Shown: positions 1 through 64,000, counted from the stretch's first letter. The stretch is DNA of 64,000 bases from Streptomyces sp. JHA26 (GCF_002005565.1 NZ_BDJC01000013.1:1-64000), one strand, 5' to 3'. The notes: generated by a model not told the origin, from the sequence alone. Made by a program: numbers and translations.

Positions 1-832
1 GCGCTACCTGCTGTCGATGCTGCCGGACAACAACCGGCAGGTCCCTCCCGTCGTACCGGCCGGCGTCCCGGCCGACCCCTCGGGGGAGACGCTGCGCGGC
101 CTGGTGCCCAGCGACGGCAGCCACCCCTACGACATGCGGCGCGTCATCGAGGAGATCGTCGACGACGGCGAGTACATGGAGGTGCACGAGCGCTGGGCGG
201 CCTCCGTCGTCTGCGCCCTGACACGGCTCGACGGACACGTGGTGGGCGTCGTCGCCAACCAGCCGCAGTCGATGGCCGGGGTGCTCGACATCCACTCGTC
301 GGAGAAGGCCGCACGCTTCGTGCAGTTCTGCGACGCGTTCAACATCCCGCTGGTCACGCTCGTGGACGTGCCCGGCTTCCTGCCGGGCGTCGACCAGGAG
401 CACGGCGGCATCATCCGACACGGCGCCAAGCTGCTCTACGCGTACTGCAACGCCACCGTGCCGCGGATCTCGCTCATCCTGCGCAAGGCCTACGGCGGCG
501 CGTACATCGTCATGGACTCCCGCTCGATCGGCGCCGACCTGTCCTTCGCCTGGCCCACCAACGAGATCGCGGTCATGGGCGCCGAGGGCGCCGCCAACGT
601 GGTCTTCCGCCGCCAGATCGCCGCCTCGGACGACCCCGAGACCACCCGCGCCCAGCTGGTCAAGGAGTACAAGGCCGAGCTGATGCACCCCTACTACGCG
701 GCCGAACGCGGCCTCGTGGACGACGTCATCGACCCCGCCGAGACCCGCGACGTGCTCGTCAGCGCCCTCGCGATGCTCCGCGAGAAGCACGCGCCCCTGC
801 CCCTGCGCAAGCACGGGAACCAGCCGGCATGA
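1..832 (+). CDS. Acyl-CoA carboxylase beta subunit (carboxyltransferase), 5' end outside window
   Basis: The reading frame is open from base 2, so the gene starts upstream of the window and only the C-terminal ~276 residues are present. This family (AccB/PccB) transfers the carboxyl group from biotin on the alpha subunit to acetyl-, propionyl- or butyryl-CoA, giving extender units for fatty acids and polyketides. The C-terminal crotonase-like carboxyltransferase half is clear, with the VPGFLPG, RKAYGGAY and AWPTNEIAVMGAEGA segments. The residue after GGAY is Ile. In S. coelicolor I recall Ile at this site for AccB (acetyl and propionyl) and Asp for PccB, so a broad acyl specificity is inferred. 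The stop overlaps the start of the epsilon subunit by 4 bp. No biotinylated alpha subunit is in view. Confidence 0.93.
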   Translation, partial: RYLLSMLPDNNRQVPPVVPAGVPADPSGETLRGLVPSDGSHPYDMRRVIEEIVDDGEYMEVHERWAASVVCALTRLDGHVVGVVANQPQSMAGVLDIHSSEKAARFVQFCDAFNIPLVTLVDVPGFLPGVDQEHGGIIRHGAKLLYAYCNATVPRISLILRKAYGGAYIVMDSRSIGADLSFAWPTNEIAVMGAEGAANVVFRRQIAASDDPETTRAQLVKEYKAELMHPYYAAERGLVDDVIDPAETRDVLVSALAMLREKHAPLPLRKHGNQPA

Positions 833-1092
833 CGGACACCGAAGGCCCCTCGGTCTCCCGCCGGTCCCCCGGACTCCGCGTTCTGCGGGGACGTCCGAGC
901 GACGAGGAGCTGGCCGCGGTGACCGCCGTGCTCGCCGCCCTCGCCGGCACCCGTCGACCCGCCGCGGCACGGACCGGAGGCCCACGCGGTGCGCTGTGGC
1001 CCGAACTCTGGCAGGGCGGCCGTTCCCCGCGCTCCTGGGCCACCCGACGGGGCGGACCGGCCGGGGACGGGCCGCCGCGCCCGCAGAGGTGA
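829..1092 (+). CDS. Acyl-CoA carboxylase epsilon subunit
   Basis: A small 87-residue protein starting with an ATG that overlaps the beta-subunit stop (ATGA), so the two are translationally coupled. The central LRVLRGRPSDEELAAVTAVLAAL stretch (split here as LRVLRGRPSDEEL plus AAVTAVLAAL, about residues 16-38) is the hallmark of actinobacterial AccE/PccE, which stimulates and stabilises the alpha-beta carboxylase complex. The Arg/Pro/Gly-rich C-terminus is low complexity and probably disordered, as is common for these subunits. Family identity rests on that motif and on position directly after the beta gene. Confidence 0.85.
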   Translation: MTDTEGPSVSRRSPGLRVLRGRPSDEELAAVTAVLAALAGTRRPAAARTGGPRGALWPELWQGGRSPRSWATRRGGPAGDGPPRPQR

Positions 1093-1098
1093 CCGCAT

Positions 1099-1124
1099 CC
1101 GTCTCCCCCGCGCGGGGGAGACGG
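1099..1124 (+). terminator. Intrinsic terminator after the carboxylase genes
   Basis: A 26-bp near-perfect palindrome (CCGTCTCCCCC facing GGGGGAGACGG) starts 7 bp after the epsilon-subunit stop codon. It lacks a long T tract, as usual in Streptomyces. Confidence 0.7.
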
Positions 1125-1167
1125 ATGGCCCCGTAGGTTGAGGTGCGGCGACGCCCCCGTGATGAGA

Positions 1168-1710
1168 ATGGATCACATGCTGAGAGGGAACGTACTACCC
1201 GATGTCCCGCGCTGGGCCGCCCTCGCCGCCTACGCCGTGCCCCTGGCCACCCTGCCGTCGGGGTTGTGGCGGATCGCCCTGGTCGCCGGGGCCCCGGTGG
1301 CCTCGGATCCGGTCCGTACCGGCTGGGGCGTGCTGTACGTCCTGACCCTGACGGTGGTCTCCGAGGGGCTCGCCCTGATGACGCTCGGCCTGGTGCAGCC
1401 GTGGGGCGAGGTCGTGCCGCGCTGGATCCCGCTGATCGGCGGCCGTCCGGTGCACCCGCTCGCAGCGGTGATACCGGCGCTGCTGGGTGCGGCCGTGCTC
1501 TTCCTCCTGAGCATCGTGATCGGTGTCACCCAGTCCCACAGCCTGGCCTCGGGCAGTCTCACGGACTCCACGTCCCAGGAGGTCCTCCTCGTCGTCTGCT
1601 ACGTCCCGTTGCTGGCCTGGGCCCCGCTGCTGACGGTGTCGGCGATCGCCTACTACCGGCGCCGGACGGCTGCGGCTCCCCTGCCGGAGCGCGTGCTCGA
1701 GCACCGCTGA
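1168..1710 (+). CDS. Small integral membrane protein of unknown function
   Basis: A ~180-residue protein with about four hydrophobic helices: near residues 13-35 (WAALAAYAVPLATL), 50-75 (GVLYVLTLTVVSEGLALMTL), 100-122 (VIPALLGAAVLFLLSIVIGV) and 143-165 (VLLVVCYVPLLAWAPLLTV). The C-terminus is short and basic. Three in-frame ATG codons (1162, 1168, 1177) and a GTG (1159) are possible starts and none has a strong ribosome site; 1168 is a compromise. It lies between two hairpin terminators and appears monocistronic. I do not recognise a named family; it resembles small conserved membrane proteins of streptomycetes. Confidence 0.7.
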   Translation: MDHMLRGNVLPDVPRWAALAAYAVPLATLPSGLWRIALVAGAPVASDPVRTGWGVLYVLTLTVVSEGLALMTLGLVQPWGEVVPRWIPLIGGRPVHPLAAVIPALLGAAVLFLLSIVIGVTQSHSLASGSLTDSTSQEVLLVVCYVPLLAWAPLLTVSAIAYYRRRTAAAPLPERVLEHR

Positions 1711-1723
1711 GCGGTACCCCCGC

Positions 1724-1744
1724 GGCGCCGGGGTTTCCGGCGCC
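1724..1744 (+). terminator. Hairpin terminator after the small membrane protein
   Basis: An 8-bp perfect stem (GGCGCCGG / CCGGCGCC) with a GGTTT loop, 14 bp after the stop codon at 1710. Confidence 0.65.
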
Positions 1745-1963
1745 ACGGTGAAACTCCATATCGAGGTATTCGATGGACGAATGCGCCACGACCGGTCGAT
1801 ATCTAGGGTCTCACCCATGTCGACTGAACTGCGCCGGCCCGAATTCCCCGTTCCCCGGGAGGGGGACGAGAGGATTTCGCACACCGCAGTGGCCCGGACC
1901 GAATACCTGTCGAGGAGGTCGGCCGGAGAGCGGACCGGCCCCCGCGAGGATGGAGTGGAATCC

Positions 1964-2131
1964 ATGCAAGGACGCGTGCCGCCGTTCGCGGTGATTCCCG
2001 GCGCTCAGGTGGAACGGGCACTCTCCGGGAACGAGCAGCGGGTGACGGAACTCCACGTGGCCGCCGCCGGCGAACTGGTGGTCGCGCCGGACTTCTTCCA
2101 CGAACGCAGCCGCTACGGGGCGGGGGGCTGA
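1964..2131 (+). pseudogene. Truncated sbnB-like remnant (N-terminal ~45 residues of a 2,3-diaminopropionate dehydrogenase)
   Basis: A 55-codon reading frame with a good GGAG ribosome site 8 bp before its ATG. The first ~35 residues (VPPFAVIPGAQVERAL ... V.EL) resemble the start of SbnB, the ornithine-cyclodeaminase-like enzyme that acts with SbnA in L-2,3-diaminopropionate synthesis. A PDFF segment sits where full-length SbnB has a PPSYF-like segment; then the frame diverges and stops. A real SbnB is about 330 residues, so the NAD-binding and catalytic regions are missing. It ends 3 bp before the sbnA start, the position an intact sbnB often occupies. Family memory is the only basis. It could be a translated short peptide used to couple sbnA expression. 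Confidence 0.5.
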
Positions 2132-2134
2132 GAC

Positions 2135-3121
2135 GTGCCCATCGTCGACGCCCCTGAGCAGTTCAACCAGGAAGACCTCTACCTCGACCTCCGCTCCACG
2201 ATGGACCTCCCGGTCTACCTCAAGTGCGAGGGCGTCAACTTCGCCGGTTCGATCAAGCTGAAGGCCGCCACCTCCATGGTGGACGCCGCCGAGCGCCAGG
2301 GCCTGCTGAGCCCCGAATCCATCCTGATCGAGTCCTCGTCCGGAAACCTGGGCGTGGCACTCAGCATGATCGCCGCCAACCGGGGCTACGTCTTCGAGTG
2401 CGTCACCGACGCCCGGTGCAACCTGACCACGCGGCTGCTCATGGAGGCCATGGGCAGCCGGGTCAAGGTGATCACCGAGGCGCATCCGGAGCGCGGCCTG
2501 CTCGGTGCGCGGCTCGACTACGTGCGCGGACGCTGCGAGAGCGACCCCCGGTACGTGTGGCTGAACCAGCACGCCAACCCCAACAACTGGAAGGCGCACC
2601 ACGAGGTCACCGCGCCCGCGATAGCGAGCAGGTTCCCGACGCTGGACGTCCTGTTCGTCGGGGCCGGCACCACGGGGACCCTGATGGGCTGCGCGCGGTA
2701 CTTCCGCCGGACGCGGCCCGGCGTGACCATCGTCGCGGTCGACAGCGTCGGTTCCGTCACCTTCGGCGGTCCGGCGGGGCTGCGCATGATCCCGGGGCTG
2801 GGCGCCGGGGTGCGTCCGGCGCTGCTCGACGAGTCCTTCGTGGACCACGTCGTGCACGTACCGGAGGCGGAGACCGTCCGGGTCTGCCACCAGCTCGCCC
2901 GGACCGGCTTCCTGTTCGGCGGCTCCACCGGCACCGTGATCGCCGGCGCGCGCCGGTGGCTCGCGGAGCACCGGCCGACGGAACCGGTGACCGCGGTGGC
3001 GATCGCGCCCGATCTCGGCGAGCGATATCTCGACACGCTTTATCACAGCAATTGGGTGCAGGAATTCTACGGCCCCGACGTCCTGGACGGACTGAGCCCC
3101 CGCGAGCAGTACACGCATTGA
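2135..3121 (+). CDS. sbnA: SbnA-type 2,3-diaminopropionate biosynthesis enzyme (PLP-dependent)
   Basis: A 328-residue member of the cysteine synthase fold. SbnA condenses O-phosphoserine with glutamate to give N-(1-amino-1-carboxyl-2-ethyl)glutamate, the precursor of L-2,3-diaminopropionate used in siderophores and nonribosomal peptides. The PLP lysine is expected at Lys41 in the NFAGSIKLK motif, followed by the SSSGNLG loop; phosphate-binding GAGTTGT and GGSTGT segments come later. The start is a GTG 3 bp after the upstream remnant, preceded by a G-rich tract. The usual partner SbnB is reduced to a fragment, so the pathway is incomplete here unless SbnB is encoded elsewhere. The next gene is mbtH, which fits a nonribosomal peptide context. 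Confidence 0.85.
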   Translation: MPIVDAPEQFNQEDLYLDLRSTMDLPVYLKCEGVNFAGSIKLKAATSMVDAAERQGLLSPESILIESSSGNLGVALSMIAANRGYVFECVTDARCNLTTRLLMEAMGSRVKVITEAHPERGLLGARLDYVRGRCESDPRYVWLNQHANPNNWKAHHEVTAPAIASRFPTLDVLFVGAGTTGTLMGCARYFRRTRPGVTIVAVDSVGSVTFGGPAGLRMIPGLGAGVRPALLDESFVDHVVHVPEAETVRVCHQLARTGFLFGGSTGTVIAGARRWLAEHRPTEPVTAVAIAPDLGERYLDTLYHSNWVQEFYGPDVLDGLSPREQYTH

Positions 3122-3142
3122 CGAAGAAGGAGACGAAAGACC

Positions 3143-3361
3143 ATGACGAATCCCTTTGAGGACGACACGGCCGGTTACTACGTCCTGGTGAACGACGAGG
3201 GCCAGCACTCCATCTGGCCCGTGTTCATCGACGTCCCACGCGGCTGGACCATCGCCTACGGCCAGGAGTCGAGGCGGGCCTGCCTGGAATTCATCGAGCA
3301 GAACTGGACCGACATGCGCCCCAAGAGCCTCGTCGCCGCGTCGGCGCAGCAGGCGAGCTGA
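3143..3361 (+). CDS. mbtH: MbtH-like protein
   Basis: A complete 72-residue MbtH-family protein. These small proteins bind and activate the adenylation domains of nonribosomal peptide synthetases. The family signatures are present: NPF near the N-terminus, YYVLVNDEGQHSIWP (residues 12-26), GWTIAYG, and the C-terminal NWTDMRPKSL with its conserved Trp. The ribosome site AAGGAG lies 22-17 bp upstream and GAAAGA nearer the ATG. It follows sbnA by 21 bp and is probably in the same transcript. No NRPS gene lies within the 60 kb downstream, so it must serve a synthetase elsewhere, or be a relic. Confidence 0.95.
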   Translation: MTNPFEDDTAGYYVLVNDEGQHSIWPVFIDVPRGWTIAYGQESRRACLEFIEQNWTDMRPKSLVAASAQQAS

Positions 3362-3376
3362 ACCCCGTATTCATCG

Positions 3377-3436
3377 GGCCGGGCACGTCCGGGCGTACAC
3401 CGACACCAGTCGGGTCACGCACCGACGTGCCCGGCC
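3377..3436 (+). terminator. Long inverted repeat downstream of mbtH
   Basis: Perfect 13-bp arms (GGCCGGGCACGTC at 3377-3389; GACGTGCCCGGCC at 3424-3436) separated by 34 bases, beginning 16 bp after the mbtH stop. Probably a transcription stop or a 3'-end stabilising structure. The loop is long for a classical terminator. Confidence 0.5.
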
Positions 3437-3578
3437 GCATGCGGGAAAACGGATTCACATGTCCCATCAGTGCCATTCATTTCGAAATTCTGGCACCCAC
3501 CGGTCACGGAACACCATCATCGGCAGCGCGTGGAGCAGCATGAGGAATTCCGACCGTCTGAACGACAAGGGACTTCAC

Positions 3579-3941
3579 ATGCGCATATCGATCGCGGCCA
3601 AGGCCTCCGTGGCCGCCGCCCTGGCCGCCGCCTCCCTGGCCGTCGCCGTCCCGGCCGACGCCAGTGCCCGGGCGACGCTCACCGAGGTCCGGTGCAGCAC
3701 CGACAAGGACCAGCTGACGTTCACCAAGTTCATGGGCTGGAGCCGCTGTTTCGAGGGCGTGGGCGACCTCGACGTGGAGCCCACCTTCAACACCGAGGCC
3801 AGCTGGGTGAGCACCGGCAACCACTCGGGCTGGTTCAGCTACGAGCCCACCCCCGGTGACGTGAAGGTCCAGTACTTCGGCAAGTACCAGTCCTTGACGG
3901 GCCGGTTCCACCCGCTCCGCCACATCCACGTGGACGGCTGA
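3579..3941 (+). CDS. Small secreted beta/gamma-crystallin-like protein
   Basis: A 120-residue protein with a Sec signal peptide: basic start MRISIAAKAS, a hydrophobic Ala-rich core, and a probable cleavage after ADASA (about residue 30). The mature part has two cysteines, an LTF..CFEG.G pattern, VSTGNHSGWF and a final aromatic/His segment. This arrangement recalls single-domain beta/gamma crystallins of Streptomyces such as the SKLP killer-toxin-like proteins. The assignment is by pattern only. The start is ATG 3579 with AAGGGA just upstream; an in-frame ATG at 3459 lacks a signal peptide. A 217-bp spacer and an inverted repeat separate it from mbtH, so it probably has its own promoter. Confidence 0.7.
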   Translation: MRISIAAKASVAAALAAASLAVAVPADASARATLTEVRCSTDKDQLTFTKFMGWSRCFEGVGDLDVEPTFNTEASWVSTGNHSGWFSYEPTPGDVKVQYFGKYQSLTGRFHPLRHIHVDG

Positions 3942-3953
3942 GCCGGCCGGTCC

Positions 3954-3987
3954 GCCGGCGCTCGGCCCCGCGGGGCCGAGCGCCGGC
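3954..3987. terminator. Bidirectional terminator, 34-bp perfect palindrome
   Basis: Sixteen-base arms (GCCGGCGCTCGGCCCC and its complement) around a central GC, lying between the convergent secreted-protein gene and the radical SAM gene. It can fold on either strand and so can stop both transcripts. Confidence 0.75.
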
Positions 3988-4013
3988 TCGTCCCCGTCCG
4001 GGACGGCGCCGGC

Positions 4014-6739
<2,726 letters not shown>

Positions 6740-6841
6740 GGCGGCCGGCCCGCCGGACCGGGGGGCACGGGCCCGTACCTGTCCTAGGATGCGCGCTGGA
6801 CATTCCGCGAACGCGAGCGCACCCGCCGGAGAGGTGGACCC

Positions 6842-7414
6842 ATGCCCCGAGCCGGCCTCACGACCGAGCGCGTCGTCGCGGCCGCCGCGGACCTCGCCGA
6901 CGAGGCGGGGCTCGAGAGCGTCACCGTCTCCGCGCTGGCCCGGCGGCTGGGGGTGAGGGACGCGAGCCTGTACACGCACGTCCGCGGCCTGCACGACCTG
7001 CGCGTGCGGATGGCGCTGCTGGCGGGCGGCGAGCTGATCGGGGAGATCGAGGCGGCGGTCGCCGGACGGGCCGGCAAGGAGGCGCTGGCCGCCTTCGCCG
7101 ACGCCTACCGGGCGTACGCGCTGCGCCATCCCGGCCGGTACGCCGCGACCCAGATCCGTGTGGACCGGTCCCTCGCCGCCGATTCCCCCGCGCTGCGCCG
7201 CACCGCGGAGATCACCTACGGGATGCTGCGCGCGTACGGCCTCGACGAGCCCGACCTCACCGACGCCGTACGCCTGTTGCGCAGCACCTTCCACGGCTAC
7301 TGCGCCCTGGAGGCCGCCGGGGCCTTCGGCGCCCCGCGGGACGTCCAGGCGTCGTGGGACAGGGCCGTGGACGCGCTGCACGCCGCGCTGGAGCACTGGC
7401 CGGCCGGCGGCTGA
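6842..7414 (+). CDS. TetR-family transcriptional regulator
   Basis: A 190-residue protein with an N-terminal TetR DNA-binding domain: TTERVVAAAADLADEAGLESVTVSALARRLGV leads into the recognition helix DASLYTHVRGLHDL (about residues 7-50). The C-terminal half resembles the WHG/TetR_C_33 ligand-binding domain (FADAYRAYALRHPGRY ... STFHGYCALEAAGAFG). GAGAGGTGG precedes the ATG. It lies 102 bp after alditol oxidase on the same strand. Whether it controls aldO or itself cannot be told from sequence, and no clear palindrome was noticed. Confidence 0.9.
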   Translation: MPRAGLTTERVVAAAADLADEAGLESVTVSALARRLGVRDASLYTHVRGLHDLRVRMALLAGGELIGEIEAAVAGRAGKEALAAFADAYRAYALRHPGRYAATQIRVDRSLAADSPALRRTAEITYGMLRAYGLDEPDLTDAVRLLRSTFHGYCALEAAGAFGAPRDVQASWDRAVDALHAALEHWPAGG

Positions 7415-7438
7415 CCCGCGGGCCCCGCGCCGTCGTGC

Positions 7439-8242
7439 TCAGGCCTTGCGCGCGACCCCGCAGACGGAGACCTCGACCGTGGGCTCCGGGGGCGCGGTGT
7501 CGTCCGGGCGCCAGGCGGCGGTCGCCACCACACCGGGTTCGACGAGGTCGAGCCCGGCGAACCAGCCGGCGATCTCCTGCGGGGACCGGAGGTGGTAGGT
7601 GTTGGCCGACTGCCCGTTGTAGGTCTCGACGGCCGTGTCGAGGGCGGCGTTGCCGCTCGTGCCGTCGCTCAGGGCGAGGTAACTGCCCGGCGGCAGTGCC
7701 GACATCAGCCGGGCGACCAGCTCCGCGGGCCGGTCCTCGTCGGCGACCTGTCCCATGATGCCCAGCAGGGTCAGGGCGACCGGCCGGTCGAGGTCCAGGG
7801 TCTTGGCGGCCTCGGCGAGGATCCGGTCGGGGTCGCGCACGTCGGCGTCGACGTAGGCGCACGCCCCCTCCTCGCTGCTGGTCAGGAGCGCCTCGGCGTG
7901 CGTCAGGACGAGGGGGTCGTTGTCGACGTAGACGATGCGGCTCTCCGGCGCGATGCGCTGGGCCAGCTCGTGCGTGTTGTCCGCGGTGGGCAGGCCGGTG
8001 CCGATGTCGAGGAACTGGCGGATGCCCGCCTCCCCGGCCAGGAAGCGCACGGCGCGCGCCAGGAACTTCCGTTGCAGCCGCGCGACCGCCGCGAACTCCG
8101 GGAAGGTGGACAGGATGACGTCGCCGACCTGGCTGTCGACGGGGTAGTTGTCCTTGCCGCCCAGCAGGTAGTTCCAGACACGGGCGGAGTGCGGGCGGTC
8201 GGTCTGCAGCCTGGCCCTGACTTCATCACGCGGGTGATCCAT
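7439..8242 (-). CDS. SAM-dependent methyltransferase, DUF574 (Methyltransf_19) family
   Basis: A 267-residue protein of a family greatly expanded in Streptomyces. Typical markers are the N-terminal HSARVWNYLLGGKDNYPVD, the SAM-binding FLDIGTGLPTADNTHE (motif I, about residues 70-85), YVDNDPLVLTHAEALL (the acidic ribose-binding residue) and the late TYHLRSPQEIAGWFAGLDLVEPGVV. The substrates of this family are largely unknown. The ATG at 8242 is chosen because the family begins at or near MDHP; the frame stays open upstream. It converges with the TetR gene with a 24-bp gap. Confidence 0.9.
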   Translation of the reverse strand: MDHPRDEVRARLQTDRPHSARVWNYLLGGKDNYPVDSQVGDVILSTFPEFAAVARLQRKFLARAVRFLAGEAGIRQFLDIGTGLPTADNTHELAQRIAPESRIVYVDNDPLVLTHAEALLTSSEEGACAYVDADVRDPDRILAEAAKTLDLDRPVALTLLGIMGQVADEDRPAELVARLMSALPPGSYLALSDGTSGNAALDTAVETYNGQSANTYHLRSPQEIAGWFAGLDLVEPGVVATAAWRPDDTAPPEPTVEVSVCGVARKA

Positions 8243-8277
8243 GGGGATAGCTTCACACAGTGCAATGCCCCAGGGGG

Positions 8278-9027
8278 TCAACTACCCAGTTTCCGCACGT
8301 CGTCGTAGGCCGGCACCATCCCTCCGGGAGCCCGCCCGGACCGGATGCCGGCCGCGGCCTCCAGCGCGGCGCCCAGCGCGCGCCGGTACAGCAGGGAGCC
8401 GAGGCTCACCCGGCGCACACCGAGGTCGGCGAGGTGGTCCGGGCTGGGACCGGCCGGCGTGTACAGGATGTTGAGGGGGATGTCGTCCAACTGCCGCACC
8501 AGGGAGGCGATCACGCGGGGATCGCCCAGGCCGGGGACGAAGACGCCGTGGGCGCCCGCCTCCCGGTAGGCGTCGAGGCGCCGTGACGTTCCCTCGCCGT
8601 CGCCGAGCCAGTACGTGTCGGTGCGGGCGTTGACGAAGAGGCCGGGGGCCGCCGATCTCACGGCGGCGATCTTCGCCGCGTGCCGGTCGACGGGGCCGAG
8701 TCCGTCCTCCAGGTTGATGCCGACGGCTCCGGCCGCCGCCAGCCGCCGCGCGAACTCCGCGACCCGGTCCGGGTCGTCGCTGAAGCCGTCCTCCGCGTCG
8801 ACGGAGAGGAGGAAGGGCTGCGGGCCCAGCGCGAGGGCCAGCCGGAGCGTCTCGTCGCGGGTCGCCGACGCCCCGTCGGGCAGCCCGGCCGCGGCCGCGA
8901 CGCCCAGGCTGGTCGTGCCGATCGCGGCGAAGCCCCGGTCGGCGAGCAGGAGCGCGGAGGCGTGGTCCCAGGCGCACGGCAGCAGCAGGGGATCCCCCGC
9001 GCGGTGCAGGTCCGCGAAGGCGGTCAC
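8278..9027 (-). CDS. Isocitrate lyase / phosphoenolpyruvate mutase family enzyme
   Basis: A 249-residue TIM-barrel protein of the PEP mutase/ICL superfamily. Segments visible are LLPCAWDHASALLLADRGF (residues 15-33), the GTTSLGVAAAAGLPDG loop, LSVDAEDGFSDDP (metal-binding acidic residues), GINLEDG, and NARTDTYWLG. It lacks the KKCGH catalytic motif of true isocitrate lyases, so it belongs with the short bacterial group that includes oxaloacetate hydrolase-like and carboxyvinyl-phosphonate mutase-like proteins; its substrate is unknown. The GTG start overlaps the stop of the upstream gene (GTGA), so the two form one operon, and the methyltransferase gene follows 35 bp later. Confidence 0.85.
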   Translation of the reverse strand: MTAFADLHRAGDPLLLPCAWDHASALLLADRGFAAIGTTSLGVAAAAGLPDGASATRDETLRLALALGPQPFLLSVDAEDGFSDDPDRVAEFARRLAAAGAVGINLEDGLGPVDRHAAKIAAVRSAAPGLFVNARTDTYWLGDGEGTSRRLDAYREAGAHGVFVPGLGDPRVIASLVRQLDDIPLNILYTPAGPSPDHLADLGVRRVSLGSLLYRRALGAALEAAAGIRSGRAPGGMVPAYDDVRKLGS

Positions 9028-9494
9028 GACAGGTCCCCCACGGCGTCGGCGTAGTACGCGGACTCCGTGACGTGCAGGGCGAGTTCGCGGAAGCTCCAGC
9101 CCTCCCCGGGCGAGTGGTCGAGCTGTTCGTCGGTGAGGGCGTCGAGCCGGACCGCCCAGATCCGGGCGAGCCGGGTGAGGCGGCTGCGGGCCTCGTCGAG
9201 GTCCTCCTGGGTGAACGGCGCGCGGTCCGCGTCCGTCGTGACCGCGGAGGCGTGCCAGTGGTCGGGCTGCGGCCGCCTCCCCGCCGACCGCGCCTCCATC
9301 TCCGCGAGATGGTCGATCAGGTGGTCGGCGACGCGCCGGACGGCTTTGTGCGGGGTGTAGACCCGGCCGTCGACGTGGGCGGGCTCCCCGTCCCAGGCGG
9401 TCCAGGTGGCGGCCAGGGCGAGGACGTGGTCGACCATGCCGGTGACGGCGTCGGCGGGCGTGCGGGGCGCGGTGGCGGTGTGCGTGTCGTTCAT
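9024..9494 (-). CDS. DinB-like four-helix protein
   Basis: A 156-residue protein with the look of the DinB/YfiT (mycothiol-dependent metalloenzyme) superfamily: an N-terminal helix DAVTGMVDHVLALAATW, a middle HKAVRRVADHLIDHLAEME and a C-terminal GEGWSFRELALHVTESAYYADAV. Histidines in the middle and last helices (DHL, LHVTE) could be the metal site. Members include thiol S-transferases and many uncharacterised proteins. It is the first gene of a pair with the PEP mutase-like enzyme (4-bp overlap). Confidence 0.7.
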   Translation of the reverse strand: MNDTHTATAPRTPADAVTGMVDHVLALAATWTAWDGEPAHVDGRVYTPHKAVRRVADHLIDHLAEMEARSAGRRPQPDHWHASAVTTDADRAPFTQEDLDEARSRLTRLARIWAVRLDALTDEQLDHSPGEGWSFRELALHVTESAYYADAVGDLS

Positions 9495-9611
9495 GTCCCC
9501 GACGCTAGGGGCCCGTTGCTTCGGTCCCCGCCGAAGTGTCCCGAGTCCCCGGGCGGGTATCCGGACGGTCGTCCGAAGTCGTCCGCTCCTTCGACCGACC
9601 GGAAGGTGGAC

Positions 9612-10148
9612 ATGGCAAGCACCGAACGACGCGACGGCCGCCCCGAGCGGCGGTGGCAGGACGGGTTATGGGTGATCGGGCTGTTCGCCCTGGCCGTCGG
9701 GTTCCTGACCCGCATGGCCTTCGGCGGGGCGTCGGGATGGCTGTCGGCCCTGGTGGGCGCCGCGCTGATGAGCCTCTACACCGTGTGGCTGGTACGCCGC
9801 CGCCGGCGGCACGACGCGCGGACCACCGGCGCCTGCCCGGACGACGTGCCCGCCATGGAACGCCGGATCCTCAAGGGCGCGCCGCCGCCCGAGGACCCCG
9901 GACGGCGGCGGGCGATGGCGGCGCTGGTCGACTCCCGCCAGCAGCGGCTGCGGCGCCACCGCTGGTGGTCGCTCCCCCTCCTCGCCGTGCTCTTCTTCGG
10001 CACCGCGGGCCTGTGGTTCGCCTCCGGCGAGAGGGTCGCGGGCGGCTGGATGCTGGCGGTCGCGGTCGTCTTCATGACGTGGATGGTCTGGTACCACTTC
10101 CGCTACGACCGCCGGCTGTCGCAGATGCGCCGCCGCCTCCAGGGCTGA
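9612..10148 (+). CDS. Membrane protein of unknown function, four predicted helices
   Basis: A 178-residue protein starting at ATG 9612 with GGAAGGTGG upstream. Two hydrophobic pairs are visible: LWVIGLFALAVGFLTRMAF and WLSALVGAALMSLYTVWLV (residues ~19-63), then WWSLPLLAVLFFGTAGLWFA and WMLAVAVVFMTWMVWYHF (residues ~120-162). A basic cytosolic loop with RRRRRH and RQQRLRRHR lies between them, and the C-terminus is basic. Both ends are predicted in the cytoplasm. No named family recognised. It is divergent from the DinB-like gene, and converges with the response regulator gene. Confidence 0.8.
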   Translation: MASTERRDGRPERRWQDGLWVIGLFALAVGFLTRMAFGGASGWLSALVGAALMSLYTVWLVRRRRRHDARTTGACPDDVPAMERRILKGAPPPEDPGRRRAMAALVDSRQQRLRRHRWWSLPLLAVLFFGTAGLWFASGERVAGGWMLAVAVVFMTWMVWYHFRYDRRLSQMRRRLQG

Positions 10149-10208
10149 GCCGCGCGCCTCGCCCCGCACCGCCCGCGGGAACCAGGCGCCGGGAGTTCGC
10201 GCGGGGTC

Positions 10209-10868
10209 TCAGGCGACCAGGCCGTGCCGGTAGGCGTAGACGACGGCCTGGACGCGGTCGCGCAGGCCGAGCTTGGTGAGGATGCGGGACACGAAGGTCT
10301 TGACGGTCTCGTGGCTGATCACGAGGACCGCGGCGATCTCGCTGTTGGACAGGCCGTCCGCGATGAGGCGCAGGACCTCCAGCTCACGGGGCGTCAGCGG
10401 GATGTCCTGCGTGCTTCCCTGCGCGGGCCGGATGCGGGCGGCGTACCGGCCCACGAGCCGACGCGTCACCTCGGGGTCCAGCAGCGCCGCGCCCAGGGCC
10501 ACGGTCCGGATGCCGTGCAGCAGCCGGTCCGGCGGCGCGTCCTTGAGCAGGAATCCGCTCGCTCCGGCCCGCAGCGCCTCGTAGACGTACTCGTCCAGGT
10601 TGAACGTCGTCACCACGAGCACCTTCACGGGGTGCTCCACCCCGGCTCCGGCCAGCAGACGGGTGGCCTCGATGCCGTCGAGCACCGGCATGCGCACGTC
10701 CATCACCACGACGTCCGGGCGCAGCCGCCCGGCCAGTTCGACCGCGGTCCGCCCGTCCCCGCACTCGCCCGCCACCTCCATGTCGGGCTGCGCGCCGATG
10801 ATCGTCGACAGCCCGGTGCGGATCAGCGCCTGGTCGTCGCAGACCAGGACCCGGACCGGCGCGCTCAC
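10209..10868 (-). CDS. NarL/FixJ-family response regulator
   Basis: A 219-residue two-domain regulator. The receiver domain has the acidic pair Asp11-Asp12, the phospho-acceptor Asp57 in VVVMDVRMP, Thr87/88 and Lys109. The C-terminal LuxR-type helix-turn-helix begins LTPRELEVLRLIADGLSNSEIA and continues ISHETVKTFVSRILTKLGLRDR. The GTG start overlaps the kinase stop (GTGA), so the two are coupled. It is the last gene of a three-gene operon (CPBP protease, kinase, regulator) and its obvious partner is the adjacent kinase. Target genes are unknown. Confidence 0.95.
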   Translation of the reverse strand: MSAPVRVLVCDDQALIRTGLSTIIGAQPDMEVAGECGDGRTAVELAGRLRPDVVVMDVRMPVLDGIEATRLLAGAGVEHPVKVLVVTTFNLDEYVYEALRAGASGFLLKDAPPDRLLHGIRTVALGAALLDPEVTRRLVGRYAARIRPAQGSTQDIPLTPRELEVLRLIADGLSNSEIAAVLVISHETVKTFVSRILTKLGLRDRVQAVVYAYRHGLVA

Positions 10869-12031
10869 ACCGGGCTCCCCGCGGGTATCCGCGCCCGGAC
10901 CAGGAAGCCCCCGCCCGCGCGGGGGCCCGCGCTGAAGTCGCCGTCCAGGACGCCGACGCGTGCGCGCAGGCCCTCCAGGCCCCGCCCGCTGCCGCCGGGG
11001 GACGCGTCCCGCGTCCCGGAACCGTCCGTGCCGACCTCCACGGTGATCTCCCTCTCGCCATGGCGCACCAGGACCGAGGTCCGGCCGCCGTGGTCGTGCT
11101 TGAGCGCGTTCGTCAGGGCCTCCTGCACGATCCGGTAGGCCACGAGGTCGGCGCTGCCGGTCGAGGCCGGCGGGGTGCCCTCCTCGGTGAACTCCACCGG
11201 CTGCCCGGCCAGTCGCGTCTGCTCGACGAGCGTGAGCACCCTGCCCACGGGCGGCGTCCGGTCCTCACCGCCGTGGCCGGTGCCGTGGTCGGGGTTGAGC
11301 AGGTCCAGCAGGTGCCGCAGATCGGTGATGGCGCGCCGGCCCGTGTCGCTGACGGCGGTCAGGGCCTGGTCGAGGCGGTCGGGCGCGGCGGTCAGGTACC
11401 GGGCCGCCTCGGACTGCACCACCATCGCCGTCACGTGGTGGGTCACGACGTCGTGGAGCTCGCGGGCGATCCGGGTGCGCTCGGCGCTGCGGGCGTCCTC
11501 GGCGACGCGGCGGCGGCGTTCGGCCTCCGCGGCCCGGACGGAGCGCATCCACGCGCCGATGCCCCACACGAGGGCCAGCACCAGGTAGAACGTCACGAAC
11601 TCGATCGCCGGTTCGCCCGGCCCGCGACGGTGGAGCTCGACCGCCAGGGCCGCGAACGCCACGGTGGCCGCGACGAGGGTGGCGCGACGGTAGCGCTCCG
11701 TCCAGGACCCCGCGCTCAGCAGTGCGACGGGCAGCGCGGTGCCGGCGACGAGGTGGTAGCCGCGCAACTGGTCGAGGGCGAAGCCGCCCGACACCAGGGC
11801 GAGGCAGACGAGCGGCCACCGCCGGCGCACGGCCAGCGGGAGGCACTGCAGGACCGCCGCGAGGACCGCCGGCGCGTCGGCGGGCCGGGTCGGCAGGCCG
11901 CCGATCTGCGTGCCGTCGCCGTGGAAGACGGGCATGAGCGACGCGACGAGGAGCAGCGCCCCGAGCGGCAGGTCCCGGACCGTGACATCGAGGCGGTGCC
12001 ACGCCTCCAGGAACCGTCGACGATCGATCAC
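10865..12031 (-). CDS. Two-component sensor histidine kinase (HisKA_3 type)
   Basis: A 388-residue membrane kinase. About four or five hydrophobic segments occupy residues 20-160, forming a sensor with no large extracellular domain. The dimerisation and phosphotransfer region has His193 in RIARELHDVVTHHV; the ATPase domain follows with YRIVQEALTNALKH (N box) and GRGLEGLRARV (G box). The start is GTG 12031, which overlaps the stop of the CPBP gene by 4 bp. The intramembrane sensing type is common for cell-envelope stress kinases in actinobacteria; the signal here is not known. Confidence 0.93.
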   Translation of the reverse strand: MIDRRRFLEAWHRLDVTVRDLPLGALLLVASLMPVFHGDGTQIGGLPTRPADAPAVLAAVLQCLPLAVRRRWPLVCLALVSGGFALDQLRGYHLVAGTALPVALLSAGSWTERYRRATLVAATVAFAALAVELHRRGPGEPAIEFVTFYLVLALVWGIGAWMRSVRAAEAERRRRVAEDARSAERTRIARELHDVVTHHVTAMVVQSEAARYLTAAPDRLDQALTAVSDTGRRAITDLRHLLDLLNPDHGTGHGGEDRTPPVGRVLTLVEQTRLAGQPVEFTEEGTPPASTGSADLVAYRIVQEALTNALKHDHGGRTSVLVRHGEREITVEVGTDGSGTRDASPGGSGRGLEGLRARVGVLDGDFSAGPRAGGGFLVRARIPAGSPV

Positions 12032-12867
12032 CGGGGCAGTGTAACGGCGGAGTCGGCCTTCGCGGCACGCCGGGCGCCGAACCGCACGATGTTCCCGCGC
12101 CGGTGGGCCAGCCACAGGAACACCAGGGTCAGCAGCGCCCCGAAGGCCACCGCGTACACGCTGCCCTCCGGGCCGAACTCGCCGCCGGTGAGCAGCTTCG
12201 GGCCCGACGTCGTGGTGTCCAGCAGCCCGTGGTTGGTGCCGTTGCCGGAGACCTCCGAGCTGAAGATGCCGGCCAGGGCGAAGTTCCAGCCGAAGTGCAC
12301 GCCGATCGTCAGCCACAGGCTGCGGGTGGCTGCGTAGGCGGCGGCGAGCATGAAGCCGGCCTCGACGGCGATGGCGAGGGCGCCCCACAAGGTCGCGTGC
12401 TCGTTGAGCAGGTGGGAGAGGCCGAACACGAGGCCGGTCAGGCCCAGCGCGAGGTAGGTGCCGATGTGCTCCTCGATGATCCGGAACAGCACCCCGCGGT
12501 ACACCACTTCCTCCGCCACGGCGGCTCCGGCCATGAAGCCGGCCAGCCCCAGCGCGCCCGTCACCGAGCCGAGGCCCTCGACCTCGGTGTACCCGGAGGA
12601 GAGGAGGTTCGTGATGACGGCGCTGAACATTCCGACACCGATCAGGACGCCCCAGGCGGTCTTGGACACGGCGCCCTCCCGGGCGACGTCCTGGGCGGGC
12701 CGGTGCTCGGTCCGCCGGACCACCCACGCGTACACCAGCACCACCAGCGCGGCCCCCGTGAAGCCGAGGACCAGCGTGAGTCCGTCGTTGTCCTTCACCG
12801 CGTTGATGGCGTTGCCGGTGATGGCGTACATCACCATCACGGCCAGGAACTGCCAGACAAACCTCAC
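12028..12867 (-). CDS. CPBP-family intramembrane metalloprotease
   Basis: A 279-residue protein with about eight hydrophobic segments. The CPBP (Abi, DUF CAAX-like) active-site motifs are present: EEVVYRGVLF (the paired glutamates and Arg), a FGLSHL histidine segment, and HFGWNFALAG. These glutamates and histidines coordinate metal in related Rce1/MroQ proteases. It is first in an operon with the kinase and regulator below, with 4-bp overlaps, so it may take part in signal reception or be a feedback element. The GTG start has AAGGGG upstream. Confidence 0.88.
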   Translation of the reverse strand: MRFVWQFLAVMVMYAITGNAINAVKDNDGLTLVLGFTGAALVVLVYAWVVRRTEHRPAQDVAREGAVSKTAWGVLIGVGMFSAVITNLLSSGYTEVEGLGSVTGALGLAGFMAGAAVAEEVVYRGVLFRIIEEHIGTYLALGLTGLVFGLSHLLNEHATLWGALAIAVEAGFMLAAAYAATRSLWLTIGVHFGWNFALAGIFSSEVSGNGTNHGLLDTTTSGPKLLTGGEFGPEGSVYAVAFGALLTLVFLWLAHRRGNIVRFGARRAAKADSAVTLPR

Positions 12868-13031
12868 GGGGATCCCCTTTCCTCGGGCCCGCGGCCGAGT
12901 GCCGCGTGCTGTACCGGACGCTACGGATCCGGCGGCCGAAGATCGTCACCTCACGGTGGACACCTGGCTGTAGCTCGCACGGGGGACAAGCGCCCCCGGG
13001 AACGCCCGGGCACACTGGCTAACCTCGTCCC

Positions 13032-13946
13032 ATGACCCACGACTTCGCCGACGCCCTCGTCCGTGGCCGGCCCCTCGTGCTCGACGGTGGCATGTCCAAC
13101 CAGCTGGAGTCGGCGGGCCACGACCTGAGCGACGCCCTGTGGTCGGCGCGGCTGCTCGCCGAGCGGCCCGAGGCGATCACCGAGGCGCACCTCGCCTACT
13201 TCGAGGCGGGCGCGGACGTGGCGATCACGGCGAGTTACCAGGCGACCTTCGAGGGGTTCGCGGCACACGGCATCGGCCGGGAGCGGGCCGCCGGGCTGAT
13301 GGCGCTCAGCGTGGAACTGGCTCGGGAGGCCGCCCGCCGGTCCGGCGCCGCCCGCCCGCTGTGGGTGGCGGCGTCGGCCGGACCGTACGGGGCGATGCTC
13401 GCGGACGGCTCCGAGTACCGGGGCCGGTACGGGCTCACCGTCGCCGAGCTGGAACGCTTCCACCGTCCCCGGCTGGAGGTGCTGGCCGCCGCCCGCCCCG
13501 ACGTGCTCGCGCTGGAGACCGTCCCCGACACCGACGAGGCCACGGCACTGCTGCGGGCGGTGCGCGGACTCGGCGTGCCGGCCTGGCTGTCGTACACCGT
13601 CGCGGGCGGCCGCACCCGCGCCGGCCAGCCGCTGGAGGAGGCGTTCGGTCTGCCGGCGGAGGCGGAGGAGGTCGTCGCGGTCGGCGTGAACTGCTGCGCT
13701 CCGGCGGACGTGGACCACGCCGTCGCCGTCGCGGCCCGGGTGACGGGCAAGCCGGTCGTGGCGTACCCGAACAGCGGGGAGTCCTGGAACGCCGGCGCCC
13801 GGGCGTGGACCGGCCCGTCCGCGTTCGACGCCGGGCGGGTGCGGGGGTGGCGGGCGGCCGGGGCGCGGCTGATCGGCGGCTGCTGCCGGGTGGGGCCGGA
13901 CTCGATCGCCGGGGTGGCGCGGGCTCTGGCCACCCCGGCGCCGTAG
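13032..13946 (+). CDS. mmuM: Homocysteine S-methyltransferase
   Basis: A 304-residue MmuM-type enzyme that transfers a methyl group from S-methylmethionine (or SAM) to homocysteine to form methionine. The homocysteine-binding barrel starts with VLDGGMSNQLE. The three zinc-ligand cysteines are found in VGVNCC (one Cys) and the late LIGGCCRVGP (two Cys). ITASYQATFEGF and ALETVPDTDEA are further family segments. Cytosolic. It is monocistronic and divergent from the CPBP operon. The 6-bp gap to the convergent metallo-beta-lactamase gene leaves no room for a terminator. Confidence 0.93.
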   Translation: MTHDFADALVRGRPLVLDGGMSNQLESAGHDLSDALWSARLLAERPEAITEAHLAYFEAGADVAITASYQATFEGFAAHGIGRERAAGLMALSVELAREAARRSGAARPLWVAASAGPYGAMLADGSEYRGRYGLTVAELERFHRPRLEVLAAARPDVLALETVPDTDEATALLRAVRGLGVPAWLSYTVAGGRTRAGQPLEEAFGLPAEAEEVVAVGVNCCAPADVDHAVAVAARVTGKPVVAYPNSGESWNAGARAWTGPSAFDAGRVRGWRAAGARLIGGCCRVGPDSIAGVARALATPAP

Positions 13947-13952
13947 GGGCGT

Positions 13953-14594
13953 TCAGCCGAGGTCGACGGACTCCCCCGGGGTCAGTCGGTGGTACCGGGC
14001 GCCGATGCCGGGGCCCTGGTCGCCGAGGAAGCCGCCGACCATCGCGGTGCCGATGTCGTTGAGGGCGCCGTCGTGGACGGCGTAGGCGTCGCGCGGGGCG
14101 ACCTCGCGGACGTAGTCGATCAGGTGGCCGACGGTGGACCAGGGGGCGTGGACCGGCAGCAGCAGTGTGCCGACGGGGGCGGCGGGGACGGTCAGGGCGT
14201 CTCCGGGGTGGAAGAGGGTGCCGTCGACGAGGAAGCCGACGTTGGGGATGCGGGGGATGTCGGGGTGGAGGGCCGCGTGCCAGGTGCCGTGGACCTGGAC
14301 GTCGAAGCCGGCCGCGTCGAAGGCCGACCCCTCCCCGACGGCGGTGACCCGGGTGCCGAGGCCGTCGAGCCGGGCGGCGACGGCGGAGTTGGTCCAGATA
14401 CGCAGGTCCGGGTTGTGCTCGGCGGCCCGGCGCAGGGTCTCCTCCGAGAAGTGGTCGAAATGTTCGTGAGTGACCAGGACCGCGTCGGCGCCGTCCAGCG
14501 CCCGCGGGTCGGTCAGCCCGCCCGGGTCGACGACCAGGCGGCGGCCGTCCCGCTCGACGCGGACACAGGCGTGGCCGAACTTGGTGAGCTGCAT
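13953..14594 (-). CDS. MBL-fold metal-dependent hydrolase (UPF0173/UlaG-like)
   Basis: A 213-residue compact metallo-beta-lactamase fold protein. Metal-site motifs are FGHACVRVE at the start, VTHEHFDHFSEETL (HXHXDH, residues ~45-58), GTWHAALHPDIP and HPGDAL. The ATG at 14594 follows from family starts (MQLTKFGHAC). Substrate unknown; this group includes L-ascorbate-6-phosphate lactonase-like and many general hydrolases. It is divergent from the MarR gene across 97 bp that holds a cluster of GTACAA/TTGTAC half-sites, so it is probably the regulator's target. Confidence 0.88.
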   Translation of the reverse strand: MQLTKFGHACVRVERDGRRLVVDPGGLTDPRALDGADAVLVTHEHFDHFSEETLRRAAEHNPDLRIWTNSAVAARLDGLGTRVTAVGEGSAFDAAGFDVQVHGTWHAALHPDIPRIPNVGFLVDGTLFHPGDALTVPAAPVGTLLLPVHAPWSTVGHLIDYVREVAPRDAYAVHDGALNDIGTAMVGGFLGDQGPGIGARYHRLTPGESVDLG

Positions 14595-14622
14595 GACTGA
14601 CACCTTCCAGAAGAATACAAGT

Positions 14623-14666
14623 AGGTTGTACAAATTAATTGTACGACTGATCTGTACAACTGACCT
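14623..14666. promoter_or_regulatory. Candidate MarR operator cluster
   Basis: The A+T-rich gap between the divergent hydrolase and MarR genes contains GTACAA-N5-TTGTAC (14628-14644), an overlapping TTGTAC at 14626 and a further GTACAA at 14654-14659. Two-fold symmetric sites of this size in a divergent promoter are typical MarR operators. This predicts repression of both genes by the MarR protein. Confidence 0.65.
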
Positions 14667-14691
14667 GTCCGTGTCTGCGTAGGCTGGGGGC

Positions 14692-15123
14692 ATGGACGAG
14701 GACACACTGGCCGAGGAGCTGCGGCAGTCGATCGGGGAGCTGGTCCGGGCGGTACGGACCGTGGACACCATGTCGCCCGGGGAGGCGGCCGTCCTCGGGT
14801 TCCTCGACCGGAGCGGCCCGCTCACCACGGCGGACCTCGCCCACCGGCGCGGCGTCACGCACCAGTCGGCGGCCAAGTCCGTGAAGGACCTGACCAGCGC
14901 CGGCCTGGCACGCACCGAGCCGCACCCCGGTGACGGTCGCAAGCTCCTGGTACACATCACCGACGCCGGCCGCGCCCGCCTGCGGGACGAACGCGACCGA
15001 CGTGCTCACACCCTGGACGCCGCCATCCGTGACACGTTCAGCCCCGAGGAACAGCGGCACCTGCGCCAGTGCGTCCCCCTGCTGTCCCGCCTGACGGCCC
15101 GTCTCACCGGCAGGATCCAGTGA
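14692..15123 (+). CDS. MarR-family transcriptional regulator
   Basis: A 143-residue winged-helix regulator. The DNA-binding part is visible as LTTADLAHRRGVTHQSAAKSVKDLTSAGLARTEPHPGDGRKLLVHIT (helix-turn-helix then the beta wing, about residues 44-90), flanked by dimerisation helices at both ends. The start ATG at 14692 follows a GGGGG tract. It probably represses itself and the divergent MBL hydrolase through the palindromic cluster between them. The ligand is unknown. Confidence 0.93.
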   Translation: MDEDTLAEELRQSIGELVRAVRTVDTMSPGEAAVLGFLDRSGPLTTADLAHRRGVTHQSAAKSVKDLTSAGLARTEPHPGDGRKLLVHITDAGRARLRDERDRRAHTLDAAIRDTFSPEEQRHLRQCVPLLSRLTARLTGRIQ

Positions 15124-15179
15124 TCGTTTCAGGACCTTCGACGGGGAGTGTCCCGCCGGGCCCCCTGTGCCGTGGGTGG

Positions 15180-15851
15180 TCAGCCGCCCATGTCCACGCT
15201 GTTGTCGGGCGCCCCGTCGCCGAACGGGGGCAGGTCGCCGCGTTCCACGGGTGCCGTGGCGGCGGGCCGGGGCGAGGGCAGGGTGGCCGCGGCCTCGGCG
15301 GCGTCGGGCCGGTGGACGGCCTCGGCGGCCCGGTCCAGGACCTCGCGCGGCACGTCGTCCTCGGCGGACAGCCGGACCACGTGCCCGTTCTTCGGCAGGG
15401 CGTACTCGTGCTGTCCGCCGCCGGTGCGGTACCAGGCCTCGCCGTCGCGCTCGCACACGGCCCGCCCACCGGTGTCGTCGCCGACCGGCAGGCTGCGGCA
15501 GGTGCCCTCGGTCATCGAGCCCCGCTCGACGGACAGGCGCAGCAGCGCGCCCGAGCCGTCGACGAGATAGGTGGCGGAGAAGCCGTCGTCGCCGAGCACG
15601 CCGACGGACTGCCGGGCCAGGGTGAGGTCGGACGTTCTGGTGACGTACACCAGTTCGGGGGCGATGCCGAGCGCCTCCGCCCGGTTCCTCAGCTCGTTCG
15701 GGGTGAGGAAGACCTCCTCGGCCGCGGCGGAGGCGGCCTCGGCGGACGCCGCGGCGGCGACCGGGTCGCCGGCCGGCCCCTCCGTACCGCAGGCGGTGAG
15801 CAGCAGCGGGGCCAGCAACAGCGGCGGCAGGACGCGCACATGACGAATCAT
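15180..15851 (-). CDS. Secreted lipoprotein, function unknown
   Basis: A 223-residue protein with a type II signal peptide: MIRHVRVLPPLLLAPLLLTAC, lipobox LLTAC, acylated Cys21. The mature N-terminus is Ala-rich and flexible (about residues 25-45), then a globular part of ~130 residues with a cysteine pair in GTCRSLP and RAVCERDGEAWY. The C-terminal ~40 residues are Pro/Ala-rich. It should be anchored to the outer face of the membrane. No named family recognised. The adjacent hydrolase gene lies 4 bp upstream on the same strand and is probably co-transcribed. Confidence 0.75.
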   Translation of the reverse strand: MIRHVRVLPPLLLAPLLLTACGTEGPAGDPVAAAASAEAASAAAEEVFLTPNELRNRAEALGIAPELVYVTRTSDLTLARQSVGVLGDDGFSATYLVDGSGALLRLSVERGSMTEGTCRSLPVGDDTGGRAVCERDGEAWYRTGGGQHEYALPKNGHVVRLSAEDDVPREVLDRAAEAVHRPDAAEAAATLPSPRPAATAPVERGDLPPFGDGAPDNSVDMGG

Positions 15852-15855
15852 GTGG

Positions 15856-16776
15856 TCATCCTGCCGTACGGCCGCCGTCCGACCGGCCGTCGCCGGAAAG
15901 GTGCCGTGCGGTGCTCCGCCAGAACCCGAGCAGAGCCTCGGCGAGTGCTTCGGGCGCCTCTTCGGCGATGTGGTGGCCGGAGTCGATCGGGCCGCCGTGC
16001 GGCGGACCGGCCGTCCAGTCGCGCCAGACGGCCGGCACGTCACCGTAGAGGTCGGCCATGTCGTCACGGGTGGCCCACAGCACCTGGACCGGGCAACCGA
16101 TGCGCCGGCCCGCCCGCCGGTCGGCGTCGTCGTGCTCCCGGTCGACCCCGAGTCCGGCCCGGTAGTCCTCGCACATGGCGTGCACGGTGTCCGGGTCGTG
16201 GATCGCGCGCCGGTAGTCGGCGTACGCCTCGGCGCCCATCTGCTCGGCGGTGGCCCTGTACCAGGCGTCGGGGTCGGCGTTGATGACGCGCTCGGCGGGC
16301 TTGTCGGTCTGCCCGAGGAAGAACCAGTGCCACCAGCTCGCGGCGAACCCGGCGTCGCAGCGCCGCAGCGCCTCCCCGAGGGGGACGGCGTCCAGCACGC
16401 TGAGCGCGGACACGGACCGCGGGTGGTCCAGGGCGAGCCGGGTGGCCACGTACGCGCCCCGGTCGTGGCCGACCACGGCGAACCGTTCGTGACCGAGGCG
16501 GCGCATGACCGCCAGGCAGTCGCCGGCCATGGCGCGCTTGGAGTACGGGGTGTGCCGCTCGTCCGTCGGGGGCTTGTCGGACTCGCCGTAGCCGCGCAGG
16601 TCCGGGCAGACCACCGTGTGGCCGGCCGAGGCGAGCAGCGGGGCGACGCGGTGCCAGGTCACGTGCGTGCGCGGATGGCCGTGCAGGAGCAGCACCGCCG
16701 GTCCGCTGCCGCCGTGCCGCACCCGCAGGCGGACGCCGTTCCCCTCGCACCGCGTCAGTGTGAAACCGTCGAACAT
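15856..16776 (-). CDS. Alpha/beta hydrolase related to haloacetate dehalogenases
   Basis: A 306-residue alpha/beta hydrolase. The oxyanion-hole HGHPRTHVTWHRV, nucleophile Asp in VVGHDRGAYVATRLALDHP, and the WWHWFFLGQTDKP cap segment closely recall fluoroacetate dehalogenase (FAcD). The catalytic His is in DSGHHIAEEAPEAL. In FAcD the nucleophile is followed by two carboxylate-binding arginines (DRGGR); here the first is kept and the second is Tyr. It may therefore act on other substrates, such as epoxides or esters. The ATG has GGGAGG upstream. The lipoprotein gene follows 4 bp later. Confidence 0.85.
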   Translation of the reverse strand: MFDGFTLTRCEGNGVRLRVRHGGSGPAVLLLHGHPRTHVTWHRVAPLLASAGHTVVCPDLRGYGESDKPPTDERHTPYSKRAMAGDCLAVMRRLGHERFAVVGHDRGAYVATRLALDHPRSVSALSVLDAVPLGEALRRCDAGFAASWWHWFFLGQTDKPAERVINADPDAWYRATAEQMGAEAYADYRRAIHDPDTVHAMCEDYRAGLGVDREHDDADRRAGRRIGCPVQVLWATRDDMADLYGDVPAVWRDWTAGPPHGGPIDSGHHIAEEAPEALAEALLGFWRSTARHLSGDGRSDGGRTAG

Positions 16777-16897
16777 GCGGCCTCCCGCTCCTCGGACGTC
16801 GCGGCACGCCTGCCCCGGACCGCCGTGCCCACACGTCGGCGCGGCCTCCCGCACCCGGCGGGCCGGGGGCAGGACGGCACCTCCGCGTCCGCGGCGC

Positions 16898-17245
16898 TCA
16901 GCCCTTCGACGCGACGGGGTCCGGTCCGTGCGCCGCCGCCTCCCTGGAGAGCAGGACGGCCGACAGCAGGCTCAGGCCGGGAGCCGCCTCGCGCAGGGCC
17001 TTGACGGCGTGGACGGAGTCGGCCGGGCCCTCGTACCCGGCGGCGGCGAGGCGCTCGCGGACCCAGCGGGCGCGCAGGTCGGCGTCGGGGGCGGCGGCCG
17101 CCCGCTCCACCAGGGCGACGGCGCGCTCCAGACCGGGCCGCTGCTCCGGGGGCGCGTCGGCGAGCGCCTCCCGAAGGCCCTCGGCGACGACTTCCGCGTC
17201 CCGCAGGACCAGGACATCGAGTTCCGTTCTTCCACGTCCGAACAT
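16898..17245 (-). CDS. Small conserved protein of unknown function
   Basis: A 115-residue, mostly helical, soluble protein with a high Ala/Arg/Glu content. It has one start (ATG 17245, after GGAAGAACGG in the other direction is not seen; the upstream ribosome site is weak). Sequence features are LVLRDAEVVAEGLREALADAP and AVALVERAAAAPDADLRARWVRERLAAAGY, which suggest three or four helices. No signal peptide or membrane segment. No family recognised. It is divergent from the VOC gene, with a 129-bp gap. Confidence 0.6.
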   Translation of the reverse strand: MFGRGRTELDVLVLRDAEVVAEGLREALADAPPEQRPGLERAVALVERAAAAPDADLRARWVRERLAAAGYEGPADSVHAVKALREAAPGLSLLSAVLLSREAAAHGPDPVASKG

Positions 17246-17374
17246 GACGTCATGGTCGGCGCCCCGTGCCGTGCGCATCAAGGAACTTGAGGCCTTTCTG
17301 AGCTGCGCGGCCCGGCGGCCGGGGTGTCCGATTCCTTCAAGACGGGCCCCGGCCGTGCCGCCTACGGTGGCGCC

Positions 17375-17773
17375 ATGACCGCACGATTCGACGCCATCGG
17401 CCTGGTCGTCTCCGACATGGCCGCCTCCGTGACCTTCTACCGCCGGCTCGGTTTCGCCTTCCCCGAGGGGGCCGGGGAGCAGCCGCACGCCGAGGCCGTG
17501 CTGCCGGGCGGGACCCGGCTGCTGCTCGACACCGAGGAGACCGTCCGCTCCTTCCACCCCGGGTGGCGGCCGCCGGCCGGCGGCGGACGGGCCTCGCTCG
17601 CGCTGCTGTGCGACGCGCCCGAGGAGGTGGACGCGCTGTACGAGGAGCTGACCGCCGCCGGACACCACGGCGAGCTACCGCCCTGGGACGCCTTCTGGGG
17701 GCAGCGCTACGCCGTCGTGCACGACCCGGACGGCAACGGCGTCGACCTGTTCGCCCCGCGGGCGCCCCAGTAG
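17375..17773 (+). CDS. VOC-family (glyoxalase/bleomycin-resistance fold) protein
   Basis: A 132-residue single-chain vicinal oxygen chelate protein with two beta-alpha-beta-beta-beta modules. Visible elements are [20 protein letters not shown] at the start, [27 protein letters not shown] in the middle and the final [17 protein letters not shown]. The last segment provides a typical metal or ligand position. Function unknown; relatives bind antibiotics or catalyse metal-dependent reactions. Its 3' end overlaps the convergent AraC gene by 99 bp, which is unusual for functional pairs. Confidence 0.85.
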
Positions 17774-18442
17774 CGCGGCCGGGGACAGACCGGTCAGCTC
17801 CCGTACGTCCCGGGTCAGGTGCGCCTGGTCCGCGTACCCGGCCCGGGCGGCCGTCTCCGCGAGGGCCGTGCCGGCCCGGGCGAGGGCCAGGGCGCGTTGC
17901 AGCCGCAGTACGCGGGCCAGCGTCTTGGGTCCGTAGCCGAAGGCGGCCAGCGAGCGACGGTGCAGCCGGCGCGCCCCGACGCCGAGTGCGTCGGCGGTGG
18001 CGGCGACCGGGCGGCCCGCGTCGAGGGCGGCCACGATGCGGCTCAGCAGCGGGTCGGGGGGTCCGGCGCCGGCCGCCAGGGTCAGCGCCGCCTCCTCCAG
18101 GCCACGTGCCGGGTCGTGGGCGGCGTTCACCCGCGCGGTCAGGCGTCGCACCTCGGCGGCGGGCCGGAGGTCGGCCAGGTCGACGCGCCGGTCGCGCAGC
18201 GTGTGCGCGGGGACGCCGAGGAGGGCGGGGGCGGTGCCGGGGCGGAAACGGACGCCCGCCCAGGGGCTCGGGGCGCCGTCGGTGACGTGGGCGCGGGTGT
18301 CGGGGCCGGCCACCAGCAGCCGGCCGTCGTGCCACAGCAGGTCCATGCAGCCGTCGGGCAGGACCCGTCCCGGGCCCTCTCCGGTGGGGGTGTTGGTCCA
18401 TACCACCGCGCCGGGCAGTCGGCAGGCGCGTTCCGCGTACAC
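17675..18442 (-). CDS. AraC-family transcriptional regulator
   Basis: A 255-residue regulator. The N-terminal half contains the DUF6597-like AraC sensor segment ([22 protein letters not shown]). The C-terminal half has two helix-turn-helix motifs: [40 protein letters not shown] and [32 protein letters not shown], ending near residue 225. The GTG at 18442 is the only reasonable start. Its last ~33 codons lie antisense to the VOC gene, and those residues fall outside the DNA-binding domain. VOC and AraC genes are often found together, so it may control the VOC gene. Confidence 0.88.
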
Positions 18443-18460
18443 GCCGGTCAGATTACGACC

Positions 18461-19594
18461 TCAGGAGGCCTCGGGCTTGTCGTGGTCCGTGGGGGGCGTG
18501 TGCTTCGGGTGGGCGCGCAGGCGGGCCGTGACGTCCTCCGGGGGCAGGAACCGGGACCAGCGTTCCGGGAACTCGGACGGCATGTCGGGGTCCGCCTCGC
18601 CGCTCGCGGCGGCGCGGGCCACGTACTCGGCGACCTGCGCCTGCCGCAGCCGCTCGTTGGCCTCGCGGGCCGCGGCGGTGGCGGCGGCCGGCCAGACCCG
18701 GTCGATGGCCGCGTTGACCGCGGCCCCGACGAGCACGGCGAACGCGGACACACCGATCCACAGCAGCACGGCCACGGGCGCGGCGAGCGAGCCGTAGATG
18801 GTCGGGCCCTCGACGGTGCTGGTGAGGTAGATCCGCAGCAGGAAGCTGCCCAGCACCCACATGGCGAGGGCGACCAGCGCGCCGGGCACGTCCTCGATCC
18901 ACGGGGAGCGCACGGGCACCGACACGTGGTACAGCGTGGTCAGGAAGGCCACGGACAGGACGATCACGACCGGCCAGTACAGGACCTGCACGACGGTCGT
19001 CGACCACGGCACGACCCGCACCACGGCGTCCGGCCCGGCCACCATCAGCGGCAGCGCCACCGACCCGATCAGCAGGGCCACGATGAACAGCAGGAAGGCC
19101 ATCAGGCGGGTCTTGACGATCCCCCGGACGCCGTCGAGACCGTACATCACGGTGATGGTGTCGATGAAGACGTTGACCGCGCGGGAGCCGGACCACAGGG
19201 CGAACAGGAAGCCGATGGAGATGACGTCGGGCCGGCCGCCCTTCATCACGTCGTCCAGGATCGGCTCGGTGATCTGCTTGACGCCCTTCTCGGAGAGCAC
19301 CGCGCGGGAGGCGTCCAGGATGTTGGTGCGCAGGCTCTCGGTGGTGTCGGCGCCGATCCACAGGTCGACGTAGCCGAGCAGTCCGAGGACGCTCAGCAGC
19401 AGCGGCGGCACCGACAGCAGGGTGAAGAACGCGGCCTCGGCGGCGAGGCCGAGGATGCGGTACTCCATGCACGAGTTGACGGTGTCCTTCAGCAGCAGCC
19501 AGGCGGTCCTGCGTTTGGAGACGTTCCGGTAGAGGACCCGGGCGCGATGGAGCCGGCCCGAGGGCCGTTCGGGGGATTCACTTGCTGGCTGCAC
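18461..19594 (-). CDS. YihY/BrkB-family membrane protein
   Basis: A 377-residue inner membrane protein with six hydrophobic helices between residues ~45 and ~290, including LGLAAEAAFFTLLSVPPLLLSVLGLLGYV and the family-typical IYGSLAAPVAVLLWIGVSAFAVLVGAAVNAAID. The family was once called RNase BN in error; its role is unknown, perhaps transport. The C-terminal 85 residues are hydrophilic and cytosolic. It starts at GTG 19594. It is divergent from the AidB-like gene with ~100 bp between, and the AraC gene follows 18 bp downstream on the same strand. Confidence 0.88.
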   Translation of the reverse strand: MQPASESPERPSGRLHRARVLYRNVSKRRTAWLLLKDTVNSCMEYRILGLAAEAAFFTLLSVPPLLLSVLGLLGYVDLWIGADTTESLRTNILDASRAVLSEKGVKQITEPILDDVMKGGRPDVISIGFLFALWSGSRAVNVFIDTITVMYGLDGVRGIVKTRLMAFLLFIVALLIGSVALPLMVAGPDAVVRVVPWSTTVVQVLYWPVVIVLSVAFLTTLYHVSVPVRSPWIEDVPGALVALAMWVLGSFLLRIYLTSTVEGPTIYGSLAAPVAVLLWIGVSAFAVLVGAAVNAAIDRVWPAAATAAAREANERLRQAQVAEYVARAAASGEADPDMPSEFPERWSRFLPPEDVTARLRAHPKHTPPTDHDKPEAS

Positions 19595-19693
19595 GACCTA
19601 AAGGTATCCGTCGCGGACGCCCGCACTCACCCGCGGACCGTGGTGGGGACCGGCGGAGCCCGTGCCGTCCCCGGACGCGGTAGGTTCGCCGTC

Positions 19694-21328
19694 ATGGCAG
19701 GCAGCACCCGCACCGTGACGAACCAGGCCCCGCCGCTGGCCGGTTACGACGTCTTCACCGCCGACCGGGCCCTCGTGGCGGCGGTCGAACGGCATCTGGC
19801 GCCGGAGCTGCGCGGGGAGGCGCTGGCCGAACTGTCCGGTCTCGGACGCGGCTGCGGCTCCGCCCAGGTGCTGGAGTGGGGCGCGCAGGCCGACGCCAAC
19901 CCGCCGGTCCTGCGCACGCACGACCGCTACGGCCACCGCGTCGACGAGGTCGACTTCCACCCGGCCTGGCACCGGCTGCTGGGCAAGGGCGTCTCGGCCG
20001 GCCTCACCGCGGCCTGGACCCGGCCCGGCGGGCACGTGCGGCGCGCCGCCGCCTTCCTGCTGTGGACGCAGGCCGAGGCGAGCATCGGCTGTCCGCTGTC
20101 GACGACCCACGCCGCGGTGCCCGCCCTGCGCGCCGACCCGGACCTCGCCGCCGAGTGGGAACCGCGGCTGACCTCGCGGGTGTACGACCGCGAGTTGCGG
20201 CCGGCGCACCTCAAGGCCGGTGCGCTGTTCGGGACGGGCGCGACGCACGAGCGGGACGGCGGCGGCGTCCGGGCGGGCACGACCTCCGCGCGGCCGCTGG
20301 CGCAGGACGGGACGTACGAGCTGACCGGGCACGAGTGGTGCTGCTCGGCGCCCATGTCCGACGGCTTCCTGGTGCTGGCGCGGGCGCCGGGCGGACTCAC
20401 CTGCTTCCTGGTGCCGCGCGTGCTGGCGGACGGCACCCGCAACGTGTTCCTGATCCAGCGGCTGAAGGACCGGCTGGGCAACCGGTCCGGCGCCTCCGCC
20501 GAGGTCGAGTTCGCCGGGACCTGGGCGCGCCGGGTCGGCGAGGAGGGGCGCGGGGTGCGCACGGTGGCCGGCACCGTGGCGGCGATCCGGCTGGACCGCG
20601 TGCTGGCCTCGGCGGGGCTGATGCGGCAGGCCGTCGCGCAGGCGGTGCACCACTGCGCGTACCGGGAGGCGTCCGGCGGGAAGCTGGTCGACAGGCCGTT
20701 GATGCGCAACGTCCTGGCCGATCTCGCGATCGAGTCGGAGGCGGCCACCACGCTCGCGCTGCGGCTGGCGGCGGCGTACGACGACGGGGGCGAGCGGGAG
20801 CGGGCGCTGCTGGGACTGGCGGTGCCGGCGGCGAAGTACTGGGTGACCAAGCGCTGTGCGCCGGTGGCGGTGGAGGCCGCCGAGTGCCTGGGCGGCGACG
20901 GGTACGTCGAGGAGTCCGGGCTGCCGCGGCTGGTGCGCGAGTCGCCGCTGAACTCGGTCCGGGCGGGCGCCGGCAACGTGCAGGCGCTGGACGTGCTGCG
21001 TGTGCTCGGGCGGGAGCCGTCGGCCCTGGACGCGTATCTGACGGAGGTGGGCCTCGCCCGGGGCGCCGATCACCGGCTGGACGCGGCGATCAGGGGCCTG
21101 CTGACGGAACTCGCCGATCTGGAGGCCGCCGAGGGGCGGGCACGGCGGCTGGTGGAGCGGCTGGCGCTGGTGCTCCAGGGGTCCCTGCTGGTGCGGTACG
21201 CGCCGCCGGAGGTCGCCGACGCGTTCTGCGCCTCGCGGCTGGGCGGCGACGGGGGCGCGGCCTTCGGCACGCTGCCGCCGACCCTGGATCTGGCGTCGGT
21301 CGTGGAGCGGGCCCGTCCGGTGACCTGA
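19694..21328 (+). CDS. AidB-like acyl-CoA dehydrogenase family flavoprotein
   Basis: A 544-residue protein of the acyl-CoA dehydrogenase superfamily, closest to AidB (E. coli, 541 residues). The N-terminal PPLAGYDVFTADRALVAAVERH is typical for AidB. FAD-binding segments are ELTGHEWCCSAPMSDGFLVLA, IQRLKDRLGNRS and AVEAAECLGGDGYVEE, the last including the catalytic-base region. AidB is linked to the adaptive response to DNA methylation damage in E. coli; the function in Streptomyces is not established. The ATG has no close consensus ribosome site. No ada or alkylation-repair gene is beside it. Confidence 0.88.
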   Translation: MAGSTRTVTNQAPPLAGYDVFTADRALVAAVERHLAPELRGEALAELSGLGRGCGSAQVLEWGAQADANPPVLRTHDRYGHRVDEVDFHPAWHRLLGKGVSAGLTAAWTRPGGHVRRAAAFLLWTQAEASIGCPLSTTHAAVPALRADPDLAAEWEPRLTSRVYDRELRPAHLKAGALFGTGATHERDGGGVRAGTTSARPLAQDGTYELTGHEWCCSAPMSDGFLVLARAPGGLTCFLVPRVLADGTRNVFLIQRLKDRLGNRSGASAEVEFAGTWARRVGEEGRGVRTVAGTVAAIRLDRVLASAGLMRQAVAQAVHHCAYREASGGKLVDRPLMRNVLADLAIESEAATTLALRLAAAYDDGGERERALLGLAVPAAKYWVTKRCAPVAVEAAECLGGDGYVEESGLPRLVRESPLNSVRAGAGNVQALDVLRVLGREPSALDAYLTEVGLARGADHRLDAAIRGLLTELADLEAAEGRARRLVERLALVLQGSLLVRYAPPEVADAFCASRLGGDGGAAFGTLPPTLDLASVVERARPVT

Positions 21329-21651
21329 TCCGGTCCCGTCGGTTCCGCCCCGCGACACACGGCCGTGCGGCACGGGGGTGATGCTGCGCCGACACGGCAC
21401 CACCCCCGCCACACGGGCCTGTTCGGGCCGCGTACGCCGCTCGGGACGGCGTGACCTCGATTTTCGGACACCGGCACGGCCGTCCACCAGGGTTGCAAGG
21501 GGTTGCAACTCGCTGTCGTCTGTGTGCGGACTGTGTCCGTCCGCCAGGGGAAGGCGGTCAGTATGAGACAGAACATCCGGGACGCTCACGGGCCCGCCGA
21601 CGGCCGGCCGGGCGCTCGTCCCGGCCCCTGCTTCCGGGAGGACGAGGACCA
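21329..21651. promoter_or_regulatory. Intergenic region with an inverted repeat upstream of the GAF regulator
   Basis: A 323-bp gap without a gene. It holds the inverted repeat GTTGCAA-GGGG-TTGCAAC at 21492-21509 and a TGAGACA at 21562, about 150 and 85 bp before the regulator start. The repeat is a good candidate operator, perhaps for autoregulation. No convincing terminator for the upstream gene was seen. Confidence 0.5.
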
Positions 21652-22998
21652 GTGGCGCTCTCGCCGATGGACGTGACGCAGTTCGCCGCCGTCGACACGG
21701 CGCGTGCGGCGCGGCTGCTCAGCGAGGTCCGTTCCGCCAGGCTCTCGGGCGGGCGTGCCCCGGCGGCGCCGCGCCCGGTGATCGAGCAGTCCTGGGAGCG
21801 GATGCTGCGCAGCGGCGTCGACCCGGACCGCGACGTCCGCTCCGGGCTGCTGTCCCCGGAGGAGGTGCGGCGCCGGCGGGAGGCCTCGCCGCTGCGGCAC
21901 GTGCTGCCGGTGCTGCGGGAGGGGCTGCTGTCGGTCGCGGACGTCGCCCACCACATCATGGTGGTCGCCGACGACGAGGGCCGGGTGCTGTGGCGGGAGG
22001 GCAGCACGCCGGTGCTGCGGAGGGCCGACGGGCTCGGTTTCGAGCTCGGCGCGGACTGGCGGGAGGACGTGGTCGGCACCAACGGCGTGGGCACGCCGGC
22101 GGTCACCCGGCGGCCGGTGCAGGTCTTCGCCTCCGAGCACTTCGTGCGGTCCCAGGCGACCTGGACCTGTGCCGGGGCGCCCATCACCGATCCGCGCAGC
22201 GGCCGACTGCTCGGCGTGGTCGACGTGAGCGGGCCGCTGGAGACGATGCATCCGGCCACGCTCGCCTGGGTCGACTCGGTGGCCAAGCTCGCCGAGGCCC
22301 GGCTGCGCGAGCTGCACTCCCGGTCGCTGGAGCGGCTGCGGGCGGTGGCGGCGCCGGTGCTGGCCCGGCTCGGCGGGCGCGCGCTGGTGGTGGACCGGGA
22401 CGGCTGGACGGCCGCGGTGACGGGGATGCCGTACCTGGAACGGGTGGTGCTGCCGGGATCCCCGGCGACGGGCCCGAGGTGGCTCCCGGTGTTCGGGGCG
22501 TGCGTGGTGGAGCCGCTGGACGAGGGCTGGCTGGTGCGGGCCGCCGCGGAGCCGGTGCCCCACGGCGCCCCCCGGATCCTGCTCGACCTCGGGCAGCCGC
22601 GCCGCTGGTCGGTCCGGGTGCTGGACGGTGTGGGGTCCTGGGAGCGGGAGCTGAGCCCGCGCCACGCCGAGCTGCTGTACCTGCTGGCCGTCCGGCGCAC
22701 CGGCCGCAGCGCCGCGGGGCTGGCGGAGGACCTGTTCGGCGACCCGGCGCGCACGGTGACGGTGCGGGCCGAGATGTCCCGGATCCGGCGGTACCTCGGG
22801 GCCTATCTGCGGCACCGGCCCTACCGTTTCCGGGACGACGCCGAGGTCGAGGTGGTCCTCCCGGACGACCCTCGCGACCTGCTGCCCCACTCGACCGCGC
22901 CGGCGGTGACGGAGCGCCGGGCCGGGGCCCCGGTCCGGACACCGGCAGCCGAGGCCCCGGCCCGGACACCGGCACGGACCCCGGCACCGTCGCCCTGA
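21652..22998 (+). CDS. GAF-domain transcriptional regulator
   Basis: A 448-residue protein. An N-terminal segment PRPVIEQSWERMLRSGVDPD (about residues 40-60), then a GAF domain with DVAHHIMVVADDEGRVLWREG and DWREDVVGTNGVGTPAV (about 95-225), matches the sensory half of AcoR-like activators, but there is no sigma-54 AAA+ domain. The C-terminus has a winged-helix-like segment LSPRHAELLYLLAVRRTGRSAAGLAEDLFGD ... RAEMSRIRRYLG (about 340-395), the probable DNA-binding part. The last 45 residues repeat RTPA units. The GTG at 21652 is chosen for its GGGAGGA site 9 bp upstream; an ATG follows five codons later. Regulators of this kind often sit near alcohol or aldehyde dehydrogenases; none is present. 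Confidence 0.82.
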   Translation: MALSPMDVTQFAAVDTARAARLLSEVRSARLSGGRAPAAPRPVIEQSWERMLRSGVDPDRDVRSGLLSPEEVRRRREASPLRHVLPVLREGLLSVADVAHHIMVVADDEGRVLWREGSTPVLRRADGLGFELGADWREDVVGTNGVGTPAVTRRPVQVFASEHFVRSQATWTCAGAPITDPRSGRLLGVVDVSGPLETMHPATLAWVDSVAKLAEARLRELHSRSLERLRAVAAPVLARLGGRALVVDRDGWTAAVTGMPYLERVVLPGSPATGPRWLPVFGACVVEPLDEGWLVRAAAEPVPHGAPRILLDLGQPRRWSVRVLDGVGSWERELSPRHAELLYLLAVRRTGRSAAGLAEDLFGDPARTVTVRAEMSRIRRYLGAYLRHRPYRFRDDAEVEVVLPDDPRDLLPHSTAPAVTERRAGAPVRTPAAEAPARTPARTPAPSP

Positions 22999-23015
22999 GT
23001 GGCGGACGGCCCCCT

Positions 23016-23031
23016 CCCCCCGAAAGGGGGG
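23016..23031 (+). terminator. Terminator after the GAF regulator
   Basis: A 6-bp G:C stem with a GAAA tetraloop (CCCCCC-GAAA-GGGGGG) 18 bp after the stop codon at 22998. Confidence 0.65.
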
Positions 23032-23169
23032 CTCGTTTCCGCATATTTGCCATGTCCCGCTCCGCGGGCCCCTCCGCCTGTCGTAGCATCCTCCACGGAC
23101 CGCCCCCTCTGCTCCTCCGTCAACGCACGGAACGACGGGCGCAGTTGGATCGGGGCCCGTGGAGGTTCT

Positions 23170-24468
23170 ATGAAGCAGCGCGGCAGGCACCGCCGGCGCA
23201 GTCGGGGCAGGGCGTTGCGCGCGGCCCTGGCCGGGGCGGCACTCGCACTGACCGGCGCCGCCACGATGATCAGCGCCTCGCAGGCCACGGTCGCCGGGGA
23301 CCCCGGCGCCCTGAAGCCGATCGCGGCGACCGGCTCCCTGCGGCTGACGGAGCACCGGGTGCCGGAGCCCTGGCTCGACCGGCTCTCCGCCGCGATGGGC
23401 GGACGGGTGGGCGTCGACACCGTCCTCGCCTCCGCCGACCACACCCTGCGCGACGCCGCCGACTGCACGGCCGGGGAGCGCGAGGCGCTGCCGGTCTCCC
23501 CCGCGGCCACGCGCGCCTACTGCTGGGACGCCGAGGACACGCGGGGCTGGCGGCCGGGGGCGGTCACCACCTCGGGGGACGCCGGCGAGGACGGCCGCTG
23601 GGGCTCCCACCGGGTCGTCCTGTCCGCCTGGAGCCGCGACGACGGCACGCCCGGGGGCGGGCCCGCCCGGGTCTCGTTCGTCGACGCCGACGATCCCGGC
23701 CGTCTCGGTTACGCCTCGGCGCTCCTCGCCGTCCCGGTGGACGGCGGACGCGACTACCGGGCGCTCGCCTCCCCCGTCTCCGGCATGGTCTGGTACCGGG
23801 ACAAGCTGCTGGTCACCACGGGCGCCGGGGACCGCAACGCGCTGTACGTGTACGACGTGGACCGCGTCCAGCGCGCCACCGCCGACGTCGACGCGGTCGG
23901 CCGGGTGCCCGGCGGCTGGGCGGCGTACGGCCACCGGTACGTGCTGCCCGCCGTCGCCTCCTACCGCCTCGCCGACGCGCCGGACGCCGCGCGCCCCGCC
24001 GCGCTCTCCCTGGACCGCGGCACGGTCCCCGCCGGTCTGGTGGCGAGCGAGTACGTGCCCGCCGGCGCCGACCGGCCCACCCGCCTGTGGCGTTACACGC
24101 TCGGCACGGACCCGGCCCGCGCCGGACTGCCGGCCGCCGACCCCGCCGGGCACGTGGACGCGCGGGAGGCGTACGAGACCGAGGCGGCCGAGGTCGCGGG
24201 CGTGCTGTCGCACCGCCCGGCCGGCGCCGGACACGCCGACTGGTACCTGGGCCGGCCGGCCGGCGACGGGGGCGGGCACGGGACGCTGTGGCGGCAGGAC
24301 GCGGAGGGCGCGCGGGCCGTGGAGTGCGGCGCCGACGGGTCGCACCAGTGCTGGAGCGGGCCGCCGGGCTCCCTGTCGTACTGGGCGGGGACCGGTGAGG
24401 TCTGGTCCCAGTCGGACCACATGCTCTTCGCGCTGCCGCTGGCCTCGCTGGACGAGGCGCTCGGCTGA
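23170..24468 (+). CDS. Secreted protein of unknown function
   Basis: A 432-residue protein with a strong GGAGGT ribosome site before ATG 23170. The N-terminus is very basic (MKQRGRHRRRSRGRALR), then a hydrophobic Ala-rich segment and a probable cleavage near ISASQA (about residue 40), a Sec or Tat-like signal. The mature protein has repeated WYRD, LYVYDVDRV and SYWAGTGEVWSQSDHMLF elements that suggest a beta-propeller-like fold, with paired cysteines (ADC, AYC, VEC, HQC). Related Streptomyces proteins are annotated only as secreted proteins. It ends 91 bp before the acetyltransferase gene. Confidence 0.78.
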   Translation: MKQRGRHRRRSRGRALRAALAGAALALTGAATMISASQATVAGDPGALKPIAATGSLRLTEHRVPEPWLDRLSAAMGGRVGVDTVLASADHTLRDAADCTAGEREALPVSPAATRAYCWDAEDTRGWRPGAVTTSGDAGEDGRWGSHRVVLSAWSRDDGTPGGGPARVSFVDADDPGRLGYASALLAVPVDGGRDYRALASPVSGMVWYRDKLLVTTGAGDRNALYVYDVDRVQRATADVDAVGRVPGGWAAYGHRYVLPAVASYRLADAPDAARPAALSLDRGTVPAGLVASEYVPAGADRPTRLWRYTLGTDPARAGLPAADPAGHVDAREAYETEAAEVAGVLSHRPAGAGHADWYLGRPAGDGGGHGTLWRQDAEGARAVECGADGSHQCWSGPPGSLSYWAGTGEVWSQSDHMLFALPLASLDEALG

Positions 24469-24559
24469 CGACCGCGACCCGCGGCGGCCGCGCGTCCGGG
24501 CCGTGCGGGCGCGGAACCGGGATCGACAGATCTCGGGATCGGGTGATTCCCTGACCGGC

Positions 24560-25132
24560 ATGACCGACATCGCCGTGACCACCTGGTCCCTGGAGCAGAC
24601 CGCGCCGACCGATCTGCGGCCGTCCGCCGCCCCGGAGGGGGACGTGCGGATCGTCCGCGCCGAGGTGCCCTCGCCCGAGTTCAGCCGCTTCCTGTACGCC
24701 TCCGTCGGGGGCGACATCCGCTGGACGGACCGGCTGGGCTGGACCCACGCGCGGTGGCGGGAGCACCTCGAGCGGCCCGGGGTGGAGACCTGGGTGGCCT
24801 ACGAGCGGGGCACACCGGCCGGGTACGTGGAGCTGACGCCCGGGGACGACGGCGTCGTGGAGATCGAGTACTTCGGCCTGATCCCGGCCTTCCGCGGCCG
24901 GCGCATCGGCGGGCACCTGCTGTCGTACGGGACCGCACGCGCCTGGGACCTCGCGGACCGCTGGCCGGGGCTGGCCACGACCAAGCGGGTGTGGCTGCAC
25001 ACGTGCAGCAAGGACGGCGAGTTCGCCCTGGACAACTACCGGCGCCGCGGCTTCCGCCTCTTCGACACCAAGGTCGAGGAAGAGCCGGAGGTGGAGACTC
25101 CGGGGCCTTGGCCCGGGGCCTTCCCGTCCTGA
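24560..25132 (+). CDS. GNAT-family N-acetyltransferase
   Basis: A 190-residue GNAT protein. The acetyl-CoA-binding core is VEIEYFGLIPAFRGRRIGGHLLSYGTARAWDL (residues ~95-128), with the Q/RxxGxG/A-like RGRRIGG loop, followed by VWLHTCSKDGEFALDNYRRRGFRLFDTK, the last strand-helix pair. The substrate cannot be inferred. The start ATG has no strong ribosome site close by. It lies upstream of the sulfur operon, but the 127-bp gap and leader peptide suggest separate transcription. Confidence 0.88.
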   Translation: MTDIAVTTWSLEQTAPTDLRPSAAPEGDVRIVRAEVPSPEFSRFLYASVGGDIRWTDRLGWTHARWREHLERPGVETWVAYERGTPAGYVELTPGDDGVVEIEYFGLIPAFRGRRIGGHLLSYGTARAWDLADRWPGLATTKRVWLHTCSKDGEFALDNYRRRGFRLFDTKVEEEPEVETPGPWPGAFPS

Positions 25133-25259
25133 CCTGCGCCGAAGCGTCCGTTTTCGGCCTGTGTGACCCACGACACCCCTGTCTCGGTCTGCGGGACAGG
25201 GGCGTCCGCATCGTGGACGAAGCTGGACTGTGTCCAGATCGCCGTGCCACGCTTCCGTC

Positions 25260-25343
25260 ATGTCTGGAACTGGAATCGCCTTGGTGAGTCGGCGGCACGT
25301 CGACCTCGGCCGCATGTCCAGCGCCATCTGTCCGGCGCGCTGA
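25260..25343 (+). CDS. Putative cysteine-linked leader peptide upstream of the sulfur operon
   Basis: A 27-codon open frame, MSGTGIALVSRRHVDLGRM followed by SSAICPAR, lies 127 bp before the sulfite reductase gene. Peptides with the SRRHVDLxRxxSAxC pattern are widely annotated as putative leader peptides before sulfur assimilation genes in streptomycetes, and Cys-codon-containing uORFs act as cysteine-responsive attenuators in mycobacteria. Here a single Cys codon (residue 24) lies four codons before the stop. A GTG (25284) is an alternative start. Inference: ribosome stalling at the Cys codon under cysteine shortage raises expression of the operon. Confidence 0.7.
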   Translation: MSGTGIALVSRRHVDLGRMSSAICPAR

Positions 25344-25402
25344 GAGACCTCTCCAGCACCACCGGATTTCTGCGTTCCCCTCCTCCTGCGCAATGAAGCG
25401 CA

Positions 25403-25416
25403 CGCATGCCCATGCG
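25403..25416 (+). promoter_or_regulatory. Small hairpin between the leader peptide and sulfite reductase gene
   Basis: CGCATG-CC-CATGCG can pair (6 bp, 2-base loop) 60 bp after the leader stop and 54 bp before the sir start, with flanking GCGC repeats. It could be part of an attenuator, but the stem is short and alternative pairings were not calculated. Confidence 0.3.
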
Positions 25417-25469
25417 CCGTAAGCGCAGGTCAGAGCCGCATTCCGCCTGTATTGAAGGACGTGTCCACC

Positions 25470-27167
25470 ATGGCCGCCACCCCGCCGAAGCCTGCTGCCG
25501 CGACTCCCCGCCGCAAGGTGAGCCGTCACCGTGGCGAGGGTCAGTGGGCTATGGGTCACTTCACCCCGCTCAACGGCAACGAGCAGACCAAGAAGGACGA
25601 CGACGGTCTCAACGTACGGACACGCATTGAGACGATCTACTCCAAGCGGGGATTCGACTCCATCGACCCCGGCGACCTGCGCGGACGGATGCGCTGGTGG
25701 GGCCTGTACACCCAGCGCCGACAGGGCATCGACGGCGGCAAGACCGCGATCCTCGAGCCCGAGGAGCTGGACGACAGCTACTTCATGCTGCGCGTGCGCA
25801 TCGACGGCGGCGCGCTGACCACCGCTCAGCTGCGCGTCATCGGCGAGATCTCCCAGGAGTTCGCGCGCGGCACGGCCGACATCACCGACCGGCAGAACGT
25901 CCAGTACCACTGGATCCGGATCGAGGACGTGCCCGAGATCTGGAACCGCCTGGAGGCCGTCGGCCTGTCCACCGTCACCGCCTGCGGCGACACGCCCCGC
26001 GTGATGATCGGCTCCCCGGTCGCGGGCATCGCCGAGGACGAGATCATCGACGGCACGCCGGCGCTGGAGGAGATGAAGCGCCGGGTCCTGAACAACCCGG
26101 CGTACTCGAACCTGCCGCGCAAGTTCAAGACCGCGATCTCCGGTTCGCCGGTGCAGGACGTCGTGCACGAGATCAACGACGTGGCGTTCGTCGGCGTCGA
26201 ACACCCCGAGCACGGGCCGGGCTTCGACCTGTGGGTCGGCGGCGGCCTGTCCACCAACCCCAAGCTGGGCGTGCGGCTCGGTGCCTGGGTGCCCGTCGAG
26301 GACGTGCCGGACGTCTACGAGGGCGTCATCTCGATCTTCCGCGACTACGGCTACCGGCGCCTGCGCAACCGCGCCCGCCTGAAGTTCCTGGTCGCCGACT
26401 GGGGCGCGGAGAAGTTCCGCCAGGTGCTGGAGGACGAGTACCTGAAGCGGAAGCTGACCGACGGCCCCGCGCCGGCCGAGCCCACCAGCCGCTGGCGCGA
26501 CCACGTCGGCGTGCACCGGCAGAAGGACGGCCGCTACTACGTCGGCTTCGCCCCGCGCGTCGGCCGCGTCGACGGCACCACCCTGACGAAGATCGCCGAC
26601 CTCGCGGAGGCGCACGGCTCGGGCCGGGTCCGCACCACCGTCGAGCAGAAGATGATCATCCTCGACGTCGAGGAGGGCCGGGTCGACTCCCTGGTGGAGT
26701 CCCTGGAGGCGCTGGACCTCAGCGCCAGGCCCTCGACCTTCCGGCGCGGCACCATGGCGTGCACCGGCATCGAGTTCTGCAAGCTCGCCATCGTCGAGAC
26801 CAAGGCGCGCGGCGCCTCGCTCATCGACGAACTGGAGCGCCGCCTGCCGGACTTCGACGAGCCCCTCACCATCAACCTCAACGGCTGCCCGAACGCCTGC
26901 GCCCGCATCCAGACCGCGGACATCGGCCTCAAGGGCCAGCTGGTCCTGAACGACCGGGGCGAGCAGGTCGAGGGCTACCAGGTGCACCTGGGCGGCGCGC
27001 TCGGCCTCCAGGCCGGCTTCGGCCGCAAGGTGCGCGGCCTGAAGGTGACGGCGGCGGAGCTGCCGGACTACGTGGAGCGCGTGCTGAAGCGCTACCAGGC
27101 CGAGCGCGAGGACGGCGAGCGGTTCGCCACCTGGGCGGCCCGTGCCTCGGAGGAGGCGCTGTCGTGA
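25470..27167 (+). CDS. sir: Ferredoxin-dependent assimilatory sulfite reductase (NirA/SirA type)
   Basis: A 565-residue siroheme/[4Fe-4S] enzyme that reduces sulfite to sulfide with six electrons. The cluster-siroheme cysteines are Cys431 and Cys437 (CTGIEFC) and Cys473 and Cys477 (NGCPNAC). Tyr80 (WWGLYTQ) and Cys172 (TACGDTP) are spaced exactly as the cross-linked Tyr69-Cys161 pair of mycobacterial NirA, which marks sulfite rather than nitrite reduction. The two ferredoxin-like repeats (residues ~75-175 and ~345-420) are evident. ATG 25470 has AAGGA 9-13 bp upstream. First main gene of the sulfur operon; the stop overlaps the next start (GTGA). Siroheme would use iron inserted by the CbiX-type gene at the operon end. 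Confidence 0.95.
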   Translation: MAATPPKPAAATPRRKVSRHRGEGQWAMGHFTPLNGNEQTKKDDDGLNVRTRIETIYSKRGFDSIDPGDLRGRMRWWGLYTQRRQGIDGGKTAILEPEELDDSYFMLRVRIDGGALTTAQLRVIGEISQEFARGTADITDRQNVQYHWIRIEDVPEIWNRLEAVGLSTVTACGDTPRVMIGSPVAGIAEDEIIDGTPALEEMKRRVLNNPAYSNLPRKFKTAISGSPVQDVVHEINDVAFVGVEHPEHGPGFDLWVGGGLSTNPKLGVRLGAWVPVEDVPDVYEGVISIFRDYGYRRLRNRARLKFLVADWGAEKFRQVLEDEYLKRKLTDGPAPAEPTSRWRDHVGVHRQKDGRYYVGFAPRVGRVDGTTLTKIADLAEAHGSGRVRTTVEQKMIILDVEEGRVDSLVESLEALDLSARPSTFRRGTMACTGIEFCKLAIVETKARGASLIDELERRLPDFDEPLTINLNGCPNACARIQTADIGLKGQLVLNDRGEQVEGYQVHLGGALGLQAGFGRKVRGLKVTAAELPDYVERVLKRYQAEREDGERFATWAARASEEALS

Positions 27168-27379
27168 GCGAGCGCGCCGCGCCCTTCTACTGCCCCTACT
27201 GCGGCGACGAGGACCTGCGCCCGAGCGAGGAGGGATGGGGGTCCCCCCGCGCGAGCGGAGCCGAGCGTGGGGGAGGCGCTTGGGAATGCGGCGCGTGCAA
27301 CCGCGCATTCCAGTTGAAGTTCCTCGGGCTGATCGCCCGGGGTCTTCGGCCCGACTCCACGGGAGGGGAAGCGATATGA
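27164..27379 (+). CDS. Small zinc-ribbon protein of the sulfur operon
   Basis: A 71-residue protein translated from a GTG overlapping the sir stop; its own TGA overlaps the cysH start. Two CXXC knuckles (Cys10-13, CPYC; Cys42-45, CGAC) form a probable zinc ribbon. The ~15 residues between them (GWGSPRASGAERGGG) come from a palindromic repeat inserted in frame, so without it the two knuckles would be about 14 residues closer. The C-terminal FQLKFLGLI segment is hydrophobic. It sits between reductase and cysH in many streptomycetes from memory and may be a redox or assembly factor; its function is unknown. Confidence 0.75.
   Translation: MSERAAPFYCPYCGDEDLRPSEEGWGSPRASGAERGGGAWECGACNRAFQLKFLGLIARGLRPDSTGGEAI
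27235..27276 (+). repeat. Palindromic interspersed repeat inside the zinc-ribbon gene
   Basis: A 42-bp stretch, TGGGGGTCCCCCC then GCGCGAGCGGAGCCGAGCG then TGGGGGAGG, matches a type of interspersed palindrome I recall as frequent in Streptomyces genomes. It lies entirely within the coding frame between the two CXXC motifs and adds no stop or frameshift. No second copy was noticed in this window. Confidence 0.6.
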
Positions 27380-28086
27380 CGGCCACTCAGGAAGAGCGGA
27401 CGACCGACGAGCTGAAGGCGCTGGCCGAGCGGGCGGGCCGCGAGCTGGAGGACGCCTCGGCGCTGGAGATCCTCCGGTGGGCCGCGGAGACCTTCGGCGG
27501 GCGCTTCTGCGTGACCTCCTCCATGGAGGACGCGGTCGTCGCCCACCTCGCCTCCCGCGCCCTGCCCGGCGTGGACGTGGTGTTCCTCGACACCGGCTAC
27601 CACTTCCCGGAGACCATCGGCACCCGGGACGCGGTGGAGGCCGTGATGGACGTGAACGTCATCACGCTCACCCCGCGCCAGACGGTCGCCGAGCAGGACG
27701 CCGAGTACGGGCCGAGGCTGCACGACCGCGACCCCGACCTGTGCTGCGCGCTGCGCAAGGTGAAGCCGCTGGAGGAGGGGCTGAAGGGCTACCAGGCGTG
27801 GGCGACCGGGCTGCGCCGCGACGAGTCCGAGACGCGGGCGAACACCCCCGTGGTCGGCTGGGACGAGAAGCGGGGGAAGGTCAAGATCTCCCCCATCGCC
27901 CGGTGGACGCAGGAGGACGTGGAGGCGTACGTCGCCGAGCACGGGGTCCTCACCAACCCGCTGCTGATGGACGGTTACGCCTCCGTGGGCTGCGCGCCCT
28001 GCACCCGCCGTGTGCTGGAGGGCGAGGACGCGCGGGCCGGCCGCTGGGCGGGCCGCTCCAAGACCGAGTGCGGACTGCACGGCTGA
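27376..28086 (+). CDS. cysH: Adenylyl-sulfate (APS) reductase, [4Fe-4S] type
   Basis: A 236-residue thioredoxin-dependent reductase that converts APS to sulfite. The cluster ligands are Cys123-Cys124 (LCCALRKVKPL) and Cys206-X2-Cys209 (GCAPC), marking an APS reductase rather than a PAPS reductase. Catalytic Cys232 lies in the C-terminal ECGLHG. The PP-loop-like SSMEDAVVAHL and the DTGYHFPET segment bind the nucleotide. The ATG overlaps the zinc-ribbon stop (ATGA) and has GGGAGGGGAAG upstream. Third protein of the operon; its product feeds the sulfite reductase. Confidence 0.95.
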   Translation: MTATQEERTTDELKALAERAGRELEDASALEILRWAAETFGGRFCVTSSMEDAVVAHLASRALPGVDVVFLDTGYHFPETIGTRDAVEAVMDVNVITLTPRQTVAEQDAEYGPRLHDRDPDLCCALRKVKPLEEGLKGYQAWATGLRRDESETRANTPVVGWDEKRGKVKISPIARWTQEDVEAYVAEHGVLTNPLLMDGYASVGCAPCTRRVLEGEDARAGRWAGRSKTECGLHG

Positions 28087-28117
28087 CATGACGACCACCG
28101 AGATTCAGGAGAACCAC

Positions 28118-28654
28118 GTGACGACCGGAGCCACCGTCTGGCTCACGGGTCTGCCGAGCGCCGGCAAGACCACCATCGCGCACGAGCTGGCCGGCCGACT
28201 GCGCCGGGAGGGCCGGCGCGTCGAGGTGCTCGACGGCGACGAGATCCGCGAGTTCCTCTCGGCGGGCCTCGGCTTCGGCCGCGAGGACCGGCACACCAAC
28301 GTGCAGCGCATCGGCTTCGTCGCCGAACTGCTCGCCCGCAACGGCGTCACGGCGCTGGTCCCGGTGATCGCGCCGTACGCGGACAGCCGGGACGCCGTGC
28401 GCAAGCGGCACGAGGCGAACGGCACCGCGTACGTGGAGGTGCACGTGGCCACCCCGGTCGAGGTGTGCTCCGTGCGCGACGTGAAGGGTCTGTACGCCAA
28501 GCAGGCCGCGGGTGAGCTGACGGGGCTCACCGGGGTCGACGACCCGTACGAGGAGCCCGTCGCGCCCGACCTGCGCATCGAGTCGCAGGACCAGACCGTC
28601 CAGGAGTCCGCCGCGGCGGTGTACGCCCTGCTCAGCGAAAGGGGACTGGCATGA
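28118..28654 (+). CDS. cysC: Adenylyl-sulfate kinase
   Basis: A 178-residue kinase that phosphorylates APS to PAPS. The P-loop GLPSAGKT is at residues 11-18, followed by LDGDEIREFL, the APS-binding RTN-like region (EDRHTNVQRIGFVAELLARNG) and the PVIAPYADSRDAVR segment. GTG 28118 is preferred since AGGAGA lies 5 bp upstream; ATG 28088, directly after cysH, would add ten residues without a good ribosome site. Its stop overlaps the cysD start by 4 bp. The operon has an APS reductase, so PAPS is not needed for reduction and may serve sulfation or balance APS. Confidence 0.93.
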   Translation: MTTGATVWLTGLPSAGKTTIAHELAGRLRREGRRVEVLDGDEIREFLSAGLGFGREDRHTNVQRIGFVAELLARNGVTALVPVIAPYADSRDAVRKRHEANGTAYVEVHVATPVEVCSVRDVKGLYAKQAAGELTGLTGVDDPYEEPVAPDLRIESQDQTVQESAAAVYALLSERGLA

Positions 28655-29598
28655 CGACGACCGTCGCCACGGTCGAGGAGGGCGAGGGCGCCGCGAACAG
28701 CCCGTACGCCCTCTCCCACCTCGACGCCCTCGAGTCCGAGGCGGTGCACATCTTCCGCGAGGTGGCGGGCGAGTTCGAGCGGCCGGTGATCCTGTTCTCC
28801 GGCGGCAAGGACTCCATCCTCATGCTGCACCTGGCGCTGAAGGCGTTCGCCCCCGCGGCCGTGCCGTTCTCCCTGCTGCACGTCGACACCGGGCACAACT
28901 TCCCCGAGGTCCTGGACTACCGCGACCGCACGGTGGAGAAGCACGGGCTGCGCCTGCACGTCGCCTCCGTGCAGGACTACATCGACCGGGGGGTGCTCAA
29001 GGAGCGCCCGGACGGCACGCGCAACCCGCTGCAGACGCTGCCGCTGACCGAGAAGATCCAGGCGGAGAAGTTCGACGCCGTCTTCGGCGGCGGGCGCCGC
29101 GACGAGGAGAAGGCCCGCGCCAAGGAGCGGGTGTTCTCGCTGCGCGACGAGTTCTCCCAGTGGGACCCGCGCCGCCAGCGTCCCGAGCTGTGGAACCTGT
29201 ACAACGGCCGGCACGCCCCCGGCGAGCACGTCCGGGTCTTCCCGCTGTCCAACTGGACCGAGCTGGACGTGTGGCAGTACATCGCCCGCGAGGGCATCGA
29301 GCTGCCCGAGATCTACTACGCCCACGAGCGCGAGGTCTTCGCGCGCGCCGGCATGTGGCTGACCGCCGGCGAGTGGGGCGGCCCGAAGGACGGCGAGACG
29401 GTCCAGAAGCGGCGGGTCCGCTACCGCACCGTGGGCGACATGTCCTGCACCGGCGCGGTCGACTCCGACGCCGACACCATCGAGAAGGTGATCGCCGAGA
29501 TCGCCGCCTCCCGGCTCACCGAGCGCGGCGCGACGCGTGCCGACGACAAGCTCTCCGAGGCCGCGATGGAAGACCGCAAGCGCGAGGGGTACTTCTAG
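28651..29598 (+). CDS. cysD: Sulfate adenylyltransferase subunit 2
   Basis: A 315-residue catalytic subunit of ATP sulfurylase, making APS from sulfate and ATP. The pyrophosphatase-type P-loop SGGKDS is at residues 50-55; further landmarks are LLHVDTGHNFPEVLDYRD, FGGGRRDEEKARAKERV, FPLSNWTELDVWQYI and the C-terminal RKREGYF. It works with the GTPase CysN encoded 2 bp later, which drives the reaction by GTP hydrolysis. The ATG overlaps the cysC stop. Confidence 0.96.
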   Translation: MTTTVATVEEGEGAANSPYALSHLDALESEAVHIFREVAGEFERPVILFSGGKDSILMLHLALKAFAPAAVPFSLLHVDTGHNFPEVLDYRDRTVEKHGLRLHVASVQDYIDRGVLKERPDGTRNPLQTLPLTEKIQAEKFDAVFGGGRRDEEKARAKERVFSLRDEFSQWDPRRQRPELWNLYNGRHAPGEHVRVFPLSNWTELDVWQYIAREGIELPEIYYAHEREVFARAGMWLTAGEWGGPKDGETVQKRRVRYRTVGDMSCTGAVDSDADTIEKVIAEIAASRLTERGATRADDKLSEAAMEDRKREGYF

Positions 29599-29600
29599 AC

Positions 29601-30953
29601 ATGACCAGCACCACCGAGCCCACCGAGCCGCTGTCGGCCGCGCAGCTGTCGGAGACCACCCTGCTGCGGTTCGCCACCGCGGGGTCCGTCGACGACGGCA
29701 AGTCCACCCTGGTCGGCCGTCTGCTGCACGACTCCAAGTCGGTCCTCGTGGACCAGCTGGAGGCCGTGGAGCGCGCCTCCGCGAGCCGCGGCCAGGAGGC
29801 CCCGGACCTGGCGCTGCTCACCGACGGCCTGCGGGCCGAGCGCGAGCAGGGCATCACCATCGACGTGGCCTACCGCTACTTCGCGACCCCCCGGCGCCGG
29901 TTCATCCTGGCCGACACCCCCGGGCACGTGCAGTACACCCGGAACATGGTCACCGGCGCCTCCACGGCCGAGCTGACGGTGATCCTGGTCGACGCCCGCA
30001 ACGGCGTCGTCGAGCAGACCCGCCGGCACGCCGCGATCGCCGCGCTGCTGCGGGTGCCGCACGTGGTGCTCGCCGTCAACAAGATGGACCTGGTCGAGTA
30101 CCGGGAGTCCGTGTTCGCCGCCATCGCCGAGGAGTTCACGGCGTACGCGACCGAGCTGGGCATCCCCGAGGTCACCGCGATCCCGATCTCGGCGCTCGCG
30201 GGCGACAACGTGGTGGAGCCGTCGGCGGTCATGGACTGGTACGGGGGGCCGACCGTCCTGGAGCACCTGGAGACCGTCCCGGTCAGCCACGACCTGGCGC
30301 ACTGCCACGCCCGGCTGCCCGTGCAGTACGTGATCCGTCCGCAGACCGCCGAGCACCCCGACTACCGGGGTTACGCGGGCCAGATCGCCGCCGGCACCTT
30401 CCGCGTCGGCGACGAGGTCACCGTGCTGCCGTCGGGCCGCACCTCGAAGGTGTCCGGCATCGACCTGCTGGGCGTGCCGGTCGACGCGGCCTGGACGCCG
30501 CAGTCGGTGACGCTGCTGCTGGAGGACGACATCGACGTCTCCCGCGGCGACCTGATCGTGCCCAGCAAGGACGCGCCGGCCACCACCCAGGACGTCGAGG
30601 CCACGGTCTGCCACGTCGCCGACGCGCCGCTGACGGTGGGCCACCGCGTGCTGCTCAAGCACGGCACCCGCACGGTCAAGGCGATCGTCAAGGACATCCC
30701 GGCCCGGCTCACGCTGGACGACCTGTCCCTGCACCCGCACCCCGGCCGGCTCGTCGCCAACGACATCGGCCGCGTGAAGATCCGTACCGCCGAGCCGCTG
30801 CCCGCGGACTCCTACGCGGACTCCCGCCGCACCGGTTCGTTCATCCTGATCGACCCGAGCGACGGCACCACGCTCACCGCCGGGATGGTGGGCGAGTCCT
30901 TCGCCGCGCCGGAGCCGGTCAAGGACGCGGACGACGACGGGTGGGACTTCTGA
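29601..30953 (+). CDS. cysN: Sulfate adenylyltransferase subunit 1 (GTPase)
   Basis: A 450-residue elongation-factor-like GTPase of ATP sulfurylase. The G1 motif GSVDDGKS is at residues 28-35, followed by GITIDVAYRYF (switch I), DTPGHVQYTRNMVTGAS (G3) and NKMDLVEY (G4). Two EF-Tu-like beta-barrel domains follow after residue ~220. No CysC domain is fused, consistent with the separate cysC gene. The start ATG is 2 bp after the cysD stop. Confidence 0.96.
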   Translation: MTSTTEPTEPLSAAQLSETTLLRFATAGSVDDGKSTLVGRLLHDSKSVLVDQLEAVERASASRGQEAPDLALLTDGLRAEREQGITIDVAYRYFATPRRRFILADTPGHVQYTRNMVTGASTAELTVILVDARNGVVEQTRRHAAIAALLRVPHVVLAVNKMDLVEYRESVFAAIAEEFTAYATELGIPEVTAIPISALAGDNVVEPSAVMDWYGGPTVLEHLETVPVSHDLAHCHARLPVQYVIRPQTAEHPDYRGYAGQIAAGTFRVGDEVTVLPSGRTSKVSGIDLLGVPVDAAWTPQSVTLLLEDDIDVSRGDLIVPSKDAPATTQDVEATVCHVADAPLTVGHRVLLKHGTRTVKAIVKDIPARLTLDDLSLHPHPGRLVANDIGRVKIRTAEPLPADSYADSRRTGSFILIDPSDGTTLTAGMVGESFAAPEPVKDADDDGWDF

Positions 30954-30955
30954 GC

Positions 30956-31060
30956 ATGAACTCCCCCGACTTCTGGTCCACGTTCGCGAAGGAGGGCGGC
31001 CGCGTCGGCAGCGGTGCCCTCGGCAGCGGACAGGGAGGAGTGGGGCGATGTGCGTGCTGA
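30956..31060 (+). CDS. Small ORF ending Cys-Ala-Cys between cysN and the sulfonate transporter
   Basis: A 34-codon frame starting 2 bp after the cysN stop (MNSPDFWSTFAKEGGRV ... GRCAC). Two of its last three codons are Cys, just before the TGA. An overlapping second small frame begins at 31048 with Met-Cys and has GGAG upstream. The N-terminus is not low complexity. Position in a sulfur operon, ahead of transporter genes, and a Cys-rich end recall cysteine attenuator uORFs, but no homolog is recalled, so this is speculative. Otherwise the 239-bp gap before the transporter holds no recognisable gene. Confidence 0.35.
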   Translation: MNSPDFWSTFAKEGGRVGSGALGSGQGGVGRCAC

Positions 31061-31192
31061 CGTACGCGCACCGCACGCGCGCCCGCACCCCCCACCCGCA
31101 CAGCCGAAGACCTGCCGACCTCCCGGCCACGACCTGACCCCTCGGACCATCCGACAGGCGTGACCGCCGGGCCAACGAGAGGACCACCTCCC

Positions 31193-32296
31193 GTGCCTGC
31201 CACCTCCGCCCTGCGCCGTACGCTGGCGGTCATCGCCGCGCTCCCCCTCCTGACCCTGGCCGCCTGCGGGTACGGCTCCCAGGCCAAGGACGACGACACC
31301 GTCAAGGTCGCCGCGGGTGCCGAGAAGATCGACGGTCTGGACTCCGTCCGCATCGGCTACTTCGGCAACGTCACCCACGCCACCGCCCTGGTAGGCAACC
31401 GGAAGGGCTTCTTCCAGAAGGCGCTCGGCGGGACCGAGGCCAAGTACGCGACCTTCAACGCGGGCCCGTCCGAGATCGAGGCGCTGAACTCCGGCTCCAT
31501 CGACATCGGCTGGATCGGCCCCTCCCCCGCGATCAACGGCTACACCAAGTCCGACGGCAAGAACCTGCGGATCATCGGCGGTTCGGCCTCCGGCGGCGTG
31601 AAGCTGGTGGTGAACCCGGACAGGATCAAGTCCCTGAAGGACGTCAAGGGCAAGCGCATCGCGACCCCGCAGCTGGGCAACACGCAGGACGTGGCGTTCC
31701 TCAACTGGATCGCCGAGCAGGGCTGGAAGGTCGACGCGCAGAGCGGCAAGGGCGACGTCACGGTCGTCCGCAGCGACAACAAGGTCACCCCGGACGCCTA
31801 CCGGTCCGGTTCCCTGGACGGCGCCTGGGTGCCCGAGCCCACCGCCTCCAAGCTGGTCGCCGCGGGCGGCAAGGTGCTCCTCGACGAGTCGACGCTGTGG
31901 CCCGACGAGAAGTTCGTGATCACGAACATCATCGTGTCGCAGAAGTTCCTGAAGGAGCACCCGAAGGCCGTCGAGGCCGTCCTGAAGGCCTCGGTCGACA
32001 CCAACGCGTGGATCGGGGCCCATCCGGAGGAGGCGAAGGCCGCGGCCAACGCGCAGCTGGAGAAGGACACCGGCAAGGCACTGCCGGCCGAGGTCCTGGA
32101 CCCGGCCTGGAAGTCGATCCAGCTCACCGACGACCCGCTGGCCGCCACCCTCGACGCCCAGGCGGAGCACGCCGTGAAGGCCGGTCTGCTGGAGAAGCCC
32201 GACCTCGACGGCATCTACGACCTCACGCTGCTCAACAAGGTCCTCGAGGCCAAGGGCGAGCCCGCGGTCGACGACGCCGGTCTCGGCGTCGAGTAA
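31193..32296 (+). CDS. Sulfonate/sulfate-ester type ABC transporter substrate-binding lipoprotein
   Basis: A 367-residue SsuA/TauA-like protein with a lipoprotein signal: lipobox LTLAAC, acylated Cys25. The mature fold has RIGYFGNVTHATALVGNRKGFF, FNAGPSEIEALNSGSIDIGWIGPSPA and KSLKDVKGKRIATPQLGNTQDVAF, the typical NMT1/SsuA pocket regions. The GTG start follows GAGAGGA by 8 bp. It opens the transporter part of the sulfur operon, so organosulfonates or similar sulfur compounds are the likely cargo; the exact substrate is not decided by sequence. Confidence 0.9.
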   Translation: MPATSALRRTLAVIAALPLLTLAACGYGSQAKDDDTVKVAAGAEKIDGLDSVRIGYFGNVTHATALVGNRKGFFQKALGGTEAKYATFNAGPSEIEALNSGSIDIGWIGPSPAINGYTKSDGKNLRIIGGSASGGVKLVVNPDRIKSLKDVKGKRIATPQLGNTQDVAFLNWIAEQGWKVDAQSGKGDVTVVRSDNKVTPDAYRSGSLDGAWVPEPTASKLVAAGGKVLLDESTLWPDEKFVITNIIVSQKFLKEHPKAVEAVLKASVDTNAWIGAHPEEAKAAANAQLEKDTGKALPAEVLDPAWKSIQLTDDPLAATLDAQAEHAVKAGLLEKPDLDGIYDLTLLNKVLEAKGEPAVDDAGLGVE

Positions 32297-32330
32297 GCCC
32301 GGATCCGACCATTCCCAGGAGGTGACGACC

Positions 32331-33119
32331 ATGGCCACGACCCTCGCCAAGGCCGCCGACGGTACCGAGGCGGCCACGCACGCCGCCCGGATCGAGCACG
32401 TCTCGAAGTCGTTCGCGGGCCCCGCCGGACAGCAGCTCGTGCTGGACGACATCACCCTCGATGTCGCGCCCGGCGAGTTCGTCACCCTCCTGGGGGCCTC
32501 CGGCTGCGGCAAGTCCACGCTGCTGAACCTGGTGGCGGGCCTGGACAGGCCCAGCGCCGGCGCCATCACCACGGACGGGCGCCCGGCCCTGATGTTCCAG
32601 GAGCACGCCCTGTTCCCGTGGCTGACCGCGGGCAAGAACATCGAGCTCGCCCTGAAGCTGCGCGGCGTGCCCAAGTCCGAGCGCCGCGACAAGGCCGAGG
32701 AACTGCTCGAACTCGTCCGGCTCAAGGGCGCGTACGGCAAGCGGGTGCACGAGCTGTCGGGCGGCATGCGCCAGCGCGTCGCGATGGCACGCGCCCTCGC
32801 GCAGGAGAGCAAGCTGCTGCTGATGGACGAGCCGTTCGCGGCGCTGGACGCGATCACGCGGGACGTGCTGCACGACGAGCTGACCCGGATCTGGCGGGAG
32901 ACGAAGCTGTCCGTCCTGTTCGTCACGCACAACGTGCGCGAGGCCGTGCGGCTCGCCGAGCGCGTGGTACTGCTGTCCTCCCGTCCCGGGCGCGTGGCGC
33001 GCCAGTGGACGGTGGGCATCGAGCACCCGCGCCGCATCGAGGACACCGCCGTGGCGGAACTGTCCGTCGAGATCACCGAAGAACTGCGTGGGGAGATCCG
33101 CCGCCATGGCCAGCACTGA
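32331..33119 (+). CDS. ABC transporter ATP-binding protein (SsuB/TauB-like)
   Basis: A 262-residue ATPase. Walker A GASGCGKST is at residues 55-63, the Q loop in FQEHALFPW, the ABC signature LSGGMRQR begins at 142, and Walker B LLLMDEPFAALD ends near 172, followed by VTHNVREAVRLA (switch His). The subfamily feature FQEHALFPWLTA matches nitrate/sulfonate/taurine importers. AGGAGG lies 8 bp before ATG 32331. It overlaps the permease start by 14 bp, indicating translational coupling. Confidence 0.94.
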   Translation: MATTLAKAADGTEAATHAARIEHVSKSFAGPAGQQLVLDDITLDVAPGEFVTLLGASGCGKSTLLNLVAGLDRPSAGAITTDGRPALMFQEHALFPWLTAGKNIELALKLRGVPKSERRDKAEELLELVRLKGAYGKRVHELSGGMRQRVAMARALAQESKLLLMDEPFAALDAITRDVLHDELTRIWRETKLSVLFVTHNVREAVRLAERVVLLSSRPGRVARQWTVGIEHPRRIEDTAVAELSVEITEELRGEIRRHGQH

Positions 33120-34002
33120 GACGACCAGCCCGGCGAAGGACGGCGGCGACCTCGCCGGTCTGGAGGCGGGCCTCGACGCACTGGAGACGGTGCAGCAGGG
33201 CCGCAGGCCCTTCCGGCAGACCTTCGTCGAGAAGATCCTGCCGCCCACCGTCGCAGTGCTCCTGGTGCTGGCGACATGGCAGGGGCTGGTCTCCTTCGAC
33301 GTCGTCGACGACCCGACCAAGCTGCCCGCCCCGTCCGCCGTGTGGGACGTCGTCCACCAGGCGTGGCTCCAGGGCGAACTGCTCGGCTACATCTGGACCA
33401 GCGTCTCGCGCGGTCTGCTCGGCTTCTGCTTCGCCCTGCTGATCGGCACCCCGCTGGGGCTGCTGGTGGCGCGGGTGAAGTTCGTGCGGGCGGCGATCGG
33501 CCCGATCCTGTCCGGCCTCCAGTCGCTGCCGTCGGTGGCCTGGGTGCCGCCGGCCGTGATCTGGCTGGGCCTGAACAACACGATGATGTACGCCGTCATC
33601 CTGCTGGGCGCGGTGCCGTCCATCGCCAACGGCCTGGTGTCCGGCGTCGACCAGGTGTCCCCGCTGTTCCTGCGGGCGGGCCGCACGCTGGGCGCGACGG
33701 GGCTGAAGGGCACCTGGCACATCGTGCTGCCGGCCGCGCTGCCCGGCTACGTGGCGGGGCTGAAGCAGGGCTGGGCCTTCTCCTGGCGGTCGCTGATGGC
33801 CGCCGAGATCATCGCGTCCTTCCCCGACCTGGGCGTGGGCCTCGGCCAGTTGCTGGAGAACGGCCGCAACGCCAGCGACATGGCCATGGTCTTCGAGGCC
33901 ATCCTGCTGATCCTGATCGTCGGCATCGCCATCGACCTGCTGATCTTCAGCCCGCTGGAGCGGTGGGTGCTGCGCAGCCGCGGTCTGCTGGTGAGGAGCT
34001 GA
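33106..34002 (+). CDS. ABC transporter permease (SsuC/TauC-like)
   Basis: A 298-residue permease with a hydrophilic N-terminal ~45 residues and six transmembrane helices. The family features WVPPAVIWLGLNNTMMYAVILLGAVPSI and the EAA-type loop LFLRAGRTLGATGLKGTWHIVLPAALPGYVAGL are clear. Start ATG 33106 is inside the ATPase gene, with GGGGAGA upstream. Together with the previous two genes it makes a complete importer of sulfur compounds. Confidence 0.92.
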   Translation: MASTETTSPAKDGGDLAGLEAGLDALETVQQGRRPFRQTFVEKILPPTVAVLLVLATWQGLVSFDVVDDPTKLPAPSAVWDVVHQAWLQGELLGYIWTSVSRGLLGFCFALLIGTPLGLLVARVKFVRAAIGPILSGLQSLPSVAWVPPAVIWLGLNNTMMYAVILLGAVPSIANGLVSGVDQVSPLFLRAGRTLGATGLKGTWHIVLPAALPGYVAGLKQGWAFSWRSLMAAEIIASFPDLGVGLGQLLENGRNASDMAMVFEAILLILIVGIAIDLLIFSPLERWVLRSRGLLVRS

Positions 34003-34010
34003 GGTACGCC

Positions 34011-34781
34011 ATGCACCGTCCGGTCCGCCCCGCCCGTCACGCCCGTCCCGTCCTGCTGGTCGTCGCCCACGGCAGCCGCGATCCGCGGCACGCCGCGACC
34101 GTGCACGCCCTGGTCCGCCGGGTCAGGTCGCTGCGCCCGGGGCTGCGGGTGGAGACCGGCTTCCTGGACTTCAACGTGCCCTCCGTGCAGGGCGCGCTGG
34201 AGTCGCTGGCGGAGGAGGGGGTGCGGGACGTGGTGGTGCAGCCGCTGCTGCTGACCCGCGCCTTCCACGCCAAGGCCGACATCCCGGCCGTCCTCGCGGA
34301 CGCGCCGGCCCGGCTGCGGATCCGGCAGGCAAAGGTGCTCGGCCCCTCCCCGCTGCTGCTGGCGGCGCTGGAACGGCGGCTGTACGAGGCGGGCCTCACG
34401 CCCGCCGACAAGTCCTCGACCGGGGTCGTGCTGGCCTCGGCGGGGTCCTCCGACCCGGAGGCGATCGCAGTGATCGCAGAAATCGCGCGGGAGTGGCGGC
34501 ACACCGGTTGGTGCGCCGTGCGGCCTGCGTTCGCCTCCGCATCCCTTCCCCGTACCGAGGACGCGGTCCGCGAGCTGCGCGCCGCCGGCTGCGCACGCGT
34601 CGCCGTCGCCCCGTACGTGCTGGCCCCCGGCTTCCTGCCGGACCGCATCGCGCGGGGTGCGGCCGGGGCGGACGTCCTGGCGGACGTGCTGGGCCCGGCG
34701 CCCGAGGTGGCGCGGCTGCTGCTGGAGCGGTACGACGCGGCGCGGTCGCCGCTGCCGGCGCTGGTGGCGGTCGGCGCCTGA
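34011..34781 (+). CDS. Sirohydrochlorin chelatase (CbiX/SirB-like)
   Basis: A 256-residue protein of two similar chelatase halves. The first begins LLVVAHGSRDPRHAATVHALVRRV with the metal-ligand His, and the second starts near residue 135 with GVVLASAGSSDPEAI, which has lost that His. ETGFLDFNVPSVQGAL and VQPLLLTRAFHAKADIP, with its second His, follow. It inserts iron (or cobalt) into sirohydrochlorin; iron insertion gives the siroheme used by the sulfite reductase at the head of the operon, which explains its place here. ATG 34011 follows the permease stop by 8 bp, with GAGGAG upstream. Confidence 0.88.
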   Translation: MHRPVRPARHARPVLLVVAHGSRDPRHAATVHALVRRVRSLRPGLRVETGFLDFNVPSVQGALESLAEEGVRDVVVQPLLLTRAFHAKADIPAVLADAPARLRIRQAKVLGPSPLLLAALERRLYEAGLTPADKSSTGVVLASAGSSDPEAIAVIAEIAREWRHTGWCAVRPAFASASLPRTEDAVRELRAAGCARVAVAPYVLAPGFLPDRIARGAAGADVLADVLGPAPEVARLLLERYDAARSPLPALVAVGA

Positions 34782-34808
34782 CGCCGGACCGGCCGGGCGT
34801 CAGGCGCC
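34773..34808. terminator. Bidirectional terminator containing both stop codons
   Basis: Perfect 13-bp arms (GGCGCCTGACGCC / GGCGTCAGGCGCC) with a 10-base loop, between the convergent chelatase and DUF1697 genes. The TGA of the first lies in the left arm and the TGA of the second (TCA on this strand) in the right arm. Confidence 0.75.
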
Positions 34809-35354
34809 GGGGGCGGTCAGTTCCACCAGTTTGACGACCGTGTTCCAGTTGCGGCTGGTGGCGATCACGCCCTTGGTCACACGAGGCCTGGCGAGCGCCT
34901 CGGCGAGCTTGGAGCGGCCGAGGCCGTCCGGCGCGTACAGGTACAGGGCGCGGTCGCCGAGGCGGAACTCCTCGGGGAGGAAGGCGGCCCGGTCCACGGA
35001 CGCGAAGCGCTCCTCGTCGACCGGCGCGGAGAAGTAGGTGACGTGGAGCTGCCTGGCCTCGAGGTCGGCGGCGGGGAAGGGGCAGGAGTCGGCGACGGCC
35101 CGCAGATAGGCGTGGTCGCGCACGATCACGTCCACCGGGAAGCCGAAGTGCTCCTCGATCGCCTGCGCCACCTCGGCGGCCAGGGACTCCTCGTCGCCGT
35201 GACCGGACGTGAACACGGCCTGTCCGCTCTGGAGGTGGGTGCGCACGGCGTCGTGGCCGAGACCCTCCAGGAGGGTGCGCAGTTCGGCCATCGGGACCTT
35301 CCTGGCGCCGCCCACGTTGATTCCGCGCAGCAGCGCCGCGTACGTCGTCGTCAT
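34800..35354 (-). CDS. DUF1697 domain-containing protein
   Basis: A 184-residue protein beginning MTTTYAALLRGINVGGARKVPMAELRTLLEGLGH, which is the signature of DUF1697; LQSGQAVFTSGHGDEESLAAEV and a final VIATSRNWNTVVKLVEL segment complete the family. Function is unknown; soluble and cytosolic. Start ATG 35354. A strong hairpin lies just 17 bp upstream of the start. The upstream 384-bp gap contains no other gene. Confidence 0.9.
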   Translation of the reverse strand: MTTTYAALLRGINVGGARKVPMAELRTLLEGLGHDAVRTHLQSGQAVFTSGHGDEESLAAEVAQAIEEHFGFPVDVIVRDHAYLRAVADSCPFPAADLEARQLHVTYFSAPVDEERFASVDRAAFLPEEFRLGDRALYLYAPDGLGRSKLAEALARPRVTKGVIATSRNWNTVVKLVELTAPGA

Positions 35355-35738
35355 GCGCACACCCTAGGGTGGCCGTCGCGCCCCGTGGGGGCGGGCGCGA
35401 CGGCCGCGTCCGCCGGGGCGGACGTGCGCGCCACTCTCGCCGATCCGCGGGGCGGGATTCAACCACTGCGCGCGCGTGTGACCTGTTCAACAACCCCACG
35501 GAAGGGAACCTGGCGGAATCCGTCCTCCGGCCGCACCCCGACCGCCGTCCCCGACGGTCCCGGGTAGATGTAAGGGACCGTCGTCCTCCCCAGCGGTGAG
35601 ACCGGGCGTCCGAGGGGATGAGCCGGACCCGTCCCGCTTCACCAGTCAGCACGACGTGACCGGCTTTTCCGGGCCATAGCGTCGAAGCGTCAGGTGGTGG
35701 CAGGGGGCCTCCACCGCGGACGAGGGGGCAAGCCCGTC
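35355..35738. promoter_or_regulatory. Divergent intergenic region, DUF1697 / MMPL, with a strong hairpin
   Basis: No gene is visible. Perfect 13-bp arms (GGCCGTCGCGCCC, 35371-35383, and GGGCGCGACGGCC, 35393-35405) lie where the DUF1697 mRNA leader should be. The segment 35457-35530 is visibly richer in A+T (ATTCAACCACT, TTCAACAACCCC) and is where promoters are likely. No regulator gene is adjacent. Confidence 0.5.
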
Positions 35739-37988
35739 ATGGGGAACGCAGACACACGGGTGCGGGGCGTCGCCGCCCGGGCCGGCGGCTGGAGCGCCCG
35801 GCACCGATGGGCTGCCGTCGGGATCTGGGTACTGTTCGTCGTCCTGGCGATGGGGCTCGGTTCGGCGGCCGGCCGCGTCGACGTCAAGGACAGCGAGCAG
35901 ATGGGGGGCGAGACGCGCACCGCCGCCCGGATCGTCGAGGACGCCGGGATCGACGAACCGGCCGGTGAGAGCGTCCTGATCCAGGCGAGGGACGGGAGGC
36001 TGACGGCCACGGACGCCGAGTTCCGCGCCGCCGTCACCGCGGTCGTCGAGGCGGTGGAGGGCACCGGCGAGGTCACGGGCGTGACCTCCCCGTACGAGAC
36101 GAGGACCATCTCGCAGGACGGCCGCAGCGCGCTGGTGCAGTTCGACATGCGCGGCGAGGCGGACACCGCGGGCGAGCGGGTCGAACCGGTGCTGAAGGCC
36201 GTCGAGGGCGTCCAGAAGGAGCACGGGTCGCTGCGGATCGAGGAGATCGGCGGCGCCAGCATGATGAAGACGTTCGACGACGCGTTCGGCGACGACTTCC
36301 AGAAGGCCGAGTACTCCGCGGTGCCGGTGGCCCTCGGCATCCTGCTCGTCGCGTTCGGCGCGCTGGTGGCCGCGCTGGTGCCGGTGGCGCTGGCGATCAC
36401 CGCGATCATGGCGACGATGGGTCTGATGGGCCTGGTCAGCCACTTCCAGCCGATGAGCGACACCGCCAACTCCGTGATGCTGCTGGTCGGTCTGGCGGTC
36501 GGCGTCGACTACTGCCTGTTCTACCTGCGCCGTGAGCGCGAGGAGCGCGCCGCGGGCCGGGACGCGCAGACCGCGCTGCGGATCGCCGCCGCCACCAGTG
36601 GCCGGGCGATCGTCGTCTCCGGTGTGACGGTGTGCGTGGCGATGGCGGGCATGCTGTTCACCGGCATCGCCGAGTTCGAGGCGATGGGTCTGGCCTCGCT
36701 GATGGTGGTCGCGGTCGCCATGGTCGGCTCGGTGACGGTGCTGCCGGCGCTGCTGTCCCTGCTGGGCGAGCGGGTGGAGAAGGGGCGCGTCCCGTTCCTG
36801 CGCCGGCGTCGGCGCCGGGCCACCGGGGAGGGCAGCCGGTTCTGGACCGCCGTGCTGCGGCGCGTGCTCGCCAGGCCGGTGCTCGCCGCGGCCGTGGCGG
36901 TCGGCGCCCTGCTGGCCGTCGCCGCCCCCGCCGTCGGCATGAAGACGCAGAACCTCACCCTGGACCAGGAGTTCGGCGACTCGCTGCCCCTCGTGCAGAC
37001 GTACGACCGGGTCAACGAGGCCTTCCCGGGCGGCTCCGACCCGGCCGAGGTGGTCGTGAAGGCCGACGACATCAACGCGCCCGAGGTGCGGGCCGCGCTG
37101 GCCGACTTCCGTACGCAGGCGGTCGGTTCGGGCGCCTCGCGCGGTCCGGTCGACATCACCGTGCACGACGAGCAGAACGTCGCCCTGATCCACGTCCCGC
37201 TGGTCGGCGGCTCCGACCAGGACGAGGCGGGCGAGAGCCTGGACAAGCTGCGCGACGAGGTCCGGCCCGCCACGCTGGGCAAGGTCGACGGCGTCGAGGC
37301 CCCGATCACCGGGCAGGTGGCCGGCAACAAGGACTTCAACGACCAGCTCGTCGGCTCGGTCGCGCCGGTCTTCGCGTTCGTCGTGGTCTTCGCCTTCCTG
37401 CTGATGCTGCTGTCGTTCCGCTCCCTGACAGTGGCGATCACCTCGATCGTGCTGAACCTGCTGTCGGTGGGCGCGGCGTACGGCATCCTCGTCGCCGTCT
37501 TCCAGCACGGCTGGGGCGCCTCGCTGGTGGGCGCGGAGGGGGTCGGCGCCATCGTCACCTGGCTGCCGCTGTTCCTCTTCGTGATCCTGTTCGGCCTGTC
37601 GATGGACTACCACGTGTTCGTGGTCTCGCGGATCCGCGAGGCGCGGCTGCGCGGCCGCACGACGAGGGACGCGATCCAGCACGGCGTGGTCACCACGGCC
37701 GGGGTCGTCACCAGCGCCGCGGTCATCATGGTCGCCGTGTTCGCCATCTTCGGCACCCTGTCCATGCAGTCCATGAAGCAGATGGGCGTGGGCCTGGCGG
37801 CGGCGGTGCTGATCGACGCGACCGTCATCCGGGGCGTGCTGCTGCCGGCCGTGATGGCCCTGCTGGGCGAGCGCAACTGGTACCTGCCGAAGTGGCTGCA
37901 CCGGCTGCCGGACCTCACCCACGACGAGTCGCCCGAGGCGGTCGCTCCGCCGGCCCGGGACGACGAGGGCGAGCGGGTCGGGGTCTGA
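35739..37988 (+). CDS. MMPL-family RND transporter
   Basis: A 749-residue membrane protein with the 2 x 6 helix RND layout. One N-terminal helix (WAAVGIWVLFVVLAMGLG) precedes an extracytoplasmic domain (residues ~45-185), five helices follow, then a mirror-image half starting near 385. The proton-relay signatures GVDYCLFYLRRERE and GLSMDYHVFVVSRIREAR occur at the ends of matching helices. Actinobacterial MMPLs export lipids or antibiotics or act in resistance; the substrate is unknown. GAGGGGG lies ~10 bp before ATG 35739. A 13-bp terminator follows. Confidence 0.93.
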   Translation: MGNADTRVRGVAARAGGWSARHRWAAVGIWVLFVVLAMGLGSAAGRVDVKDSEQMGGETRTAARIVEDAGIDEPAGESVLIQARDGRLTATDAEFRAAVTAVVEAVEGTGEVTGVTSPYETRTISQDGRSALVQFDMRGEADTAGERVEPVLKAVEGVQKEHGSLRIEEIGGASMMKTFDDAFGDDFQKAEYSAVPVALGILLVAFGALVAALVPVALAITAIMATMGLMGLVSHFQPMSDTANSVMLLVGLAVGVDYCLFYLRREREERAAGRDAQTALRIAAATSGRAIVVSGVTVCVAMAGMLFTGIAEFEAMGLASLMVVAVAMVGSVTVLPALLSLLGERVEKGRVPFLRRRRRRATGEGSRFWTAVLRRVLARPVLAAAVAVGALLAVAAPAVGMKTQNLTLDQEFGDSLPLVQTYDRVNEAFPGGSDPAEVVVKADDINAPEVRAALADFRTQAVGSGASRGPVDITVHDEQNVALIHVPLVGGSDQDEAGESLDKLRDEVRPATLGKVDGVEAPITGQVAGNKDFNDQLVGSVAPVFAFVVVFAFLLMLLSFRSLTVAITSIVLNLLSVGAAYGILVAVFQHGWGASLVGAEGVGAIVTWLPLFLFVILFGLSMDYHVFVVSRIREARLRGRTTRDAIQHGVVTTAGVVTSAAVIMVAVFAIFGTLSMQSMKQMGVGLAAAVLIDATVIRGVLLPAVMALLGERNWYLPKWLHRLPDLTHDESPEAVAPPARDDEGERVGV

Positions 37989-38006
37989 GCGGCCCGGGAA
38001 GTGGTG

Positions 38007-38040
38007 AGGGCCCGTCGGTCCGGGGGAACCGACGGGCCCT
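38007..38040. terminator. Bidirectional terminator between MMPL and glycosyltransferase genes
   Basis: A 13-bp perfect stem (AGGGCCCGTCGGT / ACCGACGGGCCCT) with an 8-base loop followed by TTC, placed between two convergent genes. Confidence 0.8.
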
Positions 38041-38062
38041 TCGCCGTCGCCGGCGCACGCCG

Positions 38063-39271
38063 TCAGGGGCGCCGCGCCGCCGCCAGTTCGGCCTCGATCA
38101 GGTCGGCCGCCCGCCGGGTGCCGCCCTCCTGGGCCATCTGCTCCCGGATCTCCCTCAGGCGCGCGGCCGCCTCCGGATCGTCGACCAGGGCGAGGGCGGC
38201 GGTGCGCAGCGCCTCGGCGGTGGCCTCCTCGGTCGCGAGCCTGCGGGCGACGCCGAGGCCCTCGAGCATGTCGGCGTTGACGAACTGGTCGGCCGCCTGC
38301 GGTACGGCGATCATCGGCGTGGCGGTCGCCAGGCCCTCCTGGCTGCCGCCGGCGCCCGCGTGGGTGACGAACAGGTCGGCCTGCTGGAGGATCGCCAACT
38401 GCGGCACCCAGGAGCGGACTTCCACGCTGTCCGGCACGTCGCCCAGCTCGGCGGGGTCGACGTGCGCTCCGACCTGGAGCACGGTGTGCCAGCCGGGCAG
38501 TTCGCCGAAGGCCTTGACGCACTCCCGGTAGAACGCGGGCTGCTTGGTGAAGGCGGACCCGAGGGAGACGAGGACGACCTTCTCTGCGCCCTCGGGGCGC
38601 GTCCAGTCGCCCTCGGTGGAGCGGTCCCCCTGGCAGGCGCCGACGAAGGTGTACACCTTCTCGTCCACCCGGTCGGCGTTGGGCTGGAGCGCCTTGGGGA
38701 TCAGCACCAGGGAACGGTCGGGGCGGCCTGTGAACGGGTCGGGGTGGTCGGTGATCCCGTTCTCCTCCAGCCAGGCGTGGAAGCGGGCGTAGTAGGCCTG
38801 CCCCCGCTCGGTCTTCAGCGGCTCCTCCCACATCGGCTCGGCGACCTCCTGCTCGTAGCCCTCCCAGGCGACCATGCAGGGCGACAGGGAGATCACGGGC
38901 ACGTCCCAGCGGCGGCCGAGGACGCGTGCGGCGTAGGAGGCGATGTCGTGCAGGACCAGGTCCGGCTCGTCCCCCTCGTACGCCTCGGCGAGCTGCGGGA
39001 GCGACTGGATCGCGTCGTCGAGGAAGGGCTCCACGTTGTCCAGCAGGGTGCTCCCCCACGCCTCCGGGTCGGCGTCGGGGCCGGGCAGCGTGCTGTTCCA
39101 GAGCTTGGGTTCGGCGCCCGTCCCGGCGACCTTGTCCGCGAGGAGCGGCGGGATCGCGTACGTCACCCGGTGCCCCCGCGCGACGAGCTCGCGGATCACC
39201 TCCAGGCTGGGGTTCACGTGGCCGTGGGCGGCGATGGAGAACATGGCGATGTGGGCGGGGCGACTGGTCAT
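38063..39271 (-). CDS. Macrolide-inactivating-type glycosyltransferase (OleD/MgtA family)
   Basis: A 402-residue GT-B glycosyltransferase extremely close in recalled sequence to OleD and MgtA, which glucosylate macrolides and many other phenolic or hydroxylated acceptors with UDP-glucose. [20 protein letters not shown] contains the catalytic His (first His of AHGH, residue 16). The UDP-binding C-terminal domain has [44 protein letters not shown]. Cytosolic. This suggests self-protection or detoxification of macrolides; no macrolide cluster is in the window. It appears monocistronic, with palindromes in its promoter. Confidence 0.93.
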
Positions 39272-39289
39272 GTCCGCACCGTATGCGAG

Positions 39290-39316
39290 ACGAGACGTCT
39301 CGTGCAACCCTGTTGC
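39290..39316. promoter_or_regulatory. Two adjacent palindromes upstream of the glycosyltransferase
   Basis: ACGAGACGTCTCGT (39290-39303) is a perfect 14-bp palindrome, immediately followed by GCAAC-CCT-GTTGC (39304-39316). They start 19 bp before the glycosyltransferase start codon and so cover its promoter or 5' leader. They are candidate operators for a TetR-type (first) or other dimeric repressor; no regulator gene is next to them. Confidence 0.5.
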
Positions 39317-39348
39317 GGTGCCGCCGCCCCACCGGTCCGGCGGCACCG

Positions 39349-40632
39349 TCAGCGCTGGTAGCGGGCGAGTACCAGGTTGCCGTCCTCCTCCAGCCTCTCG
39401 CGCAGCTCCGCCATGCCGATCGCTCCGCTGTAGTACTCCTGGAGCGCGGGGGTGGCCACCTTGTCCTTCCACTCGGCGTAGCCGCGGACGGACTGCGCGG
39501 GCGCCGGGCGCAGGTGGGCGGCGAGGGCGGTACCGGTGGCCCAGCCCTTCCCGGGCGTGTGCAGGGCGGGGTCCTCCAGGGCCCGGGTGCCGGTGGGCAG
39601 CATCCAGTCGCCGAGGGCGAGGCGGACCATGTTGTCCGGCTGGAGGAGGAAGTCGACGAACGCGGCGGCCTCCTCCTTGTGCGGGCTGTCCTCGGCGATC
39701 GACAGGGTCTGCGGGCTGACGCCCTGGGCGAGCCCGTCGGCGCCGGCCGGGGCGGGCAGGACCTGCCAGTCGAAGCCCTCGGGGGCCTGCTGCTCGATCT
39801 GCTGGCGGTAGGAGAAGCCGAGCGGCACCATCGCGTACCTGCCCGCGAAGAAGCCGGGCAGGGTGTCCGAGCCGCCGCTGCCCAGGGTGGAGGCCGGGGC
39901 GCTGCGGTCGCGGCCGACCTGGTCGTGGATCGTGCGCGGCACCACCTGGTCGGCCTCCTCGAACCGGACGGTGACCCTGCCGTCCGCGTCCCGGTGGAAC
40001 AGCCGGCCGCCGGCGGACAGCGACAGGTTGAGCGTGGCGGACACGGGCTCCTTGAGCGGCCAGGCCACGCCGTACGTCCCGTCGCCGCTCAGCCGCTCGG
40101 TCACCTGCCGGAACTCCGGCCAGGTCCAGGGGCGTTCGGGCGTCGGGATCCGGACGCCGGACTTCTCCAGCAGGGCCGTGTTGGCGATCAGGACGCGGGG
40201 TTCCTGGAGGAACGGCACGCCGTAGACGCCGTCGCCGAAGGTGACCGTCTCCCAGCTGTGCGGGGGAATGTCGTTCTTCAGCCGCCGGGGCAGCAGGTCG
40301 GTGAGGTCGGCGAGGTAGCCGCCGTAGGCGAAGTCCGCGAGGTCGTCGGAGGCGTCGTGGATGATGTCGGGCGCCTCGCCGCCCTCGAAGGAGGTGAGGA
40401 GCTGGTCGTGGACGCTGTCCCAGCTGCCCTGGACGTACTCGACCCGCACGTCCGGGCGGGCCGCGTTCCACTCCTCGACCAGTTCCTTGTTGGCCTCGAC
40501 GGACTCCTCCTGCCAGGCCAGGGACTGGAAGCGCAGGGTGATCCGGCCGTCGTCGGCGTCGCCGCCCGCGCCGGTGCAGGCCGCGAGCAGCAGGGCGAGC
40601 GCGACGAGCACGGTGGTGGTCCTGGTGCGCAT
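39349..40632 (-). CDS. Sugar ABC transporter substrate-binding lipoprotein
   Basis: A 427-residue extracellular solute-binding protein family 1 lipoprotein. Signal peptide with lipobox LLLAAC (Cys19). The mature part shows [52 protein letters not shown], and [16 protein letters not shown], as in maltose- or multiple-sugar-binding proteins. Aromatic sugar-contact residues are present but the sugar cannot be named. Its start overlaps the upstream permease stop by 1 nt. No ATPase gene is in the operon, so a shared MsiK-type ATPase is likely, as is normal in Streptomyces. Confidence 0.92.
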
Positions 40633-41465
40633 CAGCTCTTCACCGCCCCGGCGAGCATGCCGCCCGTGATCCGCCGCTGGATGAGCGCGAACACGACCAG
40701 CGAGGGCAGTGTCGCGAGGAAGGCCGCCGCCGCCAGCGGACCGAGGTCGGCGACGCCCTCGGCGCCGATGAAGTGGGTGAGCACGACCGGCAGGGTCTGT
40801 TTCTCCGGTGTCTTCAGCAGCACCAGCGCGAAGAAGAACTCGTTCCACGCGGTGATGAACGCGAACAGCGCCGTCGCCACGATCCCCGGCGCGAGCAGCG
40901 GCGCGGTCACCGAGACGAGGGTGCGCAGCCGCCCGGCCCCGTCGACCGCCGCGGCCTCCTCCAGCTCGGCCGGCACGGCGCGGACGTATCCCGCGAGCAT
41001 CCACAGCGCGAACGGCAGCGACCACACGACGTACACCATCACCAGCCCGGGCACGGAGTTGATCAGCCGGAGGTTCTTCAGGACCAGGAAGAGCGGGATG
41101 ATCAGCAGGACGAAGGGGAAGGCCTGGCTGACCACGACCCATCCGGTGGCCGCCCGGGTGAGCCGGCCGCGGCGGCGGGCCATGACGTACGCCATCGGCG
41201 TCGCGATCAGCACGGCGATCACGGCGGCGCCGAGCGCGGCGACCAGGGAGTTGAGCGCGGCGTGCAGCAGCGGCTGCTCGTCGAAGGCCTGCCGGAAGTT
41301 GTCGAGGGTGGGGTTCTCCGGGATCCAGGTGGGGTGCAGGCTCGCCAGCTCGCGCGGCGGTTTGAACGCGGTGGACAGCAGCCACAGGAACGGGAAGGCC
41401 AGGAAGACGAGATAGGCGAGCAGCGCGGCGTACTGGCCCGCGCGGGCTCCGGTCGAGGTCCTCAC
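40632..41465 (-). CDS. Sugar ABC transporter permease (MalG type)
   Basis: A 277-residue permease with six transmembrane helices. The conserved cytoplasmic EAA loop is [30 protein letters not shown] (about residues 185-215). [10 protein letters not shown] precedes it. It overlaps the next upstream permease gene by 4 bp and the binding-protein gene by 1 nt, so all three are translationally coupled. With its partner it forms the heterodimeric channel of the importer. Confidence 0.93.
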
Positions 41466-42397
41466 GCGTCGTCACCTCCCCTGAGCCGGCCGACGAGGAA
41501 GACGGCCAGCAGGACCGAGATCACGGCGACCATGACGCAGCCCATCGCCGCCGCGTAACCGAACTGCCCGTACCGGAAGGCCTCCTCGTAGGCGAAGAGC
41601 ATGGGCAGCCGGGTCCGGCCGCCGGGACCGCCGTTGGTCAGCACGTAGACCAGGGCGAAGGAGTTGACGTTCCAGATGAGGTTGAGCGCGGTGACGGCGA
41701 GCGCGACCGGTCTCAGGGCGGGCCAGGTGACGGTGCGGAAGCGGCGCCAGGCTCCGGCGCCGTCGACCGCGGCGGCCTCGTGCAGCTCGCGGGGGGTGTT
41801 CTGCAGGCCGGCGAGCAGGGCGACCGTGGTCTGCGGCATGCCGGCCCAGACGCCGACGACGATCACGGCGGGCAGGGCGGTGGCCAGACCGCTGAGCCAG
41901 TCGCGGCCGTCGCCGAGCCCGAGGTCGCGCAGGGTCTCGTTGAGGATGCCGGCGTCCGGGTTGTAGACGAGCCGCCACATGATGCCGACGACGACCTCGG
42001 GCATCGCCCAGGGGACGATCGCCAGGGCGCGGGCCAGCCAGCGCAGTCGCAGGTTCTGGTTCAGCAGCAGGGCGAGGCCGAGCGCGAGCAGGAACTGCGG
42101 CACGGTCACGCCGAGGGCCCACACCAGCCCGATGCGGAACGACTCCCAGAACAGCGTGTCGTGCAGCAGGTCCTGGAAGTTCAGGGCGCCGATCCACCGG
42201 GTGGGCTCGGTGCGGCCCGACTGGGCGTCGGTGAACGCCAGCAGGATGCCGTAGAGCAGCGGTCCGACGCTGAGCACCAGGATGGGGATCAGCGCGGGCA
42301 GCACCAGGAACCAGGCGCCGTGGTCGGGGCCGCGCGGTGGCCGGTCCCCGCCGGGCGCGCGGCGCGCCGGTCCTCTCACCTCGGTCACCGATGTCAC
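41462..42397 (-). CDS. Sugar ABC transporter permease (MalF type)
   Basis: A 311-residue permease, first of three genes in the importer operon. It has a hydrophilic N-terminal ~28 residues and six helices; the EAA loop is [32 protein letters not shown] (about residues 208-240), and the family-typical VYVLTNGGPGGRTRLPMLFAYEEAFR follows. A 276-bp gap separates it from the divergent phosphotransferase gene. No LacI-type operator was recognised in that gap. Confidence 0.93.
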   Translation of the reverse strand: MTSVTEVRGPARRAPGGDRPPRGPDHGAWFLVLPALIPILVLSVGPLLYGILLAFTDAQSGRTEPTRWIGALNFQDLLHDTLFWESFRIGLVWALGVTVPQFLLALGLALLLNQNLRLRWLARALAIVPWAMPEVVVGIMWRLVYNPDAGILNETLRDLGLGDGRDWLSGLATALPAVIVVGVWAGMPQTTVALLAGLQNTPRELHEAAAVDGAGAWRRFRTVTWPALRPVALAVTALNLIWNVNSFALVYVLTNGGPGGRTRLPMLFAYEEAFRYGQFGYAAAMGCVMVAVISVLLAVFLVGRLRGGDDA

Positions 42398-42673
42398 GTG
42401 GTCAGCCCCTTCGCACGGCTCGGACGGGCCTGGTCATGGTCGTCAAGGCGCTGTGCCCCGTCAAGGGACCGCGCACACGCTCCCACCTGTGCGAATGCGA
42501 CACTGGCCGTCGGATGGCGGGATTTCGGCGGTGGACGCGCACGGCCGGCGTGTGCCGTACCCCGGCGGAGTCCCGGGCCGTCCCCGGCGGCCGCACCGGC
42601 TCAGGCGCTTCGCACCTGCCCGGGCGACGGCGGGGCGGCGACGACGGACCGGAGCGGACACGGAGGACGGACG

Positions 42674-43537
42674 ATGGACGAGGCACGGGCGCGGGAGGTG
42701 CTGGCCGCGGCGGAGGTGCTGCCCGGCCCGGCGCGGGAGGCGCGGCTGCTCGCCCTCGGCGAGAACGCAGTCTTCGCCGCCGGCGACCTGGTGGTCAAGG
42801 TGGGCCGCGACGCCGAACTCCTCGGGCGGGCCGGCCGGGAACTGGCCGTCGCGGTGTGGCTGGAGGAGGCCGGTGTGCCGGCGGTGCGGGCGGCCCGGCC
42901 GGAGGCGCTGACGGTCGACGGGCATCCCGTGACCGTGTGGCACCGGCTGCCCGACGCGGTGCGGCCCGCCGAGCCGCGGGACGTGGCGGAACTGCTGCGG
43001 CTGGTCCACGCGCTGCCCTCCCCCTCCTTCGCGCTGCCGCCCCGCGAGCTGCTGGGCGGGGTGGAACGCTGGCTGCGGCTCGCCGGTGACGCGATCGCCC
43101 CCGCGGACGCGGCGTACCTGCGCGAGCGCCGCGACGGCTTCGCGACGGCCGCCGCCGCGCTCACCCCCCACCTGCCGCCCGGCCCGATCCACGGCGACGC
43201 GCTCCCCCGCAATGCGCACGTCGGCCCCGACGGTCCGGTCCTGGTCGACCTGGAGACCTTCTCCGCCGACCTGCGCGAGCACGACCTGGTGGTGATGGCC
43301 CTCAGCCGGGACCGCTACGGGCTGCCCGCCGAGGCGTACGACGCCTTCACCGCGGCCTACGGCTGGGACGTGCGCGAGTGGGACGGCTGCGCGGTGCTGC
43401 GCGGGGCCCGCGAGACGGCCAGCTGCGCCTGGGTGGCCCAGCACGCGCCGAGCAACCCGAAGGCACTGGCCGAGTTCGAACGCCGGGTGGCGTCGCTGCG
43501 GGACGGGGATCCGACGGTGCGCTGGTACCCGTTCTGA
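42674..43537 (+). CDS. Aminoglycoside-phosphotransferase-fold protein
   Basis: A 287-residue APH-family kinase-like protein. The nucleotide-binding lobe has ALGENAVFAAGDLVVKVGRD with the Lys, the catalytic loop is PIHGDALPRNAHV (HGD with the catalytic Asp, about residues 173-185) and the metal site is LVDLETFSADLREHDL. It may phosphorylate a small molecule such as an antibiotic or homoserine-like substrate, but no specificity can be claimed. It ends just before the C-terminal remnant of the exonuclease on the opposite strand, so the two were convergent neighbours. Confidence 0.85.
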   Translation: MDEARAREVLAAAEVLPGPAREARLLALGENAVFAAGDLVVKVGRDAELLGRAGRELAVAVWLEEAGVPAVRAARPEALTVDGHPVTVWHRLPDAVRPAEPRDVAELLRLVHALPSPSFALPPRELLGGVERWLRLAGDAIAPADAAYLRERRDGFATAAAALTPHLPPGPIHGDALPRNAHVGPDGPVLVDLETFSADLREHDLVVMALSRDRYGLPAEAYDAFTAAYGWDVREWDGCAVLRGARETASCAWVAQHAPSNPKALAEFERRVASLRDGDPTVRWYPF

Positions 43538-43814
43538 CGGCCGGGCGGGCGGGGCCGGGTCGGACCGGCTCGCCGGCCGGTTGGCGGACCGGCCACGCCC
43601 CGTCGACGACGGCCGCGGCGGCGCCCTTGCGGCGCAGGAAGCTCTGGAAGTCGGCCGCCCACTCGGCGTACCACTCGATCTGGCGGTGGTGCGGCTCCAC
43701 CGGTCCGAGGGCGGCGACCTCGGGGTGGCGGCCGGCTGTCGCGAAGGCCGGCCGGGCCGCGGCGAGGGCGTCGGCCGAGGCGTCGTGGGTGGCGTCGAGC
43801 GGGACGCCGTTCAA
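43538..43814 (-). pseudogene. C-terminal remnant of a DnaQ-like 3'-5' exonuclease
   Basis: A frame reading GVPLDATHDASADALAAARPAF ... HRQIEWYAEWAADFQSFLRRKGAAAAVVDGAWPVRQPA matches the last third of Streptomyces DEDDh exonucleases, including the ExoIII HxxxxxD pair (HDASADA). An in-frame TAG lies two codons before its first residue, where foreign sequence starts. The matching N-terminal part is found 2.7 kb away at 46470-46862 on the same strand. The frame stays open past 43538, antisense to the phosphotransferase gene, so the original stop is unclear. Confidence 0.7.
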
Positions 43815-44247
43815 GTACTACGAGAGCTCACGGCGCACCGGCCCTGGGCGGCAGGCGTCCGTCCGTGACAACCGTGCGGTGGAGAAGGCCGCCAAGCGTG
43901 GAAACGCCAGGTTTCTCTCTGTGCCTCGGTATACAGCCTTCCGCGACGTCGGATTGCGCGGCTTGTCTCCCGACGGGACCGCGGATGTGTCCTTCCGGGG
44001 CCGTAATACCGAGCGGAATCCCGTCATGGCGGAAACCAGCGGCTCTCCCAGGCAGCCAACCGAAACGATCGCGTCACTCGCATCGATCGCCGCTGATCGA
44101 TGCGGCCTGATGCAGCACGGTATCCCGCTTGCAGAAGGTGATCGCGATGGCCATCCTCAAAGGCGGCGATGCGCCGGCCCTCGCCCTACGCTCCCGATCA
44201 CGAGATCGACTGCTGAGCGAGCATCGTCAACAATTACGGGGAGCAAC
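43815..44247 (+). promoter_or_regulatory. Upstream region of the S1-domain gene, no gene recognised
   Basis: A 433-bp stretch of relatively A+T-rich DNA within the cassette. Short frames occur but none has a ribosome site with a recognisable product. It must contain the promoter for the S1-domain gene and the left junction of the insertion; no clear -35/-10 pair, palindrome or operator was picked out. Confidence 0.4.
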
Positions 44248-45747
44248 GTGCCGCCTTTCGTCTACCGGATCGCCAAGTACGACCCTGCCGACCGCAACGA
44301 GCACGGCAGCTACGTCGGCGCTGAGGACACGACCGACGACCACGGACCGGTCGAGACTGCATATCTGCAAGCGGTTGCCGCCTTCGCCGAGGACACCGGC
44401 GTCAACCACCTGGCCATTCGTGAGCCGGGGATCTCCGGCCTTGCCCACTTCGGTCTGGAGCCGGCGGTCGACGGTCACGGCCTTGCCGAGCTCTTCCCAC
44501 CCGACCTCAGCGGGTTCCACGACGGTGCGGAGGTGCCCCTCTCCGTCGGTCTGGAGCTGGTCCGTGTCATGCTCCGCGAAAACGGTGCCTGGTGCCGTCT
44601 GGCGGTGGAGGACACGTTCGACGTGCAGGTCGGCTGGGACCAGTACCTCTACGTCAGCAGCGACAAGCCCTGCGAGCGCGCCGTTGCCCACACCCGGGCG
44701 CTCGGTCTCTTCCCGGAGCGGCTGGAGGCCTCACCCTACGACGCGGACTTCGACGAGCCCGGCGTGCAGCGGCCCGCCGACGAGGACTTCTGGGCCCTTC
44801 TGCGCTGGTCCATCGTCATGCGGCACGCAGCGATACTGGAGGAGGGGTACATCCACAATGCCTCCCGCTGGCACCGCCTCACCGAAGACACACTCGATGC
44901 GGTACGCGCCCGACTCACCCCGCGTGCTCAGTTGACCGTCTGGCCCGACCTGTCCACCGATGTCGACGCGGTCCTCGCCTCGCTTCCCGAGGAAGGTCCG
45001 GTGGAGTTCGTGTGGGAGGACGAGAACGGGGCTCTCTCCAGCACGACGGCCGACGAGTCCGACTACAAGGAGCTGGCCGCCCGCGTGGCAGGCGCCCGTG
45101 CCGCCATGGCCCTGTCTTTGACCCTCGACGAACGCCACCCGCTGTTCACAGCCGTCCTGCCCGACAGCGACGGCGTCCTGCGCGCGCGGTGGCGGACCGA
45201 GCCGACGCCGAGTGACCGGAACTGGGCCTTTCTGAAGAGTCTCCGCCGTGGACAGACCCTCACCGGCACAGTCACAGAAATCGCCAGCTTCGGTGTGACC
45301 TTTGTGGACATCGGCGGCTTCACCGCGATGATCAACATTCCCGAGCTGTCCTGGCGCCGTTTCGATCACCCCTCCGACGTCGTCAGTGTCGGCCAGGAGA
45401 TCTCGGCCGAGATCCTCGACGTCGACCTCGTGAGGGAGCGCGTGTCGCTTTCCCTGAAGGCATTGCAAGAGGACCCGATGCCGCAGTTCATTCAGCAGGT
45501 CGGCCAGATCACGAACGGCATCGTCACCAAACTCGTCCCGTTCGGAGCCTTCGTCCGTATCGAAAACGGGGAGGACGGCCTCGAAGGCCTGGTGCACCTT
45601 TCCGAGCTGGCGGAAGGACGCGTGAACCGGCCCGAGGACGTGGTACAGGTAGGAGACACCCTCACCGTGAAGATTGTGGACGTCGACCTTCCACGGCGTC
45701 GGATCACCCTCTCCCACCTCCAGGCTCTCGCACCCGGAGAGGGCTGA
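44248..45747 (+). CDS. Protein with two C-terminal S1 RNA-binding domains
   Basis: A 499-residue protein starting at GTG 44248 with GGGGAG 5 bp upstream. The N-terminal ~330 residues have no domain I recognise (VYRIAKYDPADRNEHGSYVGAED ... FLKSL), are acidic and rich in Trp/Tyr, and probably globular. Two S1 domains follow: about 332-405 (GQTLTGTVTEIASFGVTFVDIGG ... ERVSLSLKAL) and 417-492 (GQITNGIVTKLVPFGAFVRIENG ... RRITLSHLQAL), like those of ribosomal protein S1. The protein should bind RNA or act on ribosomes. It is in the inserted cassette, convergent with the exonuclease gene and 9 bp from it. Confidence 0.82.
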   Translation: MPPFVYRIAKYDPADRNEHGSYVGAEDTTDDHGPVETAYLQAVAAFAEDTGVNHLAIREPGISGLAHFGLEPAVDGHGLAELFPPDLSGFHDGAEVPLSVGLELVRVMLRENGAWCRLAVEDTFDVQVGWDQYLYVSSDKPCERAVAHTRALGLFPERLEASPYDADFDEPGVQRPADEDFWALLRWSIVMRHAAILEEGYIHNASRWHRLTEDTLDAVRARLTPRAQLTVWPDLSTDVDAVLASLPEEGPVEFVWEDENGALSSTTADESDYKELAARVAGARAAMALSLTLDERHPLFTAVLPDSDGVLRARWRTEPTPSDRNWAFLKSLRRGQTLTGTVTEIASFGVTFVDIGGFTAMINIPELSWRRFDHPSDVVSVGQEISAEILDVDLVRERVSLSLKALQEDPMPQFIQQVGQITNGIVTKLVPFGAFVRIENGEDGLEGLVHLSELAEGRVNRPEDVVQVGDTLTVKIVDVDLPRRRITLSHLQALAPGEG

Positions 45748-45756
45748 CCCGCGCGG

Positions 45757-46470
45757 TCATCGCCTCCGGGGTATGAGTGGCCAGGCCGGCTCGACGACTG
45801 CCTTCGGATCCGCAGTCCGCCGCAGATAGGCCTGCAAAGAGAGCGACTGTTCAGCCGCCGCGCGCACCTGGAGGTCATGCAGATCCGTCAATGGCATCAG
45901 GCCGACGGGCTGGTGCTTCTCCCCCATGCGTCGTACCACCCGAGCAGCGGCCACGGCATCGGCCCTCGCGTTGTGCGCGTCATCGAGCGACACGCCGTAG
46001 TGAGCGCACAACGCGTGGAGGGCCCGCTTGCCCTTCCGGTACTTGTCGACATGCTTGTCGATCACCAGCGGATCGATGACGGGCGCAGGCACACTGCCCA
46101 GCCGCTCGCTGACCGACTCGACCTCGTAGCGCCGACACTCGCGGTCCAGCAGTGACAGGTCGTAGCGTGCGTTCATCACCACCAGCGGCGTCCCAAGACG
46201 CAGCCCCTCGGCGACGGTCTGCGCGATCTCCTCGATGGCGGAGGCAGCAGGTGCCCCGTGCTCGCGAGCGTGGGCCGTCGAGATGCCGTGGATCGCCGAC
46301 GCCTGTTCCGGTATCGCCACTCCTGGATCGAGCAGCCAGGTCCGTTCCTCTACGACGGCTCCGTCCGGATCCAGCTGCACGACCGCCGCCGTCACAATGC
46401 GGTCGGTCTCGACGTCGGTGCCCGTGGTCTCCAGGTCGAAGGCCATCAACGGCCCACTGATCCAGCTCAT
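45757..46470 (-). CDS. 3'-5' exonuclease, DnaQ-like DEDDh family (intact, inside the inserted cassette)
   Basis: A 237-residue exonuclease of the DNA polymerase III epsilon/oligoribonuclease superfamily. All catalytic residues are present: Asp12 and Glu14 (FDLETTG), Asp104 (NARYDL), His166 and Asp171 (HNARAD). It removes nucleotides from the 3' ends of DNA or RNA; the substrate is not known. It is homologous to the split native gene at 43538 and 46470, which has the same length and layout. Its ATG overlaps the truncated native gene's TGA (TGATG), so it may be expressed from the native promoter. GAGGG lies 5-6 bp upstream of the ATG. Confidence 0.88.
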   Translation of the reverse strand: MSWISGPLMAFDLETTGTDVETDRIVTAAVVQLDPDGAVVEERTWLLDPGVAIPEQASAIHGISTAHAREHGAPAASAIEEIAQTVAEGLRLGTPLVVMNARYDLSLLDRECRRYEVESVSERLGSVPAPVIDPLVIDKHVDKYRKGKRALHALCAHYGVSLDDAHNARADAVAAARVVRRMGEKHQPVGLMPLTDLHDLQVRAAAEQSLSLQAYLRRTADPKAVVEPAWPLIPRRR

Positions 46471-46862
46471 CAGGCGGCCCTCGTTCCAGCATGGGCTGCC
46501 GGCCGGTGTCGCGCCTCGCCATGAGACGCCCGAGACGTGCCTGGCGTGCGGGGACAAAAGGCCCCGTCGTAGGCGACGACCGGAACGCCCGCCTTCCAGT
46601 GGCCGGTGAGGACGTCGGCGACGGCGTCGGCGACCTGGTCGGCGGGGCGGCCCTCGGTGGCCGCGCGCTCGTTGCTGATGCCGTGCACCGCGACCGCGTC
46701 CGCCGGGATCTCCACGCCGGGATCGGCCGGCCATTCACGGCGGCCGAGCGGCGTCCCGCCCCTGACCTCGATCACGGCGCCGGTGACGATGCGCGCCTCG
46801 CGCGGATCGGTGCCCGTCGTCTCCAGGTCGAAGCCGATCAGCAGCTCCCGGTGCCAGCCCAT
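46470..46862 (-). pseudogene. N-terminal remnant of the native DnaQ-like exonuclease
   Basis: A 130-codon frame from ATG 46862 with a strong GAGGAGGGG site. The first ~98 residues are a normal exonuclease start, with Asp12 and Glu14 in FDLETTGTD, VHGISNERA and the strand VPVVAYDGAF; the following ~32 residues (CPRTPGTSRASHGEARHRP ...) come from inserted DNA and end at TGA 46470. The ExoII and ExoIII aspartates and the histidine are lost, so the product is inactive. Its promoter and start are intact, so it is probably still transcribed and may drive the inserted exonuclease. Confidence 0.75.
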
Positions 46863-46975
46863 GGGCGGTCCCCTCCTCGGTGGTGCGTTCCCCCAGTGGT
46901 TTCCACCTTCGCACGGGCCACTGACAATCCGGGGATCACCTTCCGTCCGCACCGGCGCCGGCCCTCCGGCGGCGC

Positions 46976-48223
46976 TCAGGACACCGGTCGCGAATCCGCC
47001 CACATCGTCTCGAACTCCTCGCGATAGGTGGGGAAGAGTCCGCCTTCGTCGGCCTGGTCCGACTTCACGACCTTGCCGCCGTTGCGTCCGTTGCGCAGGA
47101 CGAGCACCGGCGCCTCCATCCCCCGCGTCCGGCGCAGGTAGGACTGCACGACCGCGATGCCGTCGGCGCCGTCGCCGTCCACGAGGTAGGCCGTGAAGCG
47201 GGGGGTCTCGTCGAAGACCTGGATCTCGAAGGCGCCCGGGTCCCGCAGCCGGGAGCGCACCCGGCGCATGTGCAGGATGTTCGTCTCGACGGTGCGGCTC
47301 AGCTCGCCGCGCTTGATGCCCAGTTCGCGCTCGCGGCGTTTGATCGCGCTGGAGGCGGGGTTCAGGAACAGCAGCCGCACCCGGCTGCCGGACTCGGCCA
47401 GCCGCAGCAGGCGGCGGCCGGAGAAGTTCTGCACGAGCAGGTTGAGGCCGATGCCGAGGGCGTCCAGGCGGCGGGCGCTGCCGAAGATGTCCTCCGCGGG
47501 GAACTGGCGCAGCAGCCGGACCCGGTCCGGGTGCACGGCGACCACGTCGGCGTACCGGTCGCCGACCAGGTCCTCCACCGCGTCGACCGGGAGCCGGCGC
47601 GTGGACGGCAGGTCGCTGCCCGCGCCGAGGACCTCCAGCAGCCGTGCCGAGGCCCGCTCGGCCTGGTTCAGGACCGCCTCGGACAGCGCCCGGTTGCGGG
47701 AGACGACGTTGCGGGTGACCTCCAGCTCGTCCAGGGCCAGTTCCACGTCGCGGCGTTCGTCGACGTAGGGCTCGAAGCAGGGCCAGTGCTGGATCATGAG
47801 CTCGCGCAGCTGCGGCAGCGTGAGGAAGCTGAGGACGTTGTCGTCGGCCGGGTCGAGGAGGTAGCCCTTGCGGCGGCTGACCTCGCGGACCGCGACAGCG
47901 CGCTGCACCCACTCCTGACCGGCGGGGCCGGCCGCGGCGACCACCCAGTCGTCGCCGTGGACGGGTTCGTAGACCGGCCGCAGCACGGCGGCGACGACGG
48001 CGCGCAGCCGCTGCTCGACGAGGTTCAGCCAGATGTAGGCCCGGCCGGCCCGCTGCGCGCGCGTGCGCACCTCGTGCCAGGCGTCGGCGTCCCAGTCCAG
48101 TTCCGGACCGATCGCGCCCGCGTTCATGGGCCGCGCCAGGGACACCGCACCGGGCGGGACGTCCGTGGAGGTCCCCTCGTGACCCTCGTCACCAGGGGGC
48201 AGCTCCAGCCCTCCCGAGCCCAC
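46976..48223 (-). CDS. SAV2148-family HEPN domain-containing protein
   Basis: A 415-residue protein that I recognise from Streptomyces as the SAV2148 family. The N-terminal part (AWHEVRTRAQRAGRAYIWLNLVEQRLRAVVAAVL, about residues 50-85) is the HEPN helix bundle; LLDPADDNVLSFLTLPQLRELMIQHW follows. The C-terminal half (RLLRLAESGSRVRLLFLNPASSAIKRRERELG ...) resembles a phospholipase-D/DUF5919-like signalling domain. HEPN proteins are often RNases or parts of nucleic-acid defence; no clear RX4-6H catalytic motif was seen here. The GTG start gives the usual MGSGGLELPPGDEG N-terminus. The exonuclease gene it precedes is disrupted. Confidence 0.88.
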   Translation of the reverse strand: MGSGGLELPPGDEGHEGTSTDVPPGAVSLARPMNAGAIGPELDWDADAWHEVRTRAQRAGRAYIWLNLVEQRLRAVVAAVLRPVYEPVHGDDWVVAAAGPAGQEWVQRAVAVREVSRRKGYLLDPADDNVLSFLTLPQLRELMIQHWPCFEPYVDERRDVELALDELEVTRNVVSRNRALSEAVLNQAERASARLLEVLGAGSDLPSTRRLPVDAVEDLVGDRYADVVAVHPDRVRLLRQFPAEDIFGSARRLDALGIGLNLLVQNFSGRRLLRLAESGSRVRLLFLNPASSAIKRRERELGIKRGELSRTVETNILHMRRVRSRLRDPGAFEIQVFDETPRFTAYLVDGDGADGIAVVQSYLRRTRGMEAPVLVLRNGRNGGKVVKSDQADEGGLFPTYREEFETMWADSRPVS

Positions 48224-48567
48224 CCGCGCACCGCCTTCCGCTCCCCCGGAGCATCACCGGGGAGACCCCGTCCCAACGATCAAGGAAGGGTACTCCGCGA
48301 GCGGTGCGCGGTGCAGCCCGATGGGCAGGCTGGTTGCACCAACGCCCTTGGGGTACGGGGCCGTTCCGCCCCTTCCCCCTCCGGCGAGTGAGCCGTTTCA
48401 TAGCGGTGACGTGGTACGGCGCGAGGCCGGCGACCGGAAACCCGCCGGGAACGGATCGGCGCGCGGTGGGTAAGAGGCACGTGAGTGCTAGGTGGTCGCC
48501 TCACTTTCGGGGAGACTCGGAGCCCAGGCGTCCGCACCGGCGCCGCACACCTGAAAGAGTCGTGTCC
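48224..48567. promoter_or_regulatory. Divergent promoter region between SAV2148 and glycogen debranching genes
   Basis: A 344-bp gap without a gene or RNA that I can recognise. It should contain the two divergent promoters. A stretch of C-rich and G-rich runs around 48340-48390 and the TTTCATAGCGGTGACG segment near 48395 were noted. No clear operator or hairpin was picked out. Confidence 0.4.
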
Positions 48568-50685
<2,118 letters not shown>

Positions 50686-50790
50686 GGCCTGTTGCGAGAG
50701 TGGCCTCGTCGCCCGGAGGGCGGCCACGCACGGGTGCTCCGGGGAGGGGCCGGTGACACGAAAGCCGACGAGGCGGGTACGTAGCTCTGC

Positions 50791-53190
50791 ATGACACCTG
50801 AGCGACCCGACCCGGGGCCCGCGCCCCTCCCGTCCCGGCCCGCCTCCCCGGCTCCCCTCGCCACGTACCGGCTGCAGCTGCAGCCCGATTTCCCGTTCGC
50901 GGCCGCCGCGGCGGCCGTGCCGTACCTGGCCTCGCTCGGCGTGACCCATCTGCACCTGTCCCCCGTGCTCGAGGCGGTCCCGGGCTCGCTGCACGGCTAC
51001 GACGTGGTGGACCCCGAACGGGTGCGCGAGGAGCTGGGCGGCGAGGAGGGACTGCGGGCCCTGGCGCGCACCGCGCGGGAGCACGGTCTCGGACTGGTGG
51101 TCGACATCGTGCCGAACCACATGGCGATGTCCCCCCGGCACAACCGCGCCCTGTGGGAGGTGCTGCGGGAGGGGCCGAAGTCGCCGTACGCGCGGTGGTT
51201 CGACATCGACTGGGAGGCGCAGGGCGGCCAGGTACTGCTGCCCGTGCTCGGCGCACCCGTCGGCGAGGTGCTGGACGAGCTGCGGGCCGACGGCGACGTG
51301 CTGCGCTACCACGACCACGTCCTCCCCCTCCGCGAGGGCACCGCGGACCTGCCGCTGCCGCAGCTCCTGGACGCCCAGTGGTACCGGCCGGTGTGGTGGC
51401 GGCTGGCCCGCACCGAGCTGAACTACCGGCGCTTCTTCAGCATCTCGGAGCTGATCGGGGTGCGGGTGGAGGACCCGGAGGTGTTCGAGGCCACGCACGC
51501 CACGGTCCTGCGGCTGCTGCGCGAGGGCGTGGTCGACGGGCTGCGCGTCGACCACCCCGACGGCCTCGCCGACCCCGGCGCCTACCTGGCGCGGCTGCAC
51601 GAGGCGAGCGGCGGCCGGTGGACGGTCGTGGAGAAGATCCTGGCGGACGGGGAGCGGCTGCCCGCGGCCTGGCCCGTCGCGGGCACGACCGGCTACGACG
51701 CCCTGCGGCACGTCGACGGGCTCTTCACCGACCCGGTGGGGCACGGAGACCTCCTCGAGCGGTACCGCGCGTTCGCCGCCCCGCGGCCGGACCGCGGCGG
51801 GGACTGGGCGGCCACGGCGCGGCGGGCGGCGTACGAGGTGCTCACGCACGAGCTGGCGACCGAGACGGACCGGCTGACCCGGGTGGCGCACCGGCTGTGC
51901 GTCGCCTCCCCGCACCCCGCGCTGCGCGACCGGGCGCCGTGGGCGCTGCGCACCGCGCTGCGGGAGTTGCTGGTCCGGCTGGAGGTGTACCGGCCCTACG
52001 CGTCGGTGGACGCGGCGTCGGTCGTCACCGAGGAGGCGGCGGCCGAGGCACGGCGCGCGTTCGCGGTGCCGGAGGAGGCCGGTGCGGTGGACGTGGTGCG
52101 GGACCTGCTGCTGGGGCGGTTCGGTGACGGGCCGGACCACGTGGAGTTCCGGACGCGGTTCGCCCAGACGGCGTCGGCGCTGCGCGCCAAGTCGGTCGAG
52201 GACACGGCGTTCTACCGCTACGTGCCGCTGCTGTCGGCCACCGAGGTGGGCGGGAACCCGGGCGGTCCGGCGGTGTCGCCCGAGCTGTTCCACGCGTACT
52301 GCGCGCGCGTGCAGCGCGACTGGCCCGTGACCGGCACGGTCGTGTCGACCCACGACACCAAGCGCAGCGCCGACGTGCGCGCCGCGCTGGCGGTGCTCAC
52401 CGAGTGCCCGGAACGCTGGGCGGACCTCCTGGCGGAGGTCACCGGCGCCGGTGAGGCGGCGCCGGACGGGCAGCTGGCGTGGGCGGCCTGGCAGACGGTG
52501 TTCGGACTGGGTCCCGCGGACGGCCGGCGCGTGGAGCAGGCGCTGCTGAAGCACGTGCGCGAGGCGAAGACGCACACCAGCTGGACCGAGCAGGAGCCGG
52601 AGTACGAGGAGGCGGTGGCCCGGTTCGTGGCGAAGGGGCCGTGCGGCCCGCCCGGCGAGCGCGTGGCCGCCTTCCGGGCCGCGCTGGAGCCCCACGTCCG
52701 GGCCAACGTCCTCGGCACGGCCCTGACCCACCTCACGATGCCGGGCGTGCCGGACCTCTACCAGGGCACCGAGGGCGAGTACCGGGCGCTGGTGGACCCC
52801 GACAACCGGCGTCCCGTGGACTTCCCGCCCGCCGGTGCCGGGGACAAGGACGCGGTGACCCGGGCGGCGCTGGCGCTGCGGGCGCGGCGGCCCGGCGCGT
52901 TCGGCGGCACGGCGACGTACGAGGCGCTGCGGGCCGACGGCCCCGCGGCGGCGCACTGCGTCGCGTTCGTCCGCTCCGGCCAGGTCCTGACGGCCGTGAC
53001 CCGGCTGTCCCTGCGGCTGGCCGGGTCGGGCGGCTGGCGCGGGACGACGCTCGCGCTGCCGCCGGGCCGCTGGACCGACGCGCTGGGCGGCGGCCGGGAG
53101 TTCGAGGGCCACACGCGCGTGGAGGACCTGTTCGCGGACCTGCCGGTGGCGCTGCTGGAGCGGGCCGGGACACCGGCGGAGACCGACTGA
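50791..53190 (+). CDS. treY: Malto-oligosyltrehalose synthase
   Basis: A 799-residue GH13 enzyme that turns the reducing-end alpha-1,4 bond of maltodextrins into the alpha,alpha-1,1 bond of trehalose. The barrel start is LATYRLQLQPDFPFAAAAAAVPYLASLGVTHLHLSPVLEA; the catalytic residues are Asp254 (GLRVDHPDG) and Glu281 (VVEKILADGE), and STHDTKRSADVRAAL supplies the transition-state Asp. The next reaction is done by TreZ at 56010. Start ATG 50791 is 105 bp after glgX, and the two are probably co-transcribed. Confidence 0.95.
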   Translation: MTPERPDPGPAPLPSRPASPAPLATYRLQLQPDFPFAAAAAAVPYLASLGVTHLHLSPVLEAVPGSLHGYDVVDPERVREELGGEEGLRALARTAREHGLGLVVDIVPNHMAMSPRHNRALWEVLREGPKSPYARWFDIDWEAQGGQVLLPVLGAPVGEVLDELRADGDVLRYHDHVLPLREGTADLPLPQLLDAQWYRPVWWRLARTELNYRRFFSISELIGVRVEDPEVFEATHATVLRLLREGVVDGLRVDHPDGLADPGAYLARLHEASGGRWTVVEKILADGERLPAAWPVAGTTGYDALRHVDGLFTDPVGHGDLLERYRAFAAPRPDRGGDWAATARRAAYEVLTHELATETDRLTRVAHRLCVASPHPALRDRAPWALRTALRELLVRLEVYRPYASVDAASVVTEEAAAEARRAFAVPEEAGAVDVVRDLLLGRFGDGPDHVEFRTRFAQTASALRAKSVEDTAFYRYVPLLSATEVGGNPGGPAVSPELFHAYCARVQRDWPVTGTVVSTHDTKRSADVRAALAVLTECPERWADLLAEVTGAGEAAPDGQLAWAAWQTVFGLGPADGRRVEQALLKHVREAKTHTSWTEQEPEYEEAVARFVAKGPCGPPGERVAAFRAALEPHVRANVLGTALTHLTMPGVPDLYQGTEGEYRALVDPDNRRPVDFPPAGAGDKDAVTRAALALRARRPGAFGGTATYEALRADGPAAAHCVAFVRSGQVLTAVTRLSLRLAGSGGWRGTTLALPPGRWTDALGGGREFEGHTRVEDLFADLPVALLERAGTPAETD

Positions 53191-53218
53191 CAGGGTCCGG
53201 GCCCGGCGCCCGGCACGT

Positions 53219-53296
53219 GCACACCCGCCCACCCTGTCGGAGGCGGTCGGCGAGGCGTTCCTGGCCCTGGCGGGCCGCGGGCTGCACCGGCAGTGA
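53219..53296 (+). pseudogene. Short remnant resembling the C-terminus of dihydrolipoamide dehydrogenase
   Basis: In the gap after treY, a frame without a start reads AHPPTLSEAVGEAFLALAGRGLHRQ and stops at 53296. This recalls the HxHPTLSEAxxEAxLALAGxPLH tail of dihydrolipoamide dehydrogenases, whose final HP is part of the catalytic dyad, except that one residue is inserted (HPPT). The rest of such a gene (~450 codons) is missing. Judged by eye only; chance in G+C-rich DNA is possible. Confidence 0.4.
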
Positions 53297-53329
53297 CGGC
53301 GGGCCCGTCCGGTCACCGGCCCGCCCGGC

Positions 53330-53770
53330 TCACCCCCGCGGGCCCTCCCGCGTCTCGTCCAGAGCGAACACCGCCCCCGTCCGCGCCGTCATGACGCAGG
53401 TGTTGGGGAAGGTCCGCGAGTACTCCACGGCCCGGCCCCGCCACTGCCCGTGGGCCTGCGCGGTCACCGGTGCGTAGACCATCGGGCAGTACGTGTCCCG
53501 CAGCGGGATGCGGCCGGGGTCCCCGTCCGCCGCGGCCAGCTCCGCGCACGCCTCGGCCGCGCGGGCGTGTCCCCGGGGCGGGTCGCACCGGAGCACGGCG
53601 CTGCGGGTGGCGCCGGAGGAGGTGTCGCCCCGGGTGAGCGTGACCTGGAGCCAGTCGCCCGCGGGCTCCGTCGGTGCGGCCGCCCGCGCGGGGGCCGCGC
53701 CGACGGCGAGGAGGGCGGCGGTCAGGAGGAGGCCCGTCCGGGCCGCCGCGGTGGTGATGATGTGGGTCAT
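53330..53770 (-). CDS. Streptomyces subtilisin inhibitor (SSI) family protein
   Basis: A 146-residue secreted protease inhibitor. The Sec signal runs through LLLTAALLAVGAAPARA (cleavage near residue 30). Four cysteines (62, 75, 95, 125) fit the two SSI disulfides, and the reactive-site loop CPMVYAPV gives P1 Met97 and P1' Val98, as in SSI. It inhibits subtilisin-like serine proteases outside the cell as a dimer. The ATG overlaps the stop of the upstream carboxypeptidase by 4 bp, so the inhibitor is translated from the same message. Confidence 0.93.
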   Translation of the reverse strand: MTHIITTAAARTGLLLTAALLAVGAAPARAAAPTEPAGDWLQVTLTRGDTSSGATRSAVLRCDPPRGHARAAEACAELAAADGDPGRIPLRDTYCPMVYAPVTAQAHGQWRGRAVEYSRTFPNTCVMTARTGAVFALDETREGPRG

Positions 53771-55152
53771 TCCCGGTGCATCGGCACGGCGGGCTCGGAT
53801 CCCCAGCCCGGCTCACCCGAACGGGAGACCTCGGTCGTGCGCCGCCCGGCCAGGTCGAACGCGGCGAGCACGACGCGGCTCTGGTACTCCGCCTGCCGGG
53901 CGACGGGTATCCAGCGGGCCCCGCAGCCGTCGAGGTAGTCGGCGCACCACTCGTCGACGAGCCGGTCCAGCTCCGGCAGCACACCTGCCGGATCGTTTCC
54001 GCTGCGGGTCACCAGCTGGTGCAGCAGGCCCGCCGTGCGCAGGGCGAGGCGCCGGCCGGCGATGCGCAGGGCGACCAGGTGGGCGGTGCTCATGGGCGGC
54101 AGGGGGCGGCCCGTCCCGTCGTCGGTGTCGGGGTCCCACGCGTCGGCGAGTCCGGGGCAGACCAGCAGGTAGTCGTCGACCGGCGCGAGCAGGCGGGCCG
54201 CGTCCGGGCCGTCCGCCGCGTGCGGCCGGAGCCGGGCGAGGAGGCGGTGCAGCCGGCGGGTGTCGTGGCGCAGGGCGCGGCTGACGGAGCGCAGCACCGC
54301 GTCCCGGTCGGGCGGGGGCGAGTCGTCCGCGACGGCCGCCACGCCCCACATGGGCGCCTCGACGACCGCGGTGACCGTGCCGTACCGCCGCGGGTGGCAC
54401 CAGGTCGAGTCGACGGCGGCCTCGGTGATGGCCTGGGTGAGGTCGCCGCGGCGGGGCGGCGGTATCCGGTAGAGGGCGGGGCCGAGGCCGGGCCAGTACA
54501 GGGTGTCGTAGGAGCCGAGTTCGCGGGGGATGCCGAGGCGGGACGCGGCGTGGGCCATGCGCTGGGCGAGGCCCGGCAGGTCGTGGGTCAGTTCGGCGAA
54601 GCCGCCGCCGACGTCGACGCCGTGCAGGGAGCAGTGCAGGAAGGGCCGCAGCTCGTCCTGGAGGGCGAGCAGGGTGCGGGTCTCCGGCAGCGTGGCGCGG
54701 TCGGGGCCGTCGGGCAGCCACTCGGGCTGTTCCAGGAAGCCGGGCCGGAAGAAGTTCCGGGCGTAGCGGCCGAGGGTGTACGGACCGGACAGCCAGCCCT
54801 CGTTGCGGCGCAGGCCGTCGGGGTCGGCGCACAGCAGCAGGTTCCAGGTGGCGTCGGCGCCCTCGGTGAGCCGGGGGTCGGCCAGGGCCCGCTCGGCCAG
54901 CCGCAGCACGGTGGCGCCGCCCACGGGCTCGTTGGCGTGCGGCCCGGCGACGACCAGGGCCTGCCGGGTGCCGTGGCCGACGGAGAGCAGCAGCAGGGGG
55001 GTGCCCGCGCGGGAGGTGCCGACGCGGCGCAGCCGGGCGCTGCGGGGGTGGCGGGTGACGAGCGCGGCGGCCCGGACGCCCAGTTCGTCCACGGTCGGAT
55101 AGCGCAGGAGGGGCGGCAGGACACACCTCCTCGACGGGGCCCTTCGGTTCAC
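53767..55152 (-). CDS. M14-family zinc carboxypeptidase
   Basis: A 461-residue metallocarboxypeptidase-like protein. The zinc motif is GPHANEPVGG (His and Glu, about residues 70-80) with the third ligand His in HCSLHGVDVG (about 175). The catalytic glutamate is probably in VVEAPMWG, with an acidic residue near 270. No signal peptide is obvious with the GTG 55152 start, and the start is uncertain since the ribosome site is weak. It is translationally coupled to the SSI-family inhibitor downstream. Substrate unknown; relatives cleave peptidoglycan peptides or free C-terminal residues. Confidence 0.82.
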   Translation of the reverse strand: MNRRAPSRRCVLPPLLRYPTVDELGVRAAALVTRHPRSARLRRVGTSRAGTPLLLLSVGHGTRQALVVAGPHANEPVGGATVLRLAERALADPRLTEGADATWNLLLCADPDGLRRNEGWLSGPYTLGRYARNFFRPGFLEQPEWLPDGPDRATLPETRTLLALQDELRPFLHCSLHGVDVGGGFAELTHDLPGLAQRMAHAASRLGIPRELGSYDTLYWPGLGPALYRIPPPRRGDLTQAITEAAVDSTWCHPRRYGTVTAVVEAPMWGVAAVADDSPPPDRDAVLRSVSRALRHDTRRLHRLLARLRPHAADGPDAARLLAPVDDYLLVCPGLADAWDPDTDDGTGRPLPPMSTAHLVALRIAGRRLALRTAGLLHQLVTRSGNDPAGVLPELDRLVDEWCADYLDGCGARWIPVARQAEYQSRVVLAAFDLAGRRTTEVSRSGEPGWGSEPAVPMHRE

Positions 55153-55283
55153 CTGACGTGCGCGGTGTACGCACAGTCAGTCACGACTTCAGGGGTACGT
55201 CAACACCGGGAGAAGCAAAGGTGTTTGACCCGCATCGAGGCAGGCCACACGGCGTGAGGTCCAGGCCAGTACTGTGCGGGGGG

Positions 55284-55835
55284 TCAGTGGGCGGCGAGGC
55301 GGAACGACATCTGCCCGAAGCCGATCTGGTCGCCCTCGCGGACCACGGCCGCACCGATGACCCGCCGCCCGTTGACCGTGGTGCCGTTGGTCGAACCGAG
55401 GTCGCGCAGCACCCACATGCCGCCCTGGCGGACGAGTTCGGCGTGCACGCGGGAGACCGTCTCGTGGGACAGCCGCAGCCCGTTCGCCGGGTCACGCCCT
55501 ATGCGCAGCGGATGACCGGTGCCGGGGTGCGGCAGCAGCAGCTTGGGCAGCCGCTCGGCCTGCCAGGCCCGGCGCAGCCGGACGCCGAAACCGGACACCG
55601 CCTCGACGGTGCCGAACACCAGGCGCGAGACCCTGCCCTCCGTGGACAGGTCGGCGGTGAGCGCGGCGAGTTCGTGGGAGTGGTGGGCCACCAGCGCCAG
55701 TTCCATGCGGCGCATGAAGGTGTCGTGCGACAGGCGGCCCAGGGCGACGCCGTCCCGGAGCGCCTTCAACGCCTTGTCGCGCTCCGCGTCGGACAACCGC
55801 GCGGGGGGTGTGGGGAACTCGAAGGACGACGTCAC
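55284..55835 (-). CDS. DUF1707 and FHA domain protein
   Basis: A 183-residue two-domain protein. The N-terminal DUF1707 segment (LSDAERDKALKALRDGVALGRLSHDTFMRRMELALVAHHSHELAALTADL, about residues 14-63) is followed by an FHA domain (about 95-180) with IGRDPANGLRLSHETVSRVHAEL and LGSTNGTTVNG, the phosphothreonine-binding residues. It should recognise partners phosphorylated by Ser/Thr kinases. No membrane segment. GTG start at 55835. It is separated by 131 bp from the carboxypeptidase gene and divergent from treZ. Confidence 0.9.
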   Translation of the reverse strand: MTSSFEFPTPPARLSDAERDKALKALRDGVALGRLSHDTFMRRMELALVAHHSHELAALTADLSTEGRVSRLVFGTVEAVSGFGVRLRRAWQAERLPKLLLPHPGTGHPLRIGRDPANGLRLSHETVSRVHAELVRQGGMWVLRDLGSTNGTTVNGRRVIGAAVVREGDQIGFGQMSFRLAAH

Positions 55836-56009
55836 GCAGGTGATTGTCGGTCAGCCGGGTCGGAGTGTCCAGAAAACCGGGAAAGGCCGCCGCACGGGCG
55901 CGGGTCGCACGACACCCGTCGCGAACGGTGGTGTTCCCCGGCGGATCGATCACTTTTGCAGGACCATGGACGGGCTACGTCACGGTGAGCAGACGAAGGG
56001 GAACCGTCC

Positions 56010-57755
56010 GTGCAGTTCGAGGTGTGGGCACCGCAGGCCGGCCGCGTGACACTGACGTGCGACGGCGTCACGCGCGCGATGGAGCGCGATCCGGAGCGGC
56101 GGGGGTGGTGGTGCGGCCGGGCCGAGGCGCGCGAGGGCTCGCGCTACGGCTTCGCGGTGGACGACGGGCCGGTGCTGCCGGACCCGCGCTCACGGCGTCA
56201 GCCGGACGGTCCGGACGGGCTGAGCGCGGTCGTCGACCACGGGCGCCACGCGTGGCGCGCCGAGTGGGCCGGACGCCCGCTGCCCGGCGCGGTGCTGTAC
56301 GAGCTGCACGTGGGCACGTACACGCGCGAGGGCACCCTCGACGCCGCCGCCGAACGGCTCGACCACCTGGCGGAACTGGGCGTCACACACGTCGAGTTGA
56401 TGCCGCTGTGCCCCTTCCCCGGCCGGCACGGCTGGGGGTACGAGGGCGTGTCGCCGTGGGCGGTGCACGAGCCGTACGGCGGACCGGACGCGCTGAAGCG
56501 GTTCGTCGACCGGGCCCACGGACTCGGCCTGGGTGTCGTCCTGGACGTGGTGCACAACCACCTGGGACCGTCCGGCAACCACCTGCCCGCCTTCGGCCCG
56601 TACTTCACGGACACCCACCACACGCCCTGGGGCGCCGCGATCAACCTGGACGCGCCCGGCTCCGACGAGGTGCGGGCGTATCTGGTGGACAGCGCGCTGG
56701 CCTGGCTGCGCGACTACCGGCTCGACGGCCTGCGCCTGGACGCGGTGCACGCCCTGGCCGACACGCGCGCGTGCCACTTCCTGGAGCAACTGTCGGCGGC
56801 GGTGGACGACCTGTCCGCCGACCTGGGCCGGCCGCTGTTCCTGATCGCCGAGTCCGACCTGAACGACCCGCGGATCATCACCCCGCGCGCGGAGGGCGGC
56901 CTCGGCGTGCACGCGCAGTGGAACGACGACTTCCACCACGCCGTGCACACCGCGCTGACCGGGGAGTCGCAGGGCTACTACGCCGACTTCGCGCGCGACC
57001 CGCTGGCGGCGCTCGCCAAGACGCTCACACGGGGTTACTTCCACGACGGCACCTACTCCAGCTTCCGGGGCCGCGGTCACGGCCGGCCCCTGGACCGGCA
57101 GCGCACGGCGGCGCACCGGCTGACCGGGTACAGCCAGACCCACGACCAGGTCGGCAACCGCGCCCGGGGGGACCGGCTGTCGTCCCTGGTCTCCCCCGGC
57201 CTGGCGGCCTGCGCGGCCACGCTGACGCTGACGGCGCCGTTCACGCCGATGCTGTTCATGGGCGAGGAGTGGGCGGCGGGTACGCCGTGGCAGTTCTTCA
57301 CCGACCACACCGACCCCGACCTCGCGGAGGCGGTGCGCAGCGGCAGGCGGCGGGAGTTCGCCGCGCACGGCTGGAAGGAGGAGGACGTGCCCGACCCGCA
57401 GGACCCGGCGACGCGGGACCGCTCCTGCCTCGACTGGTCGGAGCCCGGGCGCGAGCCGCACGCGCGCGTGCTGGCCTGGTACCGCCGGCTGATCGCCCTG
57501 CGGCACGAGCAGCCGGACCTGACCGACCCCGACCTCGGCGACATCAGGGTGGCCCACGACCGCGAGGCGCGGTGGCTGGCCTTCCGGCGCGGCGACATCC
57601 GGGTGGCCGTCAACCTGGGCGCCGAAGAGGCGGCGATCCCGCTGGGCTCCCGTCCCGCGCGCGTGCTCGCGGCGTGGGAGCCCGTGCAGGGGCCGGGCGG
57701 GGACGGGGTACTGCGCGTGCCGGGCGAGTCGAGCGTGGTGCTCGTCCAGGAGTGA
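56010..57755 (+). CDS. treZ: Malto-oligosyltrehalose trehalohydrolase
   Basis: A 581-residue GH13 enzyme that releases trehalose from maltooligosyltrehalose, the product of TreY. After an N-terminal CBM48-like part (FEVWAPQAGRVTLTCDG) the barrel shows YELHVGTYTREGTLDAAAERL, the motif DVVHNHLGPSGNHL, nucleophile Asp244 (GLRLDAVHAL), Glu281 (IAESDLNDP), and SQTHDQVGNRARGDRL. GTG 56010 has AAGGGGAA upstream. It is a separate transcript from treY, with four unrelated genes between them on the other strand. Confidence 0.95.
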   Translation: MQFEVWAPQAGRVTLTCDGVTRAMERDPERRGWWCGRAEAREGSRYGFAVDDGPVLPDPRSRRQPDGPDGLSAVVDHGRHAWRAEWAGRPLPGAVLYELHVGTYTREGTLDAAAERLDHLAELGVTHVELMPLCPFPGRHGWGYEGVSPWAVHEPYGGPDALKRFVDRAHGLGLGVVLDVVHNHLGPSGNHLPAFGPYFTDTHHTPWGAAINLDAPGSDEVRAYLVDSALAWLRDYRLDGLRLDAVHALADTRACHFLEQLSAAVDDLSADLGRPLFLIAESDLNDPRIITPRAEGGLGVHAQWNDDFHHAVHTALTGESQGYYADFARDPLAALAKTLTRGYFHDGTYSSFRGRGHGRPLDRQRTAAHRLTGYSQTHDQVGNRARGDRLSSLVSPGLAACAATLTLTAPFTPMLFMGEEWAAGTPWQFFTDHTDPDLAEAVRSGRRREFAAHGWKEEDVPDPQDPATRDRSCLDWSEPGREPHARVLAWYRRLIALRHEQPDLTDPDLGDIRVAHDREARWLAFRRGDIRVAVNLGAEEAAIPLGSRPARVLAAWEPVQGPGGDGVLRVPGESSVVLVQE

Positions 57756-57773
57756 CGTGCCGGCGGAGTCTCC

Positions 57774-58838
57774 TCAGACGGCGTCGCCCGTGTCTTCCGT
57801 GCCGTCCGGGCCGTCCTCGCGGAACTCCGTCACCCGTTCCAGCAGGATCGGCTCCCAGGCGCGGCGCAGCCGGGTGCGCAGCAGGGGCAGGGGCGTGTCC
57901 GACCGGCCGGCGAGGGCGTCGGCGAGCTGGACGACCGTGTCGCAGCGGGCCAGCCACAGGCCGCGCAGGCAGGGCCGGGCGCCGTAACCGGCGAGGGTGG
58001 CGGCGCGCACGGCGGCGGGAGAGCCGACGGAGAGCGCGAGTCCGGCGATGTCCTCGGCCGGATCGCCGAGGACCGCGTCGGTCCAGCCGAGGACCCCGCG
58101 CACCCGTCCGTCGGCGCCGACCACGAGGTGCTCGCCCGCCAGGCCGTGGTGGACGAGGACCGCGGCACCGGGCTGGGCGCCGAGCTGGGCCGTCGCCGCC
58201 GCCGTGAGCCGTTCCGGCCGGGCCGGGTCGAACTCGTCGGCCTCGGCGAGACGCCGGGCGGCGCGCTCGGCGGCCCGGCGCAGCGTCTCCAGGGGCCGCG
58301 GGGCGGTCCGCGGCACGCCGAGGGTCTCGGCCTGGCGGAGGGGCACTTCGCGCAGCCCGGTGAGCAGCGCCGCCAGGTCGGCCTCGCCGACGGCGGACAC
58401 GGCGTGCTGCTCGCCCGACCCGCCGGGCACCTTGGCGTCCAGCGTGTACGTCAGCCCCGGCGCCCACTCGCCGTGCGCCACGCTCGTCGGCACCGCGACG
58501 GGCAGGTGCGGCCGGACCAGGTCGCGCAGGCGCAGCTCGCGGCGCTGGCGCACGGCGGCCCCGCGGTCGGGGGCCAGCCGCAGCACGTGGCGGGTGCCGA
58601 CCCACCAGGTGGCGGGCTCGGCGCTCTCCTCGACGGGCCGGACGTCCGGTGCCGCGCCCTCGCTGAGCAGGGTACGGACCAGTCGGCGGACCGTGTCCGC
58701 GGTGGGTGTCGGTGCCTGGGCCATGGTCGCGCCGTCGTCTTCCGGGTCTTCGTCTTCCGGGTCTTCGTCTTCTGCGGTTTCGTCTTCTGCGGTTTCCAGG
58801 TCGTCCGGCGGAGCCCGGGGCCGTGCGGAGCGGCTCAT
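57774..58838 (-). CDS. Aminoglycoside-phosphotransferase-fold protein with an acidic repeat N-terminus
   Basis: A 354-residue APH-like protein. The kinase core shows LVHHGLAGEHLVVG (the catalytic HGD-type loop, here HGL), GVLGWTDAVLGDPAEDIAGLAL (metal site, Trp-Thr-Asp) and an N-lobe from about residue 40. The catalytic Asp after His-Gly is replaced by Leu, so kinase activity is doubtful. Residues ~15-36 are an acidic tract (EDEDPEDEDPEDD) produced by 15-bp tandem repeats. ATG 58838 overlaps the aminopeptidase stop (ATGA); Met39 (58724) is an alternative start past the repeats. Confidence 0.75.
   Translation of the reverse strand: MSRSARPRAPPDDLETAEDETAEDEDPEDEDPEDDGATMAQAPTPTADTVRRLVRTLLSEGAAPDVRPVEESAEPATWWVGTRHVLRLAPDRGAAVRQRRELRLRDLVRPHLPVAVPTSVAHGEWAPGLTYTLDAKVPGGSGEQHAVSAVGEADLAALLTGLREVPLRQAETLGVPRTAPRPLETLRRAAERAARRLAEADEFDPARPERLTAAATAQLGAQPGAAVLVHHGLAGEHLVVGADGRVRGVLGWTDAVLGDPAEDIAGLALSVGSPAAVRAATLAGYGARPCLRGLWLARCDTVVQLADALAGRSDTPLPLLRTRLRRAWEPILLERVTEFREDGPDGTEDTGDAV
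58736..58795. repeat. 15-bp tandem repeats in the phosphotransferase 5' end
   Basis: Two copies of CGTCTTCCGGGTCTT are followed by two of CGTCTTCTGCGGTTT. Units start at 58736, 58751, 58766 and 58781. They encode the acidic segments PEDED/AEDET on the minus strand and are a likely site of length variation between strains; all changes are in frame. Confidence 0.85.
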
Positions 58839-59965
58839 TCCACCACGACCATCTCCCGGGTCGTGTCGTTGAGGCGCCGGCCGCCGTCCTCGGTGACCGT
58901 GACGATGTCCTCGATGCGCACCCCGAACCGGCCGGGCAGGTAGACACCGGGCTCGACGGAGAAGCACATGCCGGGCACGAGGGGCTGTTCCTCGCCCTCG
59001 ATCATGTAGGGCGGCTCGTGCGTGGTGACGCCGATGCCGTGCCCGGTGCGGTGGATGAAGTACTCCCCGTACCCGGCGTCGGCGATGACGGAGCGCGCGG
59101 CCCGGTCGACGTCCTGGCAGGCCGCGCCGGGCCGTACCGCCCGGAAACCGGCCTCCTGCGCCTCGCGCACCAGGTCGTGCACCCGGCGCTCCTCGTCGGT
59201 GGGCTCGCCGACGTGGACGGTGCGGGAGGTGTCGGAGCCGTAGCCGTCCTTCAGCCCGCCGAAGTCGAGGACGACCATGTCGCCGTCCTCGATGACGCGG
59301 TCGCCGACCTCGTGGTGGGGGTTGGCGCCGTTCGGGCCGGAGGCGACGATCGTGAAGTCGACCTGGGAGTGGCCGAATCGCCGCAGCAGGGCGGCGAGGT
59401 CCGCAGCGACGTCGGACTCCCGGCGTCCGCCGAACCGGACCGTGCGGATCTCCTCGAACGCCGCGTCCGCCGCCGCGCCGGCCGCCGCGAGCAGCTCCAG
59501 CTCCGCCGCGTCCTTCACGGCGCGCAGCATCGGCAGCGCCTCGGTGAGGGAGGCGTACGAGGTGCCGGGCAGCGTCCTCTGGAGGCCGAGCAGGTGCATC
59601 GCCCAGGCGTTGTCGCTGACCCCGAACCGCCCCGAGTCGTCGAGGAGCGCGGCGGTGACGGCGTAGGGGTCCTTGCCGTCGGTCCAGTCGCGCAGGGTCA
59701 GGGCGGGCGCGCCGACGGCCTTCTCGGCGTCGGGGGCCTCCAGCGTCGGCACGACGAGGACGGGGTCCCGGTCCGCGGCGAGGACGAGCAGGGTGAGGCG
59801 TTCGGTGGCCGCGGTGGGCGCGTAGCCGGTGAGCCACACGAGGTCGGGGCCCGGCGCCACCAGCAGCCCGGCCAGTCCGGCGTCGGCGGCCGTCCGCGCG
59901 GCGCGCTCCATGCGGGCCCTGTAGTCGTCGGCGGTGAAGGAAGCAGCGGGCGTGGTGCCGGTCAT
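58835..59965 (-). CDS. M24-family Xaa-Pro peptidase
   Basis: A 376-residue metallopeptidase with the creatinase N-terminal domain (to residue ~145) and a pita-bread catalytic domain. Metal-ligand segments are VVLDFGG (Asp), GSDTSRTV (Asp), TGHGIGVTTHEPP (His), SVEPGVY (Glu) and RIEDIVTVTE (Glu). It removes an N-terminal residue before proline, or acts as a dipeptidase. ATG 59965 has GGAGGCCC upstream. It is followed without a gap by the APH-like gene (4-bp overlap). Confidence 0.92.
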   Translation of the reverse strand: MTGTTPAASFTADDYRARMERAARTAADAGLAGLLVAPGPDLVWLTGYAPTAATERLTLLVLAADRDPVLVVPTLEAPDAEKAVGAPALTLRDWTDGKDPYAVTAALLDDSGRFGVSDNAWAMHLLGLQRTLPGTSYASLTEALPMLRAVKDAAELELLAAAGAAADAAFEEIRTVRFGGRRESDVAADLAALLRRFGHSQVDFTIVASGPNGANPHHEVGDRVIEDGDMVVLDFGGLKDGYGSDTSRTVHVGEPTDEERRVHDLVREAQEAGFRAVRPGAACQDVDRAARSVIADAGYGEYFIHRTGHGIGVTTHEPPYMIEGEEQPLVPGMCFSVEPGVYLPGRFGVRIEDIVTVTEDGGRRLNDTTREMVVVE

Positions 59966-60126
59966 CCGGGCCTCCTGGGCGGGCGAAGGGTACGGGCAGC
60001 ATCCTGCCCGGGGCGCGGGGACGACGCGAGCCGGTCGGCGGGCCACTCCGGAGGGCTCGCCCCCCACCGGCACCGATCCTAGTCGCCACACACCGGCCGA
60101 CCGTTGTTCCGGCCGCCTCCGGGTGG

Positions 60127-60711
60127 TCACGTGACGACCCCCGGCACGGCCGTCAGCTGCTGGTGGCCCCCGCTCTCGTGGCGCACGGTCAGCTCGACCT
60201 CCTCGCCCGGCCGGGCGCGGGCGACGGCGCGGGCGAGGTCGGCGGCCGAGTCGACGCGGGTGGTGCCGAACGCCAGGAGCACGTCGCCCCTGACCAGGCC
60301 CGCCGTGTATCCGGGGCCGGGCACGTGGACGCCCACGACCAAGGCGCCCGGCTCCTCGTGGTCCACGGCCTCCACGCCCAGGGTCGCGCCCGCCCGCGCC
60401 GGGGACGGGCCGGGGGTGGCCGCCGGGTGCGCGGGGGCGGTCCGGCTGCCGGGCGGTCCTGCCGCTCCCGGCGCGTCGGCCTGGCGTTGCGGGTCGGCGA
60501 GTCCGCTCATGCCGATCGCGGTGGCACCCACCGCGCCGAGCCCGATCCCCGCCAGGAGCAGGACCGCGGCGGCGAACAGACCGCACAGCAGGGTGGTGAG
60601 CCTCCGGCGGCGCCCGCGCGCGGCGTGCGGGCACCGTACCGGGCCGGGTGTGGTGCCGGCCCCGGGTTCCCGGCCGGGCATCGGCTTGGGTCGCAGCGCA
60701 GTCTGTTCCAT
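60127..60711 (-). CDS. Membrane-anchored PDZ-domain protein
   Basis: A 194-residue protein with a basic cytosolic N-terminus, one transmembrane helix (LTTLLCGLFAAAVLLLAGIGLGAVGATAIGM, about residues 38-68), a Pro/Ala/Gly-rich linker, and a C-terminal PDZ domain (about 110-190; GVHVPGPGYTAGLVRGDVLLAFGTTRV). HtrA-like proteins use such PDZ domains, but no protease domain is present here. It may be an adaptor outside the membrane. Start ATG 60711. The last codons end with GVVT, close to the stop at 60127. Confidence 0.8.
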   Translation of the reverse strand: MEQTALRPKPMPGREPGAGTTPGPVRCPHAARGRRRRLTTLLCGLFAAAVLLLAGIGLGAVGATAIGMSGLADPQRQADAPGAAGPPGSRTAPAHPAATPGPSPARAGATLGVEAVDHEEPGALVVGVHVPGPGYTAGLVRGDVLLAFGTTRVDSAADLARAVARARPGEEVELTVRHESGGHQQLTAVPGVVT

Positions 60712-60869
60712 GGTTCGCCTCCGGGCAGTGCTCTACCCGGCGCTCCGGCCCACGACGAGCCACGAACGAGTGAGACTGACCGGCGGCCGACGCACCCCCC
60801 GGTTTTTCTGTCGTGTCCCTGTCCAACATGAATGATCACCGCAGTGCAGGACCACACGGGGAGAACCTC

Positions 60870-61277
60870 ATGCGCAACCGGCGAGCGCTCGCCATCGGCA
60901 TCACCCTCGGCGCACTCGGCGCACTCGGCGCACTCGGCGCGTGCGGGAACGGCGACGGAGACGGCCACGACGCCCCCGCCGCTGGCAGCAGCAGCAGCAG
61001 CCATGATGCTGCCGGGAGCGGCGCGGCCGAGGGAGCCGAGGGGTCCGAGGGGACCGGAGGAGGGCAGCCGGCCGCGTTGAAGGACGGCCACGCCTCGTTC
61101 TACGTCGGCCAGGACTTCGCGGTCGTCCCGGTGGGCGACGAAACGGTCCGGGACCTCGAACCGTCCGACCTCGCGTTCCTGTCCTGCGACCCGGACTTCA
61201 CCGTGCCGAGCGGCTACGGGACGAGGCCCTGGGCCGTCGAGGGCTGCGTGCTGACCGACTACGTGCCGTCCGACTGA
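60870..61277 (+). CDS. Small lipoprotein with repeat-bearing signal peptide
   Basis: A 135-residue lipoprotein. ATG 60870 follows GGGGAGAAC. The signal peptide core is GITLGALGALGALGACG, with lipobox LGAC; Cys25 is the likely acylation site. A Ser/Gly/Asp-rich linker follows (residues ~26-65), then a small C-terminal domain of ~65 residues with two cysteines (LSCDPDFTV and EGCVLTDYVPS) that probably pair. No family recognised. In-frame 9-bp repeats in the signal region and Ser-codon runs suggest slippage-prone sequence. Confidence 0.75.
   Translation: MRNRRALAIGITLGALGALGALGACGNGDGDGHDAPAAGSSSSSHDAAGSGAAEGAEGSEGTGGGQPAALKDGHASFYVGQDFAVVPVGDETVRDLEPSDLAFLSCDPDFTVPSGYGTRPWAVEGCVLTDYVPSD
60904..60939 (+). 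repeat. 9-bp tandem repeat in the lipoprotein signal peptide
   Basis: CCCTCGGCG followed by three exact CACTCGGCG units encodes LGALGALGALGA. The repeat is in frame, so expansion or contraction only changes the hydrophobic length of the signal peptide. Confidence 0.85.
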
Positions 61278-61302
61278 CCGCTCTCTCTCCCCCCCGGCCG
61301 GG

Positions 61303-63495
<2,193 letters not shown>

Positions 63496-63628
63496 CTACC
63501 CAGGGGTCCGTGGAAGCATCCACGGGCCGGGACATGATCACACCATCGCGTGAACGGGGGCGGAACGGGGGACCTTCCGCCGCTGCCCTGTCCCGTGGCC
63601 GGCGTGCTGCGCCGACGCCCCGGGGGGC

Positions 63629-64000
63629 TCAGCTCCTGACCTGGATCAGCGCGTGCGTCCCGCTGGTCCGCCACCGCTGCCCCTCGCTCGCCGCCAGGGC
63701 GGCCTCCGTGTCCGCGTCCAGCCCGGTGACCACGTCGGACTTCAGGGTGCGCAGCGCGGCGACCGGGCCGGGGAAGTACGCGGTGACGTCCGCGAAGGGC
63801 GTCGTCGGGGGCCACCACCGGTCGCCCACCAGGCGGCGGTAGTTCAGGTCGCCCTTGAGGACGGTGACCGTGGCCGCGGCGAAGTCTGCGCGCAGGTCCT
63901 CGGGCATGTCCGCGTAGGGCAGCGGGGCGCCGGAGAACGGGTGGGCGCGGACGGTGACGCGGCCGTCGGTCAGCGCGGACCACAGGGTGCGGCCGTACTC
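63629..64000 (-). CDS. DUF89/ARMT1-like damage-control phosphatase, C-terminal part
   Basis: The reading frame is open through the window edge (codons from base 64000), so the N-terminal part is missing. The visible ~123 residues include VTVRAHPFSGAPLPYADMPEDLRADFA, then TVLKGDLNYRRLVGDRWWPPTTPFADV and LRTLKSDVVTGL, and a final GTHALIQV, all typical of the DUF89 (ARMT1) family. These metal-dependent phosphatases hydrolyse damaged phosphometabolites. The asparagine and Lys of LKGDLNY are expected near the metal site. It is upstream of geosmin synthase on the same strand, 142 bp away. Confidence 0.85.
   Translation of the reverse strand, partial: EYGRTLWSALTDGRVTVRAHPFSGAPLPYADMPEDLRADFAAATVTVLKGDLNYRRLVGDRWWPPTTPFADVTAYFPGPVAALRTLKSDVVTGLDADTEAALAASEGQRWRTSGTHALIQVRS

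Follow-up and report, generated by a model that had tools for sequence, protein, structure and literature searches.

In Streptomyces sp. JHA26, a native gene for a PRK07942-type exonuclease is split by DNA that is very probably the remnant of a multi-recombinase (GInt/Tn554-like) transposon, one that carried an intact replacement of the gene it targeted and later decayed while this replacement—here called exo2—was kept. The locus lies within a 64,000-nt stretch of the genome (the window; coordinates are counted from its first base), which we compared with related loci in other genomes.

Results

How is the native gene split? It stands between a HEPN-domain gene on one side and a phosphotransferase gene on the other, and both of its parts are on the minus strand. 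The 5' part (46558..46862) comprises codons 1–101 plus two bases and retains motif I, with motifs II and III severed; the 3' part (~43564..43810), codons 159–240, is a dead fragment. A first-pass annotation had placed a split gene with foreign, lower-G+C DNA inside it at 43538–46862, and both statements are borne out: G+C is 66.6% over 43811–46557; the two native fragments have 75.1% and 79.4%, and the window as a whole has 73.1%. The annotation had also weighed whether the split arrangement might be ancestral in Streptomyces; intact native alleles, 238–245 aa long, are present in 20 of the closest relatives that we checked. Chance or an assembly artefact was rejected as the cause, since the same junction recurs in nine genomes and complete forms of the insert in four. 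As judged from sequence, the split marks where a site-specific tyrosine-recombinase transposon, since decayed, entered the exonuclease gene.

What does the insert contain? On the minus strand, the 6-bp core of the target site on the left side, GGCCTT (46558..46563), is followed by the left terminal repeat TTGTCCCCGCAC (46546..46557), which has diverged from TTATCCACGCAC. From the junction, the native frame reads 28 codons into the element (46470..46557) and ends in a TGA whose A is also the A of the exo2 ATG (TGATG). exo2 itself (45757..46470, minus strand) encodes an intact, 237-aa DEDDh exonuclease of the PRK07942 type with NARYD as motif II; it scores 310 bits against the PRK07942 profile (NF005927; curated cut-off 186), and the truncated native fragment scores 126 bits. 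On the plus strand lie a 499-aa cargo gene (44248..45747), the last ~20 codons of the recombinase operon's 135-aa gene (44034..44093, from alignment to L098 10607–10666), and ~80 codons (approximately residues 136–216) of the tyrosine recombinase gene tnpA (43795..44033). The first-pass annotation had seen no integrase or terminal repeat, had inferred an unknown mode of integration, and had described a two-gene cassette. The tnpA remnant and the left repeat correct the first of these points, and the second gives way to the remnant of a transposon that is complete in four other Streptomyces. As to the third, one of the two genes is homologous to the gene that was interrupted and is a constant part of the element, and the other is variable cargo.

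The cargo protein joins an N-terminal part, which matched no known family, to two S1 domains that resemble the ones in ribosomal protein S1 (58% identity). A scan of viral contigs for this S1 protein gave no match, and its AlphaFold model, with a mean pLDDT of 35, is too low in confidence to interpret. The family (window 44248–45747 and L038–L066) is patchy, occurring in ~60 of 296 Streptomyces genomes; because many members stop at about residue 318, without S1 domains, the N-terminal part may represent a separate family.

Complete elements were found at the exonuclease locus of four Streptomyces: G235 (8641 bp), G150 (8638 bp), G108 (8228 bp), and Streptomyces sp. APSN-46.1 (8244 bp). Within motif II, NAAFD, the insertion point follows the F codon and precedes that of the catalytic D, and no target codon is lost. 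The element ends are TTATCCACGCAC and its reverse complement—12-bp terminal inverted repeats, identical throughout except for a single base in the left repeat of APSN-46.1—extended by imperfect similarity. A 6-bp core, identical on both sides of each element, varies between hosts (CGCCTT in G235, GGCGTT in G150, and GGCCTT in both G108 and APSN-46.1); it was equal on both sides in all seven complete elements read. The plan is a four-gene recombinase operon at one end, exo2 at the other, and variable cargo between them. In G108, the order is native codons 1–102, exo2, the S1 gene, the 135-aa, 727-aa, and 604-aa genes, tnpA, and native codons 99–240. The APSN-46.1 element (L161) is likewise of the S1 form, whereas in G235 and G150, otherwise laid out in the same way, an MFS transporter and a regulator take the place of the S1 gene. 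Because the elements of G235 and G150 share 98.0% identity over 8636 bp, against ~75% for their flanks and 73.9% for the native 5' parts, we take the element to be mobile.

Set against the G108 form, the window has lost ~5.0 kb, from inside tnpA to the 135-aa gene, and in a second deletion ~0.65 kb comprising the tnpA start, the right end, and native codons up to 158. The tnpA and 135-aa-gene remnants abut in the window, as expected if it arose from the G108 form by deletion. When the two native parts are joined and compared with the intact allele L008, 167 bp (~56 codons) are absent; the earlier estimate that ~55 codons had been replaced was thus right about the loss but not about its origin, since complete elements remove none and the codons went later. 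Taken by itself, the window, which has neither a right terminal repeat nor an intact recombinase gene, would also fit homologous or illegitimate recombination that brought in exo2 and the S1 gene, with no transposon involved. The left terminal repeat, the tnpA remnant, and the complete elements that four genomes carry at the same base leave that account with almost no probability, and we keep to a decayed transposon.

How widespread is the split? The junction pattern occurred in 6 of 393 Streptomyces genomes (a reversed control pattern had 0 matches), and all six places are split exonuclease genes; G221, with a one-letter variant, is the seventh. Together with L145 (S. cinerochromogenes) and L161 (APSN-46.1), these seven, which were read to the base, bring to nine the Streptomyces that share the junction after native NAAF|D. 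L146 (S. populi A249) was not added, as its exo2 is identical to that of G221 and the two are probably the same genome.

Several further observations concern the decayed forms. Inside the decayed element of G221 (L068 8010–10048) sits an IS607-type insertion with serine-recombinase-like and TnpB-like proteins, as judged from translation. The cargo beside exo2 in G190 (L071 5532–6701) and G124 (L070 6820–8001) is a serine hydrolase like AmpH/class C beta-lactamases. G240 has a further decayed element of the S1 type (L073), consisting of native codons 1–79, exo2, S1, and native codons 185–240, and contig C85 of G237 holds a remnant (L141) with tnpA (86%) and broken exonuclease pieces, apart from the contig with that genome's main native exonuclease match.

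The operon genes overlap, in the order tnpA (484 aa), 604 aa, ~700 aa, and 135 aa, and conservation of the four-gene block extends to other actinobacteria and to plasmids of alphaproteobacteria. TnpA belongs to the Phage_integrase family (PF00589 match). In the 604- and ~700-aa proteins, motifs read by eye include conserved Arg/Lys/His/Tyr positions, and one relative of the ~700-aa protein carries the name integrase in its record. Neither protein gave a convincing match to tyrosine recombinases by Pfam (also on alignments), PDB profiles, or profile–profile comparison with TnpA, and the AlphaFold model of the ~700-aa protein (mean pLDDT 32) is too low in confidence to interpret; their role is therefore judged from position, conservation, and the eye-read motifs. 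The 135-aa protein is weakly DUF6262-like, below the cut-off.

Does exo2 stand in for the gene that the element cuts? It is intact in 7/7 splits, and its dN/dS of 0.10–0.26 indicates purifying selection, which is also seen in G000, G221, G124, and G190, whose recombinases are lost or wrecked. The native 5' frame is open in 7/7 and somewhat relaxed (dN/dS 0.17–0.34, vs. 0.15 among intact genes), while decayed elements retain the native 3' part in eroded form or not at all. Junction-to-ATG distances for exo2 are 87, 87, 84, 120, 120, 63, and 63 bp—all multiples of 3—and the stop of the truncated native ORF overlaps the exo2 start in every split (TGATG in six, ATGA in one). Because the truncated ORF stops on the exo2 start codon, the native promoter and start would serve exo2; we infer a translational hand-over from the truncated ORF to exo2, as well as rescue of exonuclease function by the latter. 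exo2 has NARYD as its motif II in each of the seven splits, as do 42/42 Streptomyces genes from a scan of named genomes; exo2 therefore has no NAAF target and may be immune to reinsertion.

Could exo2 instead be ordinary cargo, gained by chance and helpful to the element's own life (e.g., in repair after excision), with its end position an accident? Cargo does vary between elements, and the function of exo2 is a prediction. However, exo2 is the constant gene of all splits and is kept when the recombinases are lost, its start is held on the native stop across four linker lengths, and unrelated targets have matching copies of their own (see below). We consider a chance acquisition improbable and favor a carried replacement of the target gene.

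Where else does exo2 occur? The 42 Streptomyces genes from the named-genome scan all lie beside the HEPN or the phosphotransferase gene, mostly beside both, and most of them stand alone at the locus. The entire native 5' part is retained in L145, L146, and L161; it is diverged in L167 and shortened in L147, L166, and L155. Four genes (L150, L152, L172, and L174) are chimeric: their first 11 codons are 91–94% identical to the native type and 64–73% to element exo2, and codons 34–101 are 77–80% identical to exo2 and 32–35% to the native type. By eye, a native-type leader lies upstream of all four. A crossover in the shared FDLETTGTD segment would account for these 5' ends. In the exo2 tree, element-borne and resident copies are interleaved, and in some species the native allele has apparently been replaced by exo2.

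Some resident exo2 genes may be ancestral rather than element-derived (e.g., those of the rimosus/noursei and griseus groups). A broader version of this idea would make exo2 the ancestral gene of the Streptomyces locus and the NAAF type a newcomer; the old type would have returned on the element, residents would be mostly vertical, and replacement would be rare. It draws on the rimosus/noursei group and SPB074, in which basal type-2 genes occupy this locus, and it is partly compatible with our main reading. A purely vertical history is opposed by the chimeric 5' ends, by the shrinking native 5' remnants, and by the exo2 of S. californicus, silvae, and mutomycini, which group with element copies and not with the griseus group. 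We regard exo2 ancestry at the locus as conceivable but doubtful, and prefer repeated replacement by way of the element.

Is the exonuclease gene the only target? Relatives of tnpA are present in 96 of 389 Streptomyces genomes (E 1e-20), and related elements with other targets occur in Actinomycetota and Alphaproteobacteria. In three Streptomyces (G273, G267, and G198), an HNH nuclease gene is cut at LAND|xLNL with cores ACGACA, ACGACC, and ACGACC, respectively, on both sides. A complete copy of the nuclease gene begins 17 bp past the junction, and the native frame ends directly before its ATG (TAGATG) in 3/3. Compared with the G273 copy, the copies show 84–88% identity and the native 5' parts of G267 and G198 only 44–49%. 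On a Bosea plasmid, ArdC is cut at EELVA beside TTATCC; the element there contains a second, complete ArdC together with mercury-resistance genes, and the 3' part of the native gene lies past it. The 5' half of this arrangement recurs on an IMG/VR contig. In G615, an element in the opposite orientation interrupts a metallopeptidase gene at SLVDH|(ELGH) and has a complete copy of it. A search for the native 3' part in G615 did not find it, and the metallopeptidase is probably a further target with a carried copy. From the sequences and general knowledge of the enzyme families, we take the cut points in the HNH, ArdC, and metallopeptidase genes to be catalytic or metal-binding motifs.

A carried target copy is the property of a subset of tnpA-related elements, since other tnpA relatives show none: no copy was seen at L138, L139, and L142–L144, a search of the flanks of L226–L228 found none, and L231 is located between genes. 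Separately, the tnpA relative in L144 (G092) abuts, at the tnpA end, a sequence resembling a ComM/Mg-chelatase-type ATPase (FPARFLMVL), a possible further target, and mercury-resistance genes adjoin the four-gene operon on conjugative alphaproteobacterial plasmids (L226, pSinA; L230, Bosea AS-1 plasmid).

Discussion

How does the element compare with known systems? In the portion of the original report available to us, GInt genomic islands are described as carrying ginABCD, three integrase-type proteins and a small fourth, with variable cargo and high site specificity (Bardaji 2017, PMC5385486). A 6-nt staggered exchange is proposed there, and the islands lie at gene ends or between genes and are thought not to fully inactivate the target. 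Both systems have four overlapping recombination genes in ginABCD order at one end. Here the element interrupts the catalytic motif of a gene and brings a replacement, whereas the available text describes no target copy for GInts. The first three GInt products are by criterion tyrosine recombinases (GinC without the first Arg); among the products here, TnpA matches PF00589. We describe the exonuclease-target element as GInt-like, short of assigning it to the GInts, because two of the operon proteins are candidate tyrosine recombinases and the comparison is one of architecture.

Tn554 and an actinobacterial class related to it have several tyrosine-recombinase genes in a row and a strict target, with relatives in Streptomyces, Rhodococcus, and Mycobacterium; Tn554 itself has one long and one normal-size recombinase plus TnpC (Van Houdt 2012, PMC3414803, available in part). 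Our element differs from the TnpA, TnpB, TnpC set by an additional conserved long gene and by its carried copy, no target copy being described for the class in the text available. SE elements carry intA, tfp, intB, and srap at one end, with imperfect terminal inverted repeats of 13–19 bp and a 6-bp spacer; they are reported only from Gammaproteobacteria, and their circularization is strand-biased, the donor site tending to supply the spacer of one side (PMC10214605). The four-gene set at one end, the inverted repeats (12 bp plus the imperfect extension), and the 6-bp core are similar here; the same 6 bp stand on both sides in 7/7 complete elements read.

A carried target-gene homologue is already known from one precedent, tgl of Tn552-II, the only other element carrying a copy of its own target that we found in the openly accessible literature. 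According to the available part of that report, Tn552-II (tnpABC) inserts in a staphylococcal yolD-like gene at a 7-bp att, a copy of which tgl retains, and the authors suggest that tgl may rescue target function (Wan 2025, PMC12486829). The elements described here differ in their 6-bp core, fourth operon gene, altered target motif in the copy, and several targets, and in start-codon coupling, which the available text does not report for Tn552-II. What is new is the range of targets, the cuts in catalytic-motif codons, the start-codon coupling in two target classes, and the evidence of allele replacement.

How might such an element work? The operon recombinases would insert a circular form by 6-bp staggered strand exchange, and insertion at NAAF|D would kill the native exonuclease. 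The native promoter and start would then drive exo2, translation being able to pass over at the shared stop/start, so that the host would retain an exonuclease and the element would be tolerated. Later the element would decay, as in the window, while exo2 stays; elsewhere, recombination between the near-identical FDLETTGTD segments would delete the native 5' part and leave exo2 as the resident gene. Related elements with HNH nuclease, ArdC, and probably metallopeptidase targets would follow the same plan.

On balance, we lean toward viewing these elements as a group in their own right, multi-recombinase transposons of Actinomycetota and Alphaproteobacteria that target catalytic-motif codons, bring a built-in replacement with its start tied to the truncated stop, and cause repeated allele swaps—that is, as natural gene-replacement machines. 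By bringing a spare gene, a transposon could land in active-site codons without obvious harm to its host, and the carried spare would account for both strict site choice and wide host range. It would also offer a route for the wholesale replacement of host alleles. Other split genes that adjoin a homologue are predicted to be scars of such elements, and target-gene rescue, so far suggested for one staphylococcal element, becomes testable on several independent targets.
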